A stretch of DNA of 32,922 nucleotides from a virus: positions 1 through 32,922 of IMG/VR virus record IMGVR_UViG_3300025085_000100; one strand, 5' to 3'. Position 1 is the stretch's first letter. Each line of letters starts with the position of its first letter. Below are positions 1 to 32,922 of this stretch, in pieces. A program made the translations under genes and the position numbers. The notes below the pieces were generated by a model. The model searched no databases and was not told the DNA's origin. It worked only from the letters and a program-made list of their open reading frames with translations.

Positions 1-2
1 AC

Positions 3-53
3 CTAACCACGGACGCAAGCAAAGCCGCGGCCAAGGAAAAGGTTAATTACTAA
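3..53 (+). CDS. C-terminal end of an upstream gene (partial)
   Basis: One frame entering from the left edge ends at a TAA at 51-53 and reads as a short Ala/Lys-rich tail ending KAAAKEKVNY. It would stop eight bases before the next gene, which fits the tight packing here. A second frame also stays open, to a TAA at 44-46, so the choice is a judgement based on plausible composition. In T7-like phages the gene before the ssDNA-binding protein is usually a small host-takeover gene or lies after RNA polymerase. Nothing in these 16 residues identifies it. Confidence 0.3.
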   Translation, partial: LTTDASKAAAKEKVNY

Positions 54-61
54 CAAACAAA

Positions 62-631
62 ATGGCTAATCGCTACACCTTTAATACCACTCTCGAAGGC
101 TTTATTAAACTTGATGAACCTTCGGGTAAGTTCAACTCTATGGCTTTTGCATTTAAAATGCCAGCTAATGTACTTGAACAAGTTGAAGAAGACTACGTTG
201 GTCTAATGGATTGGGCTAAATCTAAAGTACCAAATCCTAATCGAGTAACTATCGCTGCTCGTAAATGGGATGAAGAAGGCCTCGTTAAATACAGCTTCGG
301 TGGAGACACCAACCGACCAGACCTTGTTTTTGTTGACACTGAGGGATCAATCCTTGATAAGTCCACGCGCGGATCAATTCGCAAAGGCACCAAAGTCCGA
401 ATCATTTGCGATCAAAAACCTTATACCAAGCCTAATCTTGGAACGACTATCAAAGTATTGGGCGTTCAAGTTGTTGAACTTGTAGCTGGTGAAGTTGCTG
501 ATTCAGGTAACCTTAGCCCTGATGATGTTGTGGCAATGTTTGGTAAGGAACCTGTAGCAGGGTTTGTTGCTGCATCGCCATCACCAAAAGCAGCGGAAGG
601 CGCAAACGCTGAAGCTTACGATGATTTCTAG
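62..631 (+). CDS. Single-stranded DNA-binding protein (T7 gp2.5-like)
   Basis: A 189-residue protein expected to coat single-stranded DNA at the replication fork and coordinate the polymerase and primase-helicase. The assignment rests on three points. Its size is near that of T7 gp2.5. It sits directly before endonuclease I, as in T7. It ends in an acidic tail with a terminal aromatic residue (AEAYDDF), the hallmark of gp2.5-type proteins, where the C-terminal Phe contacts the polymerase complex. The middle is a beta-rich, Lys/Arg-containing segment compatible with an OB fold, followed by an Ala/Pro-rich linker at about residues 160-178. ATG at 62 follows an A-rich stretch without a strong Shine-Dalgarno. 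Two bases separate it from the endonuclease gene, suggesting co-translation. Confidence 0.85.
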   Translation: MANRYTFNTTLEGFIKLDEPSGKFNSMAFAFKMPANVLEQVEEDYVGLMDWAKSKVPNPNRVTIAARKWDEEGLVKYSFGGDTNRPDLVFVDTEGSILDKSTRGSIRKGTKVRIICDQKPYTKPNLGTTIKVLGVQVVELVAGEVADSGNLSPDDVVAMFGKEPVAGFVAASPSPKAAEGANAEAYDDF

Positions 632-633
632 TA

Positions 634-987
634 ATGGCTTACCGCTCCAAATTTGAGGAGCAGGTTGCAAAGACGTTTGATAAACAGGGCCATACATATT
701 TGTATGAGCCTTCAAAAATACCTTACTCATTGTCCTGCTCATATACGCCTGATTTTTGTCTGCCAAATGGCATTTATTTAGAGACAAAAGGCTTTCTCAA
801 GCCGAACGACAGGCGCAAACATATTGCAATTAAAGATCAACATCCAGAGCTTGATATTAGGTTTGTGTTTATGAGAGATAACAAACTCTCAAAAGGTTCC
901 AAGCATTCATATATGTCTTGGGCTGAGAAACATGGATTTAAAGCTTGTGTCTGGCCCAATGTCCCTTCTGACTGGTTTGATGACTGA
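634..987 (+). CDS. Endonuclease I, Holliday junction resolvase (T7 gp3-like)
   Basis: A 117-residue junction-resolving nuclease that would cut branched replication and recombination intermediates and help degrade host DNA. The PD-(D/E)xK core is visible: Glu8/Glu9 near the N-terminus, Pro39-Asp40 in YTPDF, and Glu50-x-Lys52 in LETKGF, matching the spacing of the T7 enzyme. The downstream HPELDIRFVF segment is also characteristic of the family. The length is slightly below that of T7 gp3 (about 149), mostly through a shorter N-terminus. The gene lies two bases after gp2.5, and its stop overlaps the next small ORF by 8 bases. Confidence 0.92.
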   Translation: MAYRSKFEEQVAKTFDKQGHTYLYEPSKIPYSLSCSYTPDFCLPNGIYLETKGFLKPNDRRKHIAIKDQHPELDIRFVFMRDNKLSKGSKHSYMSWAEKHGFKACVWPNVPSDWFDD

Positions 988-1141
988 TCCATTTGATGAC
1001 TATGTTCGACGCTCCACCAAGTCACTTCTAAATCACTTTCTTGATCTAGGAGTGCCAACTGAAATGATTTTGCCAGCAATGGATGAAGAGATGGACCTCT
1101 TTGAAGTAATCATTTACGACAAAAGTCCTTCTAATGGCTAA
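980..1141 (+). CDS. Small hypothetical protein between gp3 and gp4
   Basis: A 53-residue acidic protein, not recognised. It begins MTDPFDDYVRRST and has an Asp/Glu-rich second half (MDEEMDLFEVI). I chose ATG 980 because it gives an 8-base overlap with endonuclease I, and the stop overlaps the primase-helicase start (1134) by 8 bases. Matching overlaps at both ends are what a real, translationally coupled gene in this genome looks like. The frame is also open upstream to 932, but that longer version would lie inside endonuclease I. It is soluble, with no transmembrane segment and no metal-binding motif. Confidence 0.6.
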   Translation: MTDPFDDYVRRSTKSLLNHFLDLGVPTEMILPAMDEEMDLFEVIIYDKSPSNG

Positions 1142-2738
1142 CGAAAGTGTCCCCATACAGAGTCATGTTGCTTGTCCAAATTGTGGCAGTAGTGATGCTC
1201 GAACTATTTATAGTGATGGCCATTCCTACTGTTTTTCTTGTAACCATCAAACGAAATCTTTGACAGAGGAATCTTCCGGTACAACCTACGCACCCCGTGG
1301 GTCTTTCACCTACTCCGGTGAACAGATTGCATTACCCAGCCGTAAAATCTCATTCGAGACTTGCAAAAAGTTTAATGTGCGAGGGGCCTCTGGTCCTGTT
1401 ATTCGCTTCCCGTACACCTCAGTATCTGGCCAAGTTGTTGGATACAAAGAAAAGGATACGGAAAAGAACTTTCGCTGGGTGGGTAAGAACGCTGAAAAAC
1501 GGCTGTTCGGTCAACAACTTTTTGGTGGCTCTAAAAAGACTTTAGTAATTTCAGAAGGGGAGCTCGATGCCCTTGCAATTTATGAGTCAAGGCCAAAATG
1601 GCCGGTGTGCTCCATTTTTAGTGGGGCTGCTGGGGCTTATCAGGATTTGCAAGCCAACATCAAATTCTGTATGGAAGCAGATGAAATCATTCTTCTGTTT
1701 GATCAAGACGAGCCAGGTCAAAATGCCGCTGTTAAGTGTGCATCATTGTTTCCTCCTGATAAATGTAAGATCGGCCACTTAGCTGGTTATAAAGATGCGT
1801 GCGAAGCCTTAATGGCTAACGATGCAGAAGCCATCCGTCAGGCGATTTGGAACGCATCACCATACAAACCTAAAACAATTATTGATGGAAGAGATTTACT
1901 GGAGGACCTACGTCGTCCAACCATTGGCAGGGATGCTGATTGGTTTGTCGACGATCTCAATACCGTTACTGGCGGTTTGCGCCGGGGTGAACTCGTCCTT
2001 TTTACCGGGCCGACCGGGGGCGGAAAGTCAACATTCTTGGGTGAACAAGCACAATCGCTTATCAAACAAGGAAAGATTGTTGGATACATTCCCTTAGAGG
2101 AAAGCACCCGCCGTACAGGTTTACGCCTAATGAGTGTCGAGGCTAATAAGCCTTTGCATATTGACAACACACTAGATGAAGATGCTTTTAACGAGGCTTT
2201 TGAAAAGAGTGTGGGGTCTGGCAGACTCTTTCTACGAGATGGTTTTGGGTCAGTAGATGTTGACTCAATTCTTTCTGATATGCGTTACTTAGTTAAGGCA
2301 AAAAATGTTGAGTGGATCATTCTTGATCACATATCAATCATGATGTCTGGTAATGCAAGTTTCGATGAACGTAAATCCCTAGATGAAGCAATGACAAAAT
2401 TACGTTGCTTTGTTGAGGAAAATCAAATAGGTCTAATTCTTGTTTCTCACTTACGTCGTACCTCTGGAGATCAGGGACATGAAGACAATGCGGAAATTGC
2501 TATTTCGCTTAGCCACCTTCGCGGCTCGCAGTCTCTCTCTCAGCTCTCGGATATTGTGGTCTGCCTACAGCGGGCTGTGTCAAAAGGTTCTCCTGAAGCA
2601 ACGCTGCATACAATCAAGAACAGATTCCTTGGGACGACTGGGCATTCGGGCTCGCTCTCTTACAACCCCAGTACCGGACGAATGGTTTCAACCAGCAAGT
2701 CCAAGCCCAGAGGAGTTTTTGAAACGGAAGACTTTTAA
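1134..2738 (+). CDS. Bifunctional DNA primase-helicase (T7 gp4-like)
   Basis: A 534-residue replication protein that makes RNA primers and unwinds DNA as a ring. In order: a Cys4 zinc-binding domain for template recognition (Cys14, Cys17, Cys33, Cys36); a TOPRIM primase core with the catalytic Glu141 in SEGELDAL and the DxD pair Asp190/Asp192 in LFDQDEPG; then a RecA-like DnaB-type helicase with Walker A GPTGGGKST (Lys298) and Walker B WIILDH (Asp398). The conserved SHLRRTSG and LRGSQSLSQLSD segments fit helicase motifs 3 and 4. The C-terminus is acidic and ends in Phe (FETEDF), as in T7 gp4, where this tail docks on the polymerase. Its length matches the family (T7: 566). It overlaps the preceding small gene by 8 bases. 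Confidence 0.95.
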   Translation: MANESVPIQSHVACPNCGSSDARTIYSDGHSYCFSCNHQTKSLTEESSGTTYAPRGSFTYSGEQIALPSRKISFETCKKFNVRGASGPVIRFPYTSVSGQVVGYKEKDTEKNFRWVGKNAEKRLFGQQLFGGSKKTLVISEGELDALAIYESRPKWPVCSIFSGAAGAYQDLQANIKFCMEADEIILLFDQDEPGQNAAVKCASLFPPDKCKIGHLAGYKDACEALMANDAEAIRQAIWNASPYKPKTIIDGRDLLEDLRRPTIGRDADWFVDDLNTVTGGLRRGELVLFTGPTGGGKSTFLGEQAQSLIKQGKIVGYIPLEESTRRTGLRLMSVEANKPLHIDNTLDEDAFNEAFEKSVGSGRLFLRDGFGSVDVDSILSDMRYLVKAKNVEWIILDHISIMMSGNASFDERKSLDEAMTKLRCFVEENQIGLILVSHLRRTSGDQGHEDNAEIAISLSHLRGSQSLSQLSDIVVCLQRAVSKGSPEATLHTIKNRFLGTTGHSGSLSYNPSTGRMVSTSKSKPRGVFETEDF

Positions 2739-2748
2739 AGTCAACCAC

Positions 2749-3021
2749 ATGGTTTTGTTTCTAGATGAACAACGACACCATCATCTTAAACAATATGTTG
2801 ACCAGGCTTTAGAGGGAACTCTTGGACAACACTTGATCAGCGTTTTGTATAAAGAAAATCATCCAGCTCTTATCTACTCATACAAGATTAAGCAAACTCC
2901 AACACTTCTTATTTTTAATAAAGACGTGGATGAGATTGCACGAATAATCAATGAGGAGTTATTAACTGTTCCCTTCTTCCGTAAAGCCCTTTTATTAGCA
3001 GGTCATGAGACTTTTATTTGA
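2749..3021 (+). CDS. Thioredoxin-fold-like small protein without active-site cysteines
   Basis: A 90-residue protein whose pattern resembles the later part of thioredoxin. A hydrophobic strand (MVLFLD) is followed by a helix (about residues 7-24), another strand (LISVLYK), then YKIKQTPTLLIFNKD. That last stretch mirrors thioredoxin's YGIRGIPTLLLFKNG, including the cis-Pro position (Pro51). The CGPC redox motif is absent; EQRHHH lies where it would be, so no dithiol chemistry is expected. ATG 2749 is the first start after gp4; the frame stays open further upstream, but inside gp4. The end overlaps the DNA polymerase start by 17 bases, suggesting coupled translation. By analogy with T7, where host thioredoxin clamps the polymerase, it may be a polymerase accessory factor; that is inference. 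The alternative is an unrelated small alpha/beta protein. Confidence 0.6.
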   Translation: MVLFLDEQRHHHLKQYVDQALEGTLGQHLISVLYKENHPALIYSYKIKQTPTLLIFNKDVDEIARIINEELLTVPFFRKALLLAGHETFI

Positions 3022-4768
3022 CTGTGAGACAGATGGTCTCTTACGAAAGTTGACAACCATACACTGCCTTGTGGTGATGGACATTGACACAAAAGAGATC
3101 TTTGAGTTTGACGATTCTGGTCAAAGGGAAACGATAACTACTGGGCTTACTTTGCTTATGGAGGCAAAAGAGCTATGGGGGCATAATCTAACTGGCTTCG
3201 ATATAGAAGCGTGTCGTTCGGTTTACCCCTTCTTTCACCCCCGTTGCAAGGTCTATGACACGTTGATTCTGTCCCGGCTTTTTTATAACGACTTGGTTGA
3301 CCGAGACCTGCGATCTACCCCAGCAAATATGCCTGCTCAGTTATACGGCAGACATAGCCTTGAGGCCTGGGGCTATCGGATGGGTGTCTACAAGTCTGAG
3401 TTTGGTAAGCAACTCGACGGTGACTGGTCAACCTATTCACCACAGATGCTGAAGTATTGCGTTGGTGATGTAAAAGCCAACCTTCCTTTGGTTGAGATGT
3501 TTGCCCCAAAGATCGTCAAGTATCAGCAAGCCATCGATCTTGAACACGCTTGCGCCAAGATTATGACTTGGCAAGAGCAAGAGGGTTTCCCTTTTGATGT
3601 CAAGAAAGCTCAGCAGCTTGAAAGCAAGCTACGGATAGAGCTTGAGGCCTTAGATCAGGAGATGCGATCCAAGATCTGCTTTGTGCCTGGTATTGAGTTC
3701 ACTCCTAAGCGTGACAACAAAACGCTGGGTTATGTGGCTAATGCCCCAATGACAAGGGTCAAGGATTTCAATCCCACCAGTCGGGAACACATCGCATACA
3801 TGTTCACCACGATGCGTGGTTGGACGCCTTCAGAGAAGACAGAAACAGGTAAAGCCAAGATTGATGAAACAGTCTTGAAGAGCATTGGCACTGAAGAGGC
3901 GCTTAAGTTTGCTCGGATCCTTGAACTGCAAAAAGGTTTAGGCCAAGTCAGTGAAGGAAACAACGCCTGGTTAAAGCTTGTAGAACCAGATGGACGCATC
4001 CATCATTCCTGCTTTTTAAATACTGTAACTGGTAGAAATTGTCATGTACGTCCAAACATTGCTCAAGTTAACTCTGGTCATGAGTATCGTGAACTGTTTT
4101 ATCCTGGGCCACATCGTATTCAATTAGGAGCCGATGCTTCGGGGCTGGAGTTAAGGTGCTTATCGCATTTCTTAGCTGGGTTTGGTAATACAGACTTCGG
4201 TAAAGAAGTAGTTGAAGGTGACATCCACCAGCGTATGGCGGATATAGCGGGCGTCTCTAGGAAGGTCCAAAAAAGTATCACCTATGCGTTGTTATATGGA
4301 AGCGGCTCACTCAAATTAGGGTTAGTTGCTGGTGCATCCAAACAAGATGCAGCCAAACGTGGTGCTGAATTAAAAGAGAAACTTCTGACTGGTATCGATG
4401 GTTTTAAAGACCTAGTTGATGCTGTGCAGAAGAAGGCTGAATCAGGTTATTTGCGAGGGCTGGATGGTCGCCCCCTCAAAGTTCGTAAACCTTTTGCGGC
4501 ATTAAATACCCTCTTGCAGGGGGCGGGAGCCTGCATTTGTAAGGCTTGGCTTGTTCGCTCAAATGAGTTACTTAAAGAAGCCAAGATTGATTATTGGCCC
4601 TTAGCTTTCGTACACGACGAGATGCAGCTAAGCGTTGATAAAAACGACGTAACTATGGCGACCGATTTGATAAAGATGGCTATGAAAGATGTCGAGCATA
4701 CAACTAAATTTAGAGTTCCCCTTGACTGCGATGTGCAGACAGGAAGTAACTGGGGAGACACTCACTAA
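3005..4768 (+). CDS. DNA polymerase, family A (T7 gp5-like)
   Basis: A 587-residue replicative polymerase with proofreading. The 3'-5' exonuclease domain carries Exo I in FDCETDG (Asp6, Glu8), Exo II in GHNLTGFD and Exo III in YCVGDVKAN. The polymerase domain has motif A in DASGLELRCL (Asp377), motif B with Arg419, Lys423 and Tyr427 in KSITYALLYGSG, and motif C in FVHDE (Asp538). The length is about 115 below T7 gp5. Part of the loss is in the thumb insertion that in T7 binds thioredoxin: here only about 29 residues (226-254) lie between the helix ending SKIC and the conserved FNPTSREH, against about 70 in T7 as I recall it. The gene overlaps the thioredoxin-like gene upstream by 17 bases. 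Confidence 0.95.
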   Translation: MRLLFDCETDGLLRKLTTIHCLVVMDIDTKEIFEFDDSGQRETITTGLTLLMEAKELWGHNLTGFDIEACRSVYPFFHPRCKVYDTLILSRLFYNDLVDRDLRSTPANMPAQLYGRHSLEAWGYRMGVYKSEFGKQLDGDWSTYSPQMLKYCVGDVKANLPLVEMFAPKIVKYQQAIDLEHACAKIMTWQEQEGFPFDVKKAQQLESKLRIELEALDQEMRSKICFVPGIEFTPKRDNKTLGYVANAPMTRVKDFNPTSREHIAYMFTTMRGWTPSEKTETGKAKIDETVLKSIGTEEALKFARILELQKGLGQVSEGNNAWLKLVEPDGRIHHSCFLNTVTGRNCHVRPNIAQVNSGHEYRELFYPGPHRIQLGADASGLELRCLSHFLAGFGNTDFGKEVVEGDIHQRMADIAGVSRKVQKSITYALLYGSGSLKLGLVAGASKQDAAKRGAELKEKLLTGIDGFKDLVDAVQKKAESGYLRGLDGRPLKVRKPFAALNTLLQGAGACICKAWLVRSNELLKEAKIDYWPLAFVHDEMQLSVDKNDVTMATDLIKMAMKDVEHTTKFRVPLDCDVQTGSNWGDTH

Positions 4769-5117
4769 AGAATGTAGGAAATGTGGTGAAGTTAAACCTA
4801 TTGCTGAGTTCAGTTTGTTTTCAGTTGTTGGTAGTTCGGGAAGGCGCAACACTTGTAAATCTTGTGAATCCGAGATGGCAAGCCTACGAAAGCGACTTAA
4901 AAAAACTCACCCCAAACCCGCCCCTGGACCGTGCCCTGTCTGCGGTAAGCACACGGTCAAATGGGTTTTAGATCACAGTCACACATCCAATACATTTCGA
5001 GGTTACATCTGCAATGACTGCAACCTTGGTATGGGGAAATTTGATGACAACCCAAACATTATCTACAAAGCTTGGAAGTATTTAACTAATGCTACAACAA
5101 CCAACACTTCTCATTGA
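4731..5117 (+). CDS. Endonuclease VII / HNH-type nuclease
   Basis: A 128-residue zinc-binding nuclease. The N-terminal half has paired cysteines (ECRKCG, TCKSC). The C-terminal half has CPVCG, then LDHSH, then RGYICNDCN with LGMGKFDDN, which is the pattern of phage T4 recombination endonuclease VII: a His-metal finger with structural Cys4 zinc and the catalytic DH.H segment. It could resolve junctions or act as a free-standing homing endonuclease; T7 has an HNH gene (5.3) at the same place after gene 5. ATG 4731 is chosen over ATG 4689 because it gives a 38-base rather than an 80-base overlap with the polymerase and keeps all zinc ligands. The end overlaps the exonuclease gene by 29 bases. 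Confidence 0.85.
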   Translation: MCRQEVTGETLTKECRKCGEVKPIAEFSLFSVVGSSGRRNTCKSCESEMASLRKRLKKTHPKPAPGPCPVCGKHTVKWVLDHSHTSNTFRGYICNDCNLGMGKFDDNPNIIYKAWKYLTNATTTNTSH

Positions 5118-5829
5118 TGCCGATCCAATTTGCTACAAATCAGCAACTATTGCTGAAGAAGAATTGGAGTATGACCCTGACACTACGGTAATTATTGGTG
5201 ACTTTAAAAAGGGTAAACGAATGGTCAAGCAGTTCCTTGATGATCTGATGACTCGTTTTGATACTACCTATGTAGAGTTACATTTTACTAGCACTACTAA
5301 CTTCAGAAAAGAAGTATGTCCTTCCTATAAAGGTAATAGGACTAAGCGTAAACCTTGTGGTTACTCCAAGCTTAAAAACTGGACAAAGCAAAACTACAAC
5401 TTTGTCGAGATCGAAGGGCTTGAAGCTGACGATAGCTTAGGTATTGCTGCGACTGCAGGACATCATTCTAACTTTGTCTTATGTAGTCCTGACAAGGATT
5501 TACAGCAGTTTGCTTGCAGGATCTGGAACGGTAAGGAAGAGTTCACTCAAACTCAGGAAGATGCCACTCTCAAGCGGTGGATGCAAGCTTTAACCGGCGA
5601 CGCCACTGATGGCTACAAAGGGCTTATCGGATGTGGCCCTAAAAAAGCAGAGGTCATTCTTAGTAAAGTTAAAGACGGTAACTATTACAAAGCCGTTAGA
5701 GCTGCTTACATCGAAGCGGGTCTTACTGAACAAGATGCAATTACTAATATCCGCTTAGCAACCATACTTGGCACTAACGACTGGGATGCCAAGGCTCGTA
5801 AACCCATACTCTTTACTCCTGATGAATAA
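5089..5829 (+). CDS. 5'-3' exonuclease (T7 gp6-like, FEN family)
   Basis: A 246-residue flap/5'-3' exonuclease that would remove RNA primers, process concatemers and degrade host DNA. Acidic metal-binding residues characteristic of the family are visible: LLIDADP near the N-terminus, the arch region with KGNRTKRK, LEADDSLG, CSPDKDL, and GDATDGYKGLIGCG, the last being the helix-hairpin-helix region. T7 gp6 carries the same blocks in the same order but is about 50 residues longer. The start at 5089 overlaps the nuclease gene upstream by 29 bases, and the end overlaps the next small membrane ORF by 8 bases. Confidence 0.92.
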   Translation: MLQQPTLLIDADPICYKSATIAEEELEYDPDTTVIIGDFKKGKRMVKQFLDDLMTRFDTTYVELHFTSTTNFRKEVCPSYKGNRTKRKPCGYSKLKNWTKQNYNFVEIEGLEADDSLGIAATAGHHSNFVLCSPDKDLQQFACRIWNGKEEFTQTQEDATLKRWMQALTGDATDGYKGLIGCGPKKAEVILSKVKDGNYYKAVRAAYIEAGLTEQDAITNIRLATILGTNDWDAKARKPILFTPDE

Positions 5830-5992
5830 CTACGTTTTATACCTTTGTGTCATTATTTTAGCTATCTGCATTGTTGATAAAAATATTCCTTCTTATTTAT
5901 ATCTACAGCTAAAGCTTCAGTGGATTAATACAATTATGTTCTGCTGGAAACTTCGCTTTAAATGGTTCTTTTTCCGACAACGATTTCGATGA
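5822..5992 (+). CDS. Small membrane protein
   Basis: A 56-residue protein with one clear N-terminal transmembrane segment (about residues 4-18, YVLYLCVIILAICIV), a second weakly hydrophobic stretch and a strongly basic aromatic tail (RFKWFFFRQRFR). I do not recognise it. ATG 5822 overlaps the exonuclease stop by 8 bases, and its TGA overlaps the next start as ATGA at 5989-5992. The double overlap supports translation. Orientation by the positive-inside rule would put the C-terminus in the cytoplasm. It could modify the host membrane; a real but rapidly evolving early protein is the safest reading. Confidence 0.5.
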   Translation: MNNYVLYLCVIILAICIVDKNIPSYLYLQLKLQWINTIMFCWKLRFKWFFFRQRFR

Positions 5993-6291
5993 ACAAACAA
6001 GATCCGCAACACTACAAAACCAAAGGTATTGAGGTTTGGGATTACATCCAACAAAACAAACTGTGTTACTTCAAAGGCAACATTCTTAAATACTTGATTC
6101 GTGCTGGCTCTAAGCCTGGCGAGTCAGAGCTGGATGATCTCCGTAAAGCAAGTGTTTACTTAGACAAACTTATTTCAATTAAAGAACATGAATCACGTTC
6201 AGCAAGCGATCGAATTCAGGAGCTGTATGACGCAGCCTATTTCAACTATGAGTCAGAAGACCCTAGCCTTGCAAACCCGTTTGATCGCTGA
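5989..6291 (+). CDS. DUF3310 (SaV-like) protein
   Basis: A 100-residue protein with the DUF3310 signature: HY near the N-terminus, GIEVWDYI, then YFKGNILKYLIRAGSKPG and LDDLRKASVYLDKLI. This domain is common in phages beside nucleotide-metabolism genes. T7 gp1.7, reported to have nucleotide kinase activity, is placed in this group as I recall, so a nucleotide-related role is plausible but not shown. The start is taken as ATG 5989 rather than the in-frame ATG 5962 because it forms an ATGA overlap with the preceding gene and precedes the conserved HY. The 3' end overlaps the MazG-like gene by about 104 bases, unusually long for this genome. Confidence 0.82.
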   Translation: MNKQDPQHYKTKGIEVWDYIQQNKLCYFKGNILKYLIRAGSKPGESELDDLRKASVYLDKLISIKEHESRSASDRIQELYDAAYFNYESEDPSLANPFDR

Positions 6292-6565
6292 AGAAACTGA
6301 GGAGCTAATGGAGGCTACTCGGCTTATGGCCTTCAATATGGATGAGGCAAAAGTCAGGGCTGACTGTCTTAAGGAATTAGCAGATGTAGGTTATGTCTGT
6401 TATCAACTAGCAGCGGCCTTCGGTTGGGATCTGGATGAAGCCTTGGATCGTGTTCATGTAAGCAACATGAGCAAACTTGAAAACGGTAAACCTGTCAAAG
6501 ATGAAGAAGGTAAAATCCTTAAATCTAAAAACTATCAACCACCATCATTAATTGATTTAGTATGA
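6188..6565 (+). CDS. MazG-like nucleotide pyrophosphohydrolase
   Basis: A 125-residue all-alpha NTP pyrophosphohydrolase. The metal-binding pattern EExxE then ExxD is present: Glu35-Glu36-x-x-Glu39 in LIAEETEELMEA and Glu63-x-x-Asp66 in KELADVGYVCYQ. The C-terminal block (SNMSKLENGKPV, KNYQPPSL) is typical of the short MazG-like family in phages and bacteria, which hydrolyses dNTPs or modified or deaminated nucleotides. The start at 6188 is kept despite the 104-base overlap because the family needs the N-terminal helix (MNHVQQAIEF) that aligns before the LIAEE block; Met21 (6248) would remove it. The end overlaps thyX as ATGA. Confidence 0.85.
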   Translation: MNHVQQAIEFRSCMTQPISTMSQKTLALQTRLIAEETEELMEATRLMAFNMDEAKVRADCLKELADVGYVCYQLAAAFGWDLDEALDRVHVSNMSKLENGKPVKDEEGKILKSKNYQPPSLIDLV

Positions 6566-7191
6566 GTGCTGTTTCGCTAGTCCATTGCACCCAAAACGCA
6601 GAAGAACTAATTGTTGATATGGCAAGGGTATCAAACCCTGCTAATCAAGCAGCCAAGTTAGATGGTACTAAACTGCTTAAATATCTTATTAAGCACAAGC
6701 ATTGGTCACCTTTTGAGATGGCTTCAATGTGTGTACGCATTGAGTGTACTAGGTCAATAAGTCCACAGTTGCTTAGGCATAGATCTTTTTCGTTTCAGGA
6801 ATACTCACAACGCTATGCCGTTGTTCCTGATACGCCTGAACTGCCTGCCTTTCGTAGGCAAGACAATAAAAACAGACAGAACTCACACGATGATCTCAAT
6901 GAGTTCTTTGTGCAAGAGTTGCAATTAAAGACGTTGGTATTGTTTCAGCAAGCCTCTAGTCTTTACAACTATATGTTGGAGGCAGGAGTTGCAAAAGAAT
7001 GTGCAAGAAATATTCTTCCCTTGGCATCACCCTCTGTTCTTTATATGCACGGCAATATTAGGTCTTGGATTCATTATTGTGACCTTCGATGTGATCCCTC
7101 AACCCAACTTGAACATAGAGACATTGCAGATAATATTAAACAAATTATGTACGACCAATTTCCCACTATCTCACAAGCAGCATTTCAATGA
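6562..7191 (+). CDS. thyX: Flavin-dependent thymidylate synthase (ThyX)
   Basis: A 209-residue enzyme that methylates dUMP to dTMP using methylenetetrahydrofolate with FAD and NADPH. The ThyX signature RHRxxxxxxxS is intact: Arg72-His73-Arg74 to Ser82 in RHRSFSFQEYSQRY. Other family blocks are WSPFEMASM near the N-terminus, ECARNILPLA and the C-terminal LRCDPSTQLEHRDIAD. The length is typical. It starts with an ATGA overlap with the MazG-like gene and ends with an ATGA overlap with the ribonucleotide reductase gene, so the three form one translational unit for dNTP supply. Confidence 0.95.
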   Translation: MSAVSLVHCTQNAEELIVDMARVSNPANQAAKLDGTKLLKYLIKHKHWSPFEMASMCVRIECTRSISPQLLRHRSFSFQEYSQRYAVVPDTPELPAFRRQDNKNRQNSHDDLNEFFVQELQLKTLVLFQQASSLYNYMLEAGVAKECARNILPLASPSVLYMHGNIRSWIHYCDLRCDPSTQLEHRDIADNIKQIMYDQFPTISQAAFQ

Positions 7192-9458
7192 CCAATAGTA
7201 ACTTTCCTGAAAATGCACCATCTGCCAACCCTGTTTTTTACCGCACCTATAGCCGCCGTAAAGGCAACAAAAAAGAGCATTGGGGTGATGTAGTTAATCG
7301 TTGTGTAGAAGGCCTTAATCAAGTAGGTAAACTCACTACAGATGAGTCTGTACTCATCCAGCAACAAATGGAGCAACTGCACTCGCTACCCTCCGGGCGT
7401 TGGTTGTGGGTAGGTGGTACTAAATGGATCAGTCAACCTCAAAACTTCTCTGGTGCTTATAACTGTACCTCTACTGATCTTAATGACCTGGAGTCTTTCT
7501 CATTGCAGATGGCTCTTCTGATGATGGGATCTGGAACGGGGGCTATCATTGAACCGCGCTGCATCTCTAATCTCCCAAACATCAGTTGTAGCTTTGAGTT
7601 TGAGGTATTAGATAACATTGGTGAATTCAAAGGAGCGCGTAATGAGAACACTGGGCTGCACATTAACGAGGAGAATTGCGCCACTATTATTGTTGGCGAC
7701 TCTAGGGAGGGTTGGGTAAACGCCTTCCTACTTCTTCTTAGAATTGCAACTGGTCAAGAAAACATCAATAAAGTTGTTGTTGACCTTTCACATGTACGCC
7801 CTGCCAATACGCCGATTCAAGGTTTTGGTGGCGTCTCTAATCCCGTTAAACTCGCCCATTTTTATCGCCGTGCAGGAGAGATTCTCCAAAAAGCATACGG
7901 GCGTAAACTTACCTCTGTCGAATGCTGTCTACTACTTGACGAATCATCCCTTGCTGTTGTCGCTGGCAATGTCCGGCGTAGCGCTGGGATGCGTCAGTTC
8001 ATCAGCGATGATGAGCTAGCAGCTGTAGCAAAGGACAATCTCTGGCAACAGGGTGAGGACGGTAAATGGCGCATTGATCCTGAAAGGGATGCCTTGCGTA
8101 TGGCTAATCACACCAGAGTCTTTCATCACAAACCTACATATAAGGATGTAGAAGACTCTGTGCGTAAGCAATTCTGGAGTGGGGAAGGTGCCATTCAATA
8201 TGCACCAGAAGCTATTGCTCGTTCTAATACTGATCTTCTAGATACAGCTAATCGTAAAAAAGAATTTCTTAAAGCTTACGAACAGGATGAGTCTTTAGCT
8301 CGTAACTATCTTTGGAAGCTAGATACACTGATTAGTAAGCAAGAACTCGACCACCGTATGGGTCGATATGGGCTAAACCCCTGTGGTGAAATTCTTGGAA
8401 AAGACTTTCATTGCAATCTTTCTGAAGTACATCTAAACACTTTAGATCCCACTGACCACTTAGCACAAGAGCGTGCTTTCCGTGCTGCAGCTATTGCAGC
8501 TGCCTCGCTTCTCCATCACAATTTTGTAGTGGATCGCTATCAATACAGCCGTAGGGTTGATCCAATTGTTGGTGTCAGCTTTACAGGTCTATTTGATTTC
8601 TTTGTAATGGCCTTCGGAAGTGAGTGGTTGAAGTGGTGGGAACTTGGCCGTCCTGACACTCCTATTGGAATTATCTTTGCTGCTCAAGAGCAGGAATTTC
8701 TTTCCTATTGGAAGGATATTGTTGAGGAAACTGTTGAGGACTATTGCCGTAAACATAGTCTTCGAGTTCCTAACAGAACGACAACTGTTCAACCGGCGGG
8801 TACTAAGTCTTTATTGACAGGTGCTTCTCCTGGATGGCACCCCCCCAAAGCTGCTCGGTTTATCCGTCGTATTACTTTTGGGAAAAATGATCCTGTTGCC
8901 TTGGCTTGTGAAGCTTATGGTTACAAGATTATTCCTTCTCAATCTGATCGAGATGAAACCGGAGCATTACTAGAGGATCCTCGTGATCCAAGATGTACTG
9001 AATGGTTGGTTGAAATTCCTACCGAAACATCCTGGGCAAATATGCCTGGATGTGACTCCATTGACATCAATGCTTTTAGTGTTGAAGCTCAATATAAATT
9101 TTATATGCAAGTTCAAACTTATTACACCACTCACAATACTTCAGCAACTCTGGAGTTTCGTGAGAATGAGATTGAATCCCTGTCTAAATTGATTTATGAA
9201 TCTATTGAGAATGACAGTGGATACATCTCTGCAGCATTGCTGGCACGTTTTGATGCAAACGAAACTTTTCCGCGTCTGCCGTTTGAACCTATTTCTAAAT
9301 CACAGTTTGATGCTATGCAATCAGAAGTAGTGTCTCGCCGGATTACCAGTGACTTTTCTCTAGCTATGGAATCCTTTGGGACCAATCTTGGGGATGGTCA
9401 AGGTCCTGCTGCCTGTGATTCTGATAAATGTCTTTTTGCTGAATCAAAACCAAAGTAA
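7188..9458 (+). CDS. nrdJ: Adenosylcobalamin-dependent (class II) ribonucleoside-triphosphate reductase
   Basis: A 756-residue, monomeric class II ribonucleotide reductase of the Lactobacillus leichmannii type, reducing NTPs to dNTPs with coenzyme B12. Visible landmarks are YNCTSTDL with Cys93 (redox pair), LNPCGEILG with Cys399 (thiyl radical position) plus the catalytic Glu, FHCNLSEVHL with Cys409 (redox pair), and a shuttle pair near the C-terminus in CDSDKC (Cys743, Cys748). The QPAGTKSLLTG segment matches the substrate phosphate-binding loop. The length is near that of the 739-residue Lactobacillus enzyme, so there is no intein. Using this class implies dependence on host cobalamin, common in cyanobacteria. 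It overlaps thyX by 4 bases. Confidence 0.95.
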   Translation: MTNSNFPENAPSANPVFYRTYSRRKGNKKEHWGDVVNRCVEGLNQVGKLTTDESVLIQQQMEQLHSLPSGRWLWVGGTKWISQPQNFSGAYNCTSTDLNDLESFSLQMALLMMGSGTGAIIEPRCISNLPNISCSFEFEVLDNIGEFKGARNENTGLHINEENCATIIVGDSREGWVNAFLLLLRIATGQENINKVVVDLSHVRPANTPIQGFGGVSNPVKLAHFYRRAGEILQKAYGRKLTSVECCLLLDESSLAVVAGNVRRSAGMRQFISDDELAAVAKDNLWQQGEDGKWRIDPERDALRMANHTRVFHHKPTYKDVEDSVRKQFWSGEGAIQYAPEAIARSNTDLLDTANRKKEFLKAYEQDESLARNYLWKLDTLISKQELDHRMGRYGLNPCGEILGKDFHCNLSEVHLNTLDPTDHLAQERAFRAAAIAAASLLHHNFVVDRYQYSRRVDPIVGVSFTGLFDFFVMAFGSEWLKWWELGRPDTPIGIIFAAQEQEFLSYWKDIVEETVEDYCRKHSLRVPNRTTTVQPAGTKSLLTGASPGWHPPKAARFIRRITFGKNDPVALACEAYGYKIIPSQSDRDETGALLEDPRDPRCTEWLVEIPTETSWANMPGCDSIDINAFSVEAQYKFYMQVQTYYTTHNTSATLEFRENEIESLSKLIYESIENDSGYISAALLARFDANETFPRLPFEPISKSQFDAMQSEVVSRRITSDFSLAMESFGTNLGDGQGPAACDSDKCLFAESKPK

Positions 9459-9646
9459 TGATTATTACCGAAGATCTCGGCCTTGCGTCCCTTTCATCAG
9501 GGACCCTCAAGGGCGTGGTGGCTGAACTGGATTCATTGTTTCCAGATGTCTACCCAGACTATTTAACTGATCCAAGAGAGCTTGCTTACAGAGCTGGGCA
9601 ACTCTCTGTCGTTCGGCTTTTAAAAGTAAAACTCGACAAAACCTAA
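9458..9646 (+). CDS. Small hypothetical protein after nrdJ
   Basis: A 62-residue protein, not recognised. The start is fused to the nrdJ stop (TAATG, one base shared). It begins MIITEDLGLASLSSG and has a C-terminal amphipathic helix ELAYRAGQLSVVRLLKVKL. There are no cysteines, no transmembrane segment and no signal peptide. The tight coupling and the clear gap before the next gene's Shine-Dalgarno support translation. It marks the boundary between the nucleotide-supply genes and the head genes. Confidence 0.65.
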   Translation: MIITEDLGLASLSSGTLKGVVAELDSLFPDVYPDYLTDPRELAYRAGQLSVVRLLKVKLDKT

Positions 9647-9649
9647 GGA

Positions 9650-9655
9650 GCAAGA
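9650..9655 (+). promoter_or_regulatory. Strong ribosome binding site for the gp7.3-like gene
   Basis: TAAGGAG followed 6-7 bases later by ATG 9658. Most genes here have weak or overlapping starts, so this near-perfect Shine-Dalgarno marks a well-translated structural gene and fixes its start. Confidence 0.6.
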
Positions 9656-9657
9656 TT

Positions 9658-10215
9658 ATGTGTGGTGGTGGTGGTGGAAGCAAAGGCCCATCTAAAAAAG
9701 AAAAGAGAAAAGAGCAGGAGCGGCAAGACAGAATTAACCGAGAAAATCAGGAGCGTTATGAGCAACAAATTGCTGAGCAGGCAAGGATCAATGAAGAGAA
9801 TAATGCCCGTCTTCAGGAACAATTTCGTATTGGGCGAGAAGACTCTGAAAGGCGTTATCAGGAAGGTCTCTTAGCACAACAAAACCGGGCTGTTCTAGAT
9901 CAAAGAATGGCAGAACAAGCCCGTATTCAACAAGAGGCACAACTTGCTGCACAACTAAAAGCTCAGCGAGAGGCTGAAGAGCGTGCTCGTCTTGAAGCTG
10001 AAAAGGCTAGAAATCTTGGCCGCTCAACAGAAGCTGCTGAGGCAGGCGTTGTTCAAAAGAACAAGCAGATGAAAAAATCCAAGAAAAAAGCACGTCTTGG
10101 TACTAAGCAGTTGACTAAGGATCTAAATCCTCTGGCTATTAACACTCTGGGTATTGCTAAAAAAGGCAGTAAATCTAGTAATGGTCTAAACATTGCTCAA
10201 ATTAAAAAGTATTAA
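9658..10215 (+). CDS. T7 gp7.3-like virion / tail-assembly protein
   Basis: A 185-residue protein starting MCGGGGGSKG, followed by a long charged coiled coil (about residues 12-125, very rich in Glu, Arg, Gln) and a basic tail. The tail carries KKARLGTKQL and ends near SSNGLNIAQ. This resembles the C-terminus of T7 gp7.3 as I recall it (KKARAGGKKSL, then GGGINI), and the position just before the portal matches T7 gene order (7.3, 8). gp7.3 is a minor virion or tail-associated protein. The N-terminal Met-Cys is also seen on gp14 here; no signal peptide precedes it, so lipidation is unlikely. The start is set by the strong Shine-Dalgarno. Confidence 0.6.
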   Translation: MCGGGGGSKGPSKKEKRKEQERQDRINRENQERYEQQIAEQARINEENNARLQEQFRIGREDSERRYQEGLLAQQNRAVLDQRMAEQARIQQEAQLAAQLKAQREAEERARLEAEKARNLGRSTEAAEAGVVQKNKQMKKSKKKARLGTKQLTKDLNPLAINTLGIAKKGSKSSNGLNIAQIKKY

Positions 10216-10218
10216 TAA

Positions 10219-11898
10219 ATGGAAAAAACAGTAGCAGCTGAATACGCCCGGCTGTCAGCTAACAGGACTCAGTTCCTAGACGACGCAAGAGCATGTGCCA
10301 AGTTAAGTGTCCCGTACATGATGCCGCCTAGCGGCCACTCTGGTGGGAACAAACTACATACACCTTGGCAATCAGTCGGTGCAAAAGGTGTAAATGTTAT
10401 GGCATCTCGTCTGATGTTGAGCTTGTTCCCTGTCAATGCAAAATTTTTTAAGTTGCAAATTGCTGACGGGGCCTTAGCTCAAGACCCAGATATTGATGCA
10501 CAAGCAAGGTCTGAAATTGATCTTGTCTTGTCAAAGATGGAACGTGTTGTGATGCAGGACGTGGCCGAAAAGGCTGATCGTGTCCTTCTTCACCAAGCTA
10601 TGAAACATCTAGTTGTTTCTGGCAACGTTTTGGTATTTATGGGTAAGAAAGGTCTGAAGCTATACCCTCTAGATCGCTATGTAATCCGTAGAGATGGCGA
10701 TGGTCAGGTTACTAAGATCATCACTGTGGAGGCTGTAGATGCCGACACAATGCCTGATTATGTCCCTAAGAATAATGGCGTACAACCTGCAAATCATGTG
10801 GGTGAGCCTGGTGGTGGTATTCCTTCTGATCTAAAAATCGATCCCAGTAGCAATGAAGTTGCTGTCTATACCTGTGTAAAACTTATAGACGGTCAATGGA
10901 AATGGTATCAGGAAGTTGATGGACAGATCCTTGAAGGTTCTCAGTCTTCAGCACCAAAGACAGCCAATCCCTGGCTCGCTCTTAGGTTCAATGTTGTAGA
11001 TGGCGAAGATTACGGTCGGAGCAGAATTTCTGAATATCGTGCTGATCTTCAAAGTCTTGATTCTTTAATGCAGAGTCTTGTCGAAGGAGCAAGTGCGAGT
11101 GCGAAAGTAGTTTTTACAATTTCACCTAGTGCAACTACTAAACCTAATCAATTAGCCCAAGCTGGCAATGGAGCTATTATCCAAGGCCGACCAGAGGACA
11201 TAGGTGTAGTTAGTGTTGGCAAACAAGGAGATTTTAAAACAGCTTATGACATGGTTCAAACTTTGACCCAGCGTCTAAGTGAAGCTTTCCTTGTCTTTAC
11301 TCCTAGAGATTCCGAACGCACAACAGCCGAAGAAATCAGATTTACCCAACAGGCCTTGGACGAAATGTTGGGAGGAATCTATGCCTCTCTAACTACAGAA
11401 CTACTCGAACCTTTTATTAATAGAAAGCTGCTAGTTCTGCAACGTCAACGAATGTTGCCACAGTTACCAAAGATTAATGGTAAACCTGCTGTCTTCCCGA
11501 CAGTGGTTGCTGGTCTCGAAGGCGTAGGCCGCGGCCAAGATCGTGAAGCATTGATGATGTTTATGCAAACTTTGGCACAGACCCTCGGGCCTGAGGCGAT
11601 GCTTGCAAACCTAAATCCTGATGAAGCGATTAAACGCCTCGCAGCATCAGCAGGAATTGATTATTTGGGCCTTGTCAAGACGCCTGAACAGAAACAGCAG
11701 GAATCAGAGGCTGCACAGCAGCAGGCACAGCAGCAGGCAATCCTTTCACAAGCCGGTCAACTGGCTAAATCCCCTCTGGCTGACCCTGATAAAAACCCCG
11801 CACTTATGGAGCAAATGAATGGCGGAGCCGAAGAAGAAGCAATCCCCGCTGAAGGAGGAGGTCCTATTGAAGAAGGAGTCCCCGAAGCAGGAATCTAA
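10219..11898 (+). CDS. Portal protein (head-tail connector, T7 gp8-like)
   Basis: A 559-residue portal expected to form the dodecameric ring at the capsid vertex through which DNA is packaged and to which gp11 attaches. It shows T7 portal blocks: the N-terminal helix with RTQFLDDARACAKLSVPYM, SVGAKGVNVMASRLMLSLFP, a central EYRADLQSLDSLMQSLVEGA, and TAEEIRFTQQALDEMLGG. The C-terminus is Gln/Ala- then Glu/Gly-rich (EQKQQESEAAQQQAQQQ, then EEEAIPAEGGG) and is probably disordered. Its length is close to T7 gp8 (536). It starts three bases after the gp7.3-like stop, and the last 80 bases are overlapped by the next small gene. Confidence 0.95.
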   Translation: MEKTVAAEYARLSANRTQFLDDARACAKLSVPYMMPPSGHSGGNKLHTPWQSVGAKGVNVMASRLMLSLFPVNAKFFKLQIADGALAQDPDIDAQARSEIDLVLSKMERVVMQDVAEKADRVLLHQAMKHLVVSGNVLVFMGKKGLKLYPLDRYVIRRDGDGQVTKIITVEAVDADTMPDYVPKNNGVQPANHVGEPGGGIPSDLKIDPSSNEVAVYTCVKLIDGQWKWYQEVDGQILEGSQSSAPKTANPWLALRFNVVDGEDYGRSRISEYRADLQSLDSLMQSLVEGASASAKVVFTISPSATTKPNQLAQAGNGAIIQGRPEDIGVVSVGKQGDFKTAYDMVQTLTQRLSEAFLVFTPRDSERTTAEEIRFTQQALDEMLGGIYASLTTELLEPFINRKLLVLQRQRMLPQLPKINGKPAVFPTVVAGLEGVGRGQDREALMMFMQTLAQTLGPEAMLANLNPDEAIKRLAASAGIDYLGLVKTPEQKQQESEAAQQQAQQQAILSQAGQLAKSPLADPDKNPALMEQMNGGAEEEAIPAEGGGPIEEGVPEAGI

Positions 11899-12025
11899 GC
11901 CTTCAAACAAATACGCACCCACTCAAAAAGTTCGCCCAAGTATTGGTGCATCTCGTGTTGGTCAACCCAATGCGGGGCGTGTCACTGCTGCGAATCTCAA
12001 CACCGTTAAAATCACTGTTCACTGA
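11819..12025 (+). CDS. Small basic protein between portal and scaffold
   Basis: A 68-residue Lys- and Pro-rich protein, not recognised. The first 27 residues lie in another frame over the portal tail. The rest fills the gap exactly, and the TGA shares a base with the scaffold ATG (12025). The C-terminal half is well-behaved sequence (NKYAPTQKVRP, GRVTAANLNTVKITVH). The start is uncertain: without a start nearer 11898, ATG 11819 is the only reasonable choice. Its position among head genes suggests a virion or assembly accessory role, by inference only. Confidence 0.6.
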   Translation: MAEPKKKQSPLKEEVLLKKESPKQESKPSNKYAPTQKVRPSIGASRVGQPNAGRVTAANLNTVKITVH

Positions 12026-12870
12026 TGACCACAACTACATTTAATCCCCAAGATGAAGCCTCTGAGGCTGCGCGTGTAGAAGCCGAAGCGCGAGCGTTGC
12101 AAAGTGGCGAAGAGTTAATTGCCAAGCAAGAAGCAGCTGCTCAAGAAAAGTTTGACTCAGATCAAAAGGCTCTTGATACAGAGGCCAACTATGCCGGTAA
12201 ATATAAATCTGCTGAGGAGCTTGAAAAAGCTTACTTGGAACTTCAGAAAAAGCTTGGGGACCGCACCGAGGACTCAGAGGAGCAGCCTGTTGCAGAAGAG
12301 CAAGAGGAGGCCTCTGAAGAGACCGAGACAGAAGCTGAGCCTACTGAGGCTTATCAATCCCTTGAAGCCGCTTCTCAGGAGTATGAGGAGGGTGGGCAGC
12401 TATCCGAGGCAACCCTTGAAAAGCTCTCCCAACTGGATAGCAAAGAGCTAATCGAGAATTGGGTGGAATACGTCAATAGCTCGAAGCCTGAACAGCCCGC
12501 AGGAGCTATGCCCCAAGAGGAAGTAGACAGAATCATGGGTTCTGTTGGGGGCACTGACCAATACGAAACAATGGTCGGCTGGGCTAGTGAGGCCTTGGCT
12601 CCTGATGAGATTGCGGCTTATGATTCTGTGGTTTCCAGTGGTAACCCTGATGCCATATATTGGGCAGTACAGGGGCTTAGATCGAAATACGTCGAGTCCA
12701 ATGGTTACGAGGGTAAGCAGGTATCTGGTGTAAGGGCTCCGCGTCCTGAACCCGGTTTCCGTAGTCAAGCCGAATTGGCTCGGGCTATTTCTGACTCTCG
12801 TTACCGCGACGATCCCGCATACAGACTCGACGTTCAAGACAAACTTGCGCGATCTGGGGATCTCATGTAA
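12025..12870 (+). CDS. Capsid assembly scaffold protein (T7 gp9-like)
   Basis: A 281-residue, very acidic protein (Glu/Ala/Gln-rich first half) located immediately before the major capsid gene, as T7 gene 9. It would assemble the procapsid and leave before maturation. Features include the long helical N-terminal half, NYAGKYKSAEELEKAYLELQ with a polyacidic stretch after it, and a C-terminal PRPEPGFRSQAELARAISD block followed by RYRDDPAYRLDV. This C-terminal block recurs in T7-like scaffolds, where it contacts the capsid. The start is fused to the upstream stop. Confidence 0.85.
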   Translation: MTTTTFNPQDEASEAARVEAEARALQSGEELIAKQEAAAQEKFDSDQKALDTEANYAGKYKSAEELEKAYLELQKKLGDRTEDSEEQPVAEEQEEASEETETEAEPTEAYQSLEAASQEYEEGGQLSEATLEKLSQLDSKELIENWVEYVNSSKPEQPAGAMPQEEVDRIMGSVGGTDQYETMVGWASEALAPDEIAAYDSVVSSGNPDAIYWAVQGLRSKYVESNGYEGKQVSGVRAPRPEPGFRSQAELARAISDSRYRDDPAYRLDVQDKLARSGDLM

Positions 12871-12898
12871 ACGTCTCGGAAAAGGCGTCGGTTACGAA

Positions 12899-12944
12899 AG
12901 GGTGCTCTGGCTGAGTTTGGGGGGTTCGATTCCCCCCTCACCTT
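12899..12944 (+). ncRNA. tRNA-like structure lacking an anticodon arm
   Basis: A compact three-way junction can be drawn. The closing stem is AGGGTG (12899-12904) with CACCTT (12939-12944), with one G-U pair. A mini hairpin CTC-TGGCT-GAG occupies 12905-12915. A T-arm is formed by six G-C pairs (12919-12924 with 12932-12937) around the 7-base loop TTCGATT, the canonical T-loop. The sequence GGTGCTCTGGCTGAG resembles the 5' end of a bacterial tRNA-Ser or tRNA-Leu, so this may be a tRNA whose middle was deleted. It cannot decode. It lies in the capsid mRNA leader and could be a processing site or stability element; this is inferred from structure only. Confidence 0.5.
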
Positions 12945-12947
12945 ATT

Positions 12948-12965
12948 AAGGAAGCTTCGGACCTT
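12948..12965 (+). other. C(UUCG)G-capped hairpin in capsid leader
   Basis: AAGG (12948-12951) pairs with CCTT (12962-12965), enclosing a C(UUCG)G tetraloop at 12955-12960 and a small asymmetric internal loop. It directly follows the tRNA-like element. The capping loop is unusually stable, but the stem is short, so the call is tentative. Confidence 0.35.
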
Positions 12966-13010
12966 GTAAAAAACCAGCCCGATATATCTGGGCCTTGAAA
13001 GAGATACCCC

Positions 13011-13046
13011 ATTCGGTGTAATTACTCGACAACTGAATACTTTTTT
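13011..13046 (+). terminator. Weak terminator-like hairpin upstream of capsid gene
   Basis: ATTCGGT (13011-13017) can pair with ACTGAAT (13032-13038) over seven pairs including one G-U. Two bases later comes a run of six T (13041-13046). The stem is AT-rich with a 14-base loop, so termination would be inefficient; it may instead be a leader structure or attenuator. Confidence 0.3.
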
Positions 13047-13049
13047 AAG

Positions 13050-13061
13050 TGAAGATCTTCA
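13050..13061. repeat. 12-bp perfect palindrome upstream of capsid gene
   Basis: TGAAGATCTTCA is a perfect inverted repeat without a loop, 36 bases before the capsid start. It is followed by AT-rich sequence with a tandem TTTAACTT repeat (13071-13086). It could be a protein-binding site or part of a late promoter. No matching copy was noticed elsewhere in the window. Confidence 0.4.
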
Positions 13062-13096
13062 TAGCACATATTTAACTTTTTAACTTTTAAATAAAC

Positions 13097-14035
13097 ATGG
13101 CAAACATGAATCTTACGCGTCCAGGCGCGTCAAATGGAGGCAGCGATTCTCGCGCCTTGCTACTCAAGCTGTTTACTGGAGAGGTGTATGAATCTTTCCG
13201 TACAGCCCTAATCGCCAAGCCTCTTGTTCAGAGCCGTACTCTGACTAACGGCAAAGAAGCCCAATTCATCCATACCGGGACCATGACGGCGGGTTTTCAT
13301 ACGCCGGGAACCCCACTACTCGGTAATGGAAGTGGTACAGATGGTGCCCCTAAGCAAGCCGAAACCACCATCACTGTAGACCAACTACTTATTTCTCAAG
13401 CGTTCGTTTACGAACTCGATAGTGTTCTTGCTCACTACGATATTCGCGGCCCAATTGCTCGTCAAATCGGACAAAGTTTGGCCGAACATTATGACCGTCG
13501 TATCTTCCGTGTGCTTGATCGTGCAGCAGTAGCCACGGCTCCTGTTACAGGTGAACCCGGTGGATTTACTGTTGGATTGGGTGCAAATAACGAGTACAAT
13601 GCTCAATCTTTAGTCGACGGTTTCTTTGAAGCTGCGGCTGTATTAGATGAACGTTCTGCTCCTAAAGATGGCCGAGTAGCTGTACTTAGCCCCAGGCAAT
13701 ATTATAGCTTAATTTCTAGCGTGGACACTAATATCTTAAATCGGGATATTGGCAACACCCAAGGTAATTTGAACTCTGGCGATGGTCTTTATGAGATCGC
13801 CGGTATCAAGATTCAAAAGTCCAACAACATTCCTTTCCTCGGAAAGTATGGTGTGGCCACTGGTACAGCTATCGAAGATACCGATACTACCAATGAGAAG
13901 AATGACTACGGTGATACCACCGACTTCAGCAACTCTTGCGGATTGATTTTCCATCGTGATGCAGCGGCTGCCGTAGAGGCAATTGGTCCTTCTGTTCAAA
14001 CTTCTGGTGGAGATGTTTCCATCATGTATCAGGGT
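13097..14035 (+). CDS. Major capsid protein, exon 1 (T7 gp10-like; split gene)
   Basis: The first 313 codons of the major head protein, HK97 fold by family. T7-like capsid blocks are present: LLLKLFTGEVYESFRTALI at the N-terminus, YELDSVLAHYDIRGPIARQ, VLSPRQYYSLIS, and near the end RDAAAAVEAIGPSVQ then SGGDVSIMYQG. In relatives the chain continues from MYQG with a conserved GRLAMG-type tail. Here it instead meets AAG TGA, because a group I intron begins at 14036. The missing tail is found as exon 2 at 14258. A spliced product would be 338 residues, close to T7 10A (345). Unspliced mRNA yields a 314-residue protein ending in Lys. The leader of 226 bases is highly structured, and a terminator follows exon 2. 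Confidence 0.93.
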
Positions 14036-14257
14036 AAGTGATTGCCCCTTTAGCGAGTAATCGTTAAATAAACACTGGATGAATTCAGGGAAACCTAAGG
14101 CGAAAGCTATGGCAATCCTGAGCTAAGCCTCTCAAGCGTGAGAGGAAAGTGCATCGACTAGGTGGTGTGACACGCTTGTCACGTAATACACCAATAGCGT
14201 CCGGCACCCAAAGGGGTGAAGATATAGTCAGAGCCACATTAAAGTGTGGATAACTTG
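14036..14257 (+). ncRNA. Group I self-splicing intron in the capsid gene
   Basis: A 222-base intron without an ORF. P1: exon GGGT (14032-14035) plus AA pairs with TTGCCC (14042-14047), giving the required U-G at the 5' splice site and a GUGA loop. P3: ACACTG (14072-14077) with TGGTGT (14163-14168). P4: TCAGG (14085-14089) with CCTGA (14117-14121). P5 ends in a GAAA tetraloop (14102-14105). P6a: CCTCTC with GAGAGG (14128-14145). P7: GACTA (14156-14160) with TAGTC (14225-14229) in the classic AAGATATAGTC. P8 and a CACCC/GGGTG hairpin lie between. P9: CCACAT with GTGTGG (14234-14249). The intron ends in G (14257). P10: GATC of exon 2 with GATT (14040-14043). Joining is in phase 0. Confidence 0.93.
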
Positions 14258-14335
14258 GATCTCGTTGTGGGACGCCTTGCAATGGGCGCAGGCGCAGTCC
14301 GCGTCTCTGTTGCAGGTGCTTTCCGTAACACCTGA
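14258..14335 (+). CDS. Major capsid protein, exon 2
   Basis: Twenty-five codons plus TGA encoding DLVVGRLAMGAGAVRV then SVAGAFRNT. No start codon or Shine-Dalgarno precedes it, but fused to exon 1 it restores the C-terminus expected for T7-like capsids (MYQG-DLVVGRLAMG; T7 has AKYAMGHGGLRPE at this place). In an unspliced reading this stretch would be untranslated despite its clear protein-like character. The intron-exon boundary is fixed to one base by the terminal G, the P10 pairing and the frame. Confidence 0.9.
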   Translation, partial: DLVVGRLAMGAGAVRVSVAGAFRNT

Positions 14336-14342
14336 TTTTATG

Positions 14343-14364
14343 GGGGTCTTATGGCCCCTTTTTT
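14343..14364 (+). terminator. Intrinsic terminator after the capsid gene
   Basis: GGGGTC (14343-14348) pairs with GGCCCC (14353-14358) around a TTAT loop, one pair being T-G, directly followed by six T (14359-14364). It begins seven bases after the exon 2 stop. The position equals T7 Tphi downstream of gene 10, which raises capsid transcript over the tail genes. The remaining bases to 14409 show no clear element. Confidence 0.85.
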
Positions 14365-14409
14365 AGTCTCCAGACCGAGACGACCAACCTTTGCAAATAT
14401 GAAACCTAA

Positions 14410-15015
14410 ATGTCTGCACGTACAACCGTCCTAGATGCCGTAAACCAGATGCTTTCTTGCATCGGCGGTGCGGCTGTCGTAACACTCGACACCGATAACC
14501 CTGAAGTTTTCACCGCACAGTCCATCTTGGAAGAGACGACACGTAACGTATTAGCAGAGGGGTGGAACTTTAATACTGAATTGGAATATCCATTTCCAAT
14601 ACAAACAAATGGAGAGATCGGTGTCCCCGATAATCTCATTAGTTTTACTTTATCCTTCTACAAGCACGGTGCTGATCGTGACTTGATCGTAGAACGTGGA
14701 GGTAAATTCTATAACAAGAAAGATCATACCTACACCTTCACAGAAACCATCTATGCAGATGTGGTTTGGTATTTCCCGTTTGTGGAGTGCCCTCAACCAA
14801 TGAAGGAATACATCACAGCAAGAGCCTCACGTATTTATGCCAGTCGTCTGGTGACTTCTGAAGAGCAAGTACAACTTATTGCTCAAGATGAGTCAGCTAC
14901 TAGAACTATCTGCATTGAGTATGACACAGCCACAGGCAAGCCGAACGTGTTTGGCCTGCAAGATGGCACCAACAACTACATTTCTTATCAGCCTTATAGA
15001 TCCCTTTTGCGATAA
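14410..15015 (+). CDS. Tail tubular protein A (T7 gp11-like)
   Basis: A 201-residue head-tail adaptor that would form the ring between portal and nozzle. The N-terminal pattern TTVLDAVNQMLSCIGGA, then the ILEETTRNVLAEGWNFNTE block and ending with YITARASRIYASRLV, is characteristic of gp11 proteins. Its length is near T7 gp11 (196). It is the first gene after the capsid terminator and lies immediately before gp12, as in T7. Three bases separate the two genes. Confidence 0.93.
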   Translation: MSARTTVLDAVNQMLSCIGGAAVVTLDTDNPEVFTAQSILEETTRNVLAEGWNFNTELEYPFPIQTNGEIGVPDNLISFTLSFYKHGADRDLIVERGGKFYNKKDHTYTFTETIYADVVWYFPFVECPQPMKEYITARASRIYASRLVTSEEQVQLIAQDESATRTICIEYDTATGKPNVFGLQDGTNNYISYQPYRSLLR

Positions 15016-15018
15016 ACA

Positions 15019-17421
15019 ATGCCTGTATCCGTTTCCCAACGCATCCCAAATTTGTTGGGTGGCGTTTCACAGCAACCAGACTCTCTTAAACTGCCTGGTC
15101 AACTTACACAAGCTGATAACTGCTTACCAGACCCCACGTATGGATTACTTAAGCGTCCAGGTTTAAAGCTTATTTCTAGCCTCGCTGGAGCAACTGCTGA
15201 CGGTAGATGGTTTTCTATTTTTCGCGACTCGCAGGAAAAGTATATTGGCCAGTTTGATACTACGGGTACACTCCGTATGTGGAATGCCTTTTCAGGGGCA
15301 GCTGCTACTGTTAATCCCCTTAGTACAGCAGCGACAGCTTATGTAAATGGTGTCTCTGAAGCCGACTTCGAGATGCTACAAATCAATGATTATAACTTTG
15401 TTTTAAACAGAAGTAAAACTGTTGCAACATTACCAACTTTAAGTCCTACCCCAAGCCCTGAAGCTTTGATTGTCTTGCGTATTGCAGGTTATCAAACTTC
15501 TTACACCGTTACACTTGATGGTCAAGCTTATAACTACAATACACCAGCTACCGGTACTGTTTCTATTAAGTCAGTAGTAGCTGGTATTGCAAATAGAATC
15601 CCAAATACTTATACGACAACTACTATTAGTAATGTAATTCATATTACTAGAGTAGATAATGCTGATTTTACTATTGAAGCTAAAGGTGGATTGAATTCTA
15701 TTGCTGTAGAAGCATATAAAAGCTCTGTTCGTGATGTAGCTGATTTGCCTGGATCTTGTGTTGCGGGGATGGTACTTAAGATTCAAAATTTAGCAAATCT
15801 AAATGGCGACGAATATTATGTAAAATTTGTTGTCAATGGAACTGAACCAAAAGGCGTTGGTAGTTGGGAAGAGACTGTTGCTCCGGGCATTATTACAACT
15901 ATTGATCCCGATACAATGCCTCACGCGATTATCCGCGAAAGTGATGGGACTTTTACGTTTCGATCTCTTAATGAAGCAGATAAGGATGGAGACGACTTGT
16001 ATTGGGTTGAGCGTCGTATTGGTGACGACACATCAAATCCTATGCCTACAGTGGTTGGTAGCCAGATAACGGGATTAAGTTTCTTTAGAAACCGACTTGT
16101 TTTACTTGCAGGTGCCAATGTAATCTGCTCACAACCTAGTAGTTTTTTCAATCTTTTTCGTATTTCAGCATTAACAACTTCTGATGCAGATGCTGTTGAC
16201 CTTGCTTCAGGTTCTCTACGGCCAGTCAACTTACGATTTGCTATTGGAGACCAACTAGGCCTCCTGATTTTTTCTGAGCACTCTCAGTTTATGCTTACAG
16301 CAGAAGGGGATACGTTTGGACCTAGCAGTGCCCAGCTAAAAGCCTTTAGCACTTTAAACATCAACCCTGATATCTCACCAGTAGATACCGGGACATCAGT
16401 CATCTACGTTGATACCCATCAAGGGTTCTCTACAGTGACTGAGATGTTGGTAACTTCTGCTGAAAATAGACCACAGAAAGCCGACCTTTCAAGGACAGCA
16501 CCTAACTTTGTTCCGGGTGCCCTTAGATCAATGGTTAGTAATAGCTCAGCTACTATGCTGAGTTTGTTGGGTATTCAGAATCCAGATGAATTGTATATCT
16601 TTAAATACTTCAACAATGGGACCGAAAGAGTATTGGCGTCTTGGATACGTTGGTTGTTGCCTGGTAATTGCTTATTGCAAACTACTGATCATGATAACTA
16701 TTTCTTTGTAACATCACAAGAAAATGGTGTATGTTTGTCGTCATGTACGGTCTTAGTAGACGTAGAGGGTACTGCTGTTAATCAAAATGGTATTTCTTAT
16801 GAATATCGTATGGACTTGTTTGAGAACAATCTTACTGTTGCTTATAACAATATCACAGATACCACTAGAATTTTCTTTGGCACAGACGTATATGACTCAA
16901 CGCTTACACCTGTTGTTGTTATAGATGATACGCCTACAGAGCGAGGTGTCCTATACATTAATCCTACTCACGGTAACAATGGCACTGACGATTATGTAGA
17001 GGTGCCTGGTGACCGGACAACCTCCAATCAAATTACTCTTGGATACCAGTATCAAATGACTGTAGGGCTTCCTAAGTTCTATCGAAAAGCCACTCAAGCA
17101 GGTGGTACTGTTCAATCTGATGTGATAAACATACCGCGTGTTCATCGCGTTGTGATTCAAAGCACAGATTCTGGCCCCTTTGAGGCTTCTGTCGCTGTCA
17201 AAGGTAGGACTGCTAAAACTTATTCTTTTCAACAAACACTTGCAAACAGCTACATCTCTAACACAGTACCTCTTCCTGAAATTATAGACAACGTTATCCC
17301 TGTCTATGGTAAGGGTACAGATTCAGATGTAACTCTTACTAGCAATACACCATTTCCACTTTCTTTTATCGCTGCTACTTGGTTTGGGCTTTATGCAAAC
17401 AGAGGAATACAATCAATCTAA
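15019..17421 (+). CDS. Tail tubular protein B, nozzle (T7 gp12-like)
   Basis: An 800-residue protein forming the tail nozzle, a beta-propeller-rich hexamer in the family. The N-terminus is diagnostic: SQRIPNLLGGVSQQPDSLK followed by ADNCLPDPTYGLLKRPGLK, which recurs in gp12 proteins across T7-like phages. The remainder is beta-rich, with RNRLVLLAGANVICSQPS, GDQLGLLIFSEHSQFML and the GLPKFYRKATQAGG segment near the C-terminus. The length matches T7 gp12 (794). The 3' end overlaps gp13 by 29 bases. Confidence 0.95.
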   Translation: MPVSVSQRIPNLLGGVSQQPDSLKLPGQLTQADNCLPDPTYGLLKRPGLKLISSLAGATADGRWFSIFRDSQEKYIGQFDTTGTLRMWNAFSGAAATVNPLSTAATAYVNGVSEADFEMLQINDYNFVLNRSKTVATLPTLSPTPSPEALIVLRIAGYQTSYTVTLDGQAYNYNTPATGTVSIKSVVAGIANRIPNTYTTTTISNVIHITRVDNADFTIEAKGGLNSIAVEAYKSSVRDVADLPGSCVAGMVLKIQNLANLNGDEYYVKFVVNGTEPKGVGSWEETVAPGIITTIDPDTMPHAIIRESDGTFTFRSLNEADKDGDDLYWVERRIGDDTSNPMPTVVGSQITGLSFFRNRLVLLAGANVICSQPSSFFNLFRISALTTSDADAVDLASGSLRPVNLRFAIGDQLGLLIFSEHSQFMLTAEGDTFGPSSAQLKAFSTLNINPDISPVDTGTSVIYVDTHQGFSTVTEMLVTSAENRPQKADLSRTAPNFVPGALRSMVSNSSATMLSLLGIQNPDELYIFKYFNNGTERVLASWIRWLLPGNCLLQTTDHDNYFFVTSQENGVCLSSCTVLVDVEGTAVNQNGISYEYRMDLFENNLTVAYNNITDTTRIFFGTDVYDSTLTPVVVIDDTPTERGVLYINPTHGNNGTDDYVEVPGDRTTSNQITLGYQYQMTVGLPKFYRKATQAGGTVQSDVINIPRVHRVVIQSTDSGPFEASVAVKGRTAKTYSFQQTLANSYISNTVPLPEIIDNVIPVYGKGTDSDVTLTSNTPFPLSFIAATWFGLYANRGIQSI

Positions 17422-17869
17422 ATATATTAAACCCTGCTCTATGGAGTTGGCTTGGCAAAGTTCAGACCTACTCCGATGGCAGGATAAACAAGAATTGGAG
17501 GGTCAAGGGCACCCTCCTTTTTATGCCTTGGCAATGAGTGTTGCTGTTACTGAAGATCCTGTCTCTTTTTACACTCCTGATAATGAGCTAGCTGGCTTTG
17601 CAGGAGTAGTTGATGAAGGAGGTGGAATAGGACGTGTATGGATGCTCACCACACCAGCTGTGGAGACAATACCAATTCTCTTCTTTAAAGAAGCCAAGAA
17701 ATGGTTAGAAAGGCAAGACTACATAATGCTGCACAACACTATGGACCCCAGAAACAAGATGCACCGAAAGCTCTTGAAGATGCTGGGGTTTAAGCGTTTG
17801 TGCTATGTGCCCGTAGGTCCAAAACGTCTTACTTACGTCGAATTTGCGAAATTATGTGTGATCCAGTAG
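17393..17869 (+). CDS. Internal virion protein gp13-like, GNAT-like fold
   Basis: A 158-residue protein at the position of T7 gene 13. The pattern resembles GNAT acetyltransferases, as noted for phage gp13 proteins: ELAGFAGVVDEGGGIGRVW (central strands), TTPAVETIPILFFKEAKKWL (helix) and MHRKLLKMLGFKRL near the C-terminus (the typical late helix-strand). No clear acetyl-CoA P-loop (Q/R-x-x-G-x-G/A) is seen, so enzymatic activity is uncertain; in T7 the protein assists virion assembly. ATG 17393 is preferred over the upstream TTG 17384. It overlaps gp12 by 29 bases and gp14 by 16. Confidence 0.75.
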   Translation: MQTEEYNQSKYIKPCSMELAWQSSDLLRWQDKQELEGQGHPPFYALAMSVAVTEDPVSFYTPDNELAGFAGVVDEGGGIGRVWMLTTPAVETIPILFFKEAKKWLERQDYIMLHNTMDPRNKMHRKLLKMLGFKRLCYVPVGPKRLTYVEFAKLCVIQ

Positions 17870-18837
17870 TAGGTCTAAGTATTGCTACCTTTGTTGTTGG
17901 CACTATTAGTACAGTTGCTAATTACTCCCAACAACAGGCCCAGGCAAGCGCTGCTAGCAACCAACAATTTGCTCAATATCAAGCTCAAAATAGGGCTGCT
18001 GAGCAAGCTGCTTTGCAGCAACAGAACAGATCATTGTATGAACTTCAAAACTACAATAATCAAGTCGAGCAAAATAACCAACTAGCTCTTAACTCGTGGC
18101 TAAATACAAACCAACAAAGAAATCAGGCCAACTTAACACTTCAATCAGAGTTTTTAGCTGCTCAACAACAAAGAGATTATACTAACCTCAATAACCAGCT
18201 TCAATGGCAACAAAACCTAAATCAAGCTATTCTTTCTGACCAACGTGCTGAGACACAACTTCTGCTTAACCAAGAAGGTCTAAATTCTAAACTTGAAGCT
18301 AATCAGCGCAAGCAAAATGATGCAGAAGCTTTACGTTCGTTTGAAGCTGAACGTTTACTAGCTTCTAGCATTCAATCTCAAGGATCTATTCTTGCTCAAG
18401 GTAGGACAGGACAATCAATTGGTTTAGCTGTTAATAATGTAATTGGCAGTTACGGACGTGACAGAAGAATGTTAGATCGTAACCGTGAATCAGCACTGGC
18501 AGACTTTCGTACAGAAAACGTCAATGCTTACTTGGCTAAGGCACAAAAAGATTCTGAAGCAATTGCATCAATTATGCCAAAGCCTATGCAACCCCTTGAA
18601 TTACCAAACATAGCTTCACCTGTATTTGGGGCTGCACCTAAAAATCCTGTCTTTGCTCCGTTTAGTCTCGATCCAGGGCCTACGAGTGGACCTACTTATG
18701 GTGCAATGCCCGTTGGAATTCCTGGTCCTAGTTCTATTGGCTTAGTGGCAGGTATCGGCTCAGCAGCTGTGAGTGGTTATGGCACTTACGTGAAGAATAA
18801 AAATCTAATCGATCCCCCTGGAAAAGAAAAAGAATGA
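17854..18837 (+). CDS. Internal core protein gp14-like (ejected pore protein)
   Basis: A 327-residue internal virion protein, by T7 analogy ejected into the outer membrane to open a DNA channel. It starts MCDPVVGLSIATFVVGTIST, a hydrophobic segment reminiscent of T7 gp14's Met-Cys start. A long Gln/Asn/Ala-rich helical region follows (about residues 25-190), then SIQSQGSILAQGRTGQSIG, typical of gp14 proteins, and a Pro-rich tail. ATG 17854 is preferred over in-frame 17800 because the upstream 18 residues are basic and lie inside gp13. The longer form would have no counterpart. It overlaps gp15 as ATGA. Confidence 0.88.
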   Translation: MCDPVVGLSIATFVVGTISTVANYSQQQAQASAASNQQFAQYQAQNRAAEQAALQQQNRSLYELQNYNNQVEQNNQLALNSWLNTNQQRNQANLTLQSEFLAAQQQRDYTNLNNQLQWQQNLNQAILSDQRAETQLLLNQEGLNSKLEANQRKQNDAEALRSFEAERLLASSIQSQGSILAQGRTGQSIGLAVNNVIGSYGRDRRMLDRNRESALADFRTENVNAYLAKAQKDSEAIASIMPKPMQPLELPNIASPVFGAAPKNPVFAPFSLDPGPTSGPTYGAMPVGIPGPSSIGLVAGIGSAAVSGYGTYVKNKNLIDPPGKEKE

Positions 18838-21485
18838 GTCAAACACCATTTAGGTCAGTACAGCAGAGAGCTAGTCAATCTGAAGGTATCTCTAATCTAA
18901 AAGCTCCTGACCGAAGTAAACAAACTGCGGAGCTTGCACGACAACAAAATATTCAAAACCAAAACGTTCAAACAGCCATAGGGTTAAACCAGAAATTCAC
19001 TGCTTTTAATCAACAAACTGTTTCAGAAATTGATATTAATAACCAGCGTTTAGTACAATCGCAGCTTAGTAATAACAAAGAGCTAGCCAACAAAGCTCGT
19101 CAAATGCGGCAAAGTCAAGGGCTTGCTGACGATAAGATGTTGGCTGATTTTGACAATCAGATTCTTAACCTAAAAAATGCTCAGCAAGTTACAGCTGATC
19201 AATTTAAACAACAGCAGGCCATAGATCGTAATGCCTCAATTACTACATTTGGAGAGTCTTTCTTAAAATTTTCCCAGACTTTGGTTGAGGAACGGGCTGA
19301 ACGCATTAATCAAGCAAACCGCAGGATTCAAGCAGGGGCTATGCTTGATGGCTACTTGGCTCAACTAAACTCTGAAACATCAGCCTTAGATGCTGCACAA
19401 CAGGCAAGGGTTGATGCAAATGTCACTCTTTCTGATGCCGCTAATGCAGATGAAGCAGCTGGCCGTATTAATGATGCCACTGAGCTACGTTCTAACAATG
19501 GTTTTTATAATTATGGTTATCAGGAAGGCGTCGCCCTCAAAGCAGCCGCTAGCATTGGTGGGTATTTAAGTAAGAGGCAAAAGGAGTTTGAGGAAAAATT
19601 TCCTTTTGGTAGTCCTAATGCCTATATTATGCAGCAGTCTTTTATAAGAGAAGCTACTGTTGATTTCATTGATCAAAATAATCTTACTTCAGTTCCACCT
19701 GAAATTTTAAACAAATACTTCGCTCGTACACTTATATCTAAACAGGCCGAAGTATCTCAAGCATTTAATTCCAAAAATGCTAATTATGTAAAAAAAGCTT
19801 CAATAGGTAAAGCTATTAGTGACTTGCGTACAGCAGGTATATCTTACCAAGGACCGTCAGGGGCTGCATTTAATGAGTCAGTATATGCTAGTGATGTCGC
19901 AAGATCGCTTACTATTCTTATCAAGGCCGATCCTGAAAATGCTAGTGCAAATGTTAAAAAGGCTTATGATGCAGTGGTAGCGGATGCTAGTGGTGGTAAT
20001 TTAAAGCCTCTAGAAACTTTTGTAGGCGTACTTCAAGGGGAAGAATTTTTTAGCTATTTTGCTGCTGATGCTCTGAACGATTATCCAACTTTTTTGAAGA
20101 AGGAAGAGGAAGATATTAGAAAAGAAATGGCCAGAGAGTCTGCTGAAAAAGGTAATAACCTTTTGCTTGAACTTGAAAGGCTAGAGAACGTTACAGATCC
20201 AGCCCTTCGTGATGCACAACGGCAGGAAATAATTAACCGATCAGGCAATTTAGAATCTAAAGATGAGCTTAGAGTTACTAAGGCCGCTAATGAGCTTTCT
20301 ATCATCAACAAAGAAGCAAATATTGAAGCTAGAGATCTCTGGCTAAATTCTGGAGAATGGACAGCTGAGGATATCAGAAATTGGGCAGAACGAAATAAGC
20401 GTCAACTAGGTTCAGAGGTTTATCTAGATACCCTAAGATATGCTGACCAAACCGAAAAGGTAGCCAAAGTTGAGCCTGCTATTAGGGATAAATTTAATCA
20501 AGTTAAAGATGCTATTGCTGGTTTAAGTCCTACTCTTACACCGCCACAATTACAAAAAGATGCTACTTTAAGAGATCGTATTAACAATGCTATTAGTCGG
20601 AGGCAAGATCAGTTACAACGCCGTTTTAATATATGGAAAAGATCTGAGCAACGTTCCTCTTTTAAAGAGTTTCTTGACGCAAATAAAGATCTTATTGAAA
20701 AACCTATTACTGAAAAGGAGTATGCGTCAGGTTATTACAAAGGTTTACCTACAACTGCTCCAGGCGTCAAAAAAACTGCTATTCCCAATGTTACTAATGG
20801 CTTAAATACATTTGCATTTACAACGCCCCAAGAGCGCCTGAATGCTCGTAGTGGAGCTTATGGGGTTTTAGAGCCAAATGCTAATGTTTACCTAGAAGTT
20901 GCTGAACTTAGAGACCAAGTTGCTCTTTATGAACAAGGTAATACTTCTGGTCTTTTAAAAGATTTATCAAGAGCTGCTGGTATAAAGCCTGTTGACTTTC
21001 TCCGTCAGCAGATGGATCTTATGGATATTCAAGGCACAGTTGATGACCCTAAGCCTGATAGCTTTACTAAGCCTAAGCGGGGATGGCAACCTTTTAAGAG
21101 TACACAAACTTTTTATGCAGAAAAAGGTTTAACTGCTAATACTGCTGATGCTTTATCACAGCTTGTAGTTTCTCTTTCTTCAGGTAATCCTAACCTTGGT
21201 TCTGGTCAAAAGGGTTTGTTTGATTTTAATGCTCAGGAACAAAACCTTCTTTATGAGTTTGCTGAAAGTACCTCTAGAGATCCATTAGATCCATATACTC
21301 AACTTGAGTATGTCAGTAAAAAGATTGATTCTTTTAAAACTGGGAATTCTCAGCAGAAAGCCGCTTTTACTTTTCTAGCTGCATCTAAGCCTACTAATAC
21401 TCAGCTTAAAAAAGCTTTGTTGCTTTTATTCCCCGGTATTAACCGCACATTGCTTGATAGAGCAATTCAAAATATCAGAAACTAA
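18834..21485 (+). CDS. Internal core protein gp15-like
   Basis: An 883-residue, largely helical protein with a Gln/Asn-rich N-terminus (ARQQNIQNQNVQTAIGLNQ). It has several features expected of T7 gp15, which with gp16 forms the periplasm-spanning ejection conduit: large size (T7: 747), the YNYGYQEGVALKAAA segment, an N-terminal helical bundle, and its place between gp14 and gp16. No enzymatic motif was seen. It starts with an ATGA overlap with gp14, and two bases separate it from gp16. Confidence 0.88.
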   Translation: MSQTPFRSVQQRASQSEGISNLKAPDRSKQTAELARQQNIQNQNVQTAIGLNQKFTAFNQQTVSEIDINNQRLVQSQLSNNKELANKARQMRQSQGLADDKMLADFDNQILNLKNAQQVTADQFKQQQAIDRNASITTFGESFLKFSQTLVEERAERINQANRRIQAGAMLDGYLAQLNSETSALDAAQQARVDANVTLSDAANADEAAGRINDATELRSNNGFYNYGYQEGVALKAAASIGGYLSKRQKEFEEKFPFGSPNAYIMQQSFIREATVDFIDQNNLTSVPPEILNKYFARTLISKQAEVSQAFNSKNANYVKKASIGKAISDLRTAGISYQGPSGAAFNESVYASDVARSLTILIKADPENASANVKKAYDAVVADASGGNLKPLETFVGVLQGEEFFSYFAADALNDYPTFLKKEEEDIRKEMARESAEKGNNLLLELERLENVTDPALRDAQRQEIINRSGNLESKDELRVTKAANELSIINKEANIEARDLWLNSGEWTAEDIRNWAERNKRQLGSEVYLDTLRYADQTEKVAKVEPAIRDKFNQVKDAIAGLSPTLTPPQLQKDATLRDRINNAISRRQDQLQRRFNIWKRSEQRSSFKEFLDANKDLIEKPITEKEYASGYYKGLPTTAPGVKKTAIPNVTNGLNTFAFTTPQERLNARSGAYGVLEPNANVYLEVAELRDQVALYEQGNTSGLLKDLSRAAGIKPVDFLRQQMDLMDIQGTVDDPKPDSFTKPKRGWQPFKSTQTFYAEKGLTANTADALSQLVVSLSSGNPNLGSGQKGLFDFNAQEQNLLYEFAESTSRDPLDPYTQLEYVSKKIDSFKTGNSQQKAAFTFLAASKPTNTQLKKALLLLFPGINRTLLDRAIQNIRN

Positions 21486-21487
21486 TT

Positions 21488-24400
21488 ATGCCCATTACTT
21501 TACCAGATGATTTTGAGGAGAAGCCCCTAGAAGATTTAACTCAACAGCCTGTTGTCCCTCCTCCTACGCAACAAACAGAAGAAGAACCCGAAGAAGACCT
21601 TTCTGAATTTCAAGAAGAAAAAGAACCCTTTAGGCTTGGACCTGACAGAAAACCTTATACAGGTGAACTCGAAGGCGTTGCTAAGTTTGTTGAGGAAAAT
21701 ATTTATATACCTCTTGTTGATACGTTTGATGGTTCTCGTGATGCTGATGAGGTAGCTGAAGATCGAGCCGAGCTACGTCAAGAAACTGCAGAAAAGTCCA
21801 ATGAAATAGAGGAGTTTTTTGCTAATGACACTAGCTTTGAAGGTGAAACCATTCGAGCTGGTTTAGGAGCTGTTGAAGACTTTGCTGAAGGCGTTGTAAA
21901 TCTTCCTGGTGATGTTCTAAGTGTTCTTCCTAATGTTGATGACGACTTTCTTAATGTCGATTTTAACTTTATCAGGGAAAACAATACACAGGCTGGTAAA
22001 GCAGTCCGTACTCTTGGGCGTTACCTCATTGCTGCTAGGCAAGGTGGGCGTCTCACAGGCGGCAAGCTTACTGCTGGTAAGACAGGCTTAGGCCTTGCTG
22101 GTGGGCGTGCTGCTCAAGGTTTTATTGAAGACTTTATTGGTGCTGATGGTACTGCTGAAGACGATACTCTTATTGGCCGTACTCCCTGGACATCATTTCT
22201 ACAAACTTCTGATGATAAAAACCCTATTGCTAACCGAACTTTGGTTGGTTTTGAGGGTGCTGCACTTGAAGCATTAGCTATTGGTCCTATAGGTGATTTC
22301 TTAAAGAAATCTAATATTGGTGAAAAAGCTGGCAATGCTTTTACACGAGTAAAAGACTTTACTGATTACAAACTTAAATCGGGGTCTCAGCGGAATCTTA
22401 ATCTTCAAGCTTATAAAAAGCTTTTAGACTTATCGAAAGAAAAGTATTATGGTGATGCGTCTGAGTTTGCTTCGCTAAGAAATCAAGATGTTGACAAGGT
22501 ATTTTCCACACTTGATGAAGCAGGGGATTTAGATGATATTATTGATAAGGTTGCTGGTCGTGATAACGATATTCGTAAATACCTTATTTTACGTCTAAAG
22601 GCACAGAACGCCGCAGAGAAGATTGACGAGGCCTATGACACTGTTAAGTATGGCGGTGCTCCAGAAGAAGAAGTCGTCGATATGTTTGAGATGTCATCTA
22701 CCAATGCCCGTCTTGAGGATCTTGACAATACACTCATTGCTTTTGGTAATCGTACATCTAAACTAGATGAAAGTGTCGCAGAGCTTTCTGAGCAGCTTAC
22801 TCGTCAGTCTTCTGCTGGCCCTGGTAGATCACAGGCCATTCAGCAGCTACAAGTTCGTTCACTTGATGCTCCAAAGCTAGCAGATGTAAAGGCAAACAAA
22901 CTTGCTATCCCAATGAACCTATCTGCTGGTCAGGTACGGTTTATTCAAGATCTCCGTAAGCTCAAAGGTGAAGATGGAAAACTTGCTTTTAAATTCCCCA
23001 AAGGCATCACCATCACTCCTGGCCGTCGTATTAAAGGCTTGACCAGTGAAAACGTTGATGAGTTTACTGAAATACTCTCTCAAGGTACTGATGGCAAAAT
23101 TAAATCCAATCTTTTAGCAAGGCTTGGAAACGTCGATAGGCCACAGGTTGATGATTTTGGAGAAACCCTTGAGTCACTTACAGAGCAAATCAAGCAACTT
23201 CAAGCAGAAGATGCTGCTTCTGGTTCTCAGGCAGCTTCAAGTAGACAGGCTCTTCAGCCAATGCTCGAAGAACAGATCAGCCTTAGACAGAAAATCGCAA
23301 CTGCAAAGCTAGAACGTGAAGCTCTTTATGCCAAAATGAATGGCAAGGATGTTGAGTTTAAAGCTAAAGCGGAGCAAATGAAGACCGATGGGTCTACTGA
23401 GCTTTCTCCTGAGACTATTGATGCTGTCGTAAAGAATGCAGATGAAACCATTGCTCCTACAACCCGTGTCAATGCTTTAAGAGCTGGTAAAAATGCTGAT
23501 GAACTTATCCCAACACAACCACGGGCTGACTTTGGTTCTGCTGTAGATGATGTTAGTGGTGTTAATACAGCTAAGACTATTAAAACTACGGTTACAGAAT
23601 CTGAATTTCGTTCACTCTCCAAAGATTCAGATACTTTTACTACCCTTAAAGATCTTGCTTCAAAACTACCCCGTTTTATGGGTAAGACTGATGCCGAAAT
23701 TATTGGCAAGATGCAGTCCCAGCAAGTCCTTGAAATAAAAGAGTCAATGCAAAAAGCATTTGACTTAGGCGAAGTTGATGAGTTTTTTGACGCCAATCCT
23801 GAGCTAATTGACAGTGTACGCGGTGGTAAGTATTCAATACTTTCTGTGGAGTCGCAGACGGCAATGGCACTTCTTATTAAACAAAGTGTTCAAGACATCA
23901 GTGATCTTTCCAAAACTATTGATAACCAAACAAAAGATGGTGCTCCTGAAGCTTTTGTAAACCTTGAGCGTCTTACAACACGTTTCTTGGCTATGTTTAG
24001 TCTTGCTAAAAACAATAGTGGCGCTAGAGGTAGTCTTCTGCGTGAAATTGATGTTATCAATAAGAACCTTGCTACACCAGTACGTCCAGGAGATAACCCA
24101 CTTTATGATGAGCTTATTAACCGTCAAAAAGATACGTTAGCAAGACAAGAGATTCTGTATAAAAATACTTTAGCAATGGGTGATGAGATTAGAACCAACC
24201 CTAAACGCGCTGCACGTGAACTAAGTAGAGCTATAAAAGCTTTGGCTTATGTTCACGCTGAGCCTGATAAGCAGCTTGCTGTTTGGAAGACTTTGTTTGC
24301 AGCAAATGTCAAAAACTTAGATGGTTTCTATATTAATTCCATTTTGTCTGGACCTGAAACTCAGTTTCGAAATTTTTGGGGTAACTTCTATCAAACTATT

Positions 24401-26257
24401 GGTCACCCCTTAATGGCATCTTTAGGTACTGCTATTCCTGGTAAAAACAATAGAGCTGTCCGACTAGAAGCCTCTGCTGTGATGGCAGCTACACACGAAA
24501 GTATACTTGAATTTACTGATCTATTTAAGCGTATCTGGAGTAATAACGTTAAAGGTCTAGATCCTGAAGGCGGTGCTTATAACGTTTGGGATGAGGGGCT
24601 TACAGAAAATATGGCCAAGATTACAGAATTAAGGGATAAAGGTGAGCTTTCTTGGGCACAGGAAAGTATGTATGGCTTTGCTATCAACATGAGAAAGATT
24701 CTTAATTCACCGGCCTTTACGCCCATGATGAAGGTTATGGGAAGTGTGGATAGCTATTTCCGTGTTGTTGCTGGTCGTCAAGTCGTTACCAAACGTGCTG
24801 TTGCTGATGCCTTGGATGTTATTGGCGAAAGCCGCCCTTTGACTGAAGTTAGCTCTAAGGAATTTGGTGAGCTTGTCCAGCAATTTAAAAAGAAACATGA
24901 GCTGGAAATCTTTGGTGAAGATAAACTGACTTTGATTGATCCCGAAGCAGAAGAGCTTGCTGGTGTCTTTACTTTTCAAAAACCTGTTAGCCAGCAAGAT
25001 GATGTTACCAAAAAGCTTAACTCCGTAGCATCGCTTCCTGGTGCTCGTCTGTTGGGTCTAACTTTTGTTAAAACCCCATCTGAAATTCTAAAAGCATCAT
25101 TTAATTTAACTCCAGGTCTTTCTCGTTTGTTAAAAAAAAACGACGAAGCATATAAAAACGGTACTCCATTTTATAGGGCGATGCGTGATGGCCAAGAGGC
25201 TATGTCTTATGTAATTGGATTTGGTGCAACCGCAGGTGGTGCAGCTGGTTTTATCACTGGTGCGGGTCCACTTAATCGTGATCTAAATGATAAATGGCGT
25301 AAGGATGGTAATACGCCTTTTACTGTTAAACTGCCGTTTGGTGCTGAATTTAGTTATCAAGCATTAGAACCTGCTACAACTATTGTTGGTTTGTTTGCTG
25401 ATCTTGGAGCTATTGGTCTTGGCAAACAAGAGGCAAGTTTTGTAGGGGCTATTGGCTCTAATGTTGTTAATAAGTCATTCCTTACTCAACTTTCTACAAT
25501 GGCTGAAATTATAACGGCCACTACAGAAAGAGATTTTGCAAGGTTTGGTCAAAACATTGCCCGTGGACTTACGCCTTACTCAGGTTTCCGTTCTCAGGTA
25601 GGGAAAGTCATTGACCCTACAATTCGAGAATATAGAGCACGTCATGAACCTACTTGGTCTTGGTTCCTTAAAAAAAATGGAGGTATGGGTTTATCACGTC
25701 TATTACCTGCACGTCCGGATCCTCTTACAGATAAACCGCTTACTAGAGATGGTTATGGCGATGGAGGTGGTAACTTGTTAGGGCTTATAAATATGGCAGT
25801 TCCTTTAGGACTACGATTCTCACAAAATCGTACAGACCCTGTTCATAAGGAGCTTTATGACTGGGGCTTTGATATTGAAGATAAAAACCGTGAAATCAGC
25901 GGAATTGATCTAACAAATGAAGAAATGGCTGAGTTCAACACTCTACGCTCAGCAAACGGGGACTTTAGAAAAGCTTTTGTTGATTACTTTAAAAGTGACC
26001 AATATACAAAAGTTGACAAAATTAGTTCTGATAAAGCACTAGAACGTGGAGACGATGCTTCGACAACAGATGTCTATAGAGAACTTTCTAGTATTACTAA
26101 TGCGTATGGAAATGATGCTCGCGCAACTATGAAGCTAGGTCTTACTGAGCCATCTAGATCATTTTCTAAAAGATGGACTGAAGCGTTAGAGCGTAAAGCT
26201 AAATTTGCAAAAGAAACCAGCGCAAGACAAGATCAACTTAGGTTTAACCAAAATTAA
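21488..26257 (+). CDS. Internal core protein gp16-like, without transglycosylase domain
   Basis: A 1589-residue protein, the largest in the window, at the position of T7 gene 16 (1318). T7 gp16 begins with a lytic transglycosylase domain that opens peptidoglycan during DNA ejection. Here the N-terminus is acidic and low-complexity (QQTEEEPEEDLSEFQEEKE), and no SLT-type catalytic Glu-Ser pattern is seen in the first 200 residues. The middle is helical and charged, with coiled-coil segments. The C-terminal third (from about residue 950) has GPETQFRNFWGNFYQT and later Gly/Ala-rich hydrophobic stretches (VIGFGATAGGAAGFITGAG) that could contact the inner membrane. It is followed after 15 bases by the tail fibre gene. 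Confidence 0.88.
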   Translation: MPITLPDDFEEKPLEDLTQQPVVPPPTQQTEEEPEEDLSEFQEEKEPFRLGPDRKPYTGELEGVAKFVEENIYIPLVDTFDGSRDADEVAEDRAELRQETAEKSNEIEEFFANDTSFEGETIRAGLGAVEDFAEGVVNLPGDVLSVLPNVDDDFLNVDFNFIRENNTQAGKAVRTLGRYLIAARQGGRLTGGKLTAGKTGLGLAGGRAAQGFIEDFIGADGTAEDDTLIGRTPWTSFLQTSDDKNPIANRTLVGFEGAALEALAIGPIGDFLKKSNIGEKAGNAFTRVKDFTDYKLKSGSQRNLNLQAYKKLLDLSKEKYYGDASEFASLRNQDVDKVFSTLDEAGDLDDIIDKVAGRDNDIRKYLILRLKAQNAAEKIDEAYDTVKYGGAPEEEVVDMFEMSSTNARLEDLDNTLIAFGNRTSKLDESVAELSEQLTRQSSAGPGRSQAIQQLQVRSLDAPKLADVKANKLAIPMNLSAGQVRFIQDLRKLKGEDGKLAFKFPKGITITPGRRIKGLTSENVDEFTEILSQGTDGKIKSNLLARLGNVDRPQVDDFGETLESLTEQIKQLQAEDAASGSQAASSRQALQPMLEEQISLRQKIATAKLEREALYAKMNGKDVEFKAKAEQMKTDGSTELSPETIDAVVKNADETIAPTTRVNALRAGKNADELIPTQPRADFGSAVDDVSGVNTAKTIKTTVTESEFRSLSKDSDTFTTLKDLASKLPRFMGKTDAEIIGKMQSQQVLEIKESMQKAFDLGEVDEFFDANPELIDSVRGGKYSILSVESQTAMALLIKQSVQDISDLSKTIDNQTKDGAPEAFVNLERLTTRFLAMFSLAKNNSGARGSLLREIDVINKNLATPVRPGDNPLYDELINRQKDTLARQEILYKNTLAMGDEIRTNPKRAARELSRAIKALAYVHAEPDKQLAVWKTLFAANVKNLDGFYINSILSGPETQFRNFWGNFYQTIGHPLMASLGTAIPGKNNRAVRLEASAVMAATHESILEFTDLFKRIWSNNVKGLDPEGGAYNVWDEGLTENMAKITELRDKGELSWAQESMYGFAINMRKILNSPAFTPMMKVMGSVDSYFRVVAGRQVVTKRAVADALDVIGESRPLTEVSSKEFGELVQQFKKKHELEIFGEDKLTLIDPEAEELAGVFTFQKPVSQQDDVTKKLNSVASLPGARLLGLTFVKTPSEILKASFNLTPGLSRLLKKNDEAYKNGTPFYRAMRDGQEAMSYVIGFGATAGGAAGFITGAGPLNRDLNDKWRKDGNTPFTVKLPFGAEFSYQALEPATTIVGLFADLGAIGLGKQEASFVGAIGSNVVNKSFLTQLSTMAEIITATTERDFARFGQNIARGLTPYSGFRSQVGKVIDPTIREYRARHEPTWSWFLKKNGGMGLSRLLPARPDPLTDKPLTRDGYGDGGGNLLGLINMAVPLGLRFSQNRTDPVHKELYDWGFDIEDKNREISGIDLTNEEMAEFNTLRSANGDFRKAFVDYFKSDQYTKVDKISSDKALERGDDASTTDVYRELSSITNAYGNDARATMKLGLTEPSRSFSKRWTEALERKAKFAKETSARQDQLRFNQN

Positions 26258-26272
26258 TTTTGACTTTAGGCT

Positions 26273-28357
26273 ATGGCTACTACAATTGAATCATTTACTT
26301 CTGGGGCAGGCCAAGTCCTGTTCCCGTTTACAATTGAATATATTGCTCAAAGCGACCTTAAGGTTGCCATTGATGGCACAGACACAACTTTATTTACATT
26401 TGCCAACGCCACTACAGTTGAATTAAACACAGCTCCTACTACGGGGGCTGTTGTTGCTATTAGACGTGATACGGATGCTGATACCATTGCATCCGAATTC
26501 TTTCCGGGCTCATCAATCCGGGCACAAGATCTAAATAGTAATTTTACTCAGTCTTTATATGTTGCCCAAGAGGTTATTCGTGAAGCTGGTGAGGCCACTA
26601 CTGAGTCTGCAGCAGCACTTGCTAAGTCTGAGACTGCATTAACAGATAGTGCAGCTGCGGTTGTAACTTCAAATGCAGCAACTCAGACTGCTAATACAGC
26701 GTCATCTAATGCCAATTCTGCTGTTTCCATAGCTAATACTGCTAATACAACAGCAACTACTGCAGCTTCTGATGCGGCAACAGCAGTCACAACGGCTAAT
26801 ACTTCACTTACTAATAGTACCGCTGCTGTTACTACAGCCAACACCGCTTTAACAGATTCTGCTACAGCTAATACAACAGCTGATAGTGCTGTTACTTCAG
26901 CTTCAAATGCTAATACAACAGCGGCTTCTGCTGTTACTACAGCTAATGCTGCTCAAGCTTCAGCTTCTAATGCTGTCACAACAGCCGATTCAGCAGCTAC
27001 AGATGCAGCAGCAGCTGTCACAACAGCCAACGCTGCTAATACTACAGCGGGTCAAGCTGACACTAATGCGTCTGCTGCTGTTATTACAGCCAATGCAGCT
27101 AGTGCTGCCGCTTCTCTAGCTGTTTCCTTCACCCTTGTTTCAAATGTTGCTGGCATTGGCGGCTTATCCCCGTCTGACGGCGATCGAATTGAAGTTGGTG
27201 ACAGTACAGGTATTGAATCTTTTTCATCCCAAACAGGGTTGCCTTCTGGATTTGTTGGTGCCTCTGGGCTTAGTATAAGACTTGAATATTCCAGCTCTAC
27301 ATCCCTTTGGGGATTTATGAGCTATTTTGCCAATGACCCTGAAGATCGTTATCTAACAAAGAATGTACCAGTTGTTACTGGTGACTCAACAAACGGCTCA
27401 GGTCAAATTACTCTTAATTGTGAGAATAATTCTCACGGTGTCAAGATTAAAGGTCCACCACATAGTGCAGCTGCTAGTTATACGCTGACACTACCTGATG
27501 ATACTGGTACAAGTGGTTATGTACTAAAGACTGATGGTAGCGGTACTACAACTTGGGGTGGAGCAGATGTTGTCTTTGACACTACACCACAACTTGGTGG
27601 TGATTTAGATGTTAATGGACACGAGATTGTTTCAAGTGGTACTAATACAGATATTGATATTACCGCTGCCAGACACATAACTCTTAGTGTAGATAATGAT
27701 GTTTCAGGGCATGATGGTGCGGTTCAAATTATTGGTGGCCCGCTTTCCTGTGGAGCTATAACTAATGCAGGTGTAATTTTAGGATCTACACCTACTTTAA
27801 GAGGTTCTGGAACAAGTGGTACTGCATCCTTATCAAACTATGGTTCTTCAGCAAATTCTATAGAAAGTGAATTTAGGCTTAGCACTGACCGCCTAGATTT
27901 GTTTTTTGATAATCAACTTTATCTGCAATTTATTGAAGGGCAAGATCTTTCAGTTTACAATACTGCAACCACCAATAGGGGGTTTTCTATTGCTAAAGCT
28001 GGCTCTACACTAAAGTTTAAACCACCAGCTTCATTCGTTGATACAACCTACTACTTACCAGCAGCTGACGGTTCTGCAGGTGAAGTTTTAAGTACCGATG
28101 GTAGTGGAAACATGTCTTGGGCTAGTCCGCCTGGACGCGAAGTGTTTTTAGGATTCAAACGTACAACATCTAGTAAATTAGAACTTACTTATAGTACGGA
28201 ATCCGATACAACTACATATCCTATAAAAGATTTTGTGTATAAAAACACACAACATTCTTTTTTAAGTTCAAACAATATCATACATACTACTGGTGCTCTA
28301 GCTGGTCAACCAAAACTTGAATTTAACACTAACGGACATCTTATTCTCTCTATCTAA
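26273..28357 (+). CDS. Tail fibre protein with T7 gp17-like N-terminus
   Basis: A 694-residue fibre. Residues 1-110 match the T7 gp17 virion-attachment domain: VLFPFTIEYIAQSDLKVAI, then IRRDTDADTIASEFFPGSSI and LNSNFTQSLYVAQEVIREA. Residues about 115-285 are an almost pure Ala/Thr/Ser/Asn repeat (units like AAVTTANTA), probably a trimeric rod. The C-terminal part is beta-rich and contains two copies of a motif of the type LxTDGSGxxxW (LKTDGSGTTTW and LSTDGSGNMSW), each following a PDDTGTSG or PAADGSAG turn, common in fibre and pyocin-like proteins. No chaperone domain is seen. It would be the host receptor-binding fibre or its proximal part. Confidence 0.88.
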   Translation: MATTIESFTSGAGQVLFPFTIEYIAQSDLKVAIDGTDTTLFTFANATTVELNTAPTTGAVVAIRRDTDADTIASEFFPGSSIRAQDLNSNFTQSLYVAQEVIREAGEATTESAAALAKSETALTDSAAAVVTSNAATQTANTASSNANSAVSIANTANTTATTAASDAATAVTTANTSLTNSTAAVTTANTALTDSATANTTADSAVTSASNANTTAASAVTTANAAQASASNAVTTADSAATDAAAAVTTANAANTTAGQADTNASAAVITANAASAAASLAVSFTLVSNVAGIGGLSPSDGDRIEVGDSTGIESFSSQTGLPSGFVGASGLSIRLEYSSSTSLWGFMSYFANDPEDRYLTKNVPVVTGDSTNGSGQITLNCENNSHGVKIKGPPHSAAASYTLTLPDDTGTSGYVLKTDGSGTTTWGGADVVFDTTPQLGGDLDVNGHEIVSSGTNTDIDITAARHITLSVDNDVSGHDGAVQIIGGPLSCGAITNAGVILGSTPTLRGSGTSGTASLSNYGSSANSIESEFRLSTDRLDLFFDNQLYLQFIEGQDLSVYNTATTNRGFSIAKAGSTLKFKPPASFVDTTYYLPAADGSAGEVLSTDGSGNMSWASPPGREVFLGFKRTTSSKLELTYSTESDTTTYPIKDFVYKNTQHSFLSSNNIIHTTGALAGQPKLEFNTNGHLILSI
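26630..27120 (+). repeat. Degenerate repeat array inside the tail fibre gene
   Basis: About 490 bases of imperfect short repeats built from ACAGCTAAT, GCTGTTACTACAGC and TCTGCTGCT-like units, encoding the Ala/Thr/Ser/Asn rod. Units vary in length and no two long stretches are identical, so the array seems to be old or diverging. Slippage or recombination here could change fibre length. Confidence 0.7.
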
Positions 28358-28359
28358 TT

Positions 28360-31023
28360 ATGGCACTTATTGATCTCGGCAAACTTAAATTTCAGTGGCA
28401 AGGTACATACGCAAACAGCACTGCATACGAAACAGATGACGTTGTTCTTTACAACGGATCTTCTTATGTAGCAACCGCTGATATTCCTGCTACTAATACT
28501 ACTAATCCCTATGAAAATAGTGATTTTGATGAAATGACGCAGGGCTTTTACTTTAGAGCTGCGTGGACTACAACTAATGTTTATGCCAAATATGAAGTCG
28601 TCACGCATAACAGTGCAACTTGGCTTGCAACTCAAACTGTTACTGCGAACAACGAACCTACCAGTAGCTCTGCTCTATGGGATTTACTGACACCAGCACC
28701 TGCTTCTAATGTGCTCACCACTGCTGGTGACATTGTTTTCAGAGATGCGGGTAATAACAGCGCACGTCTTCCTGTTGGGGACAAAAATAATGTTCTTACA
28801 GTTTTAGAACAACCTAATCACAGCATCCCTGCAAACCTCACGTACTCTGTCGGTACTTCAGTCCCTTATACAGGTATTGTTACTGATGGAGATGATGCTA
28901 CTAATGTTTATGGCACTGATGCAGCCAATGGTGCTATTAATCTATCGCGTAACCGTAGTTATACGATTACTTTCCCTGCAGATGGAGAGACTTATTCAGT
29001 AAAAGATCCAAATGATGCGGCTTACAACATCGCAAACGCGGGGGGACGTGTACCTACAGTTCCAGCTTTTGTTACAAATGGAGGGGATCTTAAACTTACT
29101 CTAAATTTAGCATCACCTTCTTCTCTTGTAATTCGTAATGAAAATAGTGGCACTGATGTAATTACTATTACTGTAAATAATCTTGCGCTTGTCCCTGGTT
29201 ATGGTGAACCAGAAATTGAATCTAACCTTGGCTTCCGGTGTGCCAACGACTACCGCAATACACAAACAGCTGGTATTCTTGCTATCCAACAACATCCTGA
29301 ATATGGTCGTGGTGGCATTGGTGGCAACACTCCTGGTGAGACTGCCTTTCATGCCCAGTCTGTTGTTGCAAAAAACGGTAAAACTTATAGTTGGGGCCGT
29401 TTTTACAATGTTACTACCGCAGGCTCAACTTATGGTGCAGAAGCGATTGGGGGGCCGCAATCAGCTGTAGGTACAAGAAGCAGTGGAGTTTACACTGCTC
29501 AAATGTCTTTGCCCCAGCATTTTAGAGCCGCCGTTGCTGGTAATACCGTTGATGCAAAGTTTCTGACTGACCTGGAGAATAATGACCTAGGCTATAATAT
29601 ATTTTCAACACCAAAAATTATCCAACAATACCGTGTAAAAGATCAGAATATTGTACTTACCGAAAACGGTATGCTATTTAAAGCTGGTGGAGGTACTGAT
29701 GTTGGATCTGATGGCAAAGGTCAGGTGAGGTCAGCTAACGAAGCACTGAAAAATATTGCTGCTTATGACCAAGATGGTTCAACCGAATTAGTTGGTACTG
29801 CTCGCCCGAAATTTAAGCAATTTGCTTTTTCCGCTAAAGATGGAATGTACGCCACCGCTGCATCCTCCGATTCTATTGGAAATCTTATGGCTGTAAGTAC
29901 TGATGGTGAAGTATTTATAATGGGCATGAACAACGCAGGACAGCTTGGTCAAGGTGATACAACTGCAAACTACTTTTTCAGACGTATTAACCCTACAAGT
30001 TTTGGTAGTGTACCAATCGTTTCTGTATTCTGTTTTGGCAGAGCTGGTGCTGTTAGTGCTTATGCTATTGATGAGAACGGTAAGCTTTGGGGATGGGGCG
30101 ATAATTCAAGTGGACAACTAGGCGATAATTCAGTAACAGCCCGCTCCACTCCAATTGAGATGACTTCTGTTACTGGTTCAGCCATTAATGGTAAAGCTGT
30201 AACTCATGTTATGGGCAATGCTGCTGATTGGGGCCGTGCAAAGTTTTACATTTTAACTACTGAAGGTAAAGTATATTTCCTAGGCAACCGTGAAGAATAT
30301 GGTTCAAACAATGGAGTACATTCAAGTACAAATGTTGGTGTTGATGCAACGTTACCTGTTGAACTAGACGATGCGGCTACAACCATTAATAGTGATAACC
30401 AAGAGGTTGTTTCTATGTGGATGAGTAGCAGTCGTAAACCTACGCAATGGTTTATCACTGATGGAGGTGATTCTGGTGTTATCCGTATGTATTCATGTGG
30501 TTATAATGGCTCAAATCAGCAAGGTACGGCTAACTCAATTACATCTGGTGCAACTGCTTCCGTTGCGAGTGATTGGAATTTAGCTGAATGTGTATTCCGT
30601 ACTGGAGATACTACTACTTCTATTCGCGAAAGTGTAGGTACTTTAGTAAAAGTTGGTGATCCTTGTATTGTTTATGCAGGACGTGGTATTTATAATACTG
30701 GCGCTATCGCTTATCACTTTATGCTTGACTCTAATGGTCAACTATGGCAAAGCGGTAACTTTAAAGCGTATAACCCTTCATTGTTTATCGAAAATGATAA
30801 TAATGTGGACTTTGAAGGAAACGCCACGAATTCTATCGGCTGGCGTGCTGTAAATACACAACCGGAACCTTTTGTCAGTGTGATGATGGGTGATGGTGCT
30901 CAGAACTTTGAAAACTGGGTATGTATTGGTGCTTCTGGAAATGTTTACCACGGTGGCGTTGTTGATACTGAGGGTGCCGTGTTGGCTTGTAACGGGTTCC
31001 ATTTGAAACCATTAAATCTTTGA
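28360..31023 (+). CDS. Tail-associated adhesin with RCC1-type propeller repeats
   Basis: An 887-residue protein. The N-terminus has two tandem carbohydrate-binding-like modules (CBM5/12 pattern): WQGTYANSTAYETDDVVLYN then SSYVATADI, and a second with WTTTNVYAKYEVVTHNSATW then LATQTV. The C-terminal half (from about residue 330) carries RCC1/BLIP-II-like repeats with the signature GxLWxWGxNxxGQLGxG: GEVFIMGMNNAGQLGQGD, GKLWGWGDNSSGQLGDN, GKVYFLGN, GQLWQSGN, GNVYHGG. These fold as a beta-propeller. It is located two bases after the fibre and before the lysis genes, so it is probably a host-surface-binding tail component. I see no catalytic motif. Confidence 0.85.
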   Translation: MALIDLGKLKFQWQGTYANSTAYETDDVVLYNGSSYVATADIPATNTTNPYENSDFDEMTQGFYFRAAWTTTNVYAKYEVVTHNSATWLATQTVTANNEPTSSSALWDLLTPAPASNVLTTAGDIVFRDAGNNSARLPVGDKNNVLTVLEQPNHSIPANLTYSVGTSVPYTGIVTDGDDATNVYGTDAANGAINLSRNRSYTITFPADGETYSVKDPNDAAYNIANAGGRVPTVPAFVTNGGDLKLTLNLASPSSLVIRNENSGTDVITITVNNLALVPGYGEPEIESNLGFRCANDYRNTQTAGILAIQQHPEYGRGGIGGNTPGETAFHAQSVVAKNGKTYSWGRFYNVTTAGSTYGAEAIGGPQSAVGTRSSGVYTAQMSLPQHFRAAVAGNTVDAKFLTDLENNDLGYNIFSTPKIIQQYRVKDQNIVLTENGMLFKAGGGTDVGSDGKGQVRSANEALKNIAAYDQDGSTELVGTARPKFKQFAFSAKDGMYATAASSDSIGNLMAVSTDGEVFIMGMNNAGQLGQGDTTANYFFRRINPTSFGSVPIVSVFCFGRAGAVSAYAIDENGKLWGWGDNSSGQLGDNSVTARSTPIEMTSVTGSAINGKAVTHVMGNAADWGRAKFYILTTEGKVYFLGNREEYGSNNGVHSSTNVGVDATLPVELDDAATTINSDNQEVVSMWMSSSRKPTQWFITDGGDSGVIRMYSCGYNGSNQQGTANSITSGATASVASDWNLAECVFRTGDTTTSIRESVGTLVKVGDPCIVYAGRGIYNTGAIAYHFMLDSNGQLWQSGNFKAYNPSLFIENDNNVDFEGNATNSIGWRAVNTQPEPFVSVMMGDGAQNFENWVCIGASGNVYHGGVVDTEGAVLACNGFHLKPLNL

Positions 31024-31037
31024 TTAATTAATTAACT

Positions 31038-31274
31038 ATGTTTTACAACTACAAAAATACCGGTCTAAAAGAGACCTGGGGTTATGGACTTCCCGGTAGT
31101 CCTGACATTGAAATTCTAAGCAACACTGTCTTTGCTTTGCGTCCTGGCTGTAATCTAGATGATGTATCCAATAGTACAATTACTATTACAGCATTAACCG
31201 CCGAAGAAACAGTAGTTGCAAAAGAAGAATGCGGTCTTCCTGCTGATTACACACCTGAACCTAAAGTAGACTAA
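31038..31274 (+). CDS. Small hypothetical protein, post-tail gene
   Basis: A 78-residue acidic protein, not recognised. It has two Cys (PGCNLD and KEECGLP), a central Thr/Val-rich strand region (STITITALTAEETVV) and a Pro-rich end. No signal peptide or membrane segment is present. It is preceded by an AT-rich spacer (attaattaattaact) and its stop is fused to the next small ORF (TAATG). Its location suggests a late, possibly virion-associated or lysis-related protein. Confidence 0.65.
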   Translation: MFYNYKNTGLKETWGYGLPGSPDIEILSNTVFALRPGCNLDDVSNSTITITALTAEETVVAKEECGLPADYTPEPKVD

Positions 31275-31453
31275 TGATTACTCTTATCCGTCCAATTCTT
31301 TTCTCTTTTTTGACTTCTGATAAAGTCAAGCGCCTTATTGTTGATCTCTTAGAAAAGTTATCACAACAAACAGATAATGACATCGATGACCAGGCTGTAG
31401 CCATCATCCGCAGAGGGCTTTTCCCTTGCAAAACTGGTCAATGTAGTATCTAA
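31274..31453 (+). CDS. Small hypothetical protein before lysin
   Basis: A 59-residue protein starting MITLIRPILFSFLTSDKVK, with a short hydrophobic N-terminal helix, an amphipathic KRLIVDLLEKLSQQ helix, and a C-terminal segment RRGLFPCKTGQCSI with two Cys. ATG 31274 is fused to the preceding stop, and the TAA ends five bases before the lysin start, so the ORF exactly fills the gap. I do not recognise it with certainty. The N-terminal hydrophobic segment is short for a holin, but a lysis-related role is conceivable. Confidence 0.6.
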   Translation: MITLIRPILFSFLTSDKVKRLIVDLLEKLSQQTDNDIDDQAVAIIRRGLFPCKTGQCSI

Positions 31454-31458
31454 TCAAA

Positions 31459-32016
31459 ATGTCTATTAATATTATAGACCTATTTGCTAATTTTAAAGGT
31501 TTAGACCATCAAATTAAAGCAATCGACGCCCTGGAAGAAGTTCTTGGGCCTGATAATTTGTCTGATGACGCTACTTGGGTCAAGCTCTGGCGTTCAGCGT
31601 ATTATCCAGAAAGTATTTCTAACACCTGGGATGGTATTGAGATGGCTGCTATTCAAGCTGGGGCTAAGTTCCCACAAGTTGTAGCTGCTCAATGGGCTCT
31701 TGAAAGTGCTTGGGGACAACACGTCTCCGGCAAAAACAATTTTTTTGGCATTAAAGGTCCAGGAACTGTCAAGACCACCTGGGAAGACTATGGTGCAGGT
31801 GCGGTAACTATTAAGGCCTCTTTTAAAGATTACCCTACAATTTACGCTTGCATCCTTGAGCTTGTCACTCAATGGTATAAAGATTATAAGTCTTATCGTG
31901 GTGTAAACCGTGCTGAGACTTGGCAAGAATGTTGCTATCTTCTCAAAGCCGAAGGGTATGCAACAGATCCAGTATATGCAGAAAAACTAATTAACCTTAT
32001 TAAGGCAAATGATTGA
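31459..32016 (+). CDS. Endolysin, glucosaminidase family (GH73-like)
   Basis: A 185-residue peptidoglycan hydrolase. The glucosaminidase block is clear: FPQVVAAQWALESAWGQHVS with the probable catalytic Glu82, then GKNNFFGIKGPGT, then YPTIYACILELV and a C-terminal YATDPVYAEKLINLI. This is the fold of FlgJ-type and phage N-acetylglucosaminidases. An extra N-terminal segment of about 60 residues precedes the domain; no signal peptide is seen. T7 uses an amidase (gp3.5) placed among early genes; here the lysin lies in the late cluster just before the small terminase, next to a membrane protein. The end overlaps the next gene by 8 bases. Confidence 0.9.
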   Translation: MSINIIDLFANFKGLDHQIKAIDALEEVLGPDNLSDDATWVKLWRSAYYPESISNTWDGIEMAAIQAGAKFPQVVAAQWALESAWGQHVSGKNNFFGIKGPGTVKTTWEDYGAGAVTIKASFKDYPTIYACILELVTQWYKDYKSYRGVNRAETWQECCYLLKAEGYATDPVYAEKLINLIKAND

Positions 32017-32257
32017 AGCTGGTGTTTCAGCAGGCATTGCTGTTATTGCTGGTGTTTCTGCTGTTGCTAATAGGTTACATAACAGAATAAATGCTGTGCA
32101 TAACCGCATTTCTGAACTCGATAATCGCATAGACAGACTTGAGTTGTATTTCGCTCAAAACTATGTCAATAAAAGTGATTTCGTGGTTGCTCTTGAAAAG
32201 ATGGAGAGCCACATGATCCGCATCGAGGAAAAACTGGATAAATTGCGAAACTTTTAA
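32009..32257 (+). CDS. Membrane-anchored coiled-coil protein, possible holin
   Basis: An 82-residue protein. The N-terminus is a small-residue hydrophobic segment (GVSAGIAVIAGVSAVANR) fit for one transmembrane helix. It is followed by heptad-like coiled coil (NRISELDNRIDRLELYF and KMESHMIRIEEKLDKLRNF). In T7 the holin gene 17.5 lies directly before the small terminase gene 18, which is the same position. Single-helix holins with charged tails exist (T7 gp17.5 is of this type), so holin is a reasonable inference; a spanin-like or superinfection role is the alternative. It overlaps the lysin by 8 bases and small terminase by one. Confidence 0.65.
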   Translation: MIEAGVSAGIAVIAGVSAVANRLHNRINAVHNRISELDNRIDRLELYFAQNYVNKSDFVVALEKMESHMIRIEEKLDKLRNF

Positions 32258-32505
32258 TGGTTAAAAAAGAACAAACCAACATGGGCACCGAGGAGCAGTT
32301 TGAGACTCTTCACGGCCTTGTTACCTCTGAATTTATTTCACGTATCAAGGCCGGTGAATCCTCTACTGCTGATCTCCGTGCTGCTTGTGAGTGGCTAAAA
32401 ACTAACGGCATTACAGGGATTCCTGTTGATGAAAGCCCCTTGGCAGATTTGCTGGGGCTTATTCCTGAACTTTCATTTGAAGATATACAGACCGAAATCT
32501 CATGA
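32257..32505 (+). CDS. Terminase small subunit (T7 gp18-like DNA maturase A)
   Basis: An 82-residue protein recognising phage DNA for packaging. The pattern LHGLVTSEFISRIKAGESST then ADLRAACEWLKTNGITG resembles T7-like gp18 proteins, and the size (T7: 89) and position after the holin-like gene match. The helical N-terminal half is the likely DNA-binding part; the C-terminus is acidic (ELSFEDIQTEIS). An in-frame ATG at 32281 is possible, but ATG 32257 is fused to the preceding stop and is preferred. The large terminase (gp19) would lie beyond the window. Confidence 0.82.
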   Translation: MVKKEQTNMGTEEQFETLHGLVTSEFISRIKAGESSTADLRAACEWLKTNGITGIPVDESPLADLLGLIPELSFEDIQTEIS

Positions 32506-32627
32506 GTCTTTATCGCAATATAAATAAGCGTAAAAAGGCAGGTACTTCACGTTCTAAAAAGAACTCAACAGTATCTCCTAAGGCTTATAGCAACATGAAA
32601 AAAGGTTTCCCTAAAAAGAAAAAATAA
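32502..32627 (+). CDS. Tiny Lys/Arg-rich protein 1
   Basis: A 41-residue basic protein (MSLYRNINKRKKAGTSRSKK at the start; ends GFPKKKK). It starts with an ATGA overlap with small terminase. I recall similar short proteins of the YRNIN-RKKAGTSRSK type in marine cyanophages, without known function. The composition suggests nucleic acid binding. Its coupled start and the conserved-looking N-terminus make it credible despite the length. Confidence 0.65.
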   Translation: MSLYRNINKRKKAGTSRSKKNSTVSPKAYSNMKKGFPKKKK

Positions 32628-32637
32628 GGAGAAAACA

Positions 32638-32724
32638 ATGCCTCAAGGTAAAGGAACTTACGGTACTCAAAAAGGCCGTCCCCCAAAAAAAGCTACACCC
32701 CCTAAAAATAAAGGTAAGAAGTAA
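32638..32724 (+). CDS. Tiny Lys/Pro/Gly-rich protein 2
   Basis: A 28-residue basic protein (MPQGKGTYGTQKGRPPKKAT at the start, ending KNKGKK). It has one of the best Shine-Dalgarno sites in the window, TAAGGAG, placed 6 bases before ATG 32638; the TAA of the previous gene is part of that site. The stop is fused to the next start (TAATG). No domain is recognisable; it is likely disordered. Confidence 0.6.
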   Translation: MPQGKGTYGTQKGRPPKKATPPKNKGKK

Positions 32725-32922
32725 TGGCACCTAAGGTCTCTTCAAACCCTGGGAAGAGTGCCCGCTATTACGCCAAAAACCCTAAAGCTCGCGCCAAAAA
32801 GAATGCTGCACAACGGCAGAGAAACAAGACAAGCGAGAACCGTGAATACAGATCTGAGCTTAATGCCGCAAGACGCAAAGCAGGTATTTACGGTAAAGGC
32901 GGGCCTGATATGTCCCACACAA
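32724..32922 (+). CDS. Small basic protein 3, truncated by window end
   Basis: At least 66 residues, running off the right edge. The first part is Lys/Arg/Ala-rich (GKSARYYAKNPKARAKKNAA) and continues to RKAGIYGKGGPDMSHT. Proteins with a YYAKNPKARAKK-like start and a YGxGxGxDxSHT motif occur in cyanophages as conserved small proteins, as I recall. The D-x-SH element recalls the first strand of HNH-type nucleases, but the rest of such a domain would lie outside the window. Confidence 0.65.
   Translation, partial: MAPKVSSNPGKSARYYAKNPKARAKKNAAQRQRNKTSENREYRSELNAARRKAGIYGKGGPDMSHT

What the first reader, a model, noticed from the sequence alone, without database searches (positions are those of the whole stretch)
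14036..14257. Group I intron interrupts the major capsid protein gene
A 222-base sequence with a near-complete group I core (P1, P3-P9, P10, terminal G) splits a T7-like capsid ORF 25 codons from its end. The splice is phase 0 and restores the expected C-terminus. Group I introns are known in phage DNA polymerase, thymidylate synthase, ribonucleotide reductase and cyanophage psbA genes; I do not recall one in the major capsid gene of a T7-like cyanophage. Splicing would then gate production of the most abundant virion protein.
Basis: partly seen in the sequence, partly recalled or inferred. Interest (0 to 1): 0.88.

Follow-up and report, generated by a model that had tools for sequence, protein, structure and literature searches.

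The report
Self-splicing intron splits phage capsid gene
A virus of marine cyanobacteria carries, inside the gene for its main shell protein, a 222-letter stretch whose RNA should cut itself out, and related viruses carry similar stretches at seven places in that same gene, up to four at once, which is unusual because such introns mostly sit in DNA-metabolism genes.

Summary
The finding holds. Window 14036-14257 is a complete, ORF-less group I intron of 222 nt (Rfam RF00028, 98.9 bits, E 1.2e-24). It splits a T7-like major capsid protein (MCP) gene in phase 0. Exons 13097-14035 and 14258-14335 join to a 338-residue MCP. Empty sites with the same junction exist in relatives whose MCP is 98-99% identical. 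Close kin of the intron occupy seven positions of the T7-like cyanophage MCP gene; one contig has four in one MCP. Across 28 introns, 96.7% of cells in a 64-pair model are paired and 40 pairs show changes on both sides (0/500 shuffles). P1 and P10 covary with the exons at each site, supporting the exact splice sites. The intron is about 88% identical between phages whose MCP DNA is 65% identical, and its presence is patchy, implying horizontal spread, although no homing endonuclease was found in intron-bearing contigs. Capsid-gene introns are known (mycobacteriophage LittleE), so this is a new member of a known kind in a new, multi-site setting. Splicing is inferred; 'gating' is untested.

The parts
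13097..14035 (+). Exon 1 of the major capsid protein gene (residues 1-313, ends ...YQG, last base U)
   Evidence: ORF 13097-14041; Pfam Gp10A-like major capsid protein E 2.2e-57; 83% identical to S-CBP2 MCP
14036..14257 (+). Group I intron, 222 nt, no ORF of its own on the sense strand; unspliced frame stops at its second codon (AAG TGA)
   Evidence: Rfam RF00028 98.9 bits; empty sites in L003-L005; stop position
14258..14335 (+). Exon 2 of the capsid gene (residues 314-338, DLVVGRLAMGAGAVRVSVAGAFRNT, and stop TGA 14333-14335)
   Evidence: Spliced translation; aligns with the C-terminus of the Syn5 MCP sequence in PDB entry 4bml
14032..14035 (+). P1, exon side GGGU; pairs with the internal guide 14044-14047 GCCC, with a U-G pair at the splice site
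14040..14043 (+). P10, intron side GAUU; pairs with 3' exon 14258-14261 GAUC
   Evidence: in lineage 2 both sides change (ACAUU with GAUGU)
14051..14066 (+). P2 hairpin (14051-14056 with 14061-14066)
14075..14081 (+). P3 5' strand, pairs with 14198-14204
14085..14121 (+). P4 (14085-14090 with 14116-14121) enclosing P5
14122..14150 (+). P6 (14122-14123 with 14149-14150) and P6a (14128-14133 with 14140-14145)
14156..14160 (+). P7 5' strand GACUA, pairs with 14225-14229 UAGUC (pseudoknotted with P3)
   Evidence: invariant in 28 introns
14161..14192 (+). P7 extension: outer stem 14161-14164 with 14189-14192, inner stem 14167-14171 with 14178-14182 (labelled P7.1 and P7.2 here), typical of IA introns
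   Evidence: strong covariation in both stems
14205..14218 (+). P8 hairpin (14205-14209 with 14214-14218)
14234..14249 (+). P9 hairpin (14234-14238 with 14245-14249)
4689..5117 (+). Endonuclease VII-motif ORF; possible free-standing endonuclease, not shown to act on the intron
   Evidence: Pfam PF02945 E 4.7e-11; homologue in the intron-less phage S-CBP2

Best explanation
A group I (IA-type) intron lies in the capsid gene of an uncultivated T7-like cyanophage related to S-CBP2. After transcription the RNA folds (shown by covariation). P1 pairs the 5' exon end GGGU with the internal guide GCCC (shown by covariation), and guanosine attacks after U14035 (inferred from the family). P10 then lines up the 3' exon GAUC with GAUU, and the exons are joined after G14257 (pairing shown, reaction inferred). 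This yields a 338-residue MCP. Unspliced RNA stops after one intron codon and gives a 314-residue product without the conserved C-terminal segment, so splicing is probably needed for an infectious virion (inferred). The intron belongs to a small subfamily found at seven positions in T7-like cyanophage MCP genes. It carries no endonuclease gene and probably spreads between co-infecting phages as a passenger of recombination at a strongly conserved, highly expressed gene. An endonuclease acting in trans may help (inferred).
For: Rfam 98.9 bits, E 1.2e-24. Empty alleles with the exact junction in 98-99% identical MCPs L003, L004, L005, and 234 loci in all with an unbroken junction. Covariation over 28 introns: 96.7% of cells paired, 40 of 64 pairs with double changes, 0 of 500 shuffles as good, and 33-38% paired when partners are slid. 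P1/P10 fit each site's own exons better than any of the other 5039 assignments of the seven sites. The Gly codon before the intron is GGT in all real occupied F sites, against 103 of 237 empty sites. Removing all four introns restores a 332-residue MCP in L299, 77% identical to an unbroken relative. In 27 of 28 introns the unspliced frame stops within three codons. The intron is 88% identical to that of L107, where exon 1 is 65% identical in DNA, and presence needs 10 changes on the MCP tree.
Against: No RNA or virion protein data exist for these phages, so splicing is not observed. No homing endonuclease (HNH_3, GIY-YIG) was found in 22 intron-bearing contigs, which are incomplete, so the route of spread is unexplained. 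P10 at site E is only 2 bp in my scan, and P2 pairs in only 82% of cells, partly from alignment and partly because some introns lack it.
Confidence: 0.94

Rival explanations
1. A dead intron or insertion: the RNA no longer splices and the phage uses a 314-residue capsid protein.
For: The unspliced frame is open to residue 314 and most of the fold is encoded by exon 1.
Against: All core pairs are kept, with compensatory change in relatives. The window's intron is intact and 95-96% identical to L006 and L015 while the coding sequences have drifted further (L006 86.4% DNA identity; L015 85% protein). The last 25 residues are conserved in the Syn5 capsid and in part in P-SSP7. Precise empty sites and in-frame exon 2 in every occupied allele argue against decay.
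Confidence: 0.03
2. A regulated gate: the intron is kept because splicing links capsid production to translation or energy state late in infection, and/or the unspliced 314-residue form is a useful minor capsid protein, like T7's 10A/10B pair. (The intron reading is the same as in the best explanation; only its role differs.)
For: A stop falls within three codons of the 5' splice site in 27 of 28 introns. Published work proposes intron splicing as a sensor (PMC11878797). The intron varies more slowly than its host gene.
Against: Most relatives, including phages with 98-99% identical MCPs, do without it. Presence is patchy, as expected of a neutral or selfish element. The truncated product would differ greatly from site to site. 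Early stops can also arise simply because ribosomes must not enter the intron.
Confidence: 0.12
3. Collaborative homing: the free-standing Endonuclease VII-like protein (4689-5117) cuts intron-less MCP genes and drives the intron, as F-CphI does for the psbA intron of S-PM2.
For: The window has both endonuclease I and an Endo VII-motif protein, the combination in which PMC6083498 doubts a resolvase role and suspects homing.
Against: The same gene sits at the same place in intron-less S-CBP2, far from the MCP gene, and was found in only 4 of 22 intron-bearing contigs, all of them possible fragments.
Confidence: 0.08
4. An assembly artefact or chimaera.
For: The sequences come from metagenome assemblies.
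Against: The same intron at the same junction is found in independent contigs from different sample sets (L002, L006, L015, and many of lineage 2) with divergent flanks.
Confidence: 0.01

Closest known systems
Intron in the major capsid gene of mycobacteriophage LittleE (PMC3706429)
   Same: A probable group I intron in a major capsid gene; splicing shown there by RT-PCR and N-terminal sequencing
   Different: A siphovirus of an actinobacterium; the intron is about 819 bp with a homing endonuclease ORF; one site in one phage
[quoted passage not shown]
   Same: T7-like phages, one of them a cyanophage; group I intron in a protein gene
   Different: DNA polymerase gene; intron carries an HNH endonuclease in P6a; single site
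psbA intron of cyanophages S-PM2 and S-CBWM1, with F-CphI collaborative homing in S-PM2 (PMC6083498)
   Same: Group I intron in a cyanophage gene; the S-CBWM1 copy gives a 73% blastn match over 69% of the window intron
   Different: Large cyanophages, photosynthesis gene; endonuclease gene next to or in the intron
Group I introns of Twort and Bastillevirinae phages (PMC11878797)
   Same: Several group I introns in one phage genome, sometimes several in one gene
   Different: Gram-positive hosts; authors stress that introns sit in nucleotide and DNA-metabolism genes (a Twort tail tube gene is an exception)

Membership tests
Group I self-splicing introns | Conserved core with P3-P8 and the P3/P7 pseudoknot | tested here: met
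   Rfam RF00028 full-length match; P3, P4, P6, P7, P8 paired in 98-100% of cells over 28 introns
Group I self-splicing introns | 5' exon ends in U paired with G in P1; intron ends in G | tested here: met
   5' exon ends in U and intron in G in all 28; the U-G pair was required by the P1 scan, so partly by construction
Group I self-splicing introns | Internal guide sequence pairs with both exons (P1 and P10) | tested here: met
   Matched pairings beat all other site assignments (1 of 5040); P1 paired in 100% and P10 in 89% of cells
Group I self-splicing introns | Intron-less allele with exactly joined exons | tested here: met
   L003, L004, L005 and others
Group I self-splicing introns | Guanosine-dependent self-splicing | not testable with these tools
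   Needs in vitro splicing or RT-PCR
Group IA subgroup | Stem extension between P7 and P3 (P7.1 with P7.1a or P7.2) | tested here: met
   Both stems present and covarying; IA1 versus IA2 not decided
Mobile (homing) group I introns | Homing endonuclease gene in the intron | tested here: not met
   Intron is 222 nt without a sense ORF; no HNH_3 or GIY-YIG in 22 intron-bearing contigs
T7-like (Gp10A) major capsid protein | Sequence match to the capsid family and to solved capsids | tested here: met
   Pfam PF21703 E 2.2e-57; Syn5 4bml E 3.2e-110

The most novel reading that the evidence does not exclude
A capsid-dedicated family of tiny, endonuclease-free group I introns has repeatedly colonised one gene, the T7-like cyanophage MCP gene, at seven sites. 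Cores are swapped between site-specific 5' guide domains, perhaps moving to new sites by reverse splicing, and splicing feeds back on capsid output during infection.
Probability: 0.2. Interest if true: 0.85.

Novelty: new member of a known kind. Interest (0 to 1): 0.68.

Why it matters
Phage group I introns are found mostly in nucleotide and DNA-metabolism genes, and why is an open question (PMC11878797). Here the most abundant virion protein of a widespread group of marine phages is interrupted at seven sites, with up to four introns in one gene and no endonuclease to explain the spread. It offers a natural series of occupied and empty alleles for testing selfish spread against regulation. 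It also has a practical side: MCP is a marker gene, and gene callers will truncate or fragment it in these phages, as with the 314-residue ORF here.

Tried and rejected
P-SSP2 and P-SSP3 gave two-piece MCP matches, but the P-SSP2 MCP is one annotated 1314-base ORF, so that insert is in frame and not taken as an intron. Endonuclease VII as the driver was weakened by its presence in intron-less S-CBP2. Two regex 'occupied' calls (L031, L218, with GGA/GGG) lack the intron core and were dropped. ARAGORN and Rfam gave no true tRNA upstream of the MCP gene. My first splice of the four-intron gene reported the wrong ORF and was corrected. Paper searches for a T7-like or cyanophage capsid intron found none; subscription papers and most preprints are outside that library.

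Full report
What is there. Window 13097-14041 encodes a 314-residue T7-like capsid protein ending YQGK (Pfam Gp10A-like). Its last two codons, AAG TGA, lie inside a 222-base insertion at 14036-14257 that Rfam recognises as a group I intron over the full model length, 98.9 bits, E 1.2e-24, the only Rfam match in the window. Joining 13097-14035 to 14258-14335 gives a 338-residue protein whose last 25 residues, DLVVGRLAMGAGAVRVSVAGAFRNT, match the C-termini of the solved capsids of Syn5 (4bml) and, in part, P-SSP7 (2xd8). The closest cultured relative, Synechococcus phage S-CBP2 (83% identical MCP), has an unbroken gene.

Empty sites. In IMG/VR the MCP of L003, L004 and L005 is 98-99% identical in protein and reads straight through ...YQG-DLVVG... 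without the insertion. At this site (called F) I counted 234 loci with an unbroken junction. Among 240 MCP loci fetched by protein similarity alone, 9 showed an intron core. The queries came from intron-bearing contigs and broken genes can be missed, so 4% is only a rough figure.

The same intron elsewhere. A 22-base pattern from the core (TGAAYTCAGGGAAACCTAMGGC) found 32 stretches (31 contigs) in IMG/VR, and every one lies in a T7-like MCP gene. In 84,980 bacterial and archaeal genomes the same pattern occurs twice, both in what look by eye like tRNA genes of gammaproteobacterial bins. Relatives at lower identity occur in many phages, including the psbA intron of cyanophage S-CBWM1 and an intron region of S-SRM01. 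In the MCP gene the introns sit at seven positions: after residues 28, 66, 112, 175, 201, 308 and 313 of the window protein, in phases 0, 1 and 2. One contig, IMGVR_UViG_3300020414_000298, has four of them (A, B, D, E) in one gene. Removing all four restores a 332-residue MCP 77% identical to the unbroken L178. L123 has two.

Evidence that the RNA is functional and the splice sites are right. On an alignment of 28 introns with 8 exon bases on each side, a 64-pair group I structure including the P3/P7 pseudoknot, P1 and P10 is paired in 96.7% of cells; 40 pairs have changes on both sides; no shuffle of 500 equals it; sliding partners by one to three columns drops pairing to 33-38%. The pairs that reach across the splice sites covary too: at site F the window has exon GAUC with intron GAUU, while lineage 2 has GAUGU with ACAUU; at site G the exon CAUUAUG is matched by CAUAAUG. 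Over the seven sites the true assignment of introns to exons scores higher than every other permutation (1 of 5040). The base before the intron is U in every case, and at site F the glycine codon is GGT in all real occupied alleles but only 103 of 237 empty ones. The search for P1 required a U-G pair, so that feature is partly by construction.

How it probably works. By the established mechanism of the family, guanosine attacks after U14035, the freed exon attacks after G14257, and the exons join. If translation runs ahead of splicing, the ribosome stops at the second codon of the intron. In 27 of 28 introns the host frame stops within three codons, against 18 of 56 for the other two frames, and at several phase-1 sites the stop is formed at the junction itself. 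This would keep ribosomes out of the ribozyme. None of the splicing steps was observed here.

How it spreads. The window intron is 88% identical to that of L107, in a phage whose MCP exon 1 is 65% identical in DNA, and 95-96% identical to those of L006 and L015, which have more divergent exons. On a tree of 150 MCP genes, 14 occupied alleles need 10 changes of state. Both point to horizontal movement. On a tree of intron cores, introns at the same site mostly group together (7 changes for 7 sites, minimum 6), with exceptions: the E intron of the four-intron gene has an E-type 5' domain but a core nested among F introns, and the B intron of the same gene groups with the G intron of L123. Cores therefore seem to be exchangeable between site-specific guide domains. 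No HNH_3 or GIY-YIG gene was found in 22 intron-bearing contigs. An Endonuclease VII-like protein, a motif that serves as a homing enzyme in S-PM2, is present in the window, but also in intron-less S-CBP2 at the same place. I therefore favour spread by recombination during co-infection, with a trans-acting endonuclease possible.

Known and new. Group I introns in phage capsid genes are not unheard of: mycobacteriophage LittleE has one with RT-PCR and protein evidence, and that paper cites a lactococcal case. T7-like cyanophages are known to carry them in DNA polymerase. A 2025 survey asks why phage introns sit almost only in nucleotide and DNA-metabolism genes. I found no report of introns in the MCP gene of T7-like cyanophages, nor of a capsid gene with four. 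The window intron is therefore a new member of a known kind; the multi-site occupation of the capsid gene is the surprising part. Regulation of capsid production by splicing is possible but has no support beyond the early stops.

Noticed in passing
window 12876-12946, and upstream of the MCP start in relatives (L003, L005, L006, L009, L025, L030, L083): A tRNA-like minihelix (a T-arm with loop TTCGATT stacked on an acceptor-like stem, no D or anticodon arm) lies between scaffold and capsid genes. Its stems covary between relatives (AGGGTG/CATCCT, ACGGCTA/TAGCCGT, GCATAG/CTATGC). 36 of 137 upstream regions score 10 or more pairs, against 1 of 137 shuffled. It may be an RNA-processing signal for the capsid message.
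   Followed up: partly
L299 (contig IMGVR_UViG_3300020414_000298, 9952-11644): Four group I introns in one capsid gene (sites A, B, D, E); splicing all four restores a full MCP.
   Followed up: yes
L124 intron (site E) and L113 intron (site B): Chimaeric introns: the 5' guide domain fits the site, while the core belongs to another site's group.
   Followed up: partly
L298 2097-2338 (contig of L108): A second group I intron, in what looks like the ribonucleotide reductase small-subunit gene, in a phage that also has the capsid intron; a glutamine-II riboswitch lies at 5975-6027.
   Followed up: partly
L301 and L302 (gammaproteobacterial genome bins): Group I introns with the same core motif appear to sit in the anticodon loop of a tRNA gene (CAU-like flanks), read by eye; ARAGORN calls no tRNA there.
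   Followed up: partly
window 634-987 and 4689-5117: The phage has both endonuclease I and an Endonuclease VII-motif protein, a combination for which the second may not be a resolvase.
   Followed up: partly
L082 777-2090 (Cyanophage P-SSP2): The annotated MCP ORF is 437 codons, with an in-frame insert relative to other cyanophage MCPs.
   Followed up: no
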